From the NCBI GenBank assembly GCA_900541395.1, contig UQJT01000005.1, forward strand, positions 39,371-103,370: a DNA stretch of 64,000 nt, in the 5' to 3' direction. The notes under the pieces are model-generated. The model was not told the origin of the DNA. It made no database searches and worked only from the letters and a program-made list of their open reading frames with translations. The position numbers and the translations under genes were made by a program. Source of the stretch: an uncultured Desulfovibrio sp. Lineage in GTDB: Bacteria; Desulfobacterota; Desulfovibrionia; Desulfovibrionales; Desulfovibrionaceae. Positions 1 through 64,000 of this stretch are shown piece after piece. Position 1 is the stretch's first letter; the number at the start of each line of letters is the position of its first letter.

Positions 1-2
1 TG

Positions 3-329
3 GCCGTGGGTGCGGGCATGTACGTGGTGGGCGTCATGGGTACGGCGCTCATTGTGGTGGCTCAGGTTATCCTGCACAAGAATTTCAAATGTTTTCAGGT
101 GCAGACCCCGGATCATCTGCGGGTGGAGATGGAAAGGAGCGGCGGGGGGCTGGCCCACGTCACCGACACCCTCATCAAGCATAAGGTGACGGTGTTGGCG
201 TTGCGCGCCGATGAAAACAACGGCCGGGTGGTGGCGGACATAACTCTGCGCCTGCCCCGCGACTACAGCATGGCCAAATTGCTGGAGTTGATGGATGGCC
301 ATCCCTGCGTCAAGGGCGTCGAGTTGTAG
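3..329 (+). CDS. MgtC/SapB-family membrane protein, C-terminal part (5' end outside window)
   Basis: The reading frame is open from the first bases of the window, so only the end of the gene is present. It starts in a hydrophobic segment (GAGMYVVGVMGTALIVVAQVIL) that looks like the last transmembrane helix of MgtC/SapB proteins. A soluble tail of about 80 residues follows, with an ACT-like alternation of strands and helices (FKCFQVQTPDHLRVEME, then VTVLALRADENNGRVVADITLRL). MgtC proteins are inner-membrane proteins linked to magnesium stress and, in pathogens, to intramacrophage survival; the bacterial housekeeping role is less clear. The GTG at 6 is internal to the hydrophobic segment and is not taken as the true start. 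Confidence 0.7.
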   Translation, partial: AVGAGMYVVGVMGTALIVVAQVILHKNFKCFQVQTPDHLRVEMERSGGGLAHVTDTLIKHKVTVLALRADENNGRVVADITLRLPRDYSMAKLLELMDGHPCVKGVEL

Positions 330-387
330 TATAGTCCTTGTTTGTAACTTGGGGTAAATGCTCCCTTGTTTCGTCAGGAGGTTCGTC

Positions 388-1737
388 ATGGCCCTGTTGC
401 TTCGCGGCGGTCTGCTGATCACTATGAACGCCGAACGGGCCGTGCTGACGGCCGACATCTTGGTGGAGGGGGACCGCATCGCGGCTCTGGCTCCCGATCT
501 GCCTCCGGCGGATTCGGCCGGTGTGCCGCTGACCCTGGAAGACGTGGTGGATTTGAGCGGTAAAGTCGTCATTCCGGGGCTGATTCAGGGCCATATGCAC
601 CTTACCCAGGCTCTGTTCCGAGGCCTGTGCGACGATCTGGCTCTGATGGAGTGGTTGCGCGAGCGCATCTGGCCTTTGGAGGGCGCGCATTCGGCCGCCA
701 GCAACGCGGTGTCCGCCCGTCTGGCTGCGGCTGAATTGCTGCGTAGCGGCACTACGGCCGTCATCGATATGGGGACCGTGCATCACGAGGATGCCATTTT
801 TGAAACCATGCGCGATGTGGGGATGCGCGGCCTGTTCGGTAAAAGTTTGATGGACGGCGGTGAAGGTGTGCCGCCTTCGCTTTTGGAAGAGGCGGACGTC
901 GGCCTGGCCGAAACCGAGCGTCTGATCCACGACTGGCATATGACGGGCAACGGCCGCCTGCGCTATGCCGTGGCGCCGCGCTTCGTGCCCTCCTGCTCGA
1001 AGCGGCTGCTGGCCTCGGCCCGCGACCTGGCGCGGCACAACGGGTTGCGCCTGCACACCCACGCCTCGGAAAATCTAGGCGAAATCGCTCTGGTGGAGTC
1101 CTTGCACCACATGCGTAATGTGGTTCTCTTGCACAAACTCGGCTATACCGGCAAGGATGTGGTGCTGGCCCATTGCATCTGGCTGGATGATGAGGAAAAG
1201 AAGATTTTGGCCGATACCGGCACTCACGTGGCGCACTGTCCTTCATCCAATACCAAGATGGCCTCGGGTATCGCGCCCATAGTGGAATTGCGGACTTTGG
1301 GGGTTGACGTGGCCCTGGGCCTGGACGGCGCGCACAACCACATGGATGCCCTTATGGAAATACGCCAGGCGTCCATTTTGCAAAAGGCGCGCCTGCACGA
1401 ACCCACGGCTCTGCCCGCCCTGGAGGCGCTGGAGTTGGCCACTTTGGGCGGGGCGTCGGCCCTGGGGCAGGCGGACGATCTGGGCTCGCTGGAAGTGGGC
1501 AAAAAAGCCGACCTGGCGGTGCTGGATATGGACATGCTCCATACGTTGCCCGGCTGGGGGCGGGACCCGGTACAGCGCGTGGTATACGAGGCCACGCGGG
1601 AAAACGTGGTGCACACTATGATCGACGGGGTGTTTGTATACCGGGATCGGCAGTTTTTGACCCTGGACCTGGAACAAACGTTAAAAGATGCGGAACGTCT
1701 GTGCGGCGACGCAGCGCGCCGGGCAGGGCTGGCGTAG
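388..1737 (+). CDS. Amidohydrolase, 5'-deoxyadenosine / methylthioadenosine / SAH deaminase-like
   Basis: A 449-residue metal-dependent deaminase of the ATZ/TRZ-MtaD branch. The ATG at 388 is preferred over the one at 358 because CAGGAGG lies just before it. Metal ligands are visible as H69-M-H71 (QGHMHL), HTHASE, VVLAHCIW and the catalytic Asp in LGLDGAHNH. Several stretches (TVHHEDAIF, PRFVPSCS, MRNVVLLHKLG) resemble proteins annotated as 5'-deoxyadenosine deaminase, which salvage the 5'-deoxyadenosine left by radical SAM enzymes. Methylthioadenosine or S-adenosylhomocysteine are possible alternative substrates. It begins 58 bp after the MgtC-like gene and may be co-transcribed with it. Confidence 0.75.
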   Translation: MALLLRGGLLITMNAERAVLTADILVEGDRIAALAPDLPPADSAGVPLTLEDVVDLSGKVVIPGLIQGHMHLTQALFRGLCDDLALMEWLRERIWPLEGAHSAASNAVSARLAAAELLRSGTTAVIDMGTVHHEDAIFETMRDVGMRGLFGKSLMDGGEGVPPSLLEEADVGLAETERLIHDWHMTGNGRLRYAVAPRFVPSCSKRLLASARDLARHNGLRLHTHASENLGEIALVESLHHMRNVVLLHKLGYTGKDVVLAHCIWLDDEEKKILADTGTHVAHCPSSNTKMASGIAPIVELRTLGVDVALGLDGAHNHMDALMEIRQASILQKARLHEPTALPALEALELATLGGASALGQADDLGSLEVGKKADLAVLDMDMLHTLPGWGRDPVQRVVYEATRENVVHTMIDGVFVYRDRQFLTLDLEQTLKDAERLCGDAARRAGLA

Positions 1738-2016
1738 CGTCTCGAACTGACGAGAGCAAGCGGCGTTCCAGGGCTTTGCGGAGAGTCTGTCATTCTTTTG
1801 CGCAGCCGCTTCTTTTTACTTCTGTCTGCGTTTGGAGCGGTGTCGCTCGGAAAGAGAAGCAACGCCATAAAGTGATTATTTTTTATCGCCGGAGCGATTT
1901 GGCATTGAAAATACCTGTCGGCTGGCTCCTAGGTTTTGACCTGCGGCTTTCACTCCTGAAACCGGATGGTTACGCCGCAAGCGCATTTCGGCTACGCTTC
2001 GGTACAACCGGCGTAG

Positions 2017-2063
2017 TCTCGCCTTGCTCGACTCCATAGAGCATTTCAATGGCGAAATGTTCT
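2017..2063 (-). repeat. Dispersed hairpin repeat, copy A
   Basis: Read on the minus strand it is a short stem (AACATTTC, loop, GAAATGCTC) followed by a conserved GAGTCGAGCaaGGCGA tail. The same stem plus tail occurs at 5534 and 30682, and stem-only forms occur at 38288. It is intergenic and has no coding capacity. Confidence 0.55.
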
Positions 2064-2107
2064 ACGGCTCCGGGGCTACTTGTGAATGTGGCGTTAAACA
2101 GCGGTTG

Positions 2108-2133
2108 CCCCGGCCCGTTGTAGTGGGCCGGGG
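2108..2133. terminator. Stable hairpin downstream of pyrC
   Basis: A 9-bp perfect GC stem (CCCCGGCCC / GGGCCGGGG) with an 8-nt loop, about 80 bp past the pyrC stop. There is no T-run on either side, so it may protect the mRNA 3' end or support Rho-type termination instead of acting as a classic intrinsic terminator. Confidence 0.35.
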
Positions 2134-2214
2134 AGGGGAAATTGCCTCGCACGACTAAAATGTTTCAAGTCGGGCTTGGAAGGGCGGAATATGGAACAGC
2201 CGTCGCTTGGGCGT

Positions 2215-3480
2215 TTAAACTATTTGCACTCCGCCCATCCAATGGGCGCTGACCCGTCCGCGCAGAGTTTTGCCCAACCAGGGGGTGTTGGCGCTTTTGG
2301 AATATAGGGTATGCGGCTCTACCACCCATTCCCGGCCGGGATCGAACAGGCAGAAGTCCGCCGGATCGCCGGGTTGGAAGCGGTTGACGGGCAGGCCGAA
2401 AATGTCGGCCGGTCTCCAGGCATACAGGCGCATCAAATCCGCCTCGTCCAGAATGCCCCCGGCGATAAGCGCCCACATCAGGGTGACGGCCGTGTCCAGG
2501 CCGGTGATGCCGTTGGGGACCTGATCCAGAGGGTGTTCCTTCTCGTGCGCGGCGTGGGGCGCGTGATCCGTGACCAGAATATCGATCAGGCCGGATTTGA
2601 CCGCCGTCCGCATGGCTTCCACGTCGTCCGGAGTACGCAGGGGCGGGTTGACTTTGGCGTTGGTGTTGTAGCCTTCCAGCGCGCTTTCATCGAGGAGCAG
2701 ATAATGGGGGCAGGTTTCGGCGGTGACCCTGACGCCCCGCGCCTTGCCCCAGGCGATGACATCCAGGGTGCGACGGCAGGAGACATGCGCGATGTGCACG
2801 GGCAGCCCCAGGTAATCCGCCAGAAGGATATCGCGCGCGGCCTGGATGGCCTCGGCCGCGTCGGGCTGGCCTTTCACGCCCATCAGGCCGGACAGGCGGC
2901 CTTCGCTCATGTGCGCTTTACGAGCCAGGGCGGGGTCCTCGCAGTGGTCGATGAGAATGAGCCCCAGATCGGCCGCATACTCCATGACCCGCCGCACGAT
3001 TTCGGTATCGGCCAGAGGCACGCCGTCGTTGGATACCGCCACGCACCCGGCGGCGGCCAGTTCGCCCAGGGGGGCGAGCTCTTGTCCTTTGAGGCCCACT
3101 GTGGCGGCGGCCACGGGATGCGCGTAGGGGCCGTGGGGATGGGAACGGGCCCCCGCGTCCAGGATGAGGCGGGTGACGCTGGCGTCGTCGTTGATCGGGT
3201 CGGTGTTGGCCATGCACAGCACCCGGCCCACGCCTCCGTGGGCGGCGGCGGACAGGCCCGAGGCCACGTCCTCTTTCCACTTAAAACCGGGCTCGCGCAG
3301 ATGGACGTGGGCGTCGATGAAGCTGGGAAACAGAACTTGACCCGCCGCGTCCACGGTTTCGGCGTCGGAAGGAACGGCCGCTTCCATGCTTCCGGCCGGA
3401 CCGAAGGCCGCCACGCGGCCGTCTCGAACCAGCAGATCATGGGGTTCGCCGAGGTAACGGGCGTTGCGAAGGATCATCAT
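2215..3480 (-). CDS. pyrC: Dihydroorotase, class I
   Basis: It converts carbamoyl-aspartate to dihydroorotate in de novo pyrimidine synthesis, in the cytoplasm. The 421-residue protein has the zinc-site motif [10 protein letters not shown] near residue 60, then [28 protein letters not shown] and the C-terminal metal/substrate motif VTDHAPHA, all in the class I order. The frame is open far upstream, but the start is set at 3480 because this ATG overlaps the pyrB stop as ATGA, giving translational coupling. It is the second gene of a pyrB-pyrC pair. In several bacteria such a class I protein complexes with aspartate transcarbamoylase. All visible metal-binding motifs are intact, so it is probably active and not a pseudo-dihydroorotase. 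Confidence 0.95.
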
Positions 3481-4445
3481 GCGGATTCTCCTGCCTCGGC
3501 TGAGGCGTCGGAACGGGTTGCGTACAGGTACAAGACGGCCATGCGCACGGCCACTCCGGCGGCCACCTGGTTCAGCACCAGGCTGGCAGGCGAGTCGGCC
3601 AGTTCGGACGAGATTTCCAGCCCTCGGTTCATGGGGCCGGGATGCAGCACGCGCGCGCCGGGCCGGGCCAGGGCCAGACGGGCCGGGGTCAGACAGTAAC
3701 GGGCGGAATAGTCGCGCAGATCGGGGAGCAAACCGGACTGCTGGCGTTCCAACTGGAGGCGCAGGCACATAACGGCGTCCGCGCCCTCCACGGCATCCTC
3801 CACGCGGCTGAAGACCCGGGCAGGCCAGGTTTCCACCCCGGCAGGCAACAGAGTGCGCGGGCCGCACAACCGGACCTTGACGCCCAAACCGGCGAACAGA
3901 TGCACATCGGAGCGGGCCACCCGGCTGTGGGCCGAGTCGCCCAGGATGACCAGGGTCTTGCCTTCGAATTCGTCGTTCCACGCGTCCCTCAGCGTGTAGG
4001 CGTCGAGCAGGGCCTGGGTGGGGTGGGCGTGCCAGCCGTCGCCCGCGTTGACCACCGAACAGTGCAGACGCTCGGCCAGAAATTCGGCCGCGCCGCTGCT
4101 GGAATCGCGCAGTACGATGACGTCGGGGCTCATGGCCTGGAGGGTGAGGGCCGTATCTTTCAGGCTTTCCCCCTTGAGCAGGCTGGAGCCGCTTTTGGCC
4201 AGGGCGAAGGTATCGGCCGACAGGCGTTTGCCCGCCGTGTCGAAGGAAGTTTTGGTGCGGGTGCTCGGCTCGGCGAAAAACAACACCACGGTTCTGCCCT
4301 TGAGGGTGGGCACCTTTTTGACCGGGCGTCGGTTTATTTCATGGAAGGTCCGGGCTGTGTCCAGAAGGCGGAACACGTCTCGTCGGGTAAGCCCGGTCAC
4401 GTCCAGGAGGTCTTTGTGAGGCCAGGGGTATGTGTCCTCGTGCAT
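3477..4445 (-). CDS. pyrB: Aspartate carbamoyltransferase catalytic subunit
   Basis: It joins carbamoyl phosphate and aspartate, the committed step of pyrimidine synthesis. The 322-residue product shows the carbamoyl-phosphate loop [10 protein letters not shown], the SSLLKGESL loop, [12 protein letters not shown], a C-terminal half starting [15 protein letters not shown], and [10 protein letters not shown]. No pyrI regulatory subunit is adjacent. The frame stays open 38 codons upstream to a TTG, but ATG 4445 matches the family N-terminus ([14 protein letters not shown]) and has a GAAGAGAG-like ribosome site. A terminator-shaped hairpin with a T-run sits in the leader about 40 nt before the start and probably controls expression. 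Confidence 0.95.
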
Positions 4446-4486
4446 GACGCTCTCTTCAGTGGAAAGGTTGCGGGGAAAACGGGCGG

Positions 4487-4514
4487 AAAAAAAGCCCTTC
4501 CGGACGGGAAGGGC
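4487..4514 (-). promoter_or_regulatory. Attenuator-like hairpin in the pyrB leader
   Basis: On the minus strand an 8-bp perfect stem (GCCCTTCC / GGAAGGGC, 5-nt loop) is followed at once by seven T residues, the form of an intrinsic terminator. It lies about 42 nt upstream of the pyrB ATG and inside the presumed transcript. pyr operons are often controlled by attenuation (pyrBI-type or PyrR-type); which type applies here cannot be told from the sequence. Confidence 0.55.
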
Positions 4515-5067
4515 CGCTCGGCGCGATGCTCTCCGCGCCCGTCGCCCGACATTAGCCAAGGGAAGCGAACGTGTAAAGGGCGACCTTTGCTGTACGAAGC
4601 CTGTTCTTTTTGTTCGTAATTTATGTAATATGATAAAATGACATAATTTTTTGAAAACATGTCAAGGCGGAAAGGAAATGCTGAAGGAGCGGGCGGGACC
4701 GAACGAGCCGCCCTTGCCGTCGGCCCGACTTTGTGAAACGAAGGAAGCATTAAGCCGAAGCGGCCCGCTTGCGCGGGCCGCCTGGGGGAAGAGAGCTTTG
4801 AGGAGAAGCGTTCTTCGTGAGGAGAGTGTCGATAAGAGGCCGTGGGCCTCGCCGTGTCGCCAGGGGGGGAACCGGTCGACGGCGACGGGAGGGAAAAGGG
4901 ACAACCGCGTCGGGAAACCGGCCCGGATGGAGGAGAACACCCGGGGCGGCGTGTCTTTCGACCGTTGCCGCTGTTCCGACAATGACGGGAAGCGGCCGTT
5001 GAGGCTATGATTTTTTGATGGAAGACTGGGCGGCCCGCGTTATTTTTTTGCGGGCCGGCCCACAACC
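4515..5067. other. Intergenic region upstream of pyrB, hairpins and AT-rich patch
   Basis: No credible gene was seen. An AT-rich patch at 4600-4665 contains a minus-strand TTGACA (4665 to 4660) that could be part of the pyrB promoter, though no good -10 stands at the right distance. Two related GC hairpins occur, at 4760-4781 (GCGGCCCGC / GCGGGCCGC) and at 5036-5060 (GGCCCGC / GCGGGCC around an A/T loop). The second lies just past the small secreted-peptide gene. ORFs here are rich in Arg and Pro and have no proper ribosome sites. Confidence 0.45.
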
Positions 5068-5232
5068 TTAATACCAGATGGGGGCCGCTTCGTCCTGCCA
5101 GGCGTCGTCGATGACCGTGGTGGCCCGATCCATGGCGGCCTGAGCGGTGCTTTCCTCCGCAGCGGCATAGGACAGACTGGAGGTGGCAAAAAGGGCCAGG
5201 GCGCAGAGAGCAGGGATGATGAATGTACGCAT
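5068..5232 (-). CDS. Small secreted peptide, 54 residues, unknown function
   Basis: A short gene with a clear AAGGAAAC ribosome site 5 nt before its ATG. The product begins with a textbook Sec signal peptide: MRT, then the hydrophobic core FIIPALCALALFA, then a small-residue stretch ending SYAAAEE with a probable cleavage after AYA/AAA. The mature peptide is only about 30 residues, acidic, and ends in PIWY with two Trp residues. No Cys, lipobox or known domain is visible. It stands alone between pyrB and infB, with an AT-rich upstream region (5360-5415) that could hold its promoter. The signal sequence and ribosome site argue that it is real; its function is unknown. Confidence 0.65.
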   Translation of the reverse strand: MRTFIIPALCALALFATSSLSYAAAEESTAQAAMDRATTVIDDAWQDEAAPIWY

Positions 5233-5475
5233 GGTCGTTTCCTTTTTTATGGAAAGCCCGGGGGCTTATCACAAATATGGGTTGTAGGGGGAAAGAACCG
5301 CATGTTCCCGTGAGGGGATTCCGTCATGCGGACGATTTTTCTATTGCATAGGGTGTGCCAAAGTTTGCTTATAGAAAAAATATATGTAAAACAAGTAAGA
5401 TATAGTTTTATTACGAAGGCGTGAGTGCTTTTGAAGGGAAGCGAAAATGTCCAAAGTTTACCCAGGCTGACGGCC

Positions 5476-5502
5476 GCGTCTGGTCAAAAATTGACCAGGC
5501 GC
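5476..5502. repeat. Inverted repeat with 12-bp arms
   Basis: GCGTCTGGTCAA, three A residues, then TTGACCAGGCGC. One G-T wobble interrupts an otherwise perfect stem. It could be an operator or an RNA hairpin; no gene start lies within 240 bp on either strand. Confidence 0.45.
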
Positions 5503-5533
5503 GCAATGGGCGGAGAGCCTGAGTTTTCACCTG

Positions 5534-5640
5534 GGGCATTTTCAGTTTGAAAATGTTCCAGGAGTCGGGCGAAGCGAAACTCATCTCTCGCTCTCCTTAT
5601 CCGTAACGCGCTTCACGCTGACGGCTAAGGGCGCCGCGAT
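5534..5640 (+). repeat. Dispersed hairpin repeat, copy C (long form)
   Basis: It starts with the stem GGCATTTTCAGTTTGAAAATGTTCC, here split as GCATTTTC / GAAAATGT, then GAGTCGGGCGAAGCGAAA. About 20 nt on follows a second conserved block, CCGTAACGCGCTTCACGC with GGCTAAGGGC. Copy B at 30682 has the same blocks in the same order and spacing, so the repeat unit is about 107 bp. Confidence 0.6.
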
Positions 5641-5774
5641 ATCGGAGCGGTCGCAATTCATGGGCGGCGTATAGCTCCGATGGAGGCGCGAAAACCGCGG
5701 ACCGGAATACAGGGGCTTGGCCCGCGGATATTTTCAAGGGCAAAACGCTCTATTGTCGAAGTGCGTGGACCGTA

Positions 5775-5812
5775 GAAAAACGCCCGTCCGTCTGCGCGAC
5801 GGGCGGGCGTTC
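5775..5812 (-). terminator. Intrinsic terminator of the rimP-infB operon
   Basis: On the minus strand, AACGCCCGcCCGTC pairs with GACGGaCGGGCGTT around a short loop and is followed by a T-run. It begins about 20 nt after the infB stop. Confidence 0.8.
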
Positions 5813-5833
5813 AGGCACGCATTTATATGACTA

Positions 5834-8800
5834 TCACAGGGTGGCGGCCTCTTCCACGGTTTCAAAGGCTTCGATGATGTCGCCCACTTTGATGTCGTGG
5901 AAGTTTTCCAGACCCATACCGCATTCCATGCCTTTGGGCACTTCTTTGGCGTCATCCTTGAAGCGTTTGAGGGACGCGATTTTGCCGGTATAGACCACAA
6001 CTCCGTCGCGCAGCAGGCGTACGCCCGCGTTGCGGGTAATTTTGCCGTCGGCGACGAAGCAGCCCGCGATAACGCCGATCTTGGGCAGCGAGAAGGTGTC
6101 GCGCACCTCGGCCTGTCCAAGATAGACCTCGCGCGAGACCGGGGCCAGCATGCCCGCCATGGCGCTCTTGATTTCATCCACCAGCTTATAGATGATATCG
6201 TAGAAGCGGATGTCCACGCCTTCCTGTTCGGCCACGTCCTTGACCTTGGCCGTGGGACGCACGTTGAAGCCGATAATGATGGCGTTGGACGCCGCGGCCA
6301 GCATGACGTCGCTTTCCGAAATCGCCCCGGCGCCGCCGTGGATGATTTCGATCCGCACTTTGTCCGTGCTCAGCTTGCGCAAGGATTCGGTGATGGCTTC
6401 CAGCGAGCCCTGCACGTCGGCCTTCAGTACCAGGTTGAGCACCAGCGCTTCGGCGTCGTCGGCCCGGCGGGCCAGGAAGGTTTCGAGAGTAACCCGCGAT
6501 TCCTTGGCCAGCTCGCGTTCGCGCTGTTTGACGGCGCGGGCTTCGGCGATGCGGCGGGCGGCCTTTTCGTCGGCCAGGCAGATGAATTCCTCGCCCGCCT
6601 CGGGCACGCCTTCAAAGCCCTGCACTTCCACGGGTACGGAGGGCCCCGCTTCCTTGATCTTGCGGCCCTGGTCGTTGAACAAGGCGCGCACGCGGCCGGC
6701 GAACACGCCGCACACGAAGGCGTCGCCCTGGTGGATGGTGCCTTCCTGAATGAGCACGGTGGCCACGGGGCCCCGGCCCTTATCCAGTTTGGCTTCCACC
6801 ACATGACCGCGGGCGGGTTTGTCGGGGTTGGCTTTCAGTTCCAGAATTTCCGCCTGGAGGGCGATGAGTTCCAAAAGTTCGTCCAAACCCTGGCCCGTTT
6901 TGGCGGACACAAAACCCACCACGGTATCGCCGCCCCAGGACTCGGCCTGCAGACCCAGTTCGGCCAGTTCACGCAGCACGCGATCCGGATTGGCGGCTTC
7001 CTTGTCGATTTTGTTGACCGCCACCAGAATAGGCACGCCCGCCGCGCGGGAGTGATTGATGGCTTCACGGGTTTGCTCCATGACGCCGTCGTCGGCGGCC
7101 ACCACCAGAACCACCAGGTCCGTGACCTGGGCGCCGCGGGCGCGCATGGCGGTAAATGCCTCGTGGCCGGGCGTGTCGAGGAACACGATATCCCCACGCT
7201 TGGTCTTGACGTGGTAAGCCCCGATGTGCTGAGTGATGCCGCCCGCTTCGCCGCTGGTCACGCTGGTCTTGCGGATGGCGTCGAGCAGGGAGGTTTTGCC
7301 GTGGTCCACGTGACCCATGATGGTGACCACAGGCGGACGCGGCTTGAGCTGTTCGGGCGCGTCCGACTCGGAGGGCAGCAAGAAGGCTTCTTCCGAAAAG
7401 CCCACCTTTTCCACTTCGTAGCCGAACTCGGCCGCCACCAGGGTAGCGGTGTCGATGTCCAGAGCGTTGTTGATGGTGGCCATGACGCCCAAGCCGAACA
7501 GCACTTTGATGATTTCGCCGGATTTGACGCCCATCTGATGGGCCATGTCGGCCACCCGGATGGCTTCTTCCACGCGAATTTTGCGTTTGGCGGCCTTCAT
7601 GGGCTGGGTGGACTGGGGCGCGATCTGCTGTTTTTTGGGCTTACGACCGCGGCTGCGGCTGCGCACCACGCCTTCGTCGTCGTCATGACGGCGGGTAAAA
7701 TCCGCTCCCGCGTTCTGCGGAAAGTCCACGGTACGGCGTCCTTTATTACGCTTTTTGCGGCTTTGGTCCGCACCTTCCACCGGCGGCTGCTGGCCGAAGG
7801 GCGGCGGAAAACCGCCGGAGGCTCCGCCGGGGCGGAGCCCCCCGGGACGGGGGCCGCCGGGTCTGGGAGCCCCGCCGGGACGGGGACCGCCGGGGCGATA
7901 GCCCGGGCGGCGATCGTCGCCGCGCGAGTCGGACGGGGCGGGGCGCTCCACTACCCGCGCCTGGGAAGGATCGGGTCGGGAAATAACGCGTACTTGCGGC
8001 GTCGGCGCATCCTGCGGGCGGCGACGGGGGCGTTCGCCGTCCTCGCCGTCCTCGTCGCGCTGGCGGCGGGATTCGGATACCGGGGGCAACAGGCTGGGTT
8101 GCGAGGAGCCCTCAGGCATGGCCGAGGCGGCCGGAGCGCGGCGGGGGCGGTCGGAACGGGTCTTGTCGGCCTCGGGCGTGGACGCGGCGACTGTGTCGGA
8201 GGCGGCTCGAGACGCGACTTCCGTACGTTCGACGGCGGGTTCGGACTCGGCAACCGAAACTTCGGGGGATAATGGAACGGCCTTCGCCGTGGCGGCATCC
8301 TGCGCGGCAACCGGCGTTTCCGTCGGAGCGGGCTCGGCGGGCGTTTCGTTTTTCGGTGGCTCCGTGGTCGGGGCGGGCTCGTCCACACGACGTACCACGC
8401 GGGCCGGGGGCGTTTCCACGGGCGCCTTTTTGCGGCGTGCCTTTTTTTCGCTTTCAGCCGGACAGGGAGCGCCGGTTTCGGCGATCACGGCTTCGACGGG
8501 CGCGGCGGAAAGTTCGGGCGTGTTTTCCTCGGAATCATGCGCGCGCGCGCTCCGCTCGGCGTCCGCCCTAGGCTCGCTTTCGGTCGAGGCTTCGGGGGCG
8601 GAGCTTGCGGCATCCTCGTTCGAAGCGGTTTCGGCCTCACTGTCGGGACGGGCGCGGCGACGGCGCACGATGACGCCGGGCTGAATTTCCTTGCGCATGA
8701 CTTCGGCGGCGGCCTCGGGTTGGAGACGCGCCTTGGCCTTTGCCGCTTCTTCCGGGGTGACGGTGCTTGCCGCGCTCTTTACCTCGACCTCCAGTTCGCG

Positions 8801-8875
8801 CAGCACGCGGGTGAGGTCCTTGGTGCTCACTCCCAAGTCGGCGGCCAAATCTTTGACCTTGATTTTTTCATCCAT
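5834..8875 (-). CDS. infB: Translation initiation factor IF-2
   Basis: The GTPase that brings fMet-tRNA to the 30S subunit. The 1013-residue product has an N-terminal IF2_N domain (residues 1-50, [16 protein letters not shown]). A long disordered linker (about 50-430) follows, rich in Ala, Pro, Glu and Arg and including a GGPRPGG-type repeat run near 330. Next come a second IF2_N ([16 protein letters not shown]) and the G domain with [19 protein letters not shown] and NKID, then the domain II beta barrel and C-terminal fMet-tRNA-binding domains. It is the last gene of rimP-nusA-ylxR-infB, 3 bp after ylxR, with AAGGGG upstream. The length matches long deltaproteobacterial IF-2 proteins. Confidence 0.97.
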
Positions 8876-8878
8876 ACG

Positions 8879-9136
8879 TCAAACCCCTTTGCGCTTGCGC
8901 CTTACCCGGCCCAGCTTCAAAAACTTTTCGCGACACTGCGGATCGGAACATACATACCAGCCCCGTCCCGGCCGCGCCTGGGCCTCGTCGGCCTCAAGCC
9001 CGCTTTTCCCCGCGCCTGCCCGCGTTTCGCCTTCCGTCTCGGCGCTTGGGGCAAGCACATGGCGCAACAATTGCGACTTGGCAAAGCGCCGTCTGCATAT
9101 CACGCACATCCTGGCGGGCTCGTGCCCTCCAGCCAT
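8879..9136 (-). CDS. ylxR: YlxR/DUF448 RNA-binding protein (RnpM-like)
   Basis: An 85-residue basic protein with the family hallmark RMCVICRRRFAKSQLLRHVL near the N-terminus and GRGWYVCSDPQCREKFLK, which carries two further Cys. YlxR proteins bind RNA; the Bacillus member was reported to modulate RNase P and renamed RnpM. It sits between nusA (1-bp gap) and infB (3-bp gap), the classic location. A poorly conserved acidic insert (about residues 32-55) separates the two conserved halves. Confidence 0.88.
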   Translation of the reverse strand: MAGGHEPARMCVICRRRFAKSQLLRHVLAPSAETEGETRAGAGKSGLEADEAQARPGRGWYVCSDPQCREKFLKLGRVRRKRKGV

Positions 9137-9137
9137 A

Positions 9138-10454
9138 TTACTGTGCCTCTCCCGCGCGATCCGGGGCGGCGGAGTCCCCGGCTTCCGTCGTTTCGGAGGG
9201 CTTATCCTCGTTCGTGCCTTCCACCACCGGGCTCAGGAAGTTGATGGCCGCGCGCAGGTCCGCGATGCGTCCCTGGGACAGGGTCAGCTTGTCGGCCAGT
9301 TCCTCGTCGCCGGCGGCGCGCAAAGTGTCCAGGGTATTGTACCCGGCCTCCACGAACTGCTCCACGGGAATTTCGGCCACGCTGGCCACCTGTTCGAGGC
9401 CCCGGCCGATGGCGTTGGCCTCGTTGTAGCGGGACTCGGTGAAGATATCGATTTTCCAGCCCAGCAGCTTGGCGGCCAGTTTGACGTTCTGCCCCTTGCG
9501 TCCGATGGCGTTGGTCAACTGGTCGTCAGGCACCGTGACTTCGAGCAGGTTTTCGCTTTCATCCACGACGATGCGGGAAATAATGGCCGGAGCCAGGGCA
9601 TTGCGGGCGTAAGTGGCTATTTCGGGGCTCCAGACCACGATGTCGATACGCTCCCCGCGCAGTTCCTGCACGATATTTTGGATGCGCGAACCGCGCACGC
9701 CCACGCAAGCTCCCACCGGGTCCACGTCGCGTTCGCGCGAGAGCACGGCCACTTTGGCGCGGGAACCGGGGTCGCGGGCCACGCCCATGATCTGCACGGT
9801 GCCGTCGTCCACTTCGGGGACTTCGCGGCGGAACAGGGCGGCCATGTAGTCGCGGTGCGCGCGGGAAATGATCACCTGCGGGCCGCGCCCCTCGCGTTTG
9901 ACCTCGATGATCAGGGCCTGGGTGCGGTCGCCGCGCTTGTAGTGCTCGCGGGGGATCTGCTCTTCCTTGGGAAGCAGAGCCTCGGTGCGGCCCAGGTTGA
10001 CCACCCAGCCGCCCTTGTCGCGGCGCTGCACGATGCCGCTGACAATTTCGCCCACGCGGTCCTTGTATTCGTCGTAGATGATTTCCTGCTCGGCGTCGCG
10101 CATACGCTGAATGATGACCTGCTTGGCGGACTGGGCGGCGATACGGCCCAGATCCTCGACCTTGAGGCGAAAGCCCATTTCATCGTCGAGTTGGACCGAG
10201 GGATCGTGCTCGCGGGCCTCGTCCAGGGAAATCTGGGTGAGGGGATTCACCACCTCTTCCACGACGAACTTGAACTGATAGACTTCAATGTCGCCCGTTT
10301 CGTCGCTGTAGCGGACTTCCACGTCCAGATCCTCGCCGTATTTGCGCTCCACCGAGGTGCGCACGGCTTCCTCCAGGGTGTCCACGAGCATGTCGCGGTC
10401 CAGTCCCTTGTCCTTGCTGATCTGGTCGATGGCTTTCTTCAGTTCCAGGTTCAT
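9138..10454 (-). CDS. nusA: Transcription termination/antitermination factor NusA
   Basis: It binds RNA polymerase and controls pausing, termination and antitermination. The 438-residue protein has the N-terminal polymerase-binding domain (MNLELKKAIDQISKDKGLD), an S1 domain beginning GEIVSGIVQRRDKGGWVVNLG, and two KH domains with GVRGSRIQNIVQEL and AIGRKGQNVKLAAKLLGW. The C-terminal extension has one helical AR-like segment and an acidic tail (EDKPSETTEAGDS). Its ATG overlaps the rimP stop as ATGA. As in other bacteria, NusA could feed back on its own operon through the leader hairpin. Confidence 0.97.
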   Translation of the reverse strand: MNLELKKAIDQISKDKGLDRDMLVDTLEEAVRTSVERKYGEDLDVEVRYSDETGDIEVYQFKFVVEEVVNPLTQISLDEAREHDPSVQLDDEMGFRLKVEDLGRIAAQSAKQVIIQRMRDAEQEIIYDEYKDRVGEIVSGIVQRRDKGGWVVNLGRTEALLPKEEQIPREHYKRGDRTQALIIEVKREGRGPQVIISRAHRDYMAALFRREVPEVDDGTVQIMGVARDPGSRAKVAVLSRERDVDPVGACVGVRGSRIQNIVQELRGERIDIVVWSPEIATYARNALAPAIISRIVVDESENLLEVTVPDDQLTNAIGRKGQNVKLAAKLLGWKIDIFTESRYNEANAIGRGLEQVASVAEIPVEQFVEAGYNTLDTLRAAGDEELADKLTLSQGRIADLRAAINFLSPVVEGTNEDKPSETTEAGDSAAPDRAGEAQ

Positions 10455-11098
10455 GCTTTCGTACCTCCGCCCTCCGCCGGGGCCGTCGTCCGCGCGGATT
10501 TGGGCGCGGGGGCCTTGCCGGGTCGGGGCTTGCTCGTGTCGGGGAAAATGTGGACGAGGCGGGCGCGACGCACGTCATCCCAACGGATGCGCGCATGCGC
10601 CTCCCCGGGGGCAACGGCGGAAGCGTCCGTTGCGGACAGACGCAGAGTAAACGCGTCGTCCTCCACGGCCGTCAGTTCGCCGCGAAATTTGCGGCGGCCG
10701 GGAAAATCGGGATGCGGGTCCCATAGCAGCGCGTCCACTTCACGGCCCATATAGGGGGGCAATTGCTCCGGCCGGAAAAAGGGGCGTTCCAGGCCGGGGG
10801 ACGAGACTTCCAAGGTCCAGGCGTCGGAAAACAGTTCTTCCACGTCCAGGGCCAGGCCGACCATGCGCGAAATTTCCGCGCACTGGTCCACCGTGACGCC
10901 GGGGGGCAGCCGGTCGCCGTTTTCCTCGGCGGGAAGCGCGGCGGCGGAGGCGGGAGCGTCCACGAAGACGCGGGCCACGGGGCGGCCCGAACCGATGAGT
11001 TCGATGCCCCACAGTTCCAGGCCGAAAGAGGCGGCCGCCGGGGCGGCGGCTTCGGTGATGCGGCGCAGAAGTTCTTCTTTGGACGGGCCCTTGGCCAT
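10451..11098 (-). CDS. rimP: Ribosome maturation factor RimP
   Basis: It is needed for 30S subunit maturation. The start is set at ATG 11098 (MAKGPSKEELLRRI) because AAAGG stands 7 nt before it; two upstream in-frame ATGs (11104, 11113) overlap that site. The 215-residue protein has the RimP N-domain (GLELWGIELIGSGRPVARVFVD), the CAEISRMVGLALDVEE stretch and YTLEVSSPGLERPF-like sequence (WTLEVSSPGLERPF). The C-terminal SH3-like domain ends in a long basic tail (KPRPGKAPAPKSARTT). It is first in its operon, behind a strong promoter and an attenuator-like hairpin. Confidence 0.93.
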   Translation of the reverse strand: MAKGPSKEELLRRITEAAAPAAASFGLELWGIELIGSGRPVARVFVDAPASAAALPAEENGDRLPPGVTVDQCAEISRMVGLALDVEELFSDAWTLEVSSPGLERPFFRPEQLPPYMGREVDALLWDPHPDFPGRRKFRGELTAVEDDAFTLRLSATDASAVAPGEAHARIRWDDVRRARLVHIFPDTSKPRPGKAPAPKSARTTAPAEGGGTKA

Positions 11099-11116
11099 GC
11101 ACATACCTTTCATAAT

Positions 11117-11146
11117 AAAAAAGGGGGGCCGTCGTCAGGCCACCCC
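11117..11146 (-). promoter_or_regulatory. Attenuator-like hairpin in the rimP leader
   Basis: On the minus strand GGGGTGGCC pairs with GGCCCCCC (one mismatch, 7-nt loop) and six T residues follow directly, ending about 20 nt before the rimP ATG. Further up the leader GAAGATC and GATCTTC could pair as an alternative structure. Since the operon encodes NusA, premature termination here would be a natural feedback point. Confidence 0.5.
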
Positions 11147-11229
11147 ATCCGACCGTCGCTGCGGTCAAATATGGATGTGAAGAAGATCGTCCGCCCCGGC
11201 CGGAAAAAGATCTTCCACTGCTCCGCAGT

Positions 11230-11258
11230 TATATAAAGCTCTCGGCGGGGGCTGTCAA
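11230..11258 (-). promoter_or_regulatory. Sigma-70-type promoter of the rimP-nusA-ylxR-infB operon
   Basis: TTGACA (11258-11253), a 17-nt spacer and TATATA (11235-11230) on the minus strand form a near-consensus promoter. It gives a leader of about 120 nt before rimP. Confidence 0.75.
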
Positions 11259-11410
11259 GCATTTGCGGGTACGAAGCGTTTTTTTGCCCGGGCCGCGACA
11301 TACGGACCAATATTTGCGCGGCGCTTTTTTGGGGCGGGAGCTTTTTCCCGCATCTGTCCGCCGCGTTTTCCCTCCTGTTTTTTCAGAGGCGTTTGGGGCC
11401 GACGGGGGGA

Positions 11411-11436
11411 ACGACCCCCGGCGCGTCCGCGCCGGG
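11411..11436 (-). terminator. Stable hairpin after the giant adhesin gene
   Basis: CCCCCGGCGCG pairs with CGCGCCGGGGG around a 3-nt loop, about 35 nt past the adhesin stop on the minus strand. A true T-run is lacking, so it is only a probable terminator. Confidence 0.5.
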
Positions 11437-11469
11437 GGAGGGGGGAAAGGGGGCCGGGCTCCCTTCGGG

Positions 11470-14400
11470 TTACGAGTTGCCGTGGTTGAGAAGATGCTGC
11501 TGGACCAGAATGTCCATGTCCAATGCGTCGTTGCGCATTTCGACGTAGGCTATGCCCTCTGCGTCGGCCAGCGGAGAGCCGTCGGCAGCGGTAGCGGGGG
11601 CGCCGCCGTTTTGGGCGGTCCAGCCTTCGTCGAAACGGACGGAATTTCCGTCGGCCAGGATACCCAGGTGTGCCATGTCGGTCAGACTGGCCGGGGACGA
11701 GCCCTCCGCTCCGTTCAGGACAATGATTTCCGTGTCGAGCAGTGCGCTGTGCTCTCCGCTCAGCAGCGTATCCAGCGCTCCCCGATCCACGCCCACCAGG
11801 AAGTCGATGCCGTCGCCGCCGTCCATGATCGGGTTGTCCGGGCTGTAGAGCAGGATGTCGTTGCCCGCGCCGCCGTATAGGTGATTGGCGCCGGTGCCGC
11901 CGTCCAGATAGTCGTTGCCCGCGCCGCCGAACAGCATATCGTTTCCGTCGCCGCCGAACAGCATGTCGTCTCCGGCCCCGCCGGATAAGATGTCGTCGCC
12001 GCTGCCGCCGTGCAGGTTTTCCGCTCCCGCTCCGCCGAATACCGCCTGGGCGTCGGCGGCGTCCGCGCGGCCGAGGTTGCCGTCGGCATGGGACGGGGGG
12101 GCAAGGTCGACGACCACGCTGCCCGAGACGGGAGCATGGAGCCCGTCGGATACCGTATAAGCGAAGCGTTCGGTCAGGTCGCCGCCTGCGGCATGGGCTT
12201 CGGCCAGGTGAACCAGATCGGCGCGCGAAGTGTTGAGGGTATAGCTGTATTCGCCGGAGTCCGCGTCAAAGTGCAGGATGCCGAATGTCCCCTGTACGTC
12301 GCCCCGCTCGTTCATGTCCGCGAAGTCATAGGCCAGGAGATCGCCCTCATCCTGATCGAACAGCGGTATGTCATGCGTCGGCAGGCTGTTGTCGCGCGGA
12401 TCGGCGTTGTCGTTGTCGGACGAGGCGCGGACGTCCGCGTCCGGCGTCAGCTCCGTCAAAACGAGCGCCAGAATCGCCCGGCCGATCTGCGGGGCCCGGT
12501 TGACGCCGTCGACGGTCACCGTCAGTTCCTTCGACGTGGCGCTGTCGGTGCCGTCGCTGACCTTGAGTTGGAATTTCAGTTCCTCGCTGTCGCCTTCCTT
12601 TATGGCGGCCTGCGCGGCGGGGTCGGCCTCGAACGTGTATGTCCAGGCCTGTTTGCCGTCCGCATTCCGGGTCCGGGTGAAGGTAAAGACGCCCTTGCCG
12701 TCGATGGTCACGCTGTTGTCCGTCACCTCATAAGCCACGCCGTTCACCACTACGAACAGGGTGTGGCTGTCGGCGGCATCCACATCGTGGAAGTCGAGAG
12801 AGCCGGCATTATGGGCCGCTGTGGCCGTATCGATGACCGGCGCGTCATTGGCGCCTTTGATATGGACGAGCACGGTTTTTTCCGTGGCAGCGCCCTCCGC
12901 GTCCGTTACCGTGACGGTGAAGCTGTCGGTTCTCGTTTCACCTTCGGCCAGGACTTCGGCCCGCTCGTCCAGAGTGTACTTGTAGGTCCATAGGCCGTCT
13001 TCACTCTGGACCAGTTCCACCGTGCCGTAGCTGCCGTCGGTAGCGGTGACGGACGCCACCGTGCCGTCCACATCGCGGACAGAGAACGAGCCGGACAACG
13101 AATCCGCGCCGTCCGCGCCGTTTTCCACCACCGGGCTGTCGGCGGCGTTGGGGTCCAGATCAATGGACAGGTCCGGCGCGGTATTGGCGCCGGTAATGGA
13201 TACCTTGATGTTCAGGGTGGTTTGATTGTTCTGGCCGTCCGTCACCGTCAGGATCACCGAGGTTTCCGTGAGGCTGCCCGAGGTCAGGGCGCGCACGGCC
13301 TCGGACTCGTTATTCAGTTCGAAGGAGTACGTACCGTTCCTGTCGACCCTGAATGTACCGAAATCGTTGGTAATGCTGCCGTCGGCATTGAGCTTCGCAT
13401 GGTGCAGGGGGATGCCGTGGGCGTCCGTGGGCACCTGCAGGCCGTAGCTCAACGCGCCGTCAGCCTGATCCGCACGGTCCGCGTCGTAGGCTGTGGCCTG
13501 GCCGCTGACGGCGGTAGCGTCGCCTTCGCGCACGGTCAGCACCTTGTCCGCGGAGAGCACCGGCGCGTCGTCCTGACCGGAGACCTCCACCGTGATCGTC
13601 ACGGTGCTGGTCTTGCCGTGTTCGTCCGTGGCCGTGATAAAGAAAGTGTCCGTGCCCGGATGCTCGGCGTCCAGGCCCTGCACGGCCGGATCTGTGTTGT
13701 TCAGGGTGTAGACATACTTGCCGTTCATCAGTTGCAGGGTGCCGTACGTACCCTGCACCGCCGTGCCGCTCTGGCCGTCCTCGGCTTTTGCGGTAAAGGT
13801 CAGGTTGTCCATGCCCTCGTCGTCCTGGAACAGGTCACTCAACTCGCCGCTGTCCGTCAGGGCGCCGTCTTCGCTCACGGTCAGGGACGTTTTGGCTCTC
13901 TTTACTTCCGGACCGTAGTTGGTGCCGTCGATGGTGACGGTCACGTCCTGTGGCTCGCTGTAGTCCGTGCCGTCGTGAGCCACCACCTGGAAGGTTTCGC
14001 TCAAATGCGTACCGGCGGTGAGGTGTACGATGCCGCCGGGATAATTCTGTACCAAATCCTGCGGCAGCTTATTCGTATCCAGATGGAAGGTGTACGTGCC
14101 GTCGGGCTTGATTTCGATGCGGCCGTACTCGGTGGGCATGGACGTGACATGATTGCCGTCCTGGTCAACGAAGTAATACGTCACCGATGCCGTGCCGCCG
14201 GTGGGATTGCCGTCCGCGTCCAGCGCGTGGTCAATGTCCGTGGCCGTCACCCTGCCCGTGGCCGTCATGCCGTCGGTCAGGCCCTGGTCCCCCGTCTCGC
14301 CGATGGACGCGTCTGTTGCGCCGGTGATGACCGGGGCGTCGTTGGTACCGTAGATGTCGATAGTGATCTCGACGTTCGAGCCGTCGTCGTTGCGCACCAC

Positions 14401-17400
14401 CTGACCGTTGAGCATCAGGGTGAATTTCTCGCTGACCTTTTCGCCGTCGGCCAGACTCTGCACCGGGCCGGGCGTGCCGTTCTCGCCGTTATACAGGGTA
14501 TAAGTATACTCGCCCGTGACCGGATCGATGATCAGATAGCCGTACTGGCCGTTCACATGGATAGTGCCGTCGTCGTCGGCGGCGCTGCTCTGGATCTGCC
14601 GGCCGTCCGCGCCTTGGATGCCGAAGACGCGGTTCGGAGCGTCCTGTCCGTTATCCCACTTGGCCTCAAGCCGGCCTTTAAAGGTCGTCGTTTCCACATA
14701 ATCATCGGTGTCGCTTATATCCCTCCCGTCTTCCGACACGGAACCGTGCAGAGTGCTGTTTTCGGCGTCGAACACCAGGCTGAGGCCGGGATTTTCGCCG
14801 CCGCCCTGATCGGGATCAGCCGGGTCAATGGTGATCGTGATCATGTGGCTGTTATCGGACACCGCGCCGTGCGGGTCCACCACCACGACGTGGGCCCCGT
14901 CGGTCAGACTTTCGCCGTTCTGCAGGGCCTTCAAGGCTTCATCCAGAGAGGTGCTTTCATTATCCAGCGTATACCGGTAGTGGGTGATGACGGTACCGTC
15001 CTCCGTCGTTTCATAAGTCAGGGTGATGGTGCCGTAGGCGGTCTTGAGCTCGGTGACGGGCTGACCGTCCTTGCTCATCAGCATATAGCGCAACTGACCG
15101 GCGTCGTCGTCCACGTCGCTGATGGCCCCGCTGGGCAGCGTGCCGGTGAAGATCACGCTGGGATTTTCCAGGTCGGACGTGTCGTTGTCTTCGAAGACAT
15201 CCTGTTGCACCTTGCCGATGAAGGCCGCTTCATCATTTTCGTCCACGGTCAGAACCGGCTTGTCGTTGGTGCCCTTAATCTCGATGGTGATTTCCTTTTC
15301 GATTGTCTTGCCGCCTTCGATCACCGCCTGAACTTTGAAGGTTTCGTACTTGGATTCGTCATCGTTCATGGCCTGAATGAGAGCCGAGCCGTTTTTGCTC
15401 AGGGTATAGGTGTAGCTGCCGTCGGATTGGACCGTGAGCGTGCCCAGCGGCTTGCCGTCGGCGTCCTCCGCGAAAGCGATCTGTCCCGCATAGCGCCAGG
15501 TCACCTGGCCTTGATCCTCCATGTCCACGATATGGTCGAGGCCGAACCGACCTTGGATGGCCGGGTCCTGGTCGGCATGGTTGATATCCGCTCCGGCGTC
15601 TTCTCGGATAATCGTATCTCCGCTGACGGTAATGACCGGCTTGTCCGCCGAACCGACGACGTCGATGTGCAACGACCCTGAAGTAAAGGCGTTTTGCGGA
15701 TCGGTGACCCGGATGGTGAAGCTTTCCTGCTCCAGAATCTCCTGTTCGGACAACTTTTGTCCCTCATTCAGGGATTCCAGCCGTTCGGGATGCGTCAGGG
15801 TATATGTGTAGCTGCCGTCTTTACGCAGTTCCAGCACGCCGTACCGGCCTTCCACAACCTGGACCAGCTTGTCGTTATATTCGATGCTGAAGCTGAGGTC
15901 GCCGGAATTATGCCCGGCATCCGGATCGTCGGCGGTCAGTCGACCGGAGATAACCTTGTTGCCGTTTTCCTCCAGTCCGCCCACGACAATTTCGTCGCCG
16001 TCCATCCCGTCGACGGTGAAATAGGGGCGGTCGTTGCTGCCGTGGATATAGAGGTCCAGCTTCTGGCCGGTGATCATGTCCTCGGCGTGGCGGTTGTCCC
16101 GCACGGCCAGCCCGTAACCGGTCAACGTGAGCAACTCGCCCGCGTCGAGGGCGTTGACTTCGGCGTTGTCCGCCAGGGTAAAGGTATAGCGCCCCTGGGC
16201 GTCGATAGTCAGGGTGCCGTAAGTTTTGCCGTCCTGCATCACCTTGACGCTCCACGCGTGGAATGTGCCGTCAGGATCGGTGAAGCCGTAGACCAGATGG
16301 TTGACGCCGTTTTCGTCCACAGGATTGTCCACCGGCGTGACTTCAAACGTGCCGCTCGCCGTCTGGGACGCGCGGTTGTCCTCGTTGGTATTGAAGTTCA
16401 CCCCGTCTTCGGTGATCTGGACGACCCGAGCGTCGGTAGAATCAAGAAGGACGGCGTCGTCCCGACCGTGGACGGTGACGGTGACTTCCTTGATGTCGAA
16501 CGCGCCCTGCGAATCCTTGACCGCCACATGGAAGGTTTCGGTGCGGGTTTCGCCCGTGCGCAGCGCCTGCACGGCCTGGGCGGCGTTGTTCAGCGTATAG
16601 GTATACTCGCCCGTCTTCGGATCAATGCTCAGCGTGCCGTAGGTGCCGTCCATGCGGTCGCTCATGACGGGCGTCTTGCCTTCCGTCGAGCTTTGGGTCG
16701 TAATGCCGTAGGTGAAGCTTTCGCCCCTCGCGCCGCCCTCATCCGGGTCGGTCACGCCGACCGTGCCGGAGGCGGTCAACGTGTCGTCTTCCGTCACTTC
16801 CAGCTTCGGCTGGTGAAGGGTCAATTCGGGCCGGTCGTTGGTGCCCTTGATATTGGCCGTGGCCCAGGTTTCCAGGACGCCGCCCTTGCCGTCGGATACG
16901 GTGAAGTGGATGTAACGCTGAATGGTTTCCCCGGCATTCAGTTCCTGAACCGTCTGCGCGTTGTTATCCAGCGCGAAATAGTAGTCGCCCGTAGCGGGAT
17001 TGAGATGAAAGACGCCGATGTCGGTTTTGTAGGTCTGCCAACCCTGATCGTCTGTGCCGGTTTCCCCCTTCCAGGTGCCGGGATTGTGCTTGTCGGACGC
17101 ATCGGCGTTGAGTGAATAGCTCAGTTCGTCGCCTTCCCAATCCTTGATGACGTTCCGACCTGTATCGCTTTGTTCCTTGCCTGCCGTGGTCTCATTGCCG
17201 CCCGGCATTACCCCGGCTTCCACCACGTCCACTTGACTGCCGTGCACCAGATAGGGAGCGTCGTTGGAGCCGGTGATTTCCACCCGGACCTGTTCTTCGG
17301 AATACGCGCCGTGCTCGTCGGTGACCCGGATTGTATAGCCCTTGCCCCCCGTGGGGTCCACCTTCTGACCTTCGGCCAACTGTTGGGTTGCCGACGAAGC

Positions 17401-19893
17401 GTTGTTCAGTTCGTACCAGTAACGTCCGGTATCGGGATCAATATGCATGACGCCGTATTGATCGGGAACCGAGACGATTGGATTGCCGTTGTCGTCCGTA
17501 CCGAAGCTGTAGCTCAGCTTCGCGCCGTAATCGTCGTCGTCGCCCCGGGCCTGGCCGCTGTCGATATTGGTGTAGTCGTTGCCGGAATTCGCGCCCTGCT
17601 CCGTCACTTCCAGAAACCTGTCGTCGGGAGCGATGGTCAGGACGGGCGCGTCGTTGGCTCCCTCCACCCGGACGCCGAGCATATGACGGCCCTGTGCGCC
17701 GTACTGGTCGGTCACCGTGGAAGTAAAGTGAAACTCAAAGTAATTGTCCTGGCCCAAATGGTTGGCGGCTTCGGTCGCCAGAGCAAACGTATAGTGGCCC
17801 GTGACCGTATCCAGCGTCAGCGTGCCGTAATTGGTCGCTATCCTCTGGATGGCGTGTCCGGTTTCGGGATCAAGGCTTGTGCTGTCGCTGAGAATCTTCA
17901 GGGTTTCCGTGACCGGCCGACCGTCGGCATCGAGCAGAATATCGCCCGTCGCGTTCATGACGTTGACCGTGATGCCGGTTTCGTTGATGCCGCCCTGCTT
18001 GCCCGCGGCATCAATGCCGTAACGCAACTCGGCATTGTTGTCCCGGTCGTTGCCCGGCAAGTTGCCTTCCACCTCAATGCGGTGCCGATCCGGAAACACA
18101 AAGCCGTTATTCCCGCCGTCAGGCGTGGTGGGCGTGTTGCCGCCGGGGGCTACCCCGTCCTCACGCACATGCACCTTGCTGTAGGCGATGGTCGGGGCTT
18201 CGTTGGCGCCTTCGAGGCAAATGGTCAGGGTGCCGTCGCCGTTCAGTTTGCCGTCCGAGGCGTTGACGTTGAAGGTCAGATTCCAACGTTCGTCTTGGGC
18301 CATGCTGTCCACAAAGCCTCCGGCGGCGGTATCGAGTTCAAAACTGTAGCTGCCGTCGGGGTGCAGGGTAAAAGTGCCCGCCTCGGTGACGATGGTGGTC
18401 GCGCCCGCATCGGTATTGACGTCGAGCACTGTTAGCAATGTCGTTTCGTCGGTGTTGTCGGGATTGATCAGCGTTATCTTGCCGCCCGCAACGAGGCCGG
18501 AGGTATCCACGCCGTAGAGCAGAGCATCGCCTTCGGCGTCAAAGCCCTGCAACTGCCCTTCGAAGCCGAGCCGGTGTTCGCCGTTCGCGATGTGACCCTC
18601 GCCTCCGCTGTAATCCCGGGTAGGCGTATCGGCGTGGGCCATATCCTCGCCGAATACGCCCATATCCCGGACGTGCTCGGTCACGGCCTGCAGCACGGGC
18701 CTGTCGTTGGCGCCCCTGACGATGATGTCCAGCGGGCGTTCGGCATAAGCGCCGTATTCGTCCGTCACCACCACGGTCACCCGTTGGGCGACGTCGTCTC
18801 CGTCGCCGGAAAGCTTTTGGACGGCCTCGCTGTTCTTATCCAGGGTGTAGGTGTACTGACCGGTGTCCGGGTTGATGGTCAGGGTGCCGTACTCGTCCGT
18901 GATGCTGGTAATGGGGGCGCCGTTTTCGTCCGTACCGAAGCTGTACCGGAGCCGGTGCCCGGCGTCGGGATCGTCGCCCATAGCCTGTCCGGCGTCGGCG
19001 ATGACGCCTTCCGTGACGTTTGCGCCGTCGTCCGTGACGGCAAGCTGTCCCTTGCCCAGCTCCAGGCTGGGCATATCGTTGCTGCCCACTACGTTTATGG
19101 TGATCGTGGCGGTGGTCGTGCCGTTTCGACCGTCGCTGACCTGAACGATGAAATTCTCCTGCTGAATCTGGCCTTCGGCCAGGCCGTCGGCGGCTTCGTT
19201 GTTCAGGGTATAGGTATAAACGCCGTCGGGACCGATGGTGACGACGCCGTACCGTGCGGCAATGGTAGCGGCGGGGCCGTCGGGGCCGAGGAAAGCGTAA
19301 GTCAGCGCGTCGCCGTCGGCGTCGAAGGCGAGTACGCGGCCGCTCGCCGCGGGCACGCCTGTCTTGGCCTCGTTGCCGCCCACAAACACCCCGGCCTCCA
19401 CCACGTCGATCACGCCGCTGATGGCGATGACGGGCGCGAAATTGGGGGCGGCATCGCGGGGCAGTCCCCACAGCGTCTCGTCTTGTCGGGGAGTGCCGTT
19501 CCAGCCCAGATCCAGGCCGCCCAGACGATCGATGCCGCCCATAAGGTCGGCGGTGCTCCAGTCGTGATAGGCCGCGTTGCGGGCGGCGTCGGGCCCGGCG
19601 GCCGGACCGGCTGCGGGCATCAGGGTGGAGTCCAGGGCGGCAAAGAAGTCCGCGCCGGACAGTTCCATCCCGTCCACCTCGAAGTCGGGCATGGTTTCGC
19701 TGGTGTAGGCCGTGTAGAAGTTTTCCAGAACCAGGGAGGAGCCGTCGTCGAAGTTGAAGACGAGGTTGTCCTCCACGCGTTCCATGAAGACGTCGGAAGG
19801 TGAAAAATCGAAAACCAGGCGACTGCTTTCCGTAAGATCGGTCAGAACCGTTTGTTGCCCTGTTGCGGGCTTGGCAAGCGTTAAAGCGGCCAT
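11470..19893 (-). CDS. Giant VCBS-repeat / RTX surface adhesin (BapA/LapA-like)
   Basis: A 2,807-residue protein. ATG 19893 is chosen because AAGGAG lies 6 nt upstream and [14 protein letters not shown] begins a coherent domain; the open frame further up is ignored. Layout: an N-terminal module of about 110 residues, an Ala/Gly linker, then from about residue 150 to 2550 roughly 18 VCBS/cadherin-like repeats. Each repeat carries GTNDAPV-type junctions and YGTLTIDPxTGxYTYTL cores. From about 2615 to 2690 there are RTX calcium nonapeptides ([15 protein letters not shown]), and the last 120 residues are the likely type I secretion signal. There is no Sec signal. Such proteins are exported by a TolC-type system and mediate surface attachment or biofilm. 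No type I secretion genes are present in the window. The repeats invite recombination and assembly error. Confidence 0.9.
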
Positions 19894-20326
19894 GAAGACT
19901 CCTTTGGGGGCAAAACAAGACGTAACTACGGCGGCGACAGGATATTGCCGGCGTAAGTCGGAGGCGTCGAAAAGGGAAAGCCCCTTGAATAGGCGAGGAG
20001 AAAAGACGAAACCGGAGCGGACGGCTCGCGGTCCGGGAACGCCCCGAGCGGAGCGTTTCAGGAAGGCGGGGAAGGCGGATCCCGAGGCGATCCGCGCAAA
20101 CGACGGCCCTGCATAAGCAGGAGAGACACATGGAGTGAACGTCATGCCGCCGTTGCCGTTTTTTTATAAGAATCTCAGAATGGTTCGTCAAGATTGCCGG
20201 TGGAAGACGGGAGAAAAATTAAGAACGGCTCCCATGAAAATAAGCCCCGTCCAGGCGAAGGCCTCCGACGGCGGCTTGTCCGGCGGCGGCTTCCGGGCTA
20301 TTCTGATATTCCTCAAGGAGACGGAT
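19894..20326. other. Divergent intergenic region between the adhesin gene and dut
   Basis: 433 bp with no gene seen. It must contain the adhesin promoter on the minus strand and the dut promoter on the plus strand, but no convincing -35/-10 pair was picked out. ORFs extending the adhesin or dut upstream have no ribosome sites. Confidence 0.5.
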
Positions 20327-20785
20327 ATGAGTTCAGCACGTATCAAATATATGCGGGACGCCCGTGAGGTATACGGCGGAGGACTGGCTTACGCCACGCC
20401 GGGTTCGGCGGGCCTGGATCTGCGGGCCTGTATGGACGCCGCCGAGCTGAGCGTGGCCCCGGGGGCGCGGGTATCCGTGCCGGTCGGGGTGGCGGTGGAG
20501 CCGCCGGATGCGGATACCGCCGCCTTCGTCTATTCCCGCAGCGGCCTGGGAGCGGTAAAGGGGCTGACCGTAGCCCAGGGCGTGGGCGTGATCGATCCCG
20601 ATTATCGGGGGGAAATCTGCGTCTGGTTGCTCAATACTTCGCCCGAGCCCGTCACCGTGCGGCGCGGCGATCGCGTGGCCCAACTGGTATTCCAGTCCGT
20701 GCGGCGACCCGAACCCGTGGCGGCGGAGTCGTTGTCCGACACCGCGCGCGGCGCCGGAGGTTTCGGCCATACAGGGGCGCTGTGA
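20327..20785 (+). CDS. dut: Deoxyuridine 5'-triphosphate nucleotidohydrolase
   Basis: It hydrolyses dUTP to dUMP, keeping uracil out of DNA and supplying thymidylate synthesis. ATG 20327 follows AAGGAG at 7 nt. The 152-residue trimeric-type dUTPase shows all five motifs: PGSAGLDLRA, YSRSGLGAVKG, a central motif around GVIDPDYRGEI, RGDRVAQLVF and the C-terminal RGAGGFGHTG lid. Its TGA overlaps the GTG of the next gene. Confidence 0.95.
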   Translation: MSSARIKYMRDAREVYGGGLAYATPGSAGLDLRACMDAAELSVAPGARVSVPVGVAVEPPDADTAAFVYSRSGLGAVKGLTVAQGVGVIDPDYRGEICVWLLNTSPEPVTVRRGDRVAQLVFQSVRRPEPVAAESLSDTARGAGGFGHTGAL

Positions 20786-21429
20786 GCGCCGCGATCCGTC
20801 CGCCAAGGCCGCGGCGGGCGGCTCTGCCGGGGGTGTTGTTGGCCGCCGGGGCTTCACGCCGCATGGGATGTTGCAAGCTGACCCTGCCCCTGAACGGCGT
20901 TCCCCTGGTGGCGCATGCGCTGGCGGCGGCCCGGGCGGTGCTTGAGCCGGTCGTGGTGGTGCTGGGGCCTGAAGCGTCCTCCGAATTGTTCCGGGCCGTG
21001 ACCCCCCGTCTGCGGGCGAATGAGGAGCCCCTTCAACTGGTATCGGCTTCGCGGGCTCCGTTGGGGCAGGCGGAATCCCTCAAGGCCGGGTTGGCCCGGG
21101 TTTTGGAACTGGACCCCGAAGCGCCCGGCGTTATGGTGTTGCTGGGCGATCAGCCTCTGGTATCGGCCGATTTGGTGCGGGTGTTGGCGGATTCGTTTCT
21201 GACCGGAGGGGAGGCCGCCTGTGTGGCGCCGGTCTGCGGCGAGCGGCGCGGCAACCCCGTGGTGTTGCATCGGGATTTGTTTTCGGCCGTGTTGCGTCTG
21301 GAGGGCGACGTAGGCGCGCGGGAACTGCTCGCAAACTTTCCGCTGCGTCTGGTGCCCTGGAACGATACCTGCCTTGCGGACGCCGATACGCCTGAACTGT
21401 ATGCCCGCTTGGTGCAAAGATGTTCGTGA
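20782..21429 (+). CDS. MobA/MocA-like nucleotidyltransferase
   Basis: A 215-residue NTP-transferase beginning with the nucleotide loop LLAAGASRRMG, then a short CKLTLPLNGVPLV segment equivalent to the KPLL motif, LLGDQPLVSADLV with the metal-binding Asp, and a late GERRGNPVVL motif. This pattern is typical of MocA/MobA-like enzymes that add CMP or GMP to molybdopterin; the family also contains other sugar or cofactor cytidylyl/guanylyltransferases, so the substrate is open. The GTG start overlaps dut as GTGA, implying translational coupling. Confidence 0.75.
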   Translation: MSAAIRPPRPRRAALPGVLLAAGASRRMGCCKLTLPLNGVPLVAHALAAARAVLEPVVVVLGPEASSELFRAVTPRLRANEEPLQLVSASRAPLGQAESLKAGLARVLELDPEAPGVMVLLGDQPLVSADLVRVLADSFLTGGEAACVAPVCGERRGNPVVLHRDLFSAVLRLEGDVGARELLANFPLRLVPWNDTCLADADTPELYARLVQRCS

Positions 21430-21505
21430 CCATATTCGTTTGATTTTCGGAGTATTCGGAACGGCTTTTTGAAATTCCCTTACCCGGTTTTCCGGAGACA
21501 CATAT

Positions 21506-22081
21506 ATGGATTTGCCCGCTCTTGTTTTTCCTCCCGATCCTTCTCTGCCGCCCGTACCCGACGAGGCCGCCTGCGTCCGCCTGTGGGACAAGTACGGCAT
21601 GTTGCCCAACATCCGCGCCCACAGTCGCACCGTGGCCCGGGTGGCTCTGGATGTGGCGGAACGGGCCGTGGCCCTCGGGCATACTGTGGATGTGCCTGCG
21701 CTGAGGGCCGCCGCGCTGTTGCACGATTTGGCCAAAACCTACACCATTCTGCACGGGGGGGCTCATGCCCAACTGGGAGCGGCCTGGGTGCGCGAGGAAA
21801 CGGGCCGTCCCGATCTGGCCCGGGCGGTGTTGTTTCACGTCAGTTGGCCCTGGACTGAAGGGCCGTCGGCGTTGGGTGCGGACCCCTTGCGCCTGCCTCT
21901 GCTGGTGTCCTACGCGGACAAGCGCGCTCGGCATGACGAAGTGGTCGGCCTGGAAGAGCGATTTGAGGATTTGCTGAATCGCTACGGCGATACCGAGGAG
22001 CATCGGGCTTTGATCGCGGCCAATCGCGAACAGGCATTAACCTATGAGCGGGCGTTGACGGCCCTGGTGGGAACCATATGA
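21506..22081 (+). CDS. HD-domain phosphohydrolase
   Basis: A 191-residue soluble protein with the HDIG-type order of metal ligands: H in IRAHSRTVARVAL (about residue 38), HD in ALLHDLAKT (about 73), a later His in RAVLFHVSWPW and an Asp in VSYADKRARHD. Members hydrolyse nucleotides or other phosphoesters; some resemble the YqeK Ap4A hydrolase. The first 30 residues are Pro-rich. A GGAG site precedes ATG 21506. The stop overlaps the ddl start as ATGA, so the two are co-translated. No substrate can be assigned. Confidence 0.75.
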   Translation: MDLPALVFPPDPSLPPVPDEAACVRLWDKYGMLPNIRAHSRTVARVALDVAERAVALGHTVDVPALRAAALLHDLAKTYTILHGGAHAQLGAAWVREETGRPDLARAVLFHVSWPWTEGPSALGADPLRLPLLVSYADKRARHDEVVGLEERFEDLLNRYGDTEEHRALIAANREQALTYERALTALVGTI

Positions 22082-23031
22082 GCGGCGACGGTCGGAAGCG
22101 GCGGATAGTGCTGGTGGCGGGCGGGTGGTCGCCCGAACGTGAAATTTCTCTGTTGGGGGCCGAGGGCATAGCCCGCGCGTTGCGCGGACGGGGTCATGCG
22201 GTCACCCTGTACGATCTGTCCGAGGGGTTTGATACACTGTTGGATGTGGCGGCCGGGCATGACGCGGCCTTTTTGAATCTGCACGGGCAACCGGGCGAGG
22301 ACGGCCTGGTTCAGGCCCTGTTGGAACGGATAGGCTGCCCGTATCAGGGGGCGGACCCGGCCGGGTCGTTTCTGGCCCTGAACAAGGCGGCGGCCAAGAC
22401 CCTGTTTCGGCGGGCCGGGCTGCGCGTGCCCGAGGGCGTGTTCCTGCCCCGGCGGCCTCAGGCCGGATGGACGCCGGACCTGCGCTTTCCTCTGTTCGTG
22501 AAGTCCAACACCGGAGGGTCAAGCCTGGATTTGTTCCGCGCGCGGGACGGAGCCGAATTGAAAACGGCCCTGGACGCCCTGTTCGGAGCGGGGCAGGAAG
22601 TCCTGATTGAGGAAATGGCGACGGGCCGCGAAGTCACCTGCGGGGTGCTGGACGTGGGTGAGAAAGGTCCGGAGGGGCTGCCGCCCGTCCTCATCGTGCC
22701 CCGACGGGAGTTTTTTGATTACCATGATAAATACGCGGCGGACGGCGCGGCGGAGCTGTGCCCCGCGCCCCTGCCCGGCGAGCTGCTGGAACGCGTGCGG
22801 CGGACGGCCGTGGCCGCGCATCGTTGTCTGGGATTGACCGGATACAGCCGGGCGGACTTCATCCTGACGCCGGACAACGATTTATACCTGCTGGAAGTCA
22901 ATACCCTGCCGGGGATGACCGCGGCCAGCTTGGTGCCCAAGGAAGCCGCCGCCCTGGGCATGGACTTCGGGGAACTGCTGGAAGCGCTGTTGGAAGACGC
23001 CATCCGTCGTCGAGGCGCCTCCGCTGCTTAG
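22078..23031 (+). CDS. ddl: D-alanine--D-alanine ligase
   Basis: It makes the D-Ala-D-Ala dipeptide of peptidoglycan. The 317-residue ATP-grasp enzyme starts with VLVAGGWSPEREISLLGA, followed by the FLNLHGQPGEDG catalytic motif, the P-loop KSNTGGSSL, VLIEEMATGREVTCGV, GYSRADFIL and the metal-binding LLEVNTLPGMT. All the usual ligase blocks are present and the length is normal. It is not within an mra/mur cluster here but in a small operon with an HD hydrolase. Confidence 0.93.
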   Translation: MSGDGRKRRIVLVAGGWSPEREISLLGAEGIARALRGRGHAVTLYDLSEGFDTLLDVAAGHDAAFLNLHGQPGEDGLVQALLERIGCPYQGADPAGSFLALNKAAAKTLFRRAGLRVPEGVFLPRRPQAGWTPDLRFPLFVKSNTGGSSLDLFRARDGAELKTALDALFGAGQEVLIEEMATGREVTCGVLDVGEKGPEGLPPVLIVPRREFFDYHDKYAADGAAELCPAPLPGELLERVRRTAVAAHRCLGLTGYSRADFILTPDNDLYLLEVNTLPGMTAASLVPKEAAALGMDFGELLEALLEDAIRRRGASAA

Positions 23032-23062
23032 TGCGTTGATAAAAGAAACCGGAACCGAAAAA

Positions 23063-24013
23063 TTATTTTGCCCGCAGCATGGCGTCAAAATATTCGATGG
23101 TTTTTTTCAGCCCTTCCCGCAGAGGAACCGAAGGCTCCCAGCCCAGTTGTTCCGTGGTGCGGGAGATGTCCGGCCGTCGCTGTTTCGGGTCGTCGGCGGG
23201 CAGCGGTTTGTGGACAATGGTCGATGGGCTGCCCGTCAGTTCGACGACCTGTTCGGCCAGTCTTTGGATGGTGAATTCGGCGGGGTTGCCCAGGTTGAGG
23301 GGGCCGGTGATTTCGTCCGGCGCGGCCATGAATCGTATCATGCCCTCGACGAGGTCGTCCACGTAGCAGAACGAGCGCGTCTGCGAGCCGTCGCCGTAGA
23401 TGGTGATGGGTTCGCCCCGCAAAGCCTGCATGATGAAGTTGGACACCACCCGGCCGTCGTTGGGATGCATGCGCGGCCCGTAGGTATTGAACAGGCGCCC
23501 CACTTTTATCGGCAAGTTGCCCTGGCGACGGTAGGCGAAGAACAGGGCCTCGGCGCAGCGTTTGCCCTCGTCGTAGCACGAACGCAGGCCGACGGGGTTG
23601 ACGTGGCCCCAATAATCTTCAGTCTGGGGGTGCACCTCGGGGTCGCCGTACACTTCGGACGTGGAAGCCTGAAAGATGGGCGCGCGCAGCCGCTTGGCCA
23701 GGCCCAGCATGTTGATGGCTCCATGCACGCAGGTTTTGATGGTCTGGACCGGATCGTGCTGGTAGTGGACGGGCGAGGCCGGACAGGCCAGATTGTAAAT
23801 GGCGTCCACCTCCACGAACAGCGGAAAAGTCACGTCGTGGCGCATCAGCTCGAAACGCCGGTTGTCGAGCAAATGTTCCACATTCTGCCGATCGCAGCTG
23901 AAAAAGTTGTCCACGCACAGCACTTCGCACCCCTGCTCCAACAGGCGTTCGCACAGGTGAGAACCAAGAAATCCGGCGCCGCCGGTCACCAGAACGCGGG
24001 TTCGGGTATGCAT
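23063..24013 (-). CDS. UDP-glucuronate decarboxylase (UDP-xylose synthase)-like SDR
   Basis: A 316-residue extended short-chain dehydrogenase. The NAD loop [12 protein letters not shown] is at residues 7-18, followed by [15 protein letters not shown], the STSEVYGDP catalytic region, YDEGKRCAE (Tyr and Lys of YxxxK) and [22 protein letters not shown], which closely matches bacterial and plant UXS enzymes. It would turn UDP-glucuronate into UDP-xylose for surface polysaccharide or LPS. Other UDP-sugar epimerases are a less likely alternative. AAAGGAG lies before ATG 24013. It is downstream of a GT2 glycosyltransferase, from which an inverted-repeat element separates it. Confidence 0.87.
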
Positions 24014-24045
24014 GGAAACTCCTTTTAATGAACTATGATTTTTTA

Positions 24046-24302
24046 TTATAATACTCTGTCCCGGCATTTGATTGAGCTTTGGCGAAAAAAATGCCGTTGA
24101 CCCGCCGGAGGCGCGAGCATAGCTGCCCGAAGGGCGCCCCGGAGGGGCATAGCCGTAGCCGAGCTTGCGAGGCGTACGGATACGGACGGCAGCGATGCGA
24201 GCTTTGAGCGACGACCCCCGCCGTGTGGAACACGGGCTGTTTTTGCGCCGACGTGAGTTTTCAAAAAAGCTCGATCAAATGCCGGGACGAAGTCTATCAT
24301 AA
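24046..24302. mobile_element. MITE-like element bounded by 23-bp inverted repeats
   Basis: 24058-24080 (GTCCCGGCATTTGATTGAGC...) and the complement of 24266-24288 agree at 22 of 23 positions, and weaker similarity extends outward to 24046 and 24302. The interior of 185 bp has no ORF with a ribosome site and no transposase. The right arm supplies the last codons and the stop of the upstream glycosyltransferase gene. No clear target duplication was found. It could be a non-autonomous element or a very long transcript hairpin. Confidence 0.5.
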
Positions 24303-25615
24303 AGGACTTGTCGCTCAAAAGAAAGGTATTCATCGCGTTGAAAAGCGGATTCCAGCGCGAGGACGCGATTCGGCTCGTCGGCCAGTTCCGGACAGCGGGC
24401 GCGCAACGCGGGGCGCAGACGTCGCAGGCGGAGCAGCCGTTCCTCGCGGGGCAGCAGATAACTTTCCAGCGCGTTTTGGGCCTGCCGCCACGCATCGGTC
24501 CGGCCCAGACCGCGGGCCAACTCGCGCATGCGCAGCCAGGGCGCGGGCGACAGATCGAACAGGGCGGCCCGGCGGGCCAGGCTCAGAGCCGTTTCAGGAT
24601 CGGCTTCCGCCGTGACGAGTCGGTCCCAGACACGGGGCAGCCAGGGTTCCTCGTTCACCAGGGCGGCCAAAACCTCGCGGGGAACGGGCTCTGCGGCGGC
24701 AGCTTCGCATCGGGGCAGAGCGCGGCGGAGCAGGCGCGCTTCGGCGGCCGGGGGCAAACCCGGTTGCCAGGTCAGCCAGGGCGTCAGACGCAGGATATAG
24801 CCGTCCTCGGCCAGATAGCGGTGGACATCGGGACGGAAAAAATCGTGGGCTCCGCGTTCGGCCAGAGCGGCCCGGTTGTGGTCCTCGTGGGCGTTGCGGC
24901 CCGGCGTCTGGCCGCACAGATGCCAGACCACGGCTTCGGGCACGCAGGCCAGGCGGGGCTCGGCGTCGGGAAGGCGGGCGGCGGCCAGGCGTTGACACAA
25001 TTCCACATCTTCGAAGCCGTTGCGGAAGACCTCGTCAAAGGAACCCGCGGCCAGAAAGCGTTCTCGTTCCAAGGCCAAGGCCGCCCCGGACAGGATGCGG
25101 AAGCGGCGGTGCCGTCGCGTTGTCCGATGTTCGGCCGGAAAATGTTCGTACAAGTGGGCGAGGCGCATGGCAGGCCCCACAACCACCCCCAGATGCTGGA
25201 CCCGAGCCGGGCCGTCCTGTCCGGGCGGATAGAGAAGCAGAGGGCCGACCGCGTCGGGCGCGTCGTCCGGATCGGTCAGGGCGGTCAGCAGGCGGCCCAG
25301 CCAGCCCGGTTCCTGGGTGGTGTCGTTGTTCAGAAAGCAGACCCAACGCCCGGAGGCCGCTCGCGCCCCGGCGTTGCAAGCTCCCGCGAAGTTGCGGTTT
25401 TCCGGTTGGGGCAGATAGCGGAATCGAGCGCCGAACAGAGCCCGACCCAAGGCGGCGCAGGCCGCGCCCTCGGCGGGAAAGACCGCGGCCCCGTTGTCTA
25501 CGGCCAATACTTCCAGATCGGGCACGTCGAGCGTGCTGACGGCCAGGGAGCGCAGGCAGGCTTCGGTCAGCGGCCATTGGCCGTACAGGGGAATGACTAT
25601 GGATGCCGTCGGCAT
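24275..25615 (-). CDS. Family 2 glycosyltransferase with helical C-terminal extension
   Basis: 446 residues. The first 240 form a GT-A domain: ASIVIPLYGQWPLTEACLRS, LEVLAVDNGA, NRNFAGACNAGARAASG, the DxD-equivalent LNNDTTQEPGWL, and a late NGFEDVELCQRL motif as in rhamnosyl-type GT2 enzymes. The remaining 200 residues are Arg/Leu-rich and helical with no recognised domain. The sugar is unknown; neighbouring UXS suggests a role in surface glycan assembly. There is no good ribosome site before ATG 25615; it begins 24 bp after tmk. The last codons and the stop lie within the inverted repeat at 24266-24302, so the native C-terminus may have been altered by that element. Confidence 0.85.
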   Translation of the reverse strand: MPTASIVIPLYGQWPLTEACLRSLAVSTLDVPDLEVLAVDNGAAVFPAEGAACAALGRALFGARFRYLPQPENRNFAGACNAGARAASGRWVCFLNNDTTQEPGWLGRLLTALTDPDDAPDAVGPLLLYPPGQDGPARVQHLGVVVGPAMRLAHLYEHFPAEHRTTRRHRRFRILSGAALALERERFLAAGSFDEVFRNGFEDVELCQRLAAARLPDAEPRLACVPEAVVWHLCGQTPGRNAHEDHNRAALAERGAHDFFRPDVHRYLAEDGYILRLTPWLTWQPGLPPAAEARLLRRALPRCEAAAAEPVPREVLAALVNEEPWLPRVWDRLVTAEADPETALSLARRAALFDLSPAPWLRMRELARGLGRTDAWRQAQNALESYLLPREERLLRLRRLRPALRARCPELADEPNRVLALESAFQRDEYLSFERQVLYDRLRPGI

Positions 25616-25639
25616 GCTGTGCCCGGAGGAAAAATGCGT

Positions 25640-26269
25640 TCAGCGCGCGCCGTCGCGCAGCGCAATCCAGGCCTGTTCGGCCAGCGCCGGGGGAGGAAGC
25701 GTGGCGTCGAGCACGCGAAAGCGATCGGGGTAGCATCGGGCGCGAGCCAGAAAGCCCTGGCGGATGCGCTCGTGAAAGGCCAGCGTCTCGGCCTCGAAGC
25801 GACCTTCGGCCCGGCTCAGTCCGGTGGTCGCGTTGCGGCGCGTGGCCCGCAGCAACCCCATTTCGACGGGCAGATCCAGAAGCAGGGTGAGGTCGGGCCA
25901 CAGCCCGTCCGTGGCGAAATCGTTGAGCTGTTGCAGTCGGTCCACATCCATGCCCCGGCCGTAGCCCTGGTAGGCGATGGTGGAGTCGGCGTAACGGTCG
26001 CACAACACCAGGGTTCCGGCGGCCAGCGCGGGCTTGACGACTTCGGCCACATGTTGGGCGCGGTCGGCCAGAAACAGAAAAAGCTCGGCCCTGGGGTCGG
26101 GCTTGTGGCCCGCGCTCAGCACCAGGGGGCGGATGTGCGCGCCCAGGGAACTGCCGCCGGGTTCGCGGGTGCGCATGACGGACCTGCCCTCCGCTTCCAG
26201 GCGGGCGGCCAGGGAATCGAGCAGGGTGCTTTTGCCCGAACCTTCCACGCCTTCTACAGTAAGGAACAT
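25640..26269 (-). CDS. tmk: Thymidylate kinase
   Basis: It phosphorylates dTMP to dTDP. The 209-residue protein has the P-loop [36 protein letters not shown] and the LID-region sequence [12 protein letters not shown]. The start overlaps the end of the upstream yhaM-like gene by 16 bp, so translation is probably coupled. Normal family length. Confidence 0.95.
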
Positions 26270-27450
26270 TGGCGGTCGTCCCGAGGTTTGGGCGCGGACG
26301 GGGTTTCCTCCGCGTTGTCCTGAAGGGTGGAGGCGGCCCGTGCCGTCTTACGGATTGTCTTGACGCCGCCTCGCGGCTCTTTGGCGTTTTTCGGGGCGGC
26401 GTTTTCCGGAGTGCGGACCGGGCGGCACAGGCTGCGGCTCAACGTGTTCTGCCAGGGGCTCCATTCCAGTTCTTCCCGTTGCGGAGACGAATGGACGGCG
26501 TTCGCCGTATCGTCCCCGTTTTCCTTTGTCCTTTCGGCCGCGCCGTCCGAACTTTGCTCCGGGCCTGCCGGGAACAGGGCGCGCCACTGGGCGATTTTGG
26601 CGTCCACGTTGTCCGCGTGGTGCAGGGCGAACGCCTCGGCCGTGGCGGGTTGTTTGGGCGCGCCGAACTCCGGTTCGCCGTGATGGCTGGCGATGAGGTG
26701 GCGGAAGTGCAGGGCCAGATCGGGTTCCAGACCTGAAGCGGCCAAAAAGGGTTCCAGCATGGCCAAGCCCTGAATAATATGCCCCAGCAGGCGGCCCGCG
26801 TCGGTGTATTCGGTGGTCAGGCCGCCGTTCATTTCCTCCAGCTTGCCGATGTCGTGAAACAGGGCCGCCGCCAGCAGAGTCTGGCGGTCCAGTTCGGGGT
26901 AGTGGTCGGCCATGCGCAGGCACAGCCCGGCCACAGACAACATATGTTCAAGCAGGCCGCCTACATAGGCGTGGTGCACGCTTTTGGCCGCCGGAGCCGT
27001 CAGCAGGCGGGCGCGGATGGCTTCGTCGCCCAGCACGGCCAGGGCGAAGGTGCGCCAGGGCTTGTGAGTGAACTCGGCCCGGCACAGGGCTTCGGCTTCG
27101 GCCAGCATTTGGGCCGGAGGCCGGGGGCTGGCGGGCATGAAGTCGGCCAGGTTCAAAGCGTCGCGCTCCGCGTCCGTCAGAGGGCGCAGGTTTTCCACCG
27201 TCACCTGCGGCTGTTCCCGAAACAGGCCGACGCGGCCGCCGACCTCCACAAGTTGCCCGGGTGCGAGGTTGCTGAACTCGGCGCTGAGCGGACTCCATAT
27301 TTTGGCTTCCAGACTGCCCGTGGCGTCGCGCAGCTCCAGCCGCCAGTAGGGGCCGTTGCGGGACTGCTGGAGCGAGGCCGCCCCTATGAGAAAGACGGAA
27401 CGAACGTCGTCGTTGACCTTCAGGTCGCGTATGGTCTGGCGTTGCTGCAT
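26254..27450 (-). CDS. YhaM-like 3'-5' exoribonuclease (OB-fold plus HD domain)
   Basis: 398 residues. An N-terminal OB-fold (residues 15-90: [21 protein letters not shown]... through VGGRVGLF) is followed by an HD domain with [46 protein letters not shown] and HHADNVDAK. This order is diagnostic of the YhaM family of RNases. The last 90 residues are a disordered polar tail not found in the typical 314-residue protein. The start follows AAGGAA at ATG 27450. It is the first gene of a minus-strand group with tmk and GT2, divergent from surE. Confidence 0.85.
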
Positions 27451-27592
27451 GGCGTTCCTTGGCGGGCGCGGCGGATGGATTTTCGCGCGGAAATCTGTAC
27501 AGTGGCGCCTGTCGCCCCATGTGGGCAAAATCGCCCGAGCGGCGTTCTTTGTCAATCGGGCGCGGTTCAACCTTACTTTGTGCGAGGTGTCC

Positions 27593-28354
27593 ATGCGCAT
27601 TCTTCTGAGCAACGACGACGGCATTTACGCCCCCGGCCTGCGCGCTCTGTACGACGCTCTGCGCGCGGAAGGGCACGAGGTGCGGGCTGTGGCCCCGTCC
27701 CGGGAACAGTCCGGCGTAGGCAGTTCCGTCACCTCCCGGCGGCCTTTGTTCGCTGCCTCCGTCCGCGAGCCGAGCTTTGAGGGGTACGCCGTGGACGGCA
27801 CCCCGGCCGATTGCGTGATGCTGGGATTGAACGGCCTGTTCCCCGCCGACTACCGGCCCGACTTGGTGGTGTCGGGCATCAACCGGGGGCCCAACGCGGG
27901 CATGGACGTGGTATTTTCGGGCACGGTGGGCGCGGCCCTGCAGGGGGCTATGGCCGGCCTGCCCGCGTTGGCCGTGTCCCATGCGGACACTTCGGACGAT
28001 TATCGCGAACAGGCGGCCCACGCCGCGGCGTTGGCAAGCCGTGTGGATTGGACGGCTTTGCCTGTGAACCGGGTCTACAACCTCAATTATCCTGCCGGTC
28101 CTCTGGCCGAGGTCAAGGGACTCAAGGTGTGCCCCCAAAGCGTGAGCTGGCCCGAGATGGGACGTTTCGAGGAGCGTCGCGATCCGTACGGCCGCCCTTA
28201 TTGGTGGATGGGCGACGCGCTGGCGCATTATCGCGTGGACGATCCCGGTACGGACAAAGGCTGGCTGCATCGGGGGTATATCACGCTGACCCCGTTGCGC
28301 TTCGCCTTCACCGACGAAACGGCCCTGGACGCGGTAAAGGCCCTGGAGAGCTGA
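27593..28354 (+). CDS. surE: 5'-nucleotidase SurE
   Basis: A survival-protein-type phosphatase that removes 5' or 3' phosphates from nucleotides. The 253-residue product has the metal-binding LSNDDGIYAPG at residues 5-15, APSREQSGVGSSVT, VVSGINRGPNAGMDVVFSGTVGAA and PALAVSH, all canonical. ATG 27593 is set by the family start MRILLSNDDG with GAGGTG upstream. It is transcribed divergently from the yhaM-like gene with about 140 bp between them. Confidence 0.95.
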   Translation: MRILLSNDDGIYAPGLRALYDALRAEGHEVRAVAPSREQSGVGSSVTSRRPLFAASVREPSFEGYAVDGTPADCVMLGLNGLFPADYRPDLVVSGINRGPNAGMDVVFSGTVGAALQGAMAGLPALAVSHADTSDDYREQAAHAAALASRVDWTALPVNRVYNLNYPAGPLAEVKGLKVCPQSVSWPEMGRFEERRDPYGRPYWWMGDALAHYRVDDPGTDKGWLHRGYITLTPLRFAFTDETALDAVKALES

Positions 28355-28576
28355 GCCGCGCCGGTCCGGCCGTGGAAAAATACGTTTTTTTTGCGACGAT
28401 TCATGCCACAATGGACGCTCCCCGCATCTCTCGGCATGTGCCGGGGCGGGCGTATCGTATGCATCCGCCTTGCGGCATGAGCGCCCATGCGTTGCCAAAA
28501 AAGGCGGGAGCGGATAACTTGAACCCGGTCCAGCCCCGTTTTACAGGGAAAAGCCGTTTATTTTCCGGAGGAAATC

Positions 28577-29500
28577 ATGCCCATCACCAGTCCCCGCGCC
28601 ATGTTCGAGCGGGCTTACGCGGAAGGGTACGCCGTCGGCGCGTTCAACGTCAACAACATGGAAATCATCCAGGGCATCATGAGGGCCGGGGCCGAGGAAC
28701 GCGCGCCCCTGATTCTTCAGGTGTCCGCCGGGGCCCGCAAATATGCGGGGCAGAATTATATCATGAAGCTGGTGGAAGCGGCTCTCATGGAAGACGATTT
28801 GCCCGTGGTGATTCACCTCGATCACGGACCGGACTTTGATTTGTGCAAGGCCTGCATCGACGGCGGCTTTTCTTCCGTGATGATCGACGGCTCGCACCTG
28901 CCCTTTGAAGAAAATATCGCCGTCACCCGTCGGGTGGCGGATTACGCGCACGAGCGCGGAGTGTGGGTTGAAGCCGAACTGGGACAGTTGGCGGGCGTGG
29001 AGGAACACGTTTCGGCCGAACACAGCGTGTATACCGACCCGGATCAGGCCGTGGAGTTCGTGCAACGCAGCGGTTGCGACTCGTTGGCCGTAGCCATCGG
29101 CACCAGCCACGGCGCTTACAAATTCAAAGGCGAGGCCAAGTTGGACTTTGCGCGCCTGGACAAAATCACGGCTCTGCTGCCCGGTTATCCTCTGGTGTTG
29201 CACGGCGCGTCCAGCGTACCCCAGGAATTTGTGGACATGGCCAATAAGTATGGCGGCAAACTGGGCGGCGCCAAGGGCGTGCCCGAAGACATGCTGCGTC
29301 AGGCCGCCCGCTCGGGGGTGTGCAAGATCAATATCGACTCGGATATCCGCCTGGCCATGACGGCCTATATTCGCCGCCACCTGGCCGAGCACCCCGAAGA
29401 CTTCGACCCCCGCGCCTACCTCAAGCCCGCCCGCGAGGCCGTGCGCGAAATGGTGCAGCACAAGATCAAGCACGTGCTGGGTTGTTCCGGAAAAGCCTGA
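28577..29500 (+). CDS. fba: Class II fructose-bisphosphate aldolase
   Basis: A zinc-dependent aldolase of glycolysis/gluconeogenesis. 307 residues with YAVGAFNVNNME, the first metal ligands in PVVIHLDHGPD, SVMIDGSHLPFEENI, VEAELGQLAGVEE, AIGTSHGAYKF, LHGASSVP and KINIDSDIR. GGAGG precedes ATG 28577. Gap follows 35 bp downstream, so the two form a glycolytic operon. Confidence 0.95.
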   Translation: MPITSPRAMFERAYAEGYAVGAFNVNNMEIIQGIMRAGAEERAPLILQVSAGARKYAGQNYIMKLVEAALMEDDLPVVIHLDHGPDFDLCKACIDGGFSSVMIDGSHLPFEENIAVTRRVADYAHERGVWVEAELGQLAGVEEHVSAEHSVYTDPDQAVEFVQRSGCDSLAVAIGTSHGAYKFKGEAKLDFARLDKITALLPGYPLVLHGASSVPQEFVDMANKYGGKLGGAKGVPEDMLRQAARSGVCKINIDSDIRLAMTAYIRRHLAEHPEDFDPRAYLKPAREAVREMVQHKIKHVLGCSGKA

Positions 29501-29535
29501 TTGTTACCCGTCCGCTCATTGCAAAGGAGTTTTTC

Positions 29536-30534
29536 ATGCCTATCAGAATCGGAATCAACGGCTTCGGCCGCATCGGCCGCTATTTGATCCGTCTGGCGGC
29601 CGCCGCGCCGGATATCGAGCTTGCCGCCGTCAACGCCCGGGCCGACAACGCCGCTTTGGCCCACATGCTGAAATACGATTCCGTGCACGGCCGTTTTCCC
29701 TTCCCTGTAAGCGCCACGGACAAGGGATTGAACGTCGACGGCCGCGATGTGCCCGTCACCCGCAAGCCCACGGGCGAATGGGACTGGGCCGAATACGGCG
29801 CGGACCTGGTGGTGGAAACCACGGGGACCCTCAAGGACCGGGCCGGCGCGGCCAAGCATCTGGAGCGCGGCGCGAAAAAAGTGGTGGTCAGCGCGCCCGT
29901 GTCCGACGCCGACGCCATGATCGTCATGGGCGTCAATCAGGACATATACGATCCCGCCGCCCACGACGTGGTGTCCGCCGCTTCGTGCACCACTAATTGC
30001 CTGGCTCCCGCCGCCAAGGTGATTGCCGAAAACTTCGGCATCCGGCACGGTCTGATGACCACCATCCATTCCTACACCATGAGCCAGCGCATTCTGGACG
30101 GCTCGCACAAGGACGCCCGCCGTTCGCGCGCGGCGGCCGTGTCCATGATTCCCACCAGCACCGGCGCGGCCAAGGCCATCGGCAAAGTGTACCCGGCCCT
30201 GAAAGGCAAACTGGACGGCATGGCCGTGCGCGTGCCTACGCCCGACGTGTCTTTGGTGGACTTTACCGCCGAATTGGAGCGCGAAACCGATGCCGCCGCG
30301 GTCAACGCCGCGCTCAAGGCGGCCGCCGCCGGACCGCTCGGGGAAAATATGGGCTACAGCGAAGAACCCCTGGTGTCCGTGGACTATGTGGGGTCCACTT
30401 ACGGCGGCGTGGTGGATTCGCTGCTGACCACAGTCATGGATAAGACCATGCTTAAGCTTATTATCTGGTACGACAACGAAGCCGGGTTTACCAACCAGCT
30501 TTTGCGCCTTGTCCGCCTGGTCGGCGTCCGTTAG
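29536..30534 (+). CDS. gap: Glyceraldehyde-3-phosphate dehydrogenase
   Basis: 332 residues. The NAD-binding start is IGINGFGRIGRYLIR; the active-site Cys lies in SAASCTTNCLAP, with the partner His in TIHSYTMSQRILDGSH; the C-terminal IWYDNEAGFTNQ is intact. AAAGGAG precedes ATG 29536. It ends an fba-gap operon closed by a strong terminator. It contains NARADNAALAHMLKYDSVHG, usual for GAPDH of this group. Confidence 0.97.
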   Translation: MPIRIGINGFGRIGRYLIRLAAAAPDIELAAVNARADNAALAHMLKYDSVHGRFPFPVSATDKGLNVDGRDVPVTRKPTGEWDWAEYGADLVVETTGTLKDRAGAAKHLERGAKKVVVSAPVSDADAMIVMGVNQDIYDPAAHDVVSAASCTTNCLAPAAKVIAENFGIRHGLMTTIHSYTMSQRILDGSHKDARRSRAAAVSMIPTSTGAAKAIGKVYPALKGKLDGMAVRVPTPDVSLVDFTAELERETDAAAVNAALKAAAAGPLGENMGYSEEPLVSVDYVGSTYGGVVDSLLTTVMDKTMLKLIIWYDNEAGFTNQLLRLVRLVGVR

Positions 30535-30553
30535 GCCTTTCGACATCGTCCCC

Positions 30554-30589
30554 GCCCCCGACCGGAAAGCCGGACGGGGGCTTTTTTTT
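30554..30589 (+). terminator. Intrinsic terminator of fba-gap
   Basis: GCCCCCGaCCGG pairs with CCGGaCGGGGGC around AAAG and is followed by eight T residues, 20 nt after the gap stop. Confidence 0.9.
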
Positions 30590-30983
30590 ATTGTTTCGGC
30601 TTGCCTTTTTGGACTAGTAGGAATAAATCTTAAAAACTAATGATTCATAAAAAATATCTGACAGGTAATAAGGTGACATCAGGGCATTTGCACTTTGGAA
30701 ATGCTCCACAGAGTCGAGCATAGCGAAATTTTTTTTCTGTTCTTTTCGTCCGTAAAGCGTTTCACGCCAAAGGCTGAAGGCATTGCGCCGACGGCCGATT
30801 CCTTTGCGGCGTTGCCGCGCGCCGGGCAGCCCCAAGGGCCATGCCTGTAGTCGCAGGGCCGCAGGCGCGGCCAGAAGAGCGGGCGACGGCTTCAAGCGTG
30901 AAACTTATAAGTGATAAAGCATGTTATGTTGAATGAGGGCGCTTTCAAAGTTGAACTGCTCCATAAGGTTGAATGAGGGACGT
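30590..30983. other. Intergenic region before the chemoreceptor gene
   Basis: No gene was seen. It holds dispersed repeat copy B (30682-30791), a short AT-rich patch near 30610-30660, and a direct repeat of TTGAATGAGGG (about 30930 and 30970) whose second copy supplies the ribosome site of the chemoreceptor gene. Confidence 0.5.
30682..30791 (+). repeat. Dispersed hairpin repeat, copy B (long form)
   Basis: The stem GCATTTGCACTTTGGAAATGC is followed by GAGTCGAGCATAGCGAAA and, after about 20 nt, TCCGTAAAGCGTTTCACGC with GGCTGAAGGC. These blocks match copy C at 5534-5640 in order and spacing. Confidence 0.6.
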
Positions 30984-32744
30984 ATGCACTGGAATAATTT
31001 TTCCTTGAGAAAAAAGCTGGTTTTCAGTTTCGGCGGCGGCTTGCTGCTTATGGTGGTATTCGCGCTCGTAGCGTTGGGGTTGATCCGGTCCATTACGGAC
31101 GAAGCGGATTTGGCCTTGGCCAAGCACGAGTTTGCGCTGACCCTGACCTTGCGTGAGGTGGATCATCTGAGGTGGGCCGAAGTGGTCGGCGATTTCGTGG
31201 CCAACCACGACCCCTCCCGCGTCGCGCTGAATGTGCAGACCGACGGCACCAAGTGCGTTTTCGGCGTCTGGTTTTATGGCGACGGCCGAGCCGAGCTGGA
31301 AAAGCTGGTGCCCGCGGCCCGAACTTACTTCGACGCTTTGGAAGCCCCTCATCTCGCGATGCACAAAAGCGCCCTCCACGTGGAAGAACTGGTGAAACAG
31401 GGCGACGAATCCGCCGCCCTGGCCGCCTATGAGCAGGAAACCCGGATCATGTCGGAGCAAGTGGCGGAGTTGCTGTCCCAAATCCGGAACGTGGTGGCCG
31501 CCGAAGCGAATCAGGACGCCGCTTCCTACCGCTCCCTGGCCGATGCGGCGCCGCAATGCATGGCGTTTTTGCTGTTGGTGGCTGTGGTCGGGTCGTTGGG
31601 GGCGGGCTACGTCATTTATCGATCCCTGGCCCGGCCGGTGCACGGTCTGGCGGCCAAGGCCAAGGCTGTGGCCGAGGGTAATTTGGATATCGAGTTGAAC
31701 CTCGAGCGCCGCGACGAAGTGGGACAACTGGCCCAGGCTCTGAACAGCATGGTGGCCAGTCTCAAGGCCAAGCTGCTCGAAAGCGAAACCAAGTCGGCCG
31801 AGGCCAAGGCCAACGCCGCGGCCGCCCAAAGCGCGTTGGCGGAAAGCGAGGCCAAGGAACGGCGTATATCGGTCATGCTGGATACCATGGCCGATATCTC
31901 GACGCGAGCGGACGACATCGCCCGCCGCCTGGCCGAATTGTCCGGTTCTCTGGCCGATCGGGTGGAGGATGTGGCGCGCGGCAGCGAGGAGCAGTATGAT
32001 CATGTGGCGTCCAACGCGGCCGCTGTGTCCGAATTGGCGTCCACGGCCGAATCCATCGCGGGCAACGCCCGGGATACCGCGGGCGGGGCGGAACGCACCA
32101 AGGAGCAGGCCGCCGGAGGCGTGGATGTGGTGCGGCGTTGCGGCGAGGCCATTACCCGGGTGGCCGAGCTGGCCGGGCAGCATTTTCAGGACATACAGGA
32201 ACTGGGCCGCATGGCCGACAGCATTACCGGCATCATGAGCGTTATTTCCGATATCGCGGACCAGACCAATTTGCTGGCGCTTAACGCGGCCATCGAGGCC
32301 GCCCGCGCGGGCGAGGCAGGCAAGGGCTTCGCCGTGGTGGCGGACGAAGTGCGCAAGTTGGCCGATAAAACCATGAAAGCCACCGAGGATGTGGGCCGTA
32401 AAATAAGCTCCATTCAAGAATCCATCCACACCAGCGTGATGTTTATGGAGCAGGCGAAGGACGCCACAATGTCGGCCAACGACCTGGCGTTGGAGTCCGG
32501 CGCCACATTGCGGCAAATTCTGGACCTGGCGGAGGCCAATACCGACAACGTGCACGGCATCGCCACCGCCGCCCAGCAGCAGACCGCCACGGTGGAGGAT
32601 ATGGCCCGCAGTATGCAGGCGGTGCGCGACATCGCCTCTCATACCAACGAGGGCATGCGCGAAGCGGCCGGGCTGGTTCGGTCGGTGGCGGAAATGGCTG
32701 AAGATTTGCAAGGTCTTATCGAGCAGCTCCGACATCAGGACTGA
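30984..32744 (+). CDS. Methyl-accepting chemotaxis protein with extracytoplasmic CZB-like domain
   Basis: 586 residues starting at ATG 30984 (GAGGGA upstream). TM1 is about residues 13-35 and TM2 about 192-212. Between them lies a helical sensor with the ligand pattern of the chemoreceptor zinc-binding (CZB) domain: H61 in DHLRW, C91 in [10 protein letters not shown], and H123/H127 in [13 protein letters not shown] domain follows TM2, with the signalling hairpin at [37 protein letters not shown]. No C-terminal CheR pentapeptide is seen. Zinc or hypochlorite/thiol redox are plausible stimuli, inferred from CZB proteins in general, most of which are cytoplasmic. Confidence 0.9.
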
Positions 32745-32788
32745 GCGCTTATGTTATGACATGCGCGCCCGGCATGGGCGCGAAAGAA

Positions 32789-32821
32789 AGCTCCCGGTCC
32801 ATACGGACCGGGGGCTTTTTA
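32789..32821 (+). terminator. Intrinsic terminator of the chemoreceptor gene
   Basis: CTCCCGGTCC pairs with GGACCGGGGG around ATAC, followed by CTTTTT, 45 nt past the stop codon. Confidence 0.85.
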
Positions 32822-32900
32822 CAGAATGGCTCCAGCGCGGCGGCGGTATGGCTGGCCAGAGATGAATGGCGGAACACTCGCTTGCGCGGAAAGGGAGTGC

Positions 32901-34301
32901 TTAGAGCAATCCCAGCGGAGGAGCCAAGAGCATCATGAGAGGCGTGAGGATGACGACCCAGGCCAGGGAAATGTAGACGCCTGGCTTGAACATGTCGTAC
33001 ATGCGGTAGTAACCGGCGGGATAGGTGACGAGAGGAACGGAATCGAGAGGGAGAAGGAAGGCGGCGGAGACGCTGAAGGTCATGGGCAGGGCGAGCAGAG
33101 CCGGGTTTACGCCCATGTTGCCGGCCAGAACCACGACCGCGGGCATGAGCACGGCGACCAGAGCGGTGATGACGGGAATGACCAGGTGCGCGACTATGGT
33201 GAACAGGGAGATGACGCCGATGAACACAGCCACATGCAGTCCGGTTATGCCCCCCAGACAGGCGTCGACCAGCCAGGTGGCGCCGCCGTTTTCAAAGAGG
33301 ATCATACCCAGAGCGTTGGCCGCCCCGATGAGCATGAGAATATCCCAGGCTATGTGGTTCTTGTCCTTTGTCCAATCGATGAGGTTTACGCGGGGCAGGG
33401 CGAAGGGGACGCTGCCCAGGAACGCGGCCACGGGCAAAGAAAGACCCGCGAGCGAGCACGAGCACCACAGAAGGAAGTTGACGGCGAGCAGGATGAGAAA
33501 GAATATTTCATCCCGGGTAAGGGGGCCAAGTTCTTTGAACTGCCTTTCCACTTCGTCCATACCGGCCAGGCGGCTCATTTCCGGATGAAAAACGCGGAGG
33601 AGGACGAAGCAGGTTACCGGGGTGATCAGCAGGACCATGGGAATGCCGAGCACCATCCATTTGAAAAAGGAAATGTCGACCTGAGCCATATCCTGCAGCA
33701 TGCCTATAGCCAGGATATTCACCGCGCTTCCGGCCGGTGTGCCGACCCCGCCTATGGTGCAGGCAAGGGGCAAACCCAGCATGAGAGCCTTGCCGAAGGC
33801 GCTGTCGCCCGGCTTGCAGCCGTTCTGATCCAGCACTTGCAGGCAAATGGGCAGCATCATGGCGCACACAGGAATATCCGCCAAAAAAGAGGAGAGAAGG
33901 GCGGATACCATCATGATGAAAAAGAGAAGGCGTTGCGGGCTGCCGTGTGACTTCAAACTGATCCAAAGCGTGATGCGCCTGGCCAAGCCTGATTTCTGGA
34001 AGGCGATGGCGATGCAGAACATGGCGAACACGAAGAAAATGGTCGGAGTCGCGAAATAGGACATGGCCTTGTCCAAGGGCACGGTACCCGTGACCACGGT
34101 CAGCAGGGTGAACAGAATGGAGCTCACGGCGATGGGCAGCAGATTGCTCACCCATGTGAGAACGGCGCACAACATCAGAGCTATGCTCTTCATGCCCTCC
34201 GGCGACAGATTTTCAGGCGCGGGAAGCGAAGTCAGAACAATGTAGAAGGCCGCGATGCCGAGGGCCGAAAGCAGTTTTCTGTTGGCGATGTCGTTGGTCA
34301 T
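32901..34301 (-). CDS. DASS/SLC13-family organic-anion:sodium symporter
   Basis: 466 residues with about 11-12 hydrophobic segments, the length and pattern of divalent anion:sodium symporters (CitT, SdcS). The sequence TWVSNLLPIAVSS and the sodium-site-like GVGTPAGSAVN are visible, and a second hairpin occurs late around PVITALVAVLMP. Substrates in the family are di- and tricarboxylates, sulfate and sulfonates; none can be assigned here. ATG 34301 is preceded by AAGGAGA. It lies 133 bp downstream of the flavoprotein gene, with a strong intercistronic hairpin in the gap, and is likely the importer for that enzyme's substrate. Confidence 0.88.
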   Translation of the reverse strand: MTNDIANRKLLSALGIAAFYIVLTSLPAPENLSPEGMKSIALMLCAVLTWVSNLLPIAVSSILFTLLTVVTGTVPLDKAMSYFATPTIFFVFAMFCIAIAFQKSGLARRITLWISLKSHGSPQRLLFFIMMVSALLSSFLADIPVCAMMLPICLQVLDQNGCKPGDSAFGKALMLGLPLACTIGGVGTPAGSAVNILAIGMLQDMAQVDISFFKWMVLGIPMVLLITPVTCFVLLRVFHPEMSRLAGMDEVERQFKELGPLTRDEIFFLILLAVNFLLWCSCSLAGLSLPVAAFLGSVPFALPRVNLIDWTKDKNHIAWDILMLIGAANALGMILFENGGATWLVDACLGGITGLHVAVFIGVISLFTIVAHLVIPVITALVAVLMPAVVVLAGNMGVNPALLALPMTFSVSAAFLLPLDSVPLVTYPAGYYRMYDMFKPGVYISLAWVVILTPLMMLLAPPLGLL

Positions 34302-34368
34302 GAATCTTCTCCTTGGGGAGAGGCTCCTTTGAGTTGGAGATGCCGGAGGCGGGGGCGGCGGACGCCTG

Positions 34369-34413
34369 CCCCGCGGCCGTGCCTTGCGCGCGGCGCAGGG
34401 CACGGCCGCGGGG
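34369..34413 (-). repeat. Intercistronic hairpin between flavoprotein and transporter genes
   Basis: Perfect 15-bp arms (CCCCGCGGCCGTGCC and its complement) with a 15-nt loop. There is no T-run. It sits in the 133-bp gap and probably sets relative mRNA stability or partial termination before the transporter gene. Confidence 0.6.
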
Positions 34414-34434
34414 CGCGTATGGGTATTTCGGGGT

Positions 34435-36120
34435 TCAGGCGTTCCAGCGGGGACGCCATTCCTTGATCACGCTGCCGTTCTGCTTGCGCACGGTCACGAA
34501 CTTGTCCGCCAGAAGGGGATTGGTGAAAGTGTAATCGGAACGACGGTGCAAATCGCGGCTTTCCTTGCGTTCCAGGGCGGCGTGCATGACGATTTCGCCA
34601 TTGTCCATGAGGTCGAGCGTTTCAATGGCGCGCATCAGACTGTGCGGGTCCTCCGCTTTTATCTGAGCTTCGGCGTCGCGGCGCAGATCGGCCAGATATT
34701 TGAGCCCGGCGTTCAACAGGGTGGCGGAGCGCAGGCGATGGGGGCCCGCCGCGGCATAAGAGTCCATGAGCTGCTGAAGGGCGAGGTTGGCTTCCTTCCA
34801 TGTCGCTCCCCGGGGCCGTTCCAGGAGGCTGCTGTAAAAGGCCGCCCTTTCCTCCACCCAGGGGGAGTGTTCGGCGTTCCGAATTCCGGCGTTCGCGGCG
34901 CTTCCGGCGGCGTTGCCGCCGGCGATCCACCCGTACACGGCCGATCCGGAAAGATCCGCCCGGAAGTTGCCCACCATGTCGCCCGCGGCATAGAGGCCGG
35001 GCACCGATGTCTGACCGTCGATGTCGATTTCCAGACCGCGTCCGATAATGAAGGGTTCATACTGCATGAACTCCACGGCATGTCGGGAAGGATCAAGACC
35101 CGATTCATCCATGTAATTGACCAGTGCGGTCAGTCCTTCGCTGTGCATGCCCTCGCGCATGAATCCCAGATCCTCGGGGCTGCTCTGAGTGCAGTCGATA
35201 TAGGCCGGGCCCGATCCGTTGAGGATGACGTCCGAATAGGCGCTGTTCCAGATATCGCAGGTGATGTCGCCCACGCTGCGGGTAGCGCGTTCCACGAAGG
35301 GACCGAGCAGCCTGCCGTCGGGATAACGATACACGCCGATCCAGGTGGATTTGCCGGCCCGGGAGAAAAATTTGGGACCGGCGTGGCGGTAGGGCATTTC
35401 CATGTTCACCATCTTTGCCCCGATGCGCCAACCTTGGGCTTGTCCGGCTCCCGCGCAGGCGGGACACCATGCGGTGTTGAAGGGCGCCCCGGGCGAGCCC
35501 GCCGCCGGATAAAGGCGGTTGGCGGACCCTGTGGTCAGGATGACTTTGCGGGCGCGGATCACTGTGAAGCGCGGTTCGGCATTGCTGAGATCCAGGGCGA
35601 GAGCTCCCGCGATTTCTCCGTCCAGCACGATGAGATCCAGCACCGGGTGGCGGTTGAGGATGCGGACCCCTTCTTTTTTGGCCTGGCGGGTCAGTACTGT
35701 TTTTTGATTGTGGCCGTCATATTTGAGCCAGATGCGCGGGCGTCCGGGAAAGGCGTGCCCCATGAATTCGTAGTCTTCCCCGAACGGTTTCATGTTGATG
35801 CCCCATTCGTGCCACAAGTCGGCCAAATGGAGGCTTTCCTCCAGGAATCGCAGCGAAAGCGTTTCGTCGTGGTAGGCTCCCACCTGGCTCTGCCGCAGTT
35901 CCTTCAGGATGACTCCGATATCTTTGCCGTGGGCTTTGGGATAGTAGCAGCAGAAGTGATCGTTGCCTGTGGCCCCGGAGCCTGAACGGCGGGTATCCGC
36001 CTTTTCCGCGACCAGAACGTCCACGCCGCCGCGAACCGCCGCGATGGCCGCGCACATGCCGCCAATGCCGCCGCCGACGATCAGCACATCCGTATTGATG
36101 GGAGTATTGAAGCTGAGCAT
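34435..36120 (-). CDS. AprA/fumarate-reductase-like FAD flavoprotein, substrate unknown
   Basis: 561 residues from ATG 36120 (GGAGG upstream). The dinucleotide fold LIVGGGIGGMCAA is at residues 13-25, then EKADTRRSGSGATGND, the FAD_binding_2 continuation at TTGSANRLYP, and the second FAD motif VPGLYAAGDMVGN with YGWIAGGNAAGSAA. The C-terminal helical domain resembles AprA and SdhA/FrdA. No signal peptide is present, so it is cytoplasmic. It is 17 bp downstream of an AprB-like two-cluster ferredoxin and would exchange electrons through it. True APS reductase is unlikely: the protein is shorter than AprA, and the pair is tied to an organic-anion transporter and a sigma-54 activator. It probably reduces or oxidises an imported acid. 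Confidence 0.85.
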   Translation of the reverse strand: MLSFNTPINTDVLIVGGGIGGMCAAIAAVRGGVDVLVAEKADTRRSGSGATGNDHFCCYYPKAHGKDIGVILKELRQSQVGAYHDETLSLRFLEESLHLADLWHEWGINMKPFGEDYEFMGHAFPGRPRIWLKYDGHNQKTVLTRQAKKEGVRILNRHPVLDLIVLDGEIAGALALDLSNAEPRFTVIRARKVILTTGSANRLYPAAGSPGAPFNTAWCPACAGAGQAQGWRIGAKMVNMEMPYRHAGPKFFSRAGKSTWIGVYRYPDGRLLGPFVERATRSVGDITCDIWNSAYSDVILNGSGPAYIDCTQSSPEDLGFMREGMHSEGLTALVNYMDESGLDPSRHAVEFMQYEPFIIGRGLEIDIDGQTSVPGLYAAGDMVGNFRADLSGSAVYGWIAGGNAAGSAANAGIRNAEHSPWVEERAAFYSSLLERPRGATWKEANLALQQLMDSYAAAGPHRLRSATLLNAGLKYLADLRRDAEAQIKAEDPHSLMRAIETLDLMDNGEIVMHAALERKESRDLHRRSDYTFTNPLLADKFVTVRKQNGSVIKEWRPRWNA

Positions 36121-36137
36121 GATGTCCTCCGGAAAGA

Positions 36138-36368
36138 CTAATTGTGCAGGGAAGATGCTTCGACGTGCAGAACCATGTAATTGAGCGGAAGACGCAGCTT
36201 TACCGCCTGAGAGGGACAGTCGGCCACGCACGCGTTGCAGTGCCAGCACTCTTCCGGATAAGCCACCTGCGGCGTCTGGTTTTTTTCATGCTTGAACAAC
36301 TGCATGGGGCAAACGGCGGCGCACATGCCGCAACGGGTGCAGCGATCCTCAAGGATATAAGGGGGCAT
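36138..36368 (-). CDS. AprB-like ferredoxin with two [4Fe-4S] clusters
   Basis: 76 residues with C10-x2-C13-x2-C16-x3-C20-P and C41-x2-C44-x2-C47-x3-C51-P, two full [4Fe-4S] motifs with an 8-10 residue insert between them as in AprB-type subunits. The tail (LPLNYMVLHVEASS) may embrace the flavoprotein as the AprB tail does. AAGGAG precedes ATG 36368. It is the first gene after a sigma-54-type promoter, so the electron carrier, flavoenzyme and transporter form one transcription unit. Confidence 0.92.
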   Translation of the reverse strand: MPPYILEDRCTRCGMCAAVCPMQLFKHEKNQTPQVAYPEECWHCNACVADCPSQAVKLRLPLNYMVLHVEASSLHN

Positions 36369-36413
36369 GGGATTCTCCTTGTTTAAGGGTTGAGGATTCC
36401 GCTCCCCTTCTTG

Positions 36414-36427
36414 GCAAGAAGCATGCC
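36414..36427 (-). promoter_or_regulatory. Sigma-54 (-24/-12) promoter of the ferredoxin-flavoprotein-transporter operon
   Basis: GGCATGCTTCTTGC on the minus strand fits GGCACG-N4-TTGC with one mismatch and the required GG-N10-GC spacing. It lies about 46 nt before the ferredoxin ATG. The divergent neighbour is a sigma-54 activator. Confidence 0.7.
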
Positions 36428-36452
36428 TTGCAATATATATATAAATATCAAT

Positions 36453-36468
36453 ATGTTACATGTAACAT
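36453..36468. promoter_or_regulatory. 16-bp perfect palindrome, likely activator site
   Basis: ATGTTACATGTAACAT is self-complementary and lies about 50 bp upstream of the sigma-54 promoter, between it and the divergent activator gene. This is where an enhancer or autoregulatory site is expected. Confidence 0.6.
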
Positions 36469-36475
36469 GTCGGGC

Positions 36476-36503
36476 TTGACTTTTAATTTTTGCCAGGTAG
36501 TTT
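36476..36503 (+). promoter_or_regulatory. Possible sigma-70 promoter of the activator gene
   Basis: TTGACT (36476-36481), a 16-nt spacer and TAGTTT (36498-36503). The -35 is good and the -10 is weak. Confidence 0.3.
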
Positions 36504-36539
36504 TGCAAAAAATAATGTCATTTTTTACAAGGAGCCGCC

Positions 36540-38156
36540 TTGAAAATCCCTCCCTCCCTTGAGGGGGCCGCCATGTCGCTGCTGGCCATGTACCGTATGG
36601 TCGGTCTGCGAAACGCCCTGCTCTACTTGCGCGACACGCTGCAAGATATGCTGCCCCTTGTCCGCATCAACGCCATTCTCTGTTCTCCTGACGGGGATAT
36701 GGTGATTTCCGTGGCGGACACCAGCCTGATAAATGTTTCCAACAAGTATAAGAGTGAAAAGCGTCACTCGCCCTTGGTGTGCCCGCATCAGCTGGATGAA
36801 AACCTCATTATCGGAGATCTTGAGCCATACAAGAAGATCACCATGCAAAAGCATCAGGGGATTGCGGATATGCCCCATTTGCAGCACCGCTCCCTGTTGC
36901 GCCTGCCCCTGTTTCATACCGGCGGAACCATCTTTCTCTTCAATTTCTGGTCGGATAATCGTAAGGCTTTCCATCCGGATGATGTGGAGCCTTTGCGTCG
37001 CTTGCTCGGCTCGTTGGTGGAGGAATTGAAAGCCAACCTTTCCTCCATCAAGCTGCGTGAACCTCAATATTCATCCGAGCCCGGACTCAGCGGCAGGGAA
37101 AAGCTGGCTCTGCGCCCCGCCCTGGCCCGTGTGCGCGGCTTGCTTGAGCAAGTGGCGGACACGGACAGCACAGTGCTGATCCTGGGAGAAACCGGCACCG
37201 GCAAGGAAGCCGTGGCGGATGCGATCCATGAATTGTCCGATCGGCGTGATGGGCCTTTCATCAAGGTGAATTGCGGCGCCATACCGGAAGGTCTATTGGA
37301 CAGCGAACTGTTCGGGCACGAAAAAGGGGCCTTCACCGGAGCTGTGAACTTCCGTCCCGGCTATTTTGAAATGGCGAACGGAGGCACAATTTTTCTGGAT
37401 GAAATAGGCGAAATGCCGCTTTCGGCGCAAACCCGCCTGCTGCGCGTGCTGGAAGGCGGCATGGCGCACAGGGTGGGGGGGACGGCTTTTCCGGTGAACG
37501 TCAGGGTTATCGCGGCGTCCCATGACAATCTGCCTCTTAAGGTGCGGGACGGGCGCTTTCGCAAAGACCTCTGGTTTCGTCTTTCCGTCTTTCCCGTACA
37601 GATACCTCCGTTGCGCTTTTGCATAGAGGACATTCCTCCCCTGGTCACCCGCTTCATCGAGGCAAAAAGTCGACGCATGAAACTGCCGTTTATCCCCAAA
37701 GTGAAGGACAGTGATTTGTATGCCCTGTACAGCTACGCCTGGCCGGGAAACGTGCGGGAGCTGGAACATGTGGTTGAACGCGCCTTGATCCTGTACAGAG
37801 GGAAGGAACATGAGGGCTGCCTCCGCTTTTCCACGGATTCCCCCCTTGATGGGGGCTGCGCTCTCGCGGAGACAAGGGGCGAAAACAGCGAATGGCCCTC
37901 TCTCCGGGAGCATGAGAATCGCTATATTCGGGACGTGCTTGAACACTGCGGCGGCAAGCTGACAGGCGAAGGAGGCGCCACGGAAATTTTAAAAATCCAG
38001 TACGCCACGCTGAAGGCCCGGATGCGGAAACTCGGCATTCCGGAAAAAGGGAGGGGAAAGCGCGAGAAAGAAACAGCGCAACAAGTTGATCAAAATTTCC
38101 TTTATGGTCTGACCCTCCCTTCAGAAAGTACGGAGTCGAGCGGCGGACCCGACTAA
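36540..38156 (+). CDS. Sigma-54-dependent transcriptional activator (GAF-like, AAA+, Fis-type HTH)
   Basis: 538 residues. The start is a TTG with a strong AAGGAG 5 nt before it; the ATG at 36573 is the alternative. Residues 20-165 look like a GAF-type sensor ([37 protein letters not shown]). The AAA+ domain has Walker A GETGTGKE (216-223), the sigma-54 contact loop GAFTGA (263-268), Walker [12 protein letters not shown] and the WPGNVREL arginine-sensor region. The C-terminus ([27 protein letters not shown]) is a Fis/FhlA-type HTH. It is divergent from the ferredoxin-flavoprotein-transporter operon and very likely activates it in response to a small molecule bound by the N-domain. Confidence 0.93.
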
Positions 38157-38159
38157 CAC

Positions 38160-38202
38160 AAAGCTCGCCGGAACAAACCAATGTTTTGTTCCGGCGAGCT
38201 TT
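38160..38202. terminator. Bidirectional intrinsic terminator
   Basis: Perfect 18-bp arms (AAAGCTCGCCGGAACAAA and its complement) with a 7-nt loop. The arms end in TTT on the plus strand and are A-flanked for the minus strand. It lies 4 nt after the activator stop, between convergent genes. Confidence 0.85.
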
Positions 38203-38287
38203 AGCCGGCAGTGGCCGAAGGGGCCTGGCTGCGGCGGGAGCGCGGCCGCCTTAAGCGGATTTTCAACAGTCCCGGGATGTCTTTTTA

Positions 38288-38314
38288 AAGCATTTCGCTC
38301 TTGAAATGTTCTAG
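38288..38314 (-). repeat. Dispersed hairpin repeat, copy D (stem only)
   Basis: On the minus strand GAACATTTC, AAGAG, GAAATGCTT follows immediately after, and overlaps, the TAG stop of the FadL-like gene. Short T/A runs after it could let it act as a weak terminator. Confidence 0.45.
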
Positions 38315-39552
38315 AACGTATAGCCCAGGCTGACGCCCACGTTGTGGGCGCGCACGTTGTGCGAACGTCCGGGCAGTACCGTCAGGTCGTTGGCGGCCTG
38401 GTCATAACTCAAATCGCGCACCTTGATGAAGGTATAGCCGATATCGAGCGTCCACTGATTCCAGAAGAAGCCCGCGCCCAGGGTAAAATACTGGCGGCCG
38501 TTGGAGGGCACCAGGTAGTCGGCGTTGGCGTGGTTCATGGGGCTGGTTTCATAAGTGTAGCCCGCGCGCAGGGCCAGCCAGTCCAGCGGCTTGTATTCCA
38601 CGCTGCCGCTGAAGGCCCAGGTGTCGCGCCAGTGTTTGGGCTGGATGAGCACCTGATTGGTCGGATTTTCGAGATAGATGTCCAGATGCCGGTAATTGCT
38701 CCAGGTATTGCAGACCACGTCGGCTTCAAAGCTCAGATTGGGGCGGGGTTTCCAGGCCACGCCCAGGCTGATGGTGTCGGGCAGACTCATGGTGCCGTGC
38801 AGATCGGAATTGAGCATAGGCGGCAGATGAGGATTGACAAGTCCGAGCTGCTTGTCCCAACGCGCCGTGCCGTGGATGTTGAGGGCCATGCGGCTGCGGT
38901 AGGCCAGGCCGGCGGACCACTGGTCGTTGAAGCGCACGTGCAGCGCGAGGTTGGCGCCCAGGGCTCCGCCCATGCCCTTGAGCTTGGAGCGGTTGTCGGC
39001 AGGTCCCAATTGATAATGCTGTTTCAGGGTCATGTCGCCGCCGGAAAATTCAATCCCCGCCGCGACGGAAACATGATCGTTGATTTTCCACGCGATGTTG
39101 GGGTTGACGGTAATGGTGTGCACCACCACGTCGGTCATGCCCGCGCTGCCCGGCCAGTTGCCAGGAAAGCCGTTGCCCAGGCCGAAACGGGGGAAAACGC
39201 CTACGCCCAGCCACAGGCTGTCCGTCATCTGGTGGGTGGCGTAAAAGTGCGGCAGAATCCAGTAGTCCTTTTTGGCGTCGGTGTCGGTGGTTTTACCATT
39301 CACGCGGGTTTCAATGCTGCCCGAGGGCAGCGACAGGGCGGAGCCGAACATCAGGGTGGTGCCCGGCAACTGGGTGATGCCGGCCGGATTGTAGGCCACG
39401 GCCGAGGCGTCGTCCGCGCGGGCGACCATGCCGCCGGCCAGCGCCATGCCGCGCGCGCTCCATTCGGTAATGCCGAAACCTTCGGCGCGGGCGCCGGAGG
39501 CGGTGACGGCCAGCACCAGGGCCGCGCCGATCAGGGAAGTGAGGTGTTTCAT
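38311..39552 (-). CDS. FadL/OmpP1/TodX-family outer membrane channel
   Basis: 413 residues with a Sec signal (MKHLTSLIGAALVLAVTASGARA, cut before EGFG). The family N-terminal plug sequence follows: GITEWSARGMALAGGMVARADDASAVAYNPAGIT. The rest alternates as amphipathic beta strands and ends in LGYTF, an outer-membrane C-terminal signature. FadL proteins pass long-chain fatty acids or hydrophobic organics through the outer membrane. AAGGAA lies before ATG 39552. It is convergent with the sigma-54 activator; no fatty-acid degradation gene is adjacent. Confidence 0.92.
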   Translation of the reverse strand: MKHLTSLIGAALVLAVTASGARAEGFGITEWSARGMALAGGMVARADDASAVAYNPAGITQLPGTTLMFGSALSLPSGSIETRVNGKTTDTDAKKDYWILPHFYATHQMTDSLWLGVGVFPRFGLGNGFPGNWPGSAGMTDVVVHTITVNPNIAWKINDHVSVAAGIEFSGGDMTLKQHYQLGPADNRSKLKGMGGALGANLALHVRFNDQWSAGLAYRSRMALNIHGTARWDKQLGLVNPHLPPMLNSDLHGTMSLPDTISLGVAWKPRPNLSFEADVVCNTWSNYRHLDIYLENPTNQVLIQPKHWRDTWAFSGSVEYKPLDWLALRAGYTYETSPMNHANADYLVPSNGRQYFTLGAGFFWNQWTLDIGYTFIKVRDLSYDQAANDLTVLPGRSHNVRAHNVGVSLGYTF

Positions 39553-39717
39553 GCCCGATTCCTTGCGGTGGGATGGGGGCTCAAAGCCCGGTTGGAAATA
39601 ATGTGAGTACACACTGCAAAAGGCCTCGTACGCCGCTAAGCGGCGTGAGGCCGAAATCTGATTATACCGTTTCGGAAAAAGAAGATAGTTTTTTTTACAG
39701 GTCGACGACCGGGGGGC

Positions 39718-40461
39718 TCAAGCCCGGTCGTTTCGGTTTTCGAGCCAGATCAGAGACATCTGTCGCCCGCAGTTTCGGTCGCTTCGGTAGGAGAAAAAAG
39801 CGTCGGCCAGGGATACGGTGCAAAAATCCAGGCCGTATACCCGATCCGGGCGCAGTCCGGCCGAGACAAGCTGATCGCGGGTCAGCCTCCACAGGTTCAT
39901 GGTGCGGGCGGCGGCGTCGAACCAGGGCCGGAATGCCTCGCCCCATTCGGAGTCAAAGCCGGTGAATTCGGCGGCGGCCGGTCCCAGGCTGGGGCCCCGC
40001 ACAGCCGACAGATCCGCCGGATCGAGAGCGTAACGGTCGCATAGTTCGGCCACGGCTCGGCCGGGATAGTTCTGCCGATTTCCTCTCCAACCCACATGCA
40101 GGGCGGCCGCCACGCGTCCCGAAGCATGAGCCAGAAGCACGGGCTGACAGTCCGCGGTTTTGACCGCGAGCGCCAGGCCGGGACGGGTCGTGGCCATGCC
40201 GTCGGCTTCAATGACGGGGGATGCATCGGCGGACCAGGCAGCGGGCTCAAACAGGGTGCGCGTACCGTGCACCTGCCGCGTCTCGGCCACGGCCTCCACA
40301 TTCAGAAGGCCCGGCAGGGCCCGGCGGCGGGCCAGCGTGGCCGCCGGAGCGGCCGCCGCCTCGGGCGCGTCCAGAGAAAGATTGCCGGCAAAGCGGGTGC
40401 CGAAAGCGCAATGGACGTTGTCTATACCGGGAAAACGGAAAGGAAGAAAATTCATATCCAT
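39718..40461 (-). CDS. pgeF: PgeF/YfiH-family multicopper-like peptidoglycan editing factor
   Basis: 247 residues. Typical motifs are RQVHGTRT, IEADGMATTRPGLALAVKTADCQPVLL, ALHVGWRGNRQNYP and the C-terminal DFCTVSLADAFFSYRSDRNCGRQMSLIWL. Family members were called laccase or polyphenol oxidase; YfiH was later reported to prevent L-Ser misincorporation in peptidoglycan. ATG 40461 has GAGAG at 6 nt; ATG 40455 forms an ATGA overlap with the upstream gene and is the alternative. It is downstream of and overlaps the 5-formyl-THF cyclo-ligase gene. Confidence 0.88.
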   Translation of the reverse strand: MDMNFLPFRFPGIDNVHCAFGTRFAGNLSLDAPEAAAAPAATLARRRALPGLLNVEAVAETRQVHGTRTLFEPAAWSADASPVIEADGMATTRPGLALAVKTADCQPVLLAHASGRVAAALHVGWRGNRQNYPGRAVAELCDRYALDPADLSAVRGPSLGPAAAEFTGFDSEWGEAFRPWFDAAARTMNLWRLTRDQLVSAGLRPDRVYGLDFCTVSLADAFFSYRSDRNCGRQMSLIWLENRNDRA

Positions 40462-41066
40462 AGCAGGCTCTCTTCGGTGCACAGGGCATTCACGGGGCGA
40501 TCCCACGCCTCACGGGGGACGCGGTCGAGCAGGTGCTCGGTGAAGACCAGCCCCACGGCGATGCGCCCGCCCGTTTGGAGCAGGCGATCATAATATCCTC
40601 CACCGTAGCCCAGGCGATATCCTTCGCGATCGAAGGCCAGGCCCGGCGTGACGATCAGCGCCTCGCGCGTCAGCTCCGGCGGCGCCGCTTTTCCCGTGGG
40701 TTCGGGAATGCCCAGGCCCGAGCGGACAAGAGCGGCGGGGCCGGAGCAAGCCACAGCGTCCATGACGCCGCGCTCGTCGGGGCGGCAGCGGGGCAACAGC
40801 ACGCGTTTGCCCGAAGCCCATGCCTCGGCCAGCAGCAAGGAGGTGTCCACTTCGCCGCGCACGGCGCAGTACAGCATTACCACGGGGCTTTCGCGCCAGA
40901 CGGCGTCGGCCAGCAGACGGCGTTGCAGGTCCGCCGACAGGGCGGCGTGACGAGGGACGTCGGCGGCCAGGTCCGCCCGGCATTCGCGCAGACGGGCGCG
41001 CAGGGCGGCTTTGTTCTTCGATTCGCCTGAACAGAGGTTTGAAAGAGGAGAGGGAGAAGACGGCAT
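40452..41066 (-). CDS. 5-formyltetrahydrofolate cyclo-ligase
   Basis: 204 residues. It converts 5-formyl-THF to 5,10-methenyl-THF with ATP. Visible blocks are KAALRARLRECRADL, MLYCAVRGEVDTSLLL, RVLLPRCRP, LVRSGLGIPEPTG and the signature TPGLAFDREGYRLGYGGGYYDRLL. The ribosome site before ATG 41066 is weak, and the first 15 residues (MPSSPSPLSNLCSGE) are not conserved in the family, so a later start is possible. It is divergent from a metallophosphoesterase gene. Confidence 0.92.
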   Translation of the reverse strand: MPSSPSPLSNLCSGESKNKAALRARLRECRADLAADVPRHAALSADLQRRLLADAVWRESPVVMLYCAVRGEVDTSLLLAEAWASGKRVLLPRCRPDERGVMDAVACSGPAALVRSGLGIPEPTGKAAPPELTREALIVTPGLAFDREGYRLGYGGGYYDRLLQTGGRIAVGLVFTEHLLDRVPREAWDRPVNALCTEESLLWI

Positions 41067-41209
41067 GGCGGTCCGGGGGGGAATGGAATTAAAAGGGCTT
41101 TGTCAAAGCGCGCAAAGTAGGCTACAAGGGGTGAATGCGACGCTCCCCGACCGAATCCGCGCGGGAGCTCCCCCGGTGTTTTGCATACGGTAACAAGGAA
41201 CCAGCCTCC

Positions 41210-41989
41210 ATGCCAAGCCTTTGTCAGGCGGCAGACGGCGTCTGCCCCGCATCCGGCGATTCCGGTAGTCCCTCCGTGACGGACGCGCGTTTCGTCGCCT
41301 CGGCGGACCACATGCGGCGCCCTCGGCAACAATGTTGGGTTGTGCTGGGCGACGTGCACGGCGAGGTCGGCCGCATTGCCGACATCCCCGAACTGGCCGA
41401 TGCGGACGGCGTCATTATCACCGGCGATCTGACCAAGTTGGGCGGGGCCTCTCCGGCCCGCGAGGTCATCGAGGCCGTTCAGGCCGTGAACCCCGTGGTG
41501 CTGGCCCAGATCGGCAACATGGATCGCCCGGAAGTGAACGACTGGCTGGAAAAGGAAGGCATCAACCTGCACTGCAAAGTGCGGGAGCTGGCGTCGCATG
41601 TGGCGGTTTTGGGCGTGGGCGGTTCCACGTTCACGCCCTTCGGAACTCCGTCGGAATTTCCCGAGGCCCGTTTCGCCGAATGGTTGGAAACGCTGGTCGA
41701 ACGGGCCGGAGATTACCGCGCCCTGGTGCTGGTTTCCCATAATCCCCCTTGGGATACGGTCTGCGACCGTGCCGGGAACGGCCAACATGTGGGCTCGCGC
41801 GCCGTGCGCGAATTTATCGAGGAACATCAGCCCGACGTCTGTCTGTGCGGCCATATTCACGAGGCGCGCGGCGAACAGCTCATCGGGCGCACGCGGGTGC
41901 TCAACCCCGGCGCTTTCGCCGCGGGCGGATACGCTCTGCTGCGCCTGGGCGACGACGTGCGGGCCGAATTGCGCAGGCTCGACGCCTGA
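41210..41989 (+). CDS. Calcineurin-like metallophosphoesterase
   Basis: 259 residues from ATG 41210 (AAGGAA at 9 nt; ATG 41312 is an alternative just before the core). Metal-binding motifs occur in order: GDVHGE, ITGDLTKLGG, GNMDRPEV (in place of GNHD), LVSHNPPW and CGHIHEARGEQ. The set resembles archaeal/bacterial small phosphodiesterases of the YfcE/MJ0936 type. The substrate is unknown. It lies 34 bp before the RNase E/G gene and is probably co-transcribed with it. Confidence 0.83.
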   Translation: MPSLCQAADGVCPASGDSGSPSVTDARFVASADHMRRPRQQCWVVLGDVHGEVGRIADIPELADADGVIITGDLTKLGGASPAREVIEAVQAVNPVVLAQIGNMDRPEVNDWLEKEGINLHCKVRELASHVAVLGVGGSTFTPFGTPSEFPEARFAEWLETLVERAGDYRALVLVSHNPPWDTVCDRAGNGQHVGSRAVREFIEEHQPDVCLCGHIHEARGEQLIGRTRVLNPGAFAAGGYALLRLGDDVRAELRRLDA

Positions 41990-42023
41990 CCTCGCCCCAT
42001 CATCATTTTTTTTTGAGGATTGT

Positions 42024-44861
42024 ATGACCCAAGAACAGGATAATTCGGAACAACAAATCAAACCTGCCCGTAAACGCTCCACCCGTACAGCCGCCCGCCG
42101 CGCCGCCCCGAAAGGCGACGTCGAGACGCCTGCGGCTCCGGACGCCGCGGCGACCCCGGAAATCGGGACAGCGCCCAAAAAGCCCCGTCGGCGAACCGTC
42201 AAGGCCGCGCCGGATGCGGCCGCTCCTTCGGATGGAGCCCCGACGTCTCCGGTTTCCGCCGAGGCGGAGCCCCCCGCGTCCGGCACGCGCGTCCGTCGCA
42301 CCCGCGTTTCTCGCGCCAAAGCGGAAACGCCGGGAGAAGAAAGCTCCGCCCCCGTCGGGGCCGTTGCGAGCGGAGAGACGGCTGTTTCCGCTTCGGAAGA
42401 ATCCGCGACCGGAACAGCCGAAGCTGCCGCAGCGCCCAAAAAGCCCCGCCGTCGCACGACCAAAGCGGCCAAAGCCGATGCCGCGCCCGCGGACGACAAT
42501 GAGCGGAGCGTTTCCGAAGTTCCCGCCGCGCCCGTCGTCGAAGCCAAACCCGTCCGGACCCGGCGATCCCGCAAAAAGACGGAGTCCGATCCCGAGGCGG
42601 AAGCGGCCGCTGCCGCTGCGGCGGTCGCGCTCCTGCCCGTCTTCGTCGAAAGGAACGAAGCGGAGGCTGAAACGGTCGAAACCGCGCGTCCGCAGGAAGT
42701 TCCGGCCCCGGATGCTGCGAAAGCCCCCGAACCGCGTCCCGTCTATGAGGACGACGGCGTGGTCACCCATATTTTGCCTTTGCCCACGGAACTGGATGAA
42801 CGGGACCGTCGCCGCAGGCCGCGTCGTCGTTCCAAAAGAGCGATCGGCGGTCTGCCCGGAGACGATGGGGTCGGCATGGCGCCCGACATTTCCCTGTACG
42901 ACATCGTACAGCCGCCGTTGCCCGGCTCCGAGGACCCGGACCCGCTGCGCTCCAAGCGGCACCGTTCGCGCCGCAAGCGCAAGCCCGGCGGCGTTCAACC
43001 CTTCCAGCCGGAAACGTTTGTCGACGTCTACCCGTCGTCCGTGCTGGGCGCGGGCGATCATTTCGTCTTTGCCGACGATGCGGACGAATTCGAGGACGAC
43101 GGCCCTCAACCCGCGTTGCCGGGACAGCCTTCGCTGGCCCTGCCGCCCGCCTCGCTGGAAGAGGAAGACCTGGAAGCCCTGGACGAGGCCGTCAACGGCA
43201 ACCGGATCGATCTTCCCGAGCCCGGCAAAAAGCGGGGCCGCAAAGGAGGGCGGGCCGAGGCCGCTCGTCCCGGCAAATCGACCCGTCCCGCCCCGGTCGC
43301 CGTCGCGAAGCAGGAAAGGCCGGACGAGGACGATAGCCCTGAAGTTCCTGCGGGCAAGCGCGTGCTGTATATGAGCGTGGTGCCCGAGGAGCAGGTCGAG
43401 GTGGTGATCACCGACAACGGCCAGGTTACCGAATACTTCGTGGAAATGGCCCACCAGGCTAAAATCAGGGGCAATATCTACAAGGGCGTGATCAATAACG
43501 TCGACACCAATCTTCAGGCGGCCTTCGTCAATTTCGGCGGCGGAAAAAACGGCTTTTTGCAGATCGACGAGGTACATCCCGAATATTGGCTGGCTCACCA
43601 TGATTCCAGCAAGGGCCCCAAGTATCCGCCTATCCAGAAAGTGCTGAAAGTGGGGCAGGAAGTGCTGGTGCAGGTGGTCAAGGAGCCCGCGGGGTCCAAG
43701 GGCGCTTTCCTGACCACCTGGGTATCGCTGGCGGGGCGCTTTTTGGTGCTTACGCCGGGTCAGGAGCAGATCGGCGTGTCGCGCAAGGTGGAGGACCCCG
43801 AGGAGCGTACCCGGCTCAAGGAGTTGCTGGCGGGCATCGATCCCGGCGAGGACATGGGCGTGATTATCCGCACGGCCAGCGAGGGCGCGAGCAAGACCAG
43901 CATTCAGAAGGACCTTCAGTTCCTCAAGCGCCTGTGGAAGGACATCCGCAAACGGGCCACCACCGAAAAGTCGCCCAGTCTTATTTATCAGGAGGCCGAT
44001 CTCGCCTCCCGCGCCCTGCGCGACTACCTGGCCGAGGATATCCGGGAAATATGGGTGGACGACGAAACCACTCTGGAGAGCATTCGAGAAACCACGGGCC
44101 TGCTTTTCCCCCGCCGTCAGGACATGGTCAAGCTGCATCGGGACCCGCGTCAGACCCTGTGGGAGCGATTCAACCTCCAGCGTCAATTGGAGGAAGTCGC
44201 CAGCCGCGAAGTGATCCTGCCTTCGGGGGGCCGCCTGGTGTTCGACCAGACCGAAGCGCTGATGGCCATCGACATCAACTCGGGCAAAACCCAGGGCAAG
44301 TCGAATTTCGAGGCTATGGTTTTCCGCACCAATATGGAGGCGGCCGAGGCCATCGCCCGTCACCTGCGCCTGCGCGACATCGGCGGCCAGGTGGTCATCG
44401 ATTTTATCGAAATGCGCGATCGCAATCATTGCCGCGATGTGGAAAAGGCTTTGCGCAACGCCATGCGTCTGGACCGCGCCCGTCACGACGTGGGCCACAT
44501 GAGTTCCTTCGGCCTGCTGGAACTGGTACGCCAGCGCACCGGCACCTCGGCCATTTCCATTTCTTCCGAGCCCTGCCCCTACTGCCGGGGAACGGGGGTG
44601 CGCCGAAATATGGAATGGCAGGCGCTGCACGCGTTGCGCGAGCTTCAGTCCAAGCTGGTCAAAAGTTTGCCTTCCGATTCCGGTAAAAGCAGAAAGGGCG
44701 ATTACGCCGCGAAAAACGGTCATTCCGGAACCGCTTTTGTGTACGAGACCGAGCCTGAACTGGGCCTGTACCTGCTCAATAAAAAGCGGGATCGTTTGGT
44801 GGAACTGGAAAGTCGCTTCAGCGTCGCCATTGAAATCCGGCTCAAGGCATGCGCCGTCTGA
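42024..44861 (+). CDS. rne: Ribonuclease E/G family protein with long disordered N-terminus
   Basis: 945 residues. The first 445 or so are low-complexity Ala/Pro/Glu/Arg sequence with a repeated KKPRRRT box (near residues 53 and 137) and RVRRTRV, likely RNA- or partner-binding. The catalytic core starts at KRVLYMSVVPEEQVEVVI. It has the S1 domain (IRGNIYKGVINNVDTNLQAA... FVNFGGGKNGFL), DNase-I-like catalytic Asp residues at about D750 (AIDINSG) and D793 (VVIDFIEM), and the zinc-link CPYC at 851-854. In E. coli RNase E the scaffold tail is C-terminal; here it is N-terminal and the C-terminus is short. GAGG precedes ATG 42024. Confidence 0.92.
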   Translation: MTQEQDNSEQQIKPARKRSTRTAARRAAPKGDVETPAAPDAAATPEIGTAPKKPRRRTVKAAPDAAAPSDGAPTSPVSAEAEPPASGTRVRRTRVSRAKAETPGEESSAPVGAVASGETAVSASEESATGTAEAAAAPKKPRRRTTKAAKADAAPADDNERSVSEVPAAPVVEAKPVRTRRSRKKTESDPEAEAAAAAAAVALLPVFVERNEAEAETVETARPQEVPAPDAAKAPEPRPVYEDDGVVTHILPLPTELDERDRRRRPRRRSKRAIGGLPGDDGVGMAPDISLYDIVQPPLPGSEDPDPLRSKRHRSRRKRKPGGVQPFQPETFVDVYPSSVLGAGDHFVFADDADEFEDDGPQPALPGQPSLALPPASLEEEDLEALDEAVNGNRIDLPEPGKKRGRKGGRAEAARPGKSTRPAPVAVAKQERPDEDDSPEVPAGKRVLYMSVVPEEQVEVVITDNGQVTEYFVEMAHQAKIRGNIYKGVINNVDTNLQAAFVNFGGGKNGFLQIDEVHPEYWLAHHDSSKGPKYPPIQKVLKVGQEVLVQVVKEPAGSKGAFLTTWVSLAGRFLVLTPGQEQIGVSRKVEDPEERTRLKELLAGIDPGEDMGVIIRTASEGASKTSIQKDLQFLKRLWKDIRKRATTEKSPSLIYQEADLASRALRDYLAEDIREIWVDDETTLESIRETTGLLFPRRQDMVKLHRDPRQTLWERFNLQRQLEEVASREVILPSGGRLVFDQTEALMAIDINSGKTQGKSNFEAMVFRTNMEAAEAIARHLRLRDIGGQVVIDFIEMRDRNHCRDVEKALRNAMRLDRARHDVGHMSSFGLLELVRQRTGTSAISISSEPCPYCRGTGVRRNMEWQALHALRELQSKLVKSLPSDSGKSRKGDYAAKNGHSGTAFVYETEPELGLYLLNKKRDRLVELESRFSVAIEIRLKACAV

Positions 44862-44886
44862 TGTCGGTTTTCTTTTGAAAACAGTT

Positions 44887-44920
44887 GAAACGCCGTCCCG
44901 GTTCGCCGGGACGGCGTTTC
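44887..44920 (+). terminator. Hairpin terminator after the RNase E/G gene
   Basis: Perfect 15-bp arms (GAAACGCCGTCCCGG and its complement) closed by a TTCG tetraloop, 25 nt past the stop. It lies between convergent genes and can serve both; T-runs are short. Confidence 0.75.
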
Positions 44921-44934
44921 AGTCGGCGTTGACC

Positions 44935-45390
44935 TCAGCGCAGCAGATTGCGGCGGTATTCGTACACGTGCAGAGCGTTGAGAATCAGAAACAGACCGCC
45001 CGCCAGGGTGTGAGCGCGCGTGCGGTCGGCCAGGGCCAGCCCGGTGGTGCCCGCCAGGGCGGCCAGCATGGCGCGGTTGAGAAGCCGGCTGCGCGTCCGG
45101 CGCGTACCGCCGTTCCGGCGGCGATCCGGCTTCGGGGCCGCCGCGCCTATGAGATCGCGGACCAGCAGTTCCGCATCGGGCTTTGCGGCGTCGTATTCCA
45201 GCAACAGGGACCCCGTGCGGGGATTGACGGTAACTGCATGGACGCCCGGCGTCGCGGCCAGGCGGGCACGTGCCGCTTCGGCCCGGTCGGGGGCGCGCAG
45301 GGCGGGGTGGCGCAGTCGCAGACGCCCGGCGAAGAAACAGGTCACGGCGGCGGGCTCGTCCAAACACGCGGGAAGAAAGTTCGTTGACAT
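44935..45390 (-). CDS. HMA_2-type metal-binding-fold protein with C-terminal membrane helices
   Basis: 151 residues. Residues 18-85 fit the heavy-metal-associated-like fold of HMA_2 proteins (GRLRLRHPALR, then GVHAVTVNPRTGSLLLEYD), which lack the CxxC copper motif. A basic linker (about 90-105) leads to two hydrophobic helices (MLAALAGTTGLALA and GGLFLILNALHVY). It is a small inner-membrane protein, resembling those found beside metal transporters. GGAGG precedes ATG 45390. A Fur-box-like sequence stands about 70 bp upstream, so iron control is likely. Its molecular role is unknown. Confidence 0.7.
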   Translation of the reverse strand: MSTNFLPACLDEPAAVTCFFAGRLRLRHPALRAPDRAEAARARLAATPGVHAVTVNPRTGSLLLEYDAAKPDAELLVRDLIGAAAPKPDRRRNGGTRRTRSRLLNRAMLAALAGTTGLALADRTRAHTLAGGLFLILNALHVYEYRRNLLR

Positions 45391-45460
45391 GGGACCTCCG
45401 GGGAAAAGACGGATGACAGCGAAGATTCCATATTGAGGAAAGAGGCAGGGTTCGTCAATA

Positions 45461-45479
45461 GAAAATGAAAATCTTTTTC
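45461..45479 (-). promoter_or_regulatory. Fur-box-like operator upstream of the HMA_2 gene
   Basis: GAAAATGAAAATCTTTTTC matches the classic 19-bp Fur consensus GATAATGATAATCATTATC at 15 positions. On the minus strand a TTGACG (-35-like) begins just downstream, and the HMA_2 ATG is at 45390. Confidence 0.6.
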
Positions 45480-45607
45480 ATAAAAATATGGGGCCGTCAC
45501 CTCCCGCGCTCTGGGGTCGAAGCCCGTTTTTATCACCCTTCCGACGGTTATGAAGTTGAAGGAAATCATGCTTTTCAAGGGGGGAAAGAGCGTTTAGATT
45601 AAAGGGC

Positions 45608-48600
45608 ATGACCGATCGCAACGTCGCCGACTATATCGCCGCGCTTCTGGCCGCGCCCAAACTGGCCCGGCAGGTGACCTGCCACAAGGTGCTGGAGGAA
45701 CGGCCCGCCACCTTTGCCGAATGCGCCCGCCCCTGGCCCAAAGCCATACGCGGGGTGCTGCACGAGGCGGGTATCCCTTCTCTGTACAGCCACCAGGCTC
45801 GGGCCGCCGATTTGATCCGGGCCGGGCGCGACGTGGTGGTCACCACACCCACGGCCAGCGGCAAAACCCTGATCTACAACCTGCCTGTTCTGGAGCGCTA
45901 TCTTCAGGATCGGGACGCCCGGGGGCTGTATTTGTTCCCGCTCAAGGCCCTGGCCCAGGACCAGCGGGCCGCCTTCGAACGACTGACCGCCCATTGGCCG
46001 CGGGACGCCCGTCCCCGCGCCGCCCTGTACGACGGCGACACCAGCGATCACTTCCGACGCAAGGTACGCGACGATCCGCCCACGGTGCTCATCACCAACC
46101 CGGAAATGTTGCACCTGGGCATTCTGCCCCACCACGAGCGATGGACCACCTTTCTGGCTTCTTTGGCCTTTGTGGTGCTGGACGAGGCCCATACCTACCG
46201 GGGCGTGCCGGGAGCCCATATGGCCCAATTGCTGCGCCGGCTGGACCGGGTGTGTCTGCGCTACAACGCCCGGCCCGCCCGTGTTCTGTGCACGGCCACC
46301 GTGGGCAATCCCGAGGAATTGGGGCGCAACCTGCTGGGCGAGCGCGATGAAGGCGGCCGCCTGGAAACGATCACCGAAACCGGCGCGCCTCAGGGCAAGC
46401 GGCACGTGGTGTTTCTCGACCCGGAGGAAAGCCCGTCCACTCTGGCTATCCGTCTGCTTCAGTCCGCCCTGGCCCGGGGATTGCGAACCATCGTGTACTG
46501 CCGCTCGCGCCGCATGACGGAGCTCATCGGCATGTGGGCGGCGGACAAGGCCGGGCCGTACCGGGACCGCATCAGCGCCTACCGGGCGGGTTTTCTGCCC
46601 GAGGAGCGGAGGGATATCGAAGCCCGCATGGCCTCGGGCGAACTGCTGGCCGTGGTGTCCACCAGCGCGCTGGAGTTGGGCATCGACATCGGCGGCCTGG
46701 ACCTGTGCATTCTGGTGGGCTATCCGGGCTCGGTCATGGCCACCCTGCAGCGCGGGGGCCGGGTGGGCCGCCAGGGCCAGGAATCCGCCGTGCTGCTGGT
46801 GGCGGGCGAGGACGCCCTCGATCAGTATTTCATCCACAATCCCGACGAGTTCTTCCAGCGCCCGCCCGAACAGGCCGTGCTCAACCCGGACAACGAGGTG
46901 GTTCTGGCCCGGCACCTGGAGTGCGCGGCGGCGGAAATGCCGCTGCGCGACGGGGAAATATGGCTGCGGCGTCCGGCCGTGCGGGCCGCCGTGGCCGATT
47001 TGGAAGGCAGGGGCCTGCTGTTGCGCACGGCCGACGGTCTGTCCTGGCTGGCGGCCCGCAAGCGGCCGCAACGCGACGTGGACCTGCGCGGCAGCGGCGC
47101 GTCGTTCCAAATTGAAGATACGGACGGCAACGTCATCGGCAGTGTGGACGCCCATCAGGCCTTCCGCGAGACCCACCCCGGCGCGGTCTATCTGCACCGG
47201 GGCCGCTCCTACGTGATCCGGGAACTGGATCCGGGGGCGAAAATCGCCCGCGCCGTGCCCCGGTCGGTCAACTGGCACACCCGGGTGCGGACGTCCAAGG
47301 CCACGGAAATTCTGGAAGTATACGCTTCGGGCCATGCCTTCGCCGCGCCCGCGGCCTTCGGCCGCCTGCGCGTCACCGAAACCGTCGGCGGCTACGAGCG
47401 CCGCCTCAACGGCTCGTTGCGTCTGCTGGACATTCAGCCTTTGGAATTGCCGCCCCAGGTGTTTGAAACCGAGGGGCTGTGGTTCGTGGTGCCCGATCCT
47501 TACCGCGAGGCGGTGGAGGATAAGCTGCTGCATTTCATGGGCTCCATCCACGCCCTGGAGCACGCGTCCATCGGCCTCATGCCCCTGCTGGTCATGGCCG
47601 ACCGCAACGATCTGGGCGGCATATCCATTCCCATGCACGCCCAACTTGGCGCGCCCGCCGTGTTCGTGTACGACGGTCTGCCCGGCGGGGCGGGGCTGAC
47701 CCGCGCCGCCTTTCCCCTGCTGGAGGAACTGTTCAAGGCCGTGGGCCGCACCCTGGCCCTCTGCCCCTGCGAGACGGGGTGTCCCTCCTGCACCCATTCG
47801 CCCAAGTGCGGCTCGGGCAACCGGCCTCTCGACAAGGCCGGCGCCTTGTTTCTCATCTCCCGTCTGGTCCGCGGCGCATACGATTCCCGGTACACCGCCG
47901 TGCCGGAAGAGAATACGAAGGGAGAGGCGTCGTCCCCCCGGATTATCTCGGCGGGACACAGCGCGCCCCGCCCCCTCGATAGTGTTGTCGGTTTTCGCCC
48001 AGGGACGGAAACAGCGATTCGGGAAGCCCCCGAAGAATATCCGTTCGAACCTTCCCGTTTTGCGGAGCAGGGCGGGAACGAAAGGAGGGAAGCCGGGGGA
48101 ATTGATTCCCCCCGGCCGGGCGCGGGGCGGAGCCCCGATTCCTGTTCCGGTCCGGTCATGGTGTTCGACGTGGAAACCCGGCGCTCGGCGGACGAGGTGG
48201 GGGGCTGGAACCGGGCGGATCGCATGGGCGTCAGTGTGGCCGTGGTGTGGGACGGCAAGGACTTTCACGCCTTCCGGCAGGAGGAGCTGCCCGCCATGTT
48301 CGCCCTGTTGCGTCGGGCCGGGCTGGTGGTGGGGTTCAACAGTCTGCGTTTTGACTACCGGGTGCTGCAACCCTTTGCGGATTTCGACCTGCGCGATCTG
48401 CCTTCGTTGGATTTGCTCGACGTCATCAAAACGCGCCTGAACTATCGGGTGTCGCTGGACAATCTGGGCCGGGCCACCTTGGACGCGCCCAAATCGGCGG
48501 ACGGGCTCCAGGCCCTGCGTTGGTGGAAGGAAGGACGCTTGGACGAAATTACGGCGTATTGCCGGGCCGACGTGGACATCACCCGTCGTTTGTACGAGTA

Positions 48601-48673
48601 CGGGCGGGACCGGGGGCACCTGCTGTTCACCAATAAGGCGGGTCAAAAAGTGCGCGTGCCCGTGGAGTGGTAA
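45608..48673 (+). CDS. MrfA-like DExH helicase fused to a MrfB-like DEDDy exonuclease
   Basis: 1,021 residues. The helicase half has Walker A TPTASGKT (80-87), DEAH, TATVGNPEEL, VSTSALELGIDIGG and motif VI QRGGRVGRQGQ. A DUF1998-type region follows with a Cys cluster (C719, C721, C725, C728, C734: LCPCETGCPSCTHSPKC). After a Pro/Glu-rich linker (about 770-850) comes an RNase-H-like 3'-5' exonuclease: D854/E856 in MVFDVET, D916 in NSLRFDYR, and Y984-x3-D988 in YCRADVD. In Bacillus, MrfA (YprA) and MrfB (YprB) are separate proteins of an excision pathway for mitomycin adducts; here they form one chain. No ribosome site stronger than AAAGGG is seen before ATG 45608. Confidence 0.9.
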   Translation: MTDRNVADYIAALLAAPKLARQVTCHKVLEERPATFAECARPWPKAIRGVLHEAGIPSLYSHQARAADLIRAGRDVVVTTPTASGKTLIYNLPVLERYLQDRDARGLYLFPLKALAQDQRAAFERLTAHWPRDARPRAALYDGDTSDHFRRKVRDDPPTVLITNPEMLHLGILPHHERWTTFLASLAFVVLDEAHTYRGVPGAHMAQLLRRLDRVCLRYNARPARVLCTATVGNPEELGRNLLGERDEGGRLETITETGAPQGKRHVVFLDPEESPSTLAIRLLQSALARGLRTIVYCRSRRMTELIGMWAADKAGPYRDRISAYRAGFLPEERRDIEARMASGELLAVVSTSALELGIDIGGLDLCILVGYPGSVMATLQRGGRVGRQGQESAVLLVAGEDALDQYFIHNPDEFFQRPPEQAVLNPDNEVVLARHLECAAAEMPLRDGEIWLRRPAVRAAVADLEGRGLLLRTADGLSWLAARKRPQRDVDLRGSGASFQIEDTDGNVIGSVDAHQAFRETHPGAVYLHRGRSYVIRELDPGAKIARAVPRSVNWHTRVRTSKATEILEVYASGHAFAAPAAFGRLRVTETVGGYERRLNGSLRLLDIQPLELPPQVFETEGLWFVVPDPYREAVEDKLLHFMGSIHALEHASIGLMPLLVMADRNDLGGISIPMHAQLGAPAVFVYDGLPGGAGLTRAAFPLLEELFKAVGRTLALCPCETGCPSCTHSPKCGSGNRPLDKAGALFLISRLVRGAYDSRYTAVPEENTKGEASSPRIISAGHSAPRPLDSVVGFRPGTETAIREAPEEYPFEPSRFAEQGGNERREAGGIDSPRPGAGRSPDSCSGPVMVFDVETRRSADEVGGWNRADRMGVSVAVVWDGKDFHAFRQEELPAMFALLRRAGLVVGFNSLRFDYRVLQPFADFDLRDLPSLDLLDVIKTRLNYRVSLDNLGRATLDAPKSADGLQALRWWKEGRLDEITAYCRADVDITRRLYEYGRDRGHLLFTNKAGQKVRVPVEW

Positions 48674-48679
48674 GCTCCG

Positions 48680-49654
48680 CTACAAACAAGCCTCCCGATT
48701 CCGCGACCGAGCCGCATCCGTCAGCTCGCGCGGAGTCTGAAAGGCTGGGCCGGGTTCCACGGTCCGCACGCCCAGCACGAAGTGATCGCGCGATACTTCG
48801 CGGTATTCTCCTTCCAAATCCTCGGGGCGGGGCGCGTAGGACAAAATACGCTTGTTTCGTTCGCGGCGCGGATCGGGCAGGGGGATGGCGGAGAGCAGAC
48901 AGCGGGTATACGGGTGCAGGGGCCGGGCGAACAGTTCCTCCGTCGGGGCGCTTTCCACCAGTCGCCCCGCGTACAGCACGCCCACGCGGTCGCACAGGTA
49001 GCGGACCAGGGAAAGATCGTGGGCGATGAACAGAAAGGTGAAGCCGCGTTGCTGTTGCAGGTGCCGGAACAGGCTGATGATCTGGGCCTGGATGGACACG
49101 TCCAGCGAGGCCACGGGTTCGTCGGCCACAATAAGTTCGGGGTCGGCGGCGACAGCCCTGGCGATGGCCGCCCGCTGACGCTGACCGCCCGAAATCTCGC
49201 CGGGGAATTTGCTTTTATAGCTGACGTGCAGTCCCACTTGCTCCAGCAATTGATCGACGCGTTCGTTCAAGGCCGCTTTGGTGGGATGGAGGCGATGGAT
49301 GACAAGGGGTTCGGCGATGATGTCGCCCACGCGCATGCGGGGATTCAAAGCCGCGGCGGAGTCCTGGAATACGATCTGCATGGCGCGCTGGACATCCCGC
49401 CTGTGCCGCCGGTAGTCGCGCTTGTCCGACACCCGGCAGTTCTTGAACCATATTTCCCCCGCCGTGGGCGTATACAGGCCCATGACGGCCCGGCCCAGGG
49501 TGGACTTGCCGCTGCCCGACTCGCCCACCAGTCCGAAAATTTCGCCCCGGCGCAGGGCGAAGGATACGTCGGTCACGGCGGGCACGGTCAGCCGTTTGTT
49601 GATGCGGAAGTGCTGGCTGTAGTTGTTGACGACAAGGAGCGGGACGTCGGTCAT
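48680..49654 (-). CDS. Nik/Dpp-type ABC transporter ATP-binding protein (NikE/DppF-like)
   Basis: 324 residues. Walker A GESGSGKST, signature ISGGQRQR, Walker B LIVADEPVASLD and the H-loop FIAHDLSLVRYL are intact. The C-terminal oligopeptide/nickel-type extension (PLHPYTRCLLSAIPLPDP) is present, but the FCxxRC Fe-S/ligand motif of some DppF proteins is absent. The ATG overlaps the preceding ATPase stop as ATGA. It is the last gene of a five-gene operon that starts with the permease at 54321 and carries a NikR-type operator. Confidence 0.92.
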   Translation of the reverse strand: MTDVPLLVVNNYSQHFRINKRLTVPAVTDVSFALRRGEIFGLVGESGSGKSTLGRAVMGLYTPTAGEIWFKNCRVSDKRDYRRHRRDVQRAMQIVFQDSAAALNPRMRVGDIIAEPLVIHRLHPTKAALNERVDQLLEQVGLHVSYKSKFPGEISGGQRQRAAIARAVAADPELIVADEPVASLDVSIQAQIISLFRHLQQQRGFTFLFIAHDLSLVRYLCDRVGVLYAGRLVESAPTEELFARPLHPYTRCLLSAIPLPDPRRERNKRILSYAPRPEDLEGEYREVSRDHFVLGVRTVEPGPAFQTPRELTDAARSRNREACL

Positions 49655-50679
49655 CGCGCGGTCTCCCGGAATTCGGCGGAAAAGGGCGGTTCCACATGCG
49701 GGGCGCGCGGGTCCAGCAGCCAGGTGGCCGCGCTGTGCGTGTCGGAAATGCGGAACATGGGGGGCATTTGTTCGTAGTCGATGGCCAGCGCGTAACGGTT
49801 GCGCTCGGCAAAGGCGTCGCCGGGCGGGGGATCGAGCAGAGTGGGCGGCATGCCGGGAATGCCGCGCAGTCCGCCGCGCGTTCCGTCACGGTTCACGGCC
49901 CGCGCGGGCAACGCCTCCAGCAGGCCCCAGGTGTACGGATGGCAGGGATCGTAGAAAATATCCTCCGCCGTGCCGATCTCCACAATTTTGCCCGCGTACA
50001 TCACGGCCACGCGATCCGCCACCCGCGCCACCACGCCCAGATCGTGGGTGACCAGCACGATGCTTATGCCGCTTTGGCGTTGGATATCGCGCAGCAGGTC
50101 GAGAATGTGGGCCTGAACCGTCACGTCCAGAGCCGTGGTGGGTTCGTCGGCCAACAGGATGCGCGGGTTGAGGGCCAGGGCGATGGCCAGCACGCAACGC
50201 TGGCGCATGCCGCCGGAAAAATAGTGAGGTTGCAGTTCCATGCGCTGTTCGGGCTTGTCGATGCCGACCAGGGTCAGCAATTCCACGGCGCGTCCGCGCG
50301 CCTCCTCGCGTCCGGCGCGGGTGTGCCTGCGCACGGCTTCGGTGATTTGCCTGCCGATGGGCATGGTGGGGTTGAGCGTGGTCATGGGGTCCTGAAACAA
50401 CATGGAGAACAGCGGGCCGCGCAGTTTGCGCATGTCGCGTTCCGGACGGGACAGGATGTCCTGGCCGTCGGCCGTGACGCGGCCGCCGATCCGCGCGTGG
50501 CGGGGCAGCAGCTTCATGACCGCCCGGCACAACACGGACTTGCCGCAGCCCGATTCGCCCACCACGGCCAGAGTTTCGCCCCGGCCGAGCGTCAGCGAAA
50601 CGTCCCGCACGGCTTGTATCGTGCCTTCAGGCGTGTCGAAGTCCACAGTCAGGTGGTCCAGTTCCAGAATAGTGTCCAT
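49651..50679 (-). CDS. Nik/Dpp-type ABC transporter ATP-binding protein (NikD/DppD-like)
   Basis: 342 residues with Walker A GESGCGKSV, Q-loop region FQDPMTTLNPTM, signature FSGGMRQRC, Walker B LLADEPTTALDVTVQ and VTHDLGVVA. The C-terminal extension HPYTWGLLEALPARAV is typical of the peptide/nickel family. It pairs with the next ATPase as a heterodimer. A 96-bp gap holding two hairpins separates it from the binding-protein gene, which would allow the binding protein to be made in excess. Confidence 0.92.
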   Translation of the reverse strand: MDTILELDHLTVDFDTPEGTIQAVRDVSLTLGRGETLAVVGESGCGKSVLCRAVMKLLPRHARIGGRVTADGQDILSRPERDMRKLRGPLFSMLFQDPMTTLNPTMPIGRQITEAVRRHTRAGREEARGRAVELLTLVGIDKPEQRMELQPHYFSGGMRQRCVLAIALALNPRILLADEPTTALDVTVQAHILDLLRDIQRQSGISIVLVTHDLGVVARVADRVAVMYAGKIVEIGTAEDIFYDPCHPYTWGLLEALPARAVNRDGTRGGLRGIPGMPPTLLDPPPGDAFAERNRYALAIDYEQMPPMFRISDTHSAATWLLDPRAPHVEPPFSAEFRETAR

Positions 50680-50699
50680 AGTTTCGCCTTTGTCGCGCG

Positions 50700-50748
50700 G
50701 GCGGCCGCTCCCGCGGCCGCCGGAGCGCTTGCCGTTTTCAACGGCAAA
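50700..50748 (-). repeat. Two intercistronic hairpins between binding-protein and ATPase genes
   Basis: GCGGCCGC-TCCC-GCGGCCGC (50701-50720) and TTGCCGTT-TTC-AACGGCAA (50729-50747), both perfect stems. Such structures after a binding-protein gene commonly stabilise the upstream message. Confidence 0.6.
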
Positions 50749-50775
50749 CCGCTCTATGCCCCAGGGTCGTAAAGA

Positions 50776-52329
50776 CTAGCGCGTCAGCGTCCAGTCTTCG
50801 ATGTTCCACATGACGCCCACGGCGTGATGGCCCAGCACCCGCGAGGTGTCCAGCCCCCGCAGGCCGGGGATGCCGACATAGTTGCCGTTGAGGTAAGCCA
50901 CCAGCAGGTGGCCGGGCCGCTCGGCGTAGGCGACTTCAAAATCGCCGTAGATTTTTTTGCGTTCGGCCGGGTCCTCGGTGGTACGGCCCTGTTTGAGCAG
51001 TTCGTCCACCTTGGGATCGGAATAGGCCATAGTATTGTCGCTGGCGCCGGTGACAAAGTCCTTGTATACGCCGTCCGGGTCGAATTCGGCGGCGAACCCG
51101 GCCAAAAAGCCGTTGTATCCGGCATTCCAGTCGAATTTTGTGACCAGGGCGATCTTCATGTCCACCCCGGCCTTTTTCAACTGGCGGGCCAGAACGTTGG
51201 CGATGTCCACGCGTTCTTCCTCATAGTCGCGCACCTGGATGGTGAACGAGAACTTTTGGCCGTCGCGCTCGTAGATGCCGTCGTCGCCTTTTTTCCAGCC
51301 CAGCTTGTCCATTTCCCGCGCGAACGCGTCCAGGTCGTAAGAGTACATGTCCGCCGCCTGATTGCCGCCAAAGGCGTTCATCTGGATCGGGCTCCAGGCG
51401 GGAAAGCCCTGGCCGTTCAATACGCTGTCGACGATGGCGTCCTTATCCACGGCGTAGTTCAACACGCCGATGGAATCGGCGTTCTTTTTCCAGAAGTCGG
51501 TGTTGAAGTTCATGGACACCGAGCGATAATCCGCCGTCCGGAAGTCGATGTTGCGGAAATTGTCGTCGCCGCGAAAGGTGTCGGCATACTTGGCGTTGAG
51601 CCAGGCCAAATCCGCCTCGCCGGACCGGAGCATCAGGGCCTTGGTGCTTTCCACGGCCACGGTCTTGTAGACTATGCGTTTGATGCTCGGCACTTTGCCG
51701 TAATAGTCCGCGTTGCGTTCCAGCACGATCATGCCTCCGGCCGTGTCCCAGTCCACAAACTTGTAACGGCCGGTGCCCATCGGCTTTTGATTGGCCGGGG
51801 CGGTGTTGATGTCCCGGCCCGCAAACAGGTGCCTGGGCAGGATGCCGATGGTGAAGTTGTCCAGCATGGCGGCGTTGGGCTGCGACAGGGTGAAGACCAC
51901 CGTACGGGCGTCGGGCGCGGCAATCGAGGTGATGTCCTGATAATTGCTGGTGATGGACGAGGCCAGATTTTTGTCTTTGGTCAGCGCGTCGTAGGTGAAA
52001 ACCACGTCCTCGGCGGTGAACGGCTTGCCGTCGTGCCATGTTACGCCTTCGCGCAGAGTGAAGGTGTAGGTGTTGGTCGGACGATCAAAACTGCAGCTTT
52101 CGGCCAGATCCGGCACCGGGGCGCCCTTGGCGTCGTATTTCATGAGTCCGGAGAAAATGATGGTGGGCAGTTCCTGATGGTTGTTGAGCAGGGGATTGAT
52201 GGTATCCTCGTTTTCCCCGGCATACACCAGGGTGTCGGACAGGTCGTCGGCGTGGGCGGACAGGCCGGGCAGACACAGAACCAGGGCCGACAGAACGGCG
52301 CGGAGGACCAGGCGGTGGATGTTTTTCAC
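50776..52329 (-). CDS. Nickel/peptide ABC transporter substrate-binding protein (NikA/DppA family)
   Basis: 517 residues, GTG start with AAGGAG upstream. The Sec signal is MKNIHRLVLRAVLSALVLCL with AHA cleavage and no lipobox Cys, so the protein is a free periplasmic one. SBP_bac_5 features are NPLLNNHQELPTIIFSGLMKYD, LREGVTWHDGKPFTAEDVVFTYD and MGTGRYKFVDWD. Family members bind peptides, opines or metal chelates; the NikR-like operator in front of the operon favours a nickel chelate. Deltaproteobacterial hydrogenases require nickel, which fits the lifestyle. Confidence 0.9.
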   Translation of the reverse strand: MKNIHRLVLRAVLSALVLCLPGLSAHADDLSDTLVYAGENEDTINPLLNNHQELPTIIFSGLMKYDAKGAPVPDLAESCSFDRPTNTYTFTLREGVTWHDGKPFTAEDVVFTYDALTKDKNLASSITSNYQDITSIAAPDARTVVFTLSQPNAAMLDNFTIGILPRHLFAGRDINTAPANQKPMGTGRYKFVDWDTAGGMIVLERNADYYGKVPSIKRIVYKTVAVESTKALMLRSGEADLAWLNAKYADTFRGDDNFRNIDFRTADYRSVSMNFNTDFWKKNADSIGVLNYAVDKDAIVDSVLNGQGFPAWSPIQMNAFGGNQAADMYSYDLDAFAREMDKLGWKKGDDGIYERDGQKFSFTIQVRDYEEERVDIANVLARQLKKAGVDMKIALVTKFDWNAGYNGFLAGFAAEFDPDGVYKDFVTGASDNTMAYSDPKVDELLKQGRTTEDPAERKKIYGDFEVAYAERPGHLLVAYLNGNYVGIPGLRGLDTSRVLGHHAVGVMWNIEDWTLTR

Positions 52330-52381
52330 GAGTTTCTCCTTGGAAGGCGGACGGCTGAGGGTGAACGGCTCGGGACGGCTG

Positions 52382-53272
52382 TCAGAGTTGACTCGGAGCC
52401 TTGGTGTTGGCGGCGCGTAAATGGTGGCCGACAGCCGTGATGCTGAGCAGGGTGGCCACCAGAAAAACGCCGGGGATGACGATGACCCACCAGGAGTTGA
52501 GCAGCAGGGCGCGGTCGGCCAGGGCCAGCATGCTGCCCCAGGACAGTTCGTCCACCGGCAGGCCCAGGCCGAGGAAGCTCAGGGTCGATTCCATAGCCAT
52601 GCTGGTGGCGATGCTGGAAACCACCACGAACATGATGGCCGATACAACATTGGGGATAAGATGGCGGCGGGCGATCCAGCCGAAGCTGCCTCCCATGCTG
52701 CGCGAGGCCAAAATATATTCGCTGTTGCGTATCTGCCGCACCTCGCCGCGTACGATGCGGGCCAGGGCGAACCAGCCGGTGACTCCGATCACCAGTGAAA
52801 TGGTCAGAGGATTTTGGCGCCCCATGAGGGACAGGACGAGCATCAGGGCCAGCAGCGTCGGCACGCTCTGCATCAGCTCCACGGCCCGCATCAGGGCGCT
52901 GTCCGCGGGGCCGGAGGCCATGCCGGACAGGCAGCCGTATGCCACGCCGATGACGGTGATGACGGCGGCGCTGGTCAGGCCGATAAACAGGGATGCCCGG
53001 CCTCCATGCCAGATGATGGCGAAGATGTCCCGCCCCAGCGAGTCCGTGCCGAACCAGAATTCGCCGTTGGGGGGCTGATTCAGGCTGCCCAGGTGGAAAT
53101 CCGCCGGATCGTGAGCCATGAACAGGGGGATAAGAATGCAGCCCAGCGCCACGGCGGCGAACACCAGCAGGGCCGCGACGGGTTTGCCGCGCATTCGTTC
53201 CCGTCGGCCGCCGGAGCGCGTTTGCGGGCGGTGCTTGCGGTATCCGGCCCCGACCGGAGTAAAATCGCTCAT
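52382..53272 (-). CDS. Nik/Dpp-type ABC transporter permease (NikC/DppC-like)
   Basis: 296 residues with the N-terminal OppC-type helix (VAALLVFAAVALGCILIPLF), the GTDSLGRDIFAIIWHGGRASL motif typical of this subunit, five to six membrane segments, and the EAA loop around EYILASRSMGGS...IARRHLIPN. ATG 53272 overlaps the stop of the other permease as ATGA. The open frame runs on upstream but overlaps that gene, so it is not used. Confidence 0.92.
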   Translation of the reverse strand: MSDFTPVGAGYRKHRPQTRSGGRRERMRGKPVAALLVFAAVALGCILIPLFMAHDPADFHLGSLNQPPNGEFWFGTDSLGRDIFAIIWHGGRASLFIGLTSAAVITVIGVAYGCLSGMASGPADSALMRAVELMQSVPTLLALMLVLSLMGRQNPLTISLVIGVTGWFALARIVRGEVRQIRNSEYILASRSMGGSFGWIARRHLIPNVVSAIMFVVVSSIATSMAMESTLSFLGLGLPVDELSWGSMLALADRALLLNSWWVIVIPGVFLVATLLSITAVGHHLRAANTKAPSQL

Positions 53273-54321
53273 TCCCGGCCTCCCTCCGACGCTTTCATGC
53301 GGGGGTCGATGATTTCGTTTATGGCCTGGGCCGCCAGGCTGCTGAGCATGACCAGAGCCCCGGTGATCAGGACCATGAGCATAAGCAGATTGTAGTCGTG
53401 GTATTTGGCGCTGGACACCGACAACAACCCTATGCCCGGGTAATTGAAGACCGCTTCGGCCACATAGGTGCCGCTGAGCACGTGGGGAACGGAGACGGCC
53501 ATGATCCCGACTATGGTGGGCAGCACGTTGCGCAGACAGTGGCCCGTCAGCACCCGTGTCCGGCCCAGGCCCTTGGCTCTGGCCAGCGAAACATAGTCGC
53601 GCCGCACCTCGTCCAGCAGTTTGTTGCGGATCATGTAGGCGTAGTACCACAGGTGGCCGGCCACCATGACGATCAGGGGCAGGATCAGATGACGCAGGCG
53701 ATCGCCCCAATCGCCCGCCTTGCCTATGCCGTAGGCTCCGCTGCCGGGCAGCCATTTCAGATTGACGCTGAATATCAGCACCAGGAGCACCCCCAGCCAG
53801 AAGGCCGGGGTGTAAAAAGCGACCGTGCCCAGGCGGCGCAACAGGCGGTCGGGCCAGGCATCCTCGAAACGGGCGCAGATCAGGGCCACGCCCACGGCCA
53901 GAATAAACACCAGGGCGTAGGCCAGGCCGCCCAGAATCAGCGTATTGCCGATCAGCGGCGATACCACGTCCAGGACGGGGCGCTTGTATTTGAGGGAAAT
54001 GCCGAAGTCGCCCCGGACGACATTGCCCAACCATGCGCCGTATTGGCGTCGGATGGGGCCGTCCAGACCCAGGCGGTGGCGGGCTGCCTCCAGTTCGGCG
54101 GGCGACATGGAGGCCATGGCGTCGCCGTAGAACGATTGCAGGGGATCGCCCGGCGTCAGGCGCGAAACGTAGAACACGACGACGGACAGCGCGAACAGCA
54201 TGACCACGAAGAGCAGCGCCTTGCGGGCGAGTGAAGCGAGCAGGCGGCCGACGGCACTGCCGAAAGAGGGCTTTGCTGTGTCGGAACCGGACAAAACCGG
54301 GGTGTGGCGGTGCATGTTCAT
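53269..54321 (-). CDS. Nik/Dpp-type ABC transporter permease (NikB/DppB-like)
   Basis: 350 residues with the family pattern VVVFYVSRLTPGDPLQSFYG, GLDGPIRRQYGAWLGNVVRGDFGISL, six hydrophobic segments, the EAA motif DYVSLARAKGLGRTRVL and NYPGIGLLSV. It is the first gene of the five-gene operon. No Shine-Dalgarno sequence is visible before ATG 54321 (the upstream bases are CGTCCTCC), which is unusual here. About 25 bp further upstream stands a perfect GTGTTAC-N13-GTAACAC inverted repeat. Confidence 0.92.
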   Translation of the reverse strand: MNMHRHTPVLSGSDTAKPSFGSAVGRLLASLARKALLFVVMLFALSVVVFYVSRLTPGDPLQSFYGDAMASMSPAELEAARHRLGLDGPIRRQYGAWLGNVVRGDFGISLKYKRPVLDVVSPLIGNTLILGGLAYALVFILAVGVALICARFEDAWPDRLLRRLGTVAFYTPAFWLGVLLVLIFSVNLKWLPGSGAYGIGKAGDWGDRLRHLILPLIVMVAGHLWYYAYMIRNKLLDEVRRDYVSLARAKGLGRTRVLTGHCLRNVLPTIVGIMAVSVPHVLSGTYVAEAVFNYPGIGLLSVSSAKYHDYNLLMLMVLITGALVMLSSLAAQAINEIIDPRMKASEGGRE

Positions 54322-54345
54322 GGAGGACGGTCGTTTATTTTTTTT

Positions 54346-54374
54346 GGTGTTACTAATTTGAAAAACGTAACACC
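54346..54374 (-). promoter_or_regulatory. NikR-type operator
   Basis: GGTGTTAC, 13 nt, GTAACACC: a perfect 8-bp inverted repeat 25 bp before the permease start. It matches the comparative-genomics NikR signal for deltaproteobacteria, GTGTTAC-N13/14-GTAACAC, as I recall it. NikR represses nickel uptake when nickel is sufficient. Confidence 0.7.
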
Positions 54375-54650
54375 ATGTCTAGCTGGAAGCGAAGAGGGTG
54401 TCAACGAGGGCGAGCGAGAATATCAGGCCGGAGCGTGATAAGCTTGTTTTTAAGGGCGGATCGGGCGTTCCGAAACGGCAGGGGAGACGCCTTGCGCGCG
54501 CAGATGCGGCGCGAAGCGTTGCGGTTGACGCCCCCGCCGGGTTGCCCTCGCGGGTATCCCCTGATAGAATTCAGGAACAAGCAAGAGATATCTGCGTCGG
54601 GCGCCAAACCGGCCGCCCGGCGAACACATCATCTGTAAGGGGTCTGCCCT
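54375..54650. other. Rest of the divergent intergenic region between the nik/dpp-type operon and the HD protein gene
   Basis: With the operator this makes a 329-bp gap. No gene or clear promoter was seen. A short AAGGGG lies before the HD gene. Confidence 0.45.
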
Positions 54651-55988
54651 ATGCCCACCAAAGAAGCGACATCCCTGTGCAAAACCGTTTTGCGCAACGG
54701 ATACGACGCCTACATCGTCAACGCGCCGTTGCAAACGGCGCTGCATGAAAAACTCGGCATCAACGAACTGGACATCGCCTGCGAACCCGATTTTGAAACC
54801 CTGAGCAAGTTGTTCCCCAATCTGGAGCGCGGGGTCGAAGAAGAGGTCATCGCCACCTGGAAAAGCGAAGAGACGGGCATCCTGTACCGCTTCTATCCCA
54901 CCGACGTCAGCGATTCGTCCCATCCCGAGCTGACTCTGACCCGGGTTACCCCGCATATTCTCGAAGTGCTGCATCACGCGGCGCCGGATCAGTACGCGGC
55001 GGTGATGCGTGTGGCCGAATTCATCAATTCGGACAAAGTCATCGAAGACGTGGCCTGCGGCACCATACGCCTGGGGGGCATTCCCGAACTGACTTTACGC
55101 CGCAATTACCTGCTTGGCATTCGCGCTCTGCGCATGGCGGCCAACTACGACCTGCCCGTGGAGTCCGGCACTTGGGTGGCCATCGTCCAGGCCGCGAGCC
55201 GCATCGCGGACTATGTGCCTCCGCACGAATTCGTGGCCGAATGGCGCCGGGTGGCGGCGGAGAATATGTGGCGATTCATCCAACTGCTGGCCGACGCCTC
55301 CATTCTTCATCGGCTGATCCCCGAAGTGGCCGCCCTGGCCAGCCTGAGCCAGAACAAGGGCAAGAATGTCGACGACGAACAAAGCGTGTTCCAGCATACT
55401 ATAGACTGCATGCGCTATTATCCTGAAGAGCGCCTGCACCACGACTGGATAGGCGTGGTGGCCGTGTTCTTCCATGATGTCGGCAAGTTGTACACGGCCC
55501 AGCGCGTCGGAGCCCGCTGGACCTTCTATCAGCAGCACCGGGTGGGGGCCAAGGTAACCCGCAAAATTTTGCGCCGCCTGCATTTCAATCCCGAAGACAT
55601 CGACACCATCTGCGGCGTGGTGCGCAATCAGTTGCGCTTCCAGTCCATGATGACCGACCGAGGCATACGGCGTTTTCTCGAACTGCCGGACACCGATCGC
55701 CTTATCGAGCTGGCGCGGGCCAACATCAAGGCCCAGCAGGACGGCAACTACACCAATTTCAACCACAATCTCAAATATCTGGAACGGGGCGAAACGCCGC
55801 TGGAAATGCTGGAACCTCTGCTTAACGGCAACGAGATTATGGAGTATACGGGCCTGCCGCAGGGGCCGGAAGTGGGCGTGCTGCGCTCGGCCCTGCTCGA
55901 CGCTCAGATTCGTGGAGAAGTGACGGATACGAGCGCTGCCGTGGCCTTTGTGCGGGCATACGTATCCAAGATGAAACAAATTGACTGA
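54651..55988 (+). CDS. HD-domain protein with degenerate CCA-nucleotidyltransferase-like N-terminus
   Basis: 445 residues. The layout follows class II tRNA nucleotidyltransferase/poly(A) polymerase plus HD: a head domain, a neck (YLLGIRALRMAANYDLPVE), then HD with FQHTIDCMRYY, VAVFFHDVGKLYT, QHRVGAKVTRKIL and GVVRNQLRFQSM. In the head the catalytic loop is altered: the GG..RD..L of active enzymes reads IVNAPLQTAL and the DxD reads E39-L-D41 (NELDIACEPD). So the nucleotidyltransferase is probably inactive or changed, while the HD metal site looks intact. AAGGGG lies upstream. It may be a phosphohydrolase acting on RNA ends. Confidence 0.75.
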   Translation: MPTKEATSLCKTVLRNGYDAYIVNAPLQTALHEKLGINELDIACEPDFETLSKLFPNLERGVEEEVIATWKSEETGILYRFYPTDVSDSSHPELTLTRVTPHILEVLHHAAPDQYAAVMRVAEFINSDKVIEDVACGTIRLGGIPELTLRRNYLLGIRALRMAANYDLPVESGTWVAIVQAASRIADYVPPHEFVAEWRRVAAENMWRFIQLLADASILHRLIPEVAALASLSQNKGKNVDDEQSVFQHTIDCMRYYPEERLHHDWIGVVAVFFHDVGKLYTAQRVGARWTFYQQHRVGAKVTRKILRRLHFNPEDIDTICGVVRNQLRFQSMMTDRGIRRFLELPDTDRLIELARANIKAQQDGNYTNFNHNLKYLERGETPLEMLEPLLNGNEIMEYTGLPQGPEVGVLRSALLDAQIRGEVTDTSAAVAFVRAYVSKMKQID

Positions 55989-56159
55989 CAGGAGAAACGA
56001 CGTCCGTGATCGCCGACCCCCGTCGGCGGCCTGAAAAACGCGGGCAGGCGCAGCTTGGCTTTGCCGCCGACCAAGCGTTTTTATGCCGTTCCGCCCGGAG
56101 GCCCTGCCGCCGTCGGCGGCAGCGAGGAACAGCGCCGTTTCTGAAATCGGAACTTCATT

Positions 56160-56200
56160 CGAAAAAACGCCTCCCGGGCTTGGCTTGGGAGGCGTTTTTC
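56160..56200. terminator. Bidirectional intrinsic terminator
   Basis: AAAAAACGCCTCCC pairs with GGGAGGCGTTTTT around an 11-nt loop, giving T-runs on both strands. It lies between the convergent HD-protein and Nudix genes. Confidence 0.85.
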
Positions 56201-56213
56201 GTATGTTGTCGTT

Positions 56214-56630
56214 TCAGCTTTGCGAAAAACGGGCCACAATAGCCCGGATGATGGCCGCGTCCGCCGGGCAGAAGGCATAGTTCGGCAACTCTTCGGCGCG
56301 TACCCAGCGCAGGTCCGCGTGTTCCAGTTGCTGCGGGTCGCCTTGAGCAATAACGGCCTGAAACAGGGTCAGGTGAACCGTAATGTCCGGGTAGGCGTGG
56401 GTTGTCTCCATGAACGCCTCGCCCACTTGAAGCGTGACGGCGAGTTCTTCCCGGCATTCACGGATCAGGGCCTGGGTCGGGTTTTCTCCCGCTTCCACCT
56501 TGCCGCCCGCGAATTCCCAGAGCAGGCCGCGCGCCTTGTGCGCCGGGCGTTGACAAATCAGAAAGTCGTCGCCTCTGCGGATCAGGGCCGCTACCACTTC
56601 GATCGCGTTTGTCGTTTGTTTTGGGCTCAT
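56214..56630 (-). CDS. Nudix hydrolase, MutT-type
   Basis: 138 residues. The Nudix box is complete: GGKVEAGENPTQALIRECREEL fits G-x5-E-x7-REUxEExGU, with GLLWEFAG before it as in MutT/CTP pyrophosphohydrolases. MutT-type enzymes clear 8-oxo-dGTP; other NTPs are possible. It lies about 100 bp downstream of cobyrinate diamide synthase on the same strand, a neighbourhood also seen beside dsr genes in Desulfovibrio. Confidence 0.88.
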   Translation of the reverse strand: MSPKQTTNAIEVVAALIRRGDDFLICQRPAHKARGLLWEFAGGKVEAGENPTQALIRECREELAVTLQVGEAFMETTHAYPDITVHLTLFQAVIAQGDPQQLEHADLRWVRAEELPNYAFCPADAAIIRAIVARFSQS

Positions 56631-56731
56631 ATCGTCTCAGACGGGGTCCGTGTTTTTCGGGAGGGCGAGGGGCCTTGGTCGGATGGCGCGGGGACTTTCC
56701 GGCGCTGCCGGGAATGCCGCCCCGGCGGGGA

Positions 56732-58159
56732 TTACTTTCGGTCGCGGGCCGCCCGCGCCGCCGCTACGAAGTTAGGAGCCCAGTGGGGTACGGCGGGCGC
56801 GAACAAATGGGTATACGCGGCAAAGGTATTGCGCACGTACAGGCCGTCGCGGCCTTCGGTTCTCCCGCCGGAGACGGCCGGAACGCGGCCCATGCCCACC
56901 CCGGGATTCAGACGAAGGGCGAAGTTCGGTGTGGAGTCTGACGGCATTTCACAGCGGGAGTAGTGGAATTCATGGCCGCGCCATACGCTGCCCAGCGGAT
57001 GGAAGGGATTGGATTCCGTCGTGACGGCTTCCACATAGCCCAGTCCCTGGGGACGTGGAAAAAAGCGGGTTCTGACGGGCAGCAGGCCCGTCATGGGCAC
57101 TTCGCCCGATTCGTCGGAAACCAGAGCCCGGCACAGGATCATGAATCCTCCGCATTCGGCGTACACCGGGCATCCGGCTTCGGACAGGGCGCGGATATCG
57201 GCCAGATGAGACGAAGCGGCAATGGCCTCGGCGAACAGTTCGGGAAAGCCGCCGCCCAGGTACAGACCGTCCAGGTCGGGCCAGGGGGCCGGGTCGAGAA
57301 TGCTCAGTTCCGCAAGCTCGGCTCCCGCTTCAACCAGGGCCTCGAAGTTTTCCTCGTAGTAGAACCACAGGGCGTCGTCGCGCACGAAACCGATACGGGG
57401 ACGGGCCGTGCCGTCGGCGGGCTCGGCAACGAGCGGGCCGGGCGCGGCGGCGGGGAGTTCGGGAGCGCTTCGGGCCAGAGTCAGCAGCGCGTCCAGGTTC
57501 ACGTGTTCTTCCGTATAGTCGGCCAGGTTCTCCAGCACCTCTTCCTGCTCGAGGGCGGCCCCGCGCAGAGTCAGGCCCATGTGGCGTTCCGGCAGCGGGT
57601 TGTCCCGCAGGCGCGGCAGTTCGCCGTATACCGGCACGTCGGTATAGGTTTCGATGGCCTGACGCACCTGGGCGGCATGACGGGAGGAGCCCACGTTATT
57701 GATCACCACTCCGGCCACGTTCAGGTCCGGCTCGAATGCGGACACGCCCGCTACCAGGGCGGCGGCGGTGCGGGTCATCTTGGCGCAGTTAAGGGTCAAC
57801 AGCACGGGCGAGGTCAGAGCCAGGGCCACCCGGGCGGTGGAACACGAGCCCGTTATGTCCCGGCCGTCGTACAAGCCTCGATTGCCCTCGATAAGCGCCA
57901 GATCGGACGGCGTGCCGCGTCGGCAGGCTCGCATGAACTGCGAGCGCATGGCCTCCGGGGGCAGAAAATAGGGGTCGAGATTGGCGACCGGACGCCGGGC
58001 CGCCAGAGCCAGCCAGGCCGCGTCGATATAGTCGGGACCTTTTTTGCCGGGCTGTACCGTCAGGTTCCGGCGAGTCCAGGCGCGCGTCAGCCCCAGCGAC
58101 AGCAAGGTTTTACCACTGCCGCCGGATAAGCCGGATATGAGCAGGCGGGGAATATGCAT
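56732..58159 (-). CDS. cbiA: Cobyrinate a,c-diamide synthase
   Basis: 475 residues from ATG 58159 (AAGGA upstream; family start HIPRLLISGLSGGSGKT). It amidates the a and c side chains of cobyrinate with glutamine and ATP. The N-terminal half is a BioD-like ATPase with SGGSGKT, PGKKGPDYIDAAW, EGNRGLYDG. The C-terminal half is a GATase1-like domain with LYLGGGFPELFAE, the catalytic Cys in VYAECGGFMIL and a late GHEFHYSR. It supports B12/siroheme-type tetrapyrrole metabolism. Its position beside dsrAB-dsrD is conserved in Desulfovibrio. The N-terminal extra ten codons of the open frame lack a ribosome site. Confidence 0.93.
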   Translation of the reverse strand: MHIPRLLISGLSGGSGKTLLSLGLTRAWTRRNLTVQPGKKGPDYIDAAWLALAARRPVANLDPYFLPPEAMRSQFMRACRRGTPSDLALIEGNRGLYDGRDITGSCSTARVALALTSPVLLTLNCAKMTRTAAALVAGVSAFEPDLNVAGVVINNVGSSRHAAQVRQAIETYTDVPVYGELPRLRDNPLPERHMGLTLRGAALEQEEVLENLADYTEEHVNLDALLTLARSAPELPAAAPGPLVAEPADGTARPRIGFVRDDALWFYYEENFEALVEAGAELAELSILDPAPWPDLDGLYLGGGFPELFAEAIAASSHLADIRALSEAGCPVYAECGGFMILCRALVSDESGEVPMTGLLPVRTRFFPRPQGLGYVEAVTTESNPFHPLGSVWRGHEFHYSRCEMPSDSTPNFALRLNPGVGMGRVPAVSGGRTEGRDGLYVRNTFAAYTHLFAPAVPHWAPNFVAAARAARDRK

Positions 58160-58431
58160 GAACAGAAAATCCTTGCCCCATGTCGTCAAACAAGCTTCGC
58201 TGTTGCCCTAGCCCCGGTACAAAACTTTGAGCTACCCACCGCAGGATTGTGGTTGCGCGAGTCCTGTCCGTCCTTTTTTATTATTACTTACCTTCAATAC
58301 ATGGAAATATTATAGATGAATTTGTATACCCAAATGAATTTGTATTGTTGTCTACTGATTTGGCAGAGCGTGAAACATTTGTCGGCGGGTGTCACGAAAA
58401 AGCATCGTGCCACTCGCCGACAAAAGAAGCG
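58160..58431. other. AT-rich intergenic region with likely cbiA promoter
   Basis: There is no gene. On the minus strand TATAAT (58314-58309) is a perfect -10. Two exact direct repeats of ATACAAATTCAT, 18 bp apart (58345-58334 and 58327-58316), lie over its -35 region and look like an activator or repressor site. The leader of about 150 nt to cbiA shows no B12-box, so no cobalamin riboswitch was called. Confidence 0.45.
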
Positions 58432-58467
58432 CTCGGGGGGAAACAGGTGCTCCTGTTTTCCCCCGAG
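58432..58467 (-). terminator. Terminator of the dsrA-dsrBD operon
   Basis: CTCGGGGGaAAACAGG pairs with CCTGTTTcCCCCCGAG around 4 nt, directly after the dsrBD stop, followed by CGCTTCTTTTG on the minus strand. Confidence 0.75.
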
Positions 58468-58475
58468 GGTAGCGT

Positions 58476-59924
58476 TTACTTGCCTTCTTCGGTCTTGGAC
58501 TGCTTGCCCGAGCCCTTGAGGCCGTACATGGTGGTGGAGCCGGAGGACCAGTATTCCACCTTGTCTTCTTCCACCAACGCGGTCAGAACGGCCTTGACCT
58601 TGCGGGGGCTGGCGTCGGGGAAGAGTTCCAGGAAGTTGTTGAAGTAGAACTTCGTCTTCGAACCGGCCTTGTCGGTCAGGAACTTGACGATAGTGTCCTT
58701 GTCTTCCTGGGTGACGCCGCCGGTGGCCTGAGCGGCGTGGGCTTCGTGACCGGCGTAGGCGTTTTCGGCCAGTTCGGAGAACTTGAACTGGGTGGTCTGA
58801 CGCCAGGTGTAGTAGGCCGGATCGCGGAAGTCGTCGATCAGGTGATGGGTGAACTCAAGGTCGGTCAGTTCGAAGAACTTTTCCCAGCCGATGCGTTCGG
58901 CCCATTCGCCCAGTCGTTCGTACTTGTTGGCGTTCTTGGAGTACACATCGATGATGTGCTTGATGGTACGGGTCAGCGTGGGCCAGCGGGGCGGTTCGTT
59001 GGGAATGTAGGAAACGACCACCTTGGAGAACTTCGGCTGGCTGATCCGGTTGGAGATCTTGCCGCCGACCATGATCACGCAGCCGTCGCCGCCCTGGCCG
59101 TCCGCGATGGGCAGGGCCGGGCACATGGTGTAGCAGTTGCCGCAGTACATGCAGCGTTCGCTCTTGATGGCCACGCTGTTGATCTTCTTGCCGTCCACTT
59201 CTTCCTTGGTGGGGCGCACCGCGCCCACGGGGCAGGCGGCCACGGCCAGAGGAATTTCACACAGCTGGTCGACCCATTCCTGGTCGATCATCGGGGGCTT
59301 GCGGTGGATGCCCACAATGCCGATGTCGGAAGCATGCACGGCGCCGCACATGTTGAGGCAGCACGCCAGAGAGATACGCACCGGGGCGGGCAGCTTCATG
59401 TCGCAGAAGTCGTCGTACACGGCGTCCATCACGGCTTTGACCGGACCGGAGGCGTCCGTGGCCGGAGTATGGCAGTGCACCCAACCCTGAGTGTGCACGA
59501 TGTTGCTGATACCGGCGCCCGTGCCGCCGATGGGGAACTTGTTGGAACCGGCATCGAACTTGCGGGAGGCCAGGTCTTCCTTCAGGGCCTTGAGGGTGGC
59601 CTCGTCGGTGACCATGAACTCGATGTTGTTGCGGGTGGTGAAGCGTACATGCCCGTCACAGTACTTGTCCGCGATTTCGCAGATTTCGCGGATGTGGCTG
59701 GTGGAAATCAGACGAGCCGCGCCGCAACGCACGGTGAACACCTTGTCGCCGCTTTCGGCCACGTGGACCAGCACGCCGGGTTCAAGAATTTCGTGGTACA
59801 GCCACTTGCCGAAGTTCTTGGCGATGACCGGCGGGAAGAAGGAGTCGTATTTGCGGGGGCCAATATCGGAGATACGGCCTTCCATGGGTTTTGCGGGATT
59901 GTATCCGGTAGAAATGAAAGCCAT
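58476..59924 (-). CDS. dsrB: Dissimilatory sulfite reductase beta subunit fused to DsrD
   Basis: 482 residues. Residues 1 to about 381 are Dsr[18 protein letters not shown], the [16 protein letters not shown] cluster/siroheme region, AACPVGAV, and a ferredoxin domain with [16 protein letters not shown] linker of about 23 residues ([20 protein letters not shown]) joins it to a full DsrD domain (405-482): [17 protein letters not shown] and the hallmark [19 protein letters not shown]. DsrAB reduces sulfite to the DsrC trisulfide/sulfide in the cytoplasm; DsrD, normally a separate 78-residue winged-helix protein, was reported to activate DsrAB. The frame is continuous with no stop between the domains. 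AAGGAG precedes ATG 59924, 18 bp after dsrA. Confidence 0.95.
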
Positions 59925-59942
59925 TTGCGCTCTCCTTCTGAA

Positions 59943-61256
59943 TTAGCGTTGATGTCTCTGGCGGAAGGCCTTGATGTCGCGGGACCAACCGCCGGGCACT
60001 TCCTCTTCCTTGAAGAGGATGTAGGGGTTGGCGCGGGGGGTGCTGACATGCTGAGGAATGGCCGGAATTTCGGTCACTTCAAGCAGCTTCTGGAAGGAGA
60101 GGCGCTTGATGGTTTCGCCCACGCGTTCGCGGTTTTTGCCTTCTTCCATCCACCAGTCCCAGATTTTTTCGATGACGGCCTTGATTTCGTCGAAGGGCTC
60201 TTCGGCGGGAATGAAGGGCACAAGCAGCGAACCCATCTGCGCGCCGTCCAGGATGGGGGCCTTGGCGCCCACCAGGATGGAAGCGCCGCGCTCGTCGCCG
60301 ATGTGCAGGGCGCGGGGCATGGTGTTGATGCAGTGCATGCAGCGCACGCATTCCTTGGTGTCGATGGACAGTTTGGAACCGTCCCACTTCATGCAGTGGG
60401 AAGGACAGAGATCGATGACTTCCTTCTGGATGTCGAACTTGCCCCAGTCGCGGCCGGAGTGGGCGCCCGCGTTGGGCTTGAAGTTGCCGGCCACGTATTC
60501 CTTGACGGCGGACTGGTCGATCTTGATGTCGTCCTTCCAGGTGCCGACCACGGCGAAGTCGGAACGGGCCATGGCGGCCACGCAGCCGTTGGGGCAGCCG
60601 TCGAATTTGAATTTGAACTTGTACGGGAAGGCCGGACGGTGCAGTTCGTCCTGGTAATCCTGGGTCAGCTGATAGCAGGCAAGCTGCGTGTTGTAGCAGG
60701 CGTATTCGCAACGGGACTGGCCGAGGCAGGCCGCCGGGGTGCGCAGGTTGGAGCCGGAACCGCCGAGGTCGGTCTCCATTTCGTGGGTGAGCTGCCAGAA
60801 GATTTCTTCGAGCTGGGGGGTCTGGGTGCCGAGCAGCACGATGTCGCCGGTGGAGCCGTGCAGGTTGGTCAGGCCCGAACCGCGCAGATCCCAGATGTCG
60901 CACAACTGGCGGAGGTATTCGGTGCTGTAGTACTTGCCCGAGGGCTGGTTGACGCGCACGGTGTGGAAGTGGGCCACGCCGGGGAATTTTTCGGGCTGGT
61001 CGCAGTAGCGGCCGATGACGCCGCCGCCGTAACCGAACACGCCCACGATGCCGCCGTGCTTCCAGTGGGTTTCGCCTTCTTCATAGGAAAGTTCGAGCAC
61101 GCCGAGCAAATCTTCGGGAGCATCCACGGGAATCTGGTAGTCCAGACCTTTCGGGTTTTTGGCCCGGACGGCTGCCTCCTGCTTGATGTCGGACACAAAG
61201 CTGGGCCAAGGCCCGGATTCGAGCTGGTCCAGCAGGGGGGTTGCATGTTTCGCCAT
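59943..61256 (-). CDS. dsrA: Dissimilatory sulfite reductase alpha subunit
   Basis: 437 residues, the usual DsrA length. ATG 61256 follows GGAGGT. Siroheme-[4Fe-4S] ligands are in TPAACLGQSRCEYACYN and FDGCPNGCVAAMARSDFAVVG, and the inserted ferredoxin domain has LCPSHCMKWDG and TKECVRCMHCINTMPRAL. GRYCDQPEKFPGVAHFHTVRV and GSGLTNLHGSTGDIVLLG are conserved DsrA blocks. It is the first gene of the operon with the dsrB-dsrD fusion. Transcription starts within the 836-bp divergent region shared with the citrate-synthase-like gene. Confidence 0.98.
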   Translation of the reverse strand: MAKHATPLLDQLESGPWPSFVSDIKQEAAVRAKNPKGLDYQIPVDAPEDLLGVLELSYEEGETHWKHGGIVGVFGYGGGVIGRYCDQPEKFPGVAHFHTVRVNQPSGKYYSTEYLRQLCDIWDLRGSGLTNLHGSTGDIVLLGTQTPQLEEIFWQLTHEMETDLGGSGSNLRTPAACLGQSRCEYACYNTQLACYQLTQDYQDELHRPAFPYKFKFKFDGCPNGCVAAMARSDFAVVGTWKDDIKIDQSAVKEYVAGNFKPNAGAHSGRDWGKFDIQKEVIDLCPSHCMKWDGSKLSIDTKECVRCMHCINTMPRALHIGDERGASILVGAKAPILDGAQMGSLLVPFIPAEEPFDEIKAVIEKIWDWWMEEGKNRERVGETIKRLSFQKLLEVTEIPAIPQHVSTPRANPYILFKEEEVPGGWSRDIKAFRQRHQR

Positions 61257-61681
61257 TGCCTTACCTCCACATGGGTTATTGGGTCCGTCGCGTCCGCCCG
61301 GCAAAGCCGATACAAGGGCAGAAAACCGCTTTGGGGAGCGCGACCCCTGGTACACGACAGAAATCGTACATAAACCGTCCTTTCTCCCGCGGGAAGCCCC
61401 GGAACGAAGGCGCAATCGTTCAATGTACGACGACCCCTATAGCCTACTTTTCGGTTAAGCACAACAGCCTTCCGCGTCCCAAACCGGTTTCGATTGTCTG
61501 TTGTTTCAAAGGGTAAACGGCTTCGCACGGCGTCGCTTTTTTCCCGCTCCGTTTTTCGGGCAGCCCGTTTCGGCAAAAGTCCGGCGCGGGAAGGATGATG
61601 TGCATAGCGAAAAAAGATCGCGACGGGCTTCCGGAGTGATGACAAAACCAAATTTCATGAGGGGGTATCATCACGCTGTGG

Positions 61682-61695
61682 TTAGACGCGTCTAA
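61682..61695. promoter_or_regulatory. 14-bp perfect palindrome, possible operator
   Basis: TTAGACGCGTCTAA, centrally placed in the divergent region and followed by an AT-rich patch. The cognate regulator is unknown. Confidence 0.4.
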
Positions 61696-61883
61696 ATATT
61701 AATCCAAATAATACAAGCTGATTGTCGTAAACGTTGTTGAGGGTCGCTCCGGCGGTGCAGGCGCGCTTCGCTGCTTTTGGATTCATGGGGGTCGCCCGCG
61801 GTTTCGGGCGTTGCTGCCGCGACGCCGCCGGGGCGGACGCATAAGAGGCGTCAGCCCCGTCAAGGGCATAACTCCCTCTTTTG

Positions 61884-61923
61884 TTTTCCTACAAAAAAGT
61901 ATATTGTATTTTTTTGTGGAAAA
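61884..61923 (+). promoter_or_regulatory. A/T-rich inverted repeat, possible promoter/operator
   Basis: TTTTCCtACAAAAAA and TTTTTTGTGGAAAA are complementary apart from one bulged T, with an 11-nt loop that contains TATATT. It lies about 170 bp before the citrate-synthase-like gene. Confidence 0.4.
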
Positions 61924-62092
61924 AACCGCGTAGTTGCCGTCATGCCGTTGGGGCGCCGACGCGTCGGCGTCCGGCTCCAAAACGGCGCGGCCGCCGTTTC
62001 CCCGAGGGCGGTTTTTTCACGGGCATTTTTACGGCGGGGCGGTTTGCCCGGCCCGCTCGCCGGACATGGGGTCCGGCCATAAGGATCGGTCC

Positions 62093-63940
62093 ATGGCGCT
62101 TTTGCACAAGAACAGTCCGCTGCGTGGTCTGTATTTGGAGGAGAGGGAAGAACCTCAGCTTTACCGCGAGGTTTATCCTTACACCAAGGTCGGCCGTATC
62201 GAATTCGACGATACCATCATCACTCCCCGTCCGGCCGAGCCGTGCTTCATCACCGATACCACTTTCCGCGACGGCCAGCAGGCCCGCCCTCCCTATACGG
62301 TCAAGCAGATCGCGCGTATCTACGACCTGCTGCACAAGCTGGGCGGCAAGAACGGTTTGATTCAGGCCACCGAATTTTTCATGTATTCGCCCAAGGACCG
62401 GCGGGCCGTCGAAACCTGCCGCGCCCGCGGCTATCGCTTCCCGCGCATCACGGGTTGGATACGGGCCAACGCCGACGATCTGGCCATTGCCCGGGATATG
62501 GATTTTGACGAAGTGGGCATGCTGACCAGCGTGTCCGACTACCACATCTACCTCAAGCTGGGCAAAACCCGGCAGCAGGCTATGGACGGCTATCTGAAGC
62601 TGGTGGAGCAGGCCCTGGAATGGGGCATCGTGCCCCGCTGCCACTTTGAGGACGTGACCCGGGCCGATATTTTCGGGTTCTGCCTGCCCTTCGCTTCCAG
62701 GTTGATGGAACTGGCCCGGCAGGCGTCCATGCCGGTCAAAATTCGTTTGTGCGACACTATGGGCTTTGGCGTGCCTTACCAGGGCGCGGCTCTGCCGCGT
62801 TCGGTGCAGCGCATCGTGCGCGCCTTCACCGATGAGGCGGGGGTACCCGGTCAGTGGCTGGAATGGCACGGGCACAACGACTTCCATAAAGTGCTGGTCA
62901 ACGGCGTCACGGCCTGGCTGTACGGCTGCTCGGCCGTCAACGGAGCCCTGCTCGGCTTCGGCGAGCGTACGGGCAACACGCCGGTGGAGGCTCTGGTTCT
63001 GGAATATATTTCTCTGACCGGCGACGACGAGGCGGCGGATACCACGGTCATTTCGGAAATCGCGGACTATTTCGAAAAAGAGCTGGAATACGTCATTCCG
63101 CCCAACTATCCTTTTGTGGGGCGCGACTTCAACGCCACCAGCGCGGGCGTGCATGTGGACGGACTGGCCAAAAATGAGGAAATTTACAATATTTTCGATA
63201 CGTCCGCCATTCTGGGGCGTGACGTGCCGATCATCATCACCGACAAGTCCGGCCGGGCGGGCGTGGCTTACTGGATCAACCATAATTTCCGCCTGTCGGC
63301 CGAGCAGGCCGTGTCCAAGAAGCATCCGGCCGTGGGGCACATATACGCGGCCATCATGAAGGCATACGAAGAAGGCCGCAATACCTCCTTCTCCAACAAG
63401 GAGATGACCGACCTGGTCCGGCGCTATATGCCGCAACTTTTTGTGTCCGAACTGCAGCACATCAAGCGGCTGGCGGGCCGCCTGGCCGCCCACCTCATCG
63501 AGCGTCTGGCGGCGCGCTGCACCGTTGCCCCGGACGACACGGACAGTCTGGACCTGATGAAGAAGTTTGTGGATCACTATCCCTTCATTCAGTATCTGAC
63601 TTTGACCGACGCGGCGGGACATCTGGTCCAGGCCGTGATCACCGACCCCGCCTACAAGGAACGTTACGGCAGCCTGCCCGAACGCGGTTACGACTATTCG
63701 GGCCGCGAATGGTTCAAGGTGCCCATGAGCAACGGCGAGCTGCATATAACCGACGTCTACCAGTCCCAGTACACCGGCAAACTCATTCTGTCGGTGTCCA
63801 AGGCCGTGACCGACGCCCGCGACGAAATCGTGGGCGTGCTGTGCGGCGATATCCAGTTGGAGGAAATCCTCCAGCGGGCCACGGCCCTGGAAGAAGAGGA
63901 AAAAGACGAAAATCGGGCCGAGGAGCGCGAAGAGGACTAG
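62093..63940 (+). CDS. Citrate/homocitrate-synthase-like HMGL enzyme fused to a C-terminal Cache-type domain
   Basis: 615 residues from ATG 62093 (AAGGA at 7 nt). Residues 40-400 form an HMGL-like TIM barrel: DTTFRDGQQ (55-63), MLTSVSDYHIYLKLGKTR, CHFEDVTRAD, metal ligands H259-G-H261-ND (EWHGHNDFH) and GALLGFGERTGNTPVEALV. The family includes isopropylmalate, homocitrate and (Re)-citrate synthases; members in Desulfovibrio have been proposed to be Re-citrate synthases. Residues about 490-595 are different: YPFIQYLTLTDAAGHLVQAVI, then GYDYSGREWFKVPM, ITDVYQSQYTGKLILSVSKAV and EIVGVLCGDIQLEEIL. This is the pattern of a Cache/PDC sensor, normally extracellular but cytoplasmic here. The last 20 residues are very acidic. 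Confidence 0.85.
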   Translation: MALLHKNSPLRGLYLEEREEPQLYREVYPYTKVGRIEFDDTIITPRPAEPCFITDTTFRDGQQARPPYTVKQIARIYDLLHKLGGKNGLIQATEFFMYSPKDRRAVETCRARGYRFPRITGWIRANADDLAIARDMDFDEVGMLTSVSDYHIYLKLGKTRQQAMDGYLKLVEQALEWGIVPRCHFEDVTRADIFGFCLPFASRLMELARQASMPVKIRLCDTMGFGVPYQGAALPRSVQRIVRAFTDEAGVPGQWLEWHGHNDFHKVLVNGVTAWLYGCSAVNGALLGFGERTGNTPVEALVLEYISLTGDDEAADTTVISEIADYFEKELEYVIPPNYPFVGRDFNATSAGVHVDGLAKNEEIYNIFDTSAILGRDVPIIITDKSGRAGVAYWINHNFRLSAEQAVSKKHPAVGHIYAAIMKAYEEGRNTSFSNKEMTDLVRRYMPQLFVSELQHIKRLAGRLAAHLIERLAARCTVAPDDTDSLDLMKKFVDHYPFIQYLTLTDAAGHLVQAVITDPAYKERYGSLPERGYDYSGREWFKVPMSNGELHITDVYQSQYTGKLILSVSKAVTDARDEIVGVLCGDIQLEEILQRATALEEEEKDENRAEEREED

Positions 63941-63956
63941 CGCCGGGGCCCCCGAG

Positions 63957-64000
63957 AGCATGTTGCTTTTGAAATGGGCCCATTTCAAAAGCAACATGCT
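63957..64000. repeat. Perfect 44-bp palindrome at the window edge
   Basis: Two 22-bp arms meet at GGGCCC with no loop; each arm contains GCATGTTGCTTTTGAAATG. It begins 17 nt after the citrate-synthase-like stop and reaches the last base. It resembles the dispersed hairpin family in having GCAT...GAAATG, but may also be a terminator or an assembly-end artefact. Confidence 0.6.

Follow-up and report, generated by a model that had tools for sequence, protein, structure and literature searches.

A sigma-54-linked ferredoxin, AprA-like flavoprotein and DASS importer module from an uncultured Desulfovibrio, with a possible role in reduction of an imported acid

Results

Genes and control elements of the locus

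The DNA analyzed, called the window below, is a stretch of 64,000 nucleotides from an uncultured Desulfovibrio sp. An earlier note on this DNA had described three co-directional genes facing a sigma-54 activator, and all four genes were found where it had placed them, together with two short elements in the divergent gap:

36138-36368, minus strand: ferredoxin gene, 76 aa, two CxxCxxCxxxC motifs in the translation
34435-36120, minus strand: AprA-like FAD flavoprotein gene, 561 aa, GGGIGG motif, FAD_binding_2 and Succ_DH_flav_C domains
32901-34301, minus strand: DASS-family anion symporter gene, 466 aa from the likely ATG, with the ORF extending up to a GTG at 34403
36540-38156, plus strand: sigma-54-dependent activator gene, AAA+, GAFTGA, divergent from the ferredoxin gene
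36413-36428, minus strand: sigma-54-like −24/−12 element, AGGCATGCTTCTTGCC, facing the ferredoxin gene; score 20.2 of 24.9, shuffle p 0.03
36453-36468, no strand: perfect 16-bp palindrome, ATGTTACATGTAACAT, a candidate activator site

We tentatively propose that the four genes make up one inducible unit, with the activator divergent from a ferredoxin-flavoprotein-importer operon, and hold this jointly with the functional explanation given in the Discussion. The FadL-type neighbor gene was not counted into the unit because a search of the relative loci at 1e-5 gave no match to it.

The activator matched Sigma54_activat (PF00158) at 213 bits (E 2e-63), above the cut-off, and GAFTGA was present in its translation, in line with the AAA part of the proposed GAF-AAA-Fis architecture; the two ends, GAF_2 (E 0.0086) and HTH_8 (E 0.014), fell below the Pfam threshold. 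The activator of relative locus L001 was 61% identical to that of the window and likewise divergent. Potential −24/−12 sites were scored with a consensus and 300 shuffle draws per gap, a p of 0 meaning less than 1 in 300. Such sites occurred at p≤0.013 in the gaps of 11 of 16 relative modules; the window site was weaker, at p 0.03. Together with the activator, these sites support the earlier suggestion of sigma-54 control. The sites of L001 and L009 and the first site of L015 fell within the longest ORF, so the true start in each must lie downstream.

Recurrence of the module

Relative loci were collected with two peptide patterns in one scan, which biases the sample toward members carrying those peptides, and all counts cover the matches listed. 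Neighboring genes were identified by BLAST against a chosen set of representatives, which means that importers of other kinds were missed. The concern that these genes might never co-occur was not borne out: among the matches listed, 61 of 70 related flavoprotein genes had a two-cluster ferredoxin motif on their own strand within 900 bp, and 48 of the 70 had a DASS, TRAP or TTT gene no farther than 3 kb away. The Mailhella MAG G001, a near relative, contains 13 genes of the flavoprotein clade (4 of them in common with the 70-gene sample), and a gene for one of these three importer types lies within 3 kb of all 13. Eleven of these 13 were within 3 kb of a DASS or TRAP-M gene, relative to a mean of 1.36 and a maximum of 8 in 20,000 draws from a null that placed genes at random and independently, although the members cluster in islands. 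The module is beyond chance, as the unit recurs across genomes; the exact four-gene set is one variant of it, in which the importer is interchangeable among DASS, TRAP and TTT types. Among the matches listed, the nearest relatives of the window ferredoxin and flavoprotein were a TRAP-linked pair (79% and 83%), and that of the window DASS carrier was one beside another flavoprotein paralogue (56%).

The clade was also found, among the matches listed, in Hungatella, Coriobacteriaceae, Betaproteobacteria and Chloroflexi. DsrA scored above cut-off in 18 of 25 host genomes. Neither AprA nor Sat did so in 15 of the 25, of which 9 had DsrA above cut-off; because most hosts are MAGs, these absences are weak. 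Two host genomes have incomplete aprA-like sequences: in G013 a C-terminal fragment at the end of a contig, and in G015 a strong but truncated one.

Family and partner of the flavoprotein

FAD_binding_2 matched the flavoprotein at 95.8 bits, above the Pfam cut-off, and no signal peptide was seen by eye. Among the best 25 of 60 matching NCBIfam models no cut-off was reached. The best match, PRK08275 (NF006131), gave 187.9 bits relative to a cut-off of 587; PRK06854 (PAPS reductase group) gave 166.4 (cut-off 557), the fumarate reductase/succinate dehydrogenase models TIGR01812 and TIGR01176 gave 97.5 (567.3) and 70 (932.7), the aprA model TIGR02061 gave 83.8 (641.75), and the TcuA model PRK08274 (NF006130) gave 60.9 (369). 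Two PRK08275 loci, L102 and L103, resemble the window in having a flavoprotein gene followed by a small ferredoxin gene, but their flavoproteins scored 1143.7 and 1044.9 bits with that model, they are separate in the tree, and their regulators are of GntR type, unlike the sigma-54 activator of the window.

By both sequence and fold, the best solved match was the PAPS reductase of M. thermolithotrophicus (8a8o; PMC10322725), alpha subunit, with a TM score of 0.85 for the AlphaFold model (pLDDT 93.9) and 25% identity. The fold is also shared with dissimilatory APS reductase AprBA (TM 0.84 to 1jnr), which likewise combines an FAD alpha subunit with a 2x[4Fe-4S] beta subunit. For the ferredoxin, the Fer4 score of 44.4 was above the Pfam cut-off, and 8a8o_C, the PAPS reductase beta subunit, was the seventh row of its PDB matches (E 1.8e-10, residues 4-60), behind polyferredoxin, formylmethanofuran dehydrogenase, HdrA and Rnf domains; 1jnr_B matched at E 5.6e-5, with a length of 150 aa relative to 76. 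The two Cys motifs and the Fer4 match agree with the earlier reading of an AprB-like 2x[4Fe-4S] ferredoxin, which resembles AprB and the PAPS reductase beta subunit and is shorter than AprB. Because the flavoprotein best matches the alpha subunit of an alpha2beta2 PAPS reductase whose beta subunit matches the ferredoxin, the two are probably partner subunits of one enzyme.

In a quick tree with long branches, the flavoprotein belonged to a 72-row clade (SH-aLRT 100) that stood away from the 6 rows of AprA and was separate from PAPS reductase, PRK08275, FrdA and NadB; 8a8o grouped with PRK06854 and AprA. Close clustering with a characterized enzyme, which would have spoken against the earlier proposal, was therefore absent among the reference enzymes tried. 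The tree was built without L005, L021, L038, L054, L057, L058, L062 and L063, without L001 and L055 (duplicates of G001 rows), without L017 and L018 and their copies L121 and L120, and without the AprA loci L081, L085 and L088, the PRK06854 locus L101 and SdhA; L102 entered with its last 580 residues alone, and L064 was left out of alignment A2. Literature searches, which covered sources in part, yielded no characterized member of the clade; the excerpts of PMC4148979 and PMC10504309 held nothing bearing on it, and that of PMC7174415 describes divergent archaeal AprA-like paralogues without the AprA residues. A plasmid search gave 51 records, all below 60% identity, 2 of them PRK08275.

Catalytic residue columns

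The active site was judged from alignments. We take Arg265 and His398 (A. fulgidus numbers) to be the catalytic residues of AprA; its Trp234 was compared as well. In the window flavoprotein the Arg265 column is Gly248, the His398 column is a deletion, and the Glu141 and Gln145 columns are Met and Arg; the His-bearing loop of 8a8o is deleted as well. The Trp234 column is Trp in the window and Phe (13) or Asn (1) in the 14 other rows of alignment A1, a second alignment differing in register. Since the AprA cut-off was missed, the Arg265 and His398 columns are changed and the protein is separate in the tree, it is by these tests not an APS reductase; unlike AprBA, most loci among the matches listed also have importers beside them. 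A true APS or PAPS reductase was rejected on model scores, residue columns and tree, and fumarate reductase proper on model scores and tree. The clade is part of the AprA/FrdA superfamily and, by the tests made, distinct from APS, PAPS and fumarate reductase.

We considered that AprA-like N5-sulfite chemistry might free sulfite from an imported organosulfonate and feed DsrAB in organisms without Sat and AprA. The host genomes with DsrA and neither of those two proteins would suit such chemistry, as would the Trp at the Trp234 column and the proposal, in PMC13219744, that Mailhella respires isethionate. However, the remaining AprA residues are not kept, the clade extends to Hungatella and the other hosts named above, the same paper attributes sulfonate cleavage in Mailhella to IslAB or HpsGH, and the aromatic decarboxylase and OYE-type partners described below are unfitting. 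We regard this chemistry as improbable.

For FrdA we take Arg287 to be the catalytic Arg and His232 and His355 to be the substrate-site His residues. With the alignment uncertain around the substrate site, the His232 column is window His246, invariant in all 15 A1 rows; the Arg287 column is Cys288, and Cys, Ser or Ala across the 15 rows; and the His355 column is Pro356, again invariant, followed by His in 12 of 15 rows and by Phe357 in the window. Arg387 and Arg127 are each invariant in 15/15 rows. Superfamily, domain architecture and the His232-like His are thus shared with FrdA and NadB, but the other catalytic columns are changed, no FrdB-type or membrane subunit lies alongside in the window, and the tree separates them. 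The likeness to FrdA would suit an aliphatic ene-acid reductase, a cytoplasmic fumarate reductase analogue for an imported C4-C6 unsaturated di- or tricarboxylate (fumarate, aconitate, itaconate etc.); the changed Arg287 and His355 columns argue against it.

Importer and substrate clues

The window importer is a DASS member by score, reaching the TIGR00785 cut-off (226.7 relative to 198.6) and matching PF00939 at E 8e-51, and its nearest solved relative is of VcINDY type (E 9e-33). DASS carriers typically transport dicarboxylates, which again would suit an ene-acid, as would the MmgE/PrpD and Amdase genes that adjoin some relatives. In the alignment, however, the window carrier reads ADI and VIT at what we take to be the two SNT signature sites of VcINDY, suggesting an unusual substrate site; in the DASS carrier of L006 the N and T of the second site are retained.

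Further clues came from relatives. The TRAP binding protein of L002, from the nearest sister modules, found 4n6d first in a sequence search and then TarP entries, with 24-26% identity to TarP (7nr2, E 2e-28; 7nsw, E 1e-24) relative to E 6.5e-13 for isethionate-binding 8t9t. Its best 20 Foldseek rows consisted of marine proteins specific for aromatic acids, 4p56, 5im2, and TarP entries containing coumarate, ferulate, caffeate or cinnamate. For this protein the VIA list had isethionate-binding IseP tied with TarP complexes, which would favor an organosulfonate, but by sequence IseP was far behind TarP. The sister modules thus approach the TarPQM aromatic-acid TRAP transporters by sequence and Foldseek, at low identity, whereas the window carries a DASS carrier. 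In L006, the nearest module with the window's DASS type among the matches listed, a gene for gamma-resorcylate decarboxylase lies between those of the flavoprotein and the importer; it occurs in a single lineage among those matches and is absent from the window module. The protein matched solved 2dvt over residues 1-320 of 320 (E 6.4e-109) and had no NCBIfam match at 1e-8. Given the likeness of the sister binding protein to TarP and further binders of aromatic acids, and given the L006 decarboxylase, we suggest an aromatic acid as substrate. An aliphatic ene-acid, against which the sister binding proteins also speak, seems unlikely to us.

Discussion

The explanation that we favor, at nearly an even chance, is that an inducible four-gene unit imports an aromatic or otherwise unsaturated acid and then reduces it, driven by ferredoxin. 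The activator would respond to the acid or to what is made from it, the acid would enter through the DASS symporter, and a cytoplasmic flavoenzyme of two subunits, the AprA-like FAD subunit and the 2x[4Fe-4S] ferredoxin subunit, would reduce it with electrons arriving via the ferredoxin, as an electron sink or a first catabolic step. As substrate we consider a carboxylic acid from plants most likely, either aromatic or unsaturated in another way, with hydroxybenzoates and hydroxycinnamates as possible classes. The reductive direction is suggested because TTT variants of the module carry flavoenzymes of BaiCD/2,4-dienoyl-CoA reductase type.

The opposite direction, in which an imported saturated acid would be dehydrogenated and its electrons passed to ferredoxin, as by TcuA with another partner for tricarballylate, we consider quite unlikely. 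Superfamily flavoproteins work in both directions, TcuA is weakly related, and hosts with DsrA would have an electron sink; but a low-potential ferredoxin is, on energetic grounds, a difficult acceptor for electrons released by C-C desaturation, and the BaiCD-type enzymes fit reduction better. The TcuABC tricarballylate system does share the logic of importer, flavoprotein and regulator, but its importer, regulator and electron partner are others. The earlier proposal is supported insofar as a cytoplasmic flavoenzyme, importer-linked, ferredoxin-coupled and under sigma-54 control, recurs in other genomes; the substrate clues point, weakly, toward aromatic acids rather than toward a logic like that for fumarate, tricarballylate or urocanate.

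A bolder form of the reductive explanation, which we think quite unlikely, is that the clade consists of ferredoxin-dependent reductases for aromatic acids and derived phenols, including a resorcinol reductase in the lineage of L006 and L139, where gamma-resorcylate would be imported, decarboxylated to resorcinol and then reductively dearomatized by an AprA-related flavoenzyme. Ferredoxin-dependent resorcinol reductase is cited as an activity in the excerpt of PMC10470551, which names no gene, and the literature sources, covered in part, gave none; the activity would suit the L006 set of decarboxylase, ferredoxin, flavoprotein and importer. If so, Mailhella of the gut that lack Sat and AprA would have multiplied a fold like that of APS reductase and gained from it a toolkit for plant phenolics.

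If the favored explanation is right, it would warn against annotating such genes as APS or fumarate reductase and provide gene candidates for ferredoxin-dependent ring reduction, treated as an activity only in the part of PMC10470551 available. The modules are compact, and their predicted functions can be tested directly. The flavoenzymes would form an uncharacterized class through which anaerobes could use dietary or plant acids as electron acceptors or carbon; it would have importers and switches of its own, in hosts that range from gut Desulfovibrionaceae to MAGs of Firmicutes and Chloroflexi.

Genes of the module and their regulation

The four genes described in the earlier note were borne out by their coordinates, strands and model scores above the cut-offs.

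36138-36368, minus strand: ferredoxin, 76 aa, first in transcription order; Fer4 model over cut-off
34435-36120, minus strand: flavoprotein, 561 aa, second in transcription order; FAD_binding_2 over cut-off
32901 to about 34301, minus strand: DASS importer, third in transcription order; DASS model over cut-off
36540-38156, plus strand, divergent: sigma-54 activator; Sigma54_activat over cut-off

The ferredoxin and flavoprotein genes are separated by 17 bases. For the activator, previously described as GAF-AAA-Fis, the Sigma54_activat domain stood, and the GAF and Fis ends were sub-threshold, so that this architecture is likely rather than established. Just past the activator lies a FadL/TodX-type outer-membrane protein (38311-39612, minus strand), which had no match at 1e-5 in the relative loci. 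Convergent with the DASS gene is a methyl-accepting chemotaxis protein with a zinc-binding CZB domain (30933-32744, plus strand). An ORF of 2891 aa (11470-20145, minus strand) holds bacterial cadherin-like and Ig-like repeats in its part from 15000 to 20145.

Divergent gaps were scored against a −24/−12 consensus, with p obtained by shuffling. Sigma-54-type sites were present in most relatives: 11 of 16 gaps had a site at p≤0.013, the other five giving p from 0.02 to 0.093, and perfect sites were found in the relative loci L001 (TGGCACGATACTTGCT), L007 (TGGCACGATTCTTGCT) and L015 (TGGCACGGAACTTGCT). The window has a weaker candidate site, AGGCATGCTTCTTGCC, at 36413-36428 (p 0.03 by shuffling), and a 16-bp palindrome at 36453-36468 that may be a candidate activator binding site.

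Identity of the flavoprotein

The top solved match of the flavoprotein by sequence was the alpha subunit of the M. thermolithotrophicus PAPS reductase, 8a8o (E 3.8e-38 alone, 9e-54 as a profile), which was also the top fold match of its model (pLDDT 93.9; TM 0.85), followed by AprA (0.84) and FrdA (about 0.8). In PMC10322725 this reductase is described as an alpha2beta2 complex whose beta subunit is ferredoxin-like; the window ferredoxin resembles that subunit, yet six others match it better. A 109-row tree, made by a quick method whose program flagged long branches, placed the flavoprotein in a single clade of 72 rows, the family (SH-aLRT 100). The earlier note had called it AprA/FrdA-like; it clustered with none of the reference rows, namely six AprA, five PRK06854 with 8a8o, two whose PRK08275 identity was confirmed, FrdA and NadB.

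Catalytic positions were compared by alignment, using AprA and FrdA residue numbers. On this numbering, alignment placed Met and Arg at AprA Glu141 and Gln145, Gly248 at Arg265 and a deletion at His398; Trp234 is Trp in the window and Phe in 13 of the 14 other rows of our 15-row alignment. FrdA Arg287 corresponds to Cys288 (Cys, Ser or Ala across the 15 rows), His232 to an invariant His246 and His355 to an invariant Pro356, beside which 12 of the 15 rows have His and the window has Phe. Taken together, the scores, tree and residue columns indicate that by these tests the flavoprotein is neither AprA (rejected by its separate clade and the changes at Glu141, Gln145, Arg265 and His398), nor a PAPS reductase (rejected by the tree, in which 8a8o groups with the PRK06854 rows outside the family), nor a fumarate reductase (rejected by the scores and the tree). 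Sulfur chemistry we consider the least probable role. AprA-like paralogues without the AprA residues have already been noted in archaeal sulfite reducers, according to PMC7174415.

Recurrence of the module and exchange of its importer

One scan of a genome collection gave at least 79 loci. Among the matches listed, the family occurred in L001-L064 at 35-83% identity, nearest in Mailhella MAGs (83% in L001), and at least 70 family genes were counted there. Judging by this similarity, the window probably comes from a Mailhella-type member of the Desulfovibrionaceae. The genes co-occur: of the 70 family genes among the matches listed, 61 had a two-cluster ferredoxin motif no more than 900 bp away on their own strand, 48 a gene for a DASS, TRAP (including TAXI) or TTT importer no more than 3 kb away, and 23 a window-type activator at up to 6 kb. 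When the count was restricted to the 41 listed genes flanked on each side by 3.5 kb or more, 36 had the ferredoxin and 28 the importer. The Mailhella MAG G001 had 13 members at E≤1e-100; each of them has such an importer no more than 3 kb away, and 11 have the ferredoxin motif. Counting DASS and TRAP-M genes only, 11 of the 13 lay within 3 kb of one vs 1.36 by random placement (20,000 draws, maximum 8 members), and 9 of 18 DASS genes lay within 3 kb of a member vs 0.57 expected. A second AprA-like clade, FLAV20, was seen at L105, L117, L118 and L119 in G001 and at L030, L035 and L040; all four G001 copies adjoin a GltD-like protein, and three are near a DASS or TRAP gene.

Judged from the sequences, the importer is interchangeable. 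Among the matches listed, the nearest relatives of the window ferredoxin and flavoprotein (79% and 83%) were a pair in L001 that adjoins a TRAP transporter, and the activator there was nearest to the window's (61%); the window DASS protein was closest (56%) to one in the same L001 island, adjoining a different flavoprotein, 60% identical to the window's. In L006 (70%) the activator, ferredoxin and flavoprotein are joined by a decarboxylase and by a DASS protein of the same type as the window's (51%). A TTT importer together with two flavoenzymes of OYE type was seen at L008 and, in G001, at L106 (flavoproteins 70 and 68%); L015 (69%) starts in the same way, with one OYE gene before the sequence stretch ends. 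The window DASS protein matched VcINDY, and the two SNT sites of VcINDY read ADI and VIT in it; by eye, L001 has ADL at the first site and IAP at the second, where L006 has ADI and VNT, respectively. With these sites altered, a standard C4-dicarboxylate site in the window protein is doubtful.

Other arrangements were also seen. A Coriobacteriaceae gene run (L056:1492-9866) held flavoprotein, ferredoxin, a DASS-like carrier, two MmgE/PrpD genes and two Amdase/EutA-type genes. In Gracilibacter (L033 and L060) the ferredoxin and flavoprotein were accompanied by an Fdh-alpha-like molybdopterin enzyme that scored below cut-off, together with a pyridine nucleotide-disulfide oxidoreductase and an M24 peptidase. 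Four environmental MAG loci (L013, L046, L051 and L145) had Amidohydrolase_2 (decarboxylase-type) genes at a distance of up to about 6 kb from both AprA-like flavoproteins and TAXI, TRAP or TTT importers.

Clues to the substrate

The TRAP binding protein of the sister module L002, 80, 83 and 91% identical to its counterparts in L001, L003 and L004, had 4n6d as its nearest solved sequence and entries of TarP, an aromatic-acid binding protein, next, with isethionate-binding 8t9t (IseP) far behind. The first 20 Foldseek rows for its model (pLDDT 77.4) comprised aromatic-acid-specific marine proteins, 4p56, 5im2 and TarP entries. VIA gave 30.4 for 4n6d and 29.0 for open TarP_Csal; as the ligand-bound TarP entries (26.4-26.5) tied with IseP (26.8) and a sialic-acid binder (26.4), this list does not choose among ligands. 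The TTT binding protein of L015 matched 7ndr, BugD and a terephthalate-binding protein about equally.

The decarboxylase of L006 had gamma-resorcylate decarboxylase as its best solved match (full length, E 6.4e-109), dihydroxybenzoate decarboxylases being next, and the arrangement was repeated at 98% identity in G184 (L139). A single lineage supplies this clue: of 247 genomes in the family of G006, 5 carry a decarboxylase gene of this kind at E≤1e-60, and in the other three the family flavoprotein was not seen in the stretches examined, one only 5.4 kb long. The flavoenzymes of the TTT variants were of the BaiCD/2,4-dienoyl-CoA reductase type, below equivalog cut-offs. Binding proteins, decarboxylase and BaiCD-type enzymes together speak for an aromatic or unsaturated acid being imported and reduced, though they fall short of proof; that the substrate is instead an aliphatic ene-acid we consider unlikely.

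Host genomes and proposed role

Among 25 family-carrying genomes, mostly MAGs in which gene absence is weak evidence, 8 had AprA over cut-off, 10 had Sat and 18 had DsrA; 15, G001-G007 included, had neither AprA nor Sat over cut-off, and DsrA was over cut-off in 9 of these. One of the 15, G013, had a short C-terminal aprA-like match at a contig end; G010 had a full-length aprA-like match (363 bits) that the tree groups with PRK06854. Of the 247 genomes of G006's family, 26 carried a member at E≤1e-100 (at most five candidates scored in each), and copy number ranged from 1 to 13 per genome (26 genomes). PMC13219744 describes Mailhella as respiring organosulfonates, with DsrAB.

We propose, at close to but below an even chance, that the module serves import and ferredoxin-driven reduction of an aromatic or unsaturated acid. 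The importer would bring in the acid, ferredoxin and flavoprotein would form a complex, and this complex would reduce the acid with electrons passing via the ferredoxin. The same genes could serve an oxidative role, which we regard as rather improbable. Resorcinol reductase is called ferredoxin-dependent in the discussion of PMC10470551, whose consulted passages name no gene for it. The most far-reaching reading compatible with our data is that such a ferredoxin-dependent enzyme, acting on resorcinol, may be encoded in the L006 lineage.
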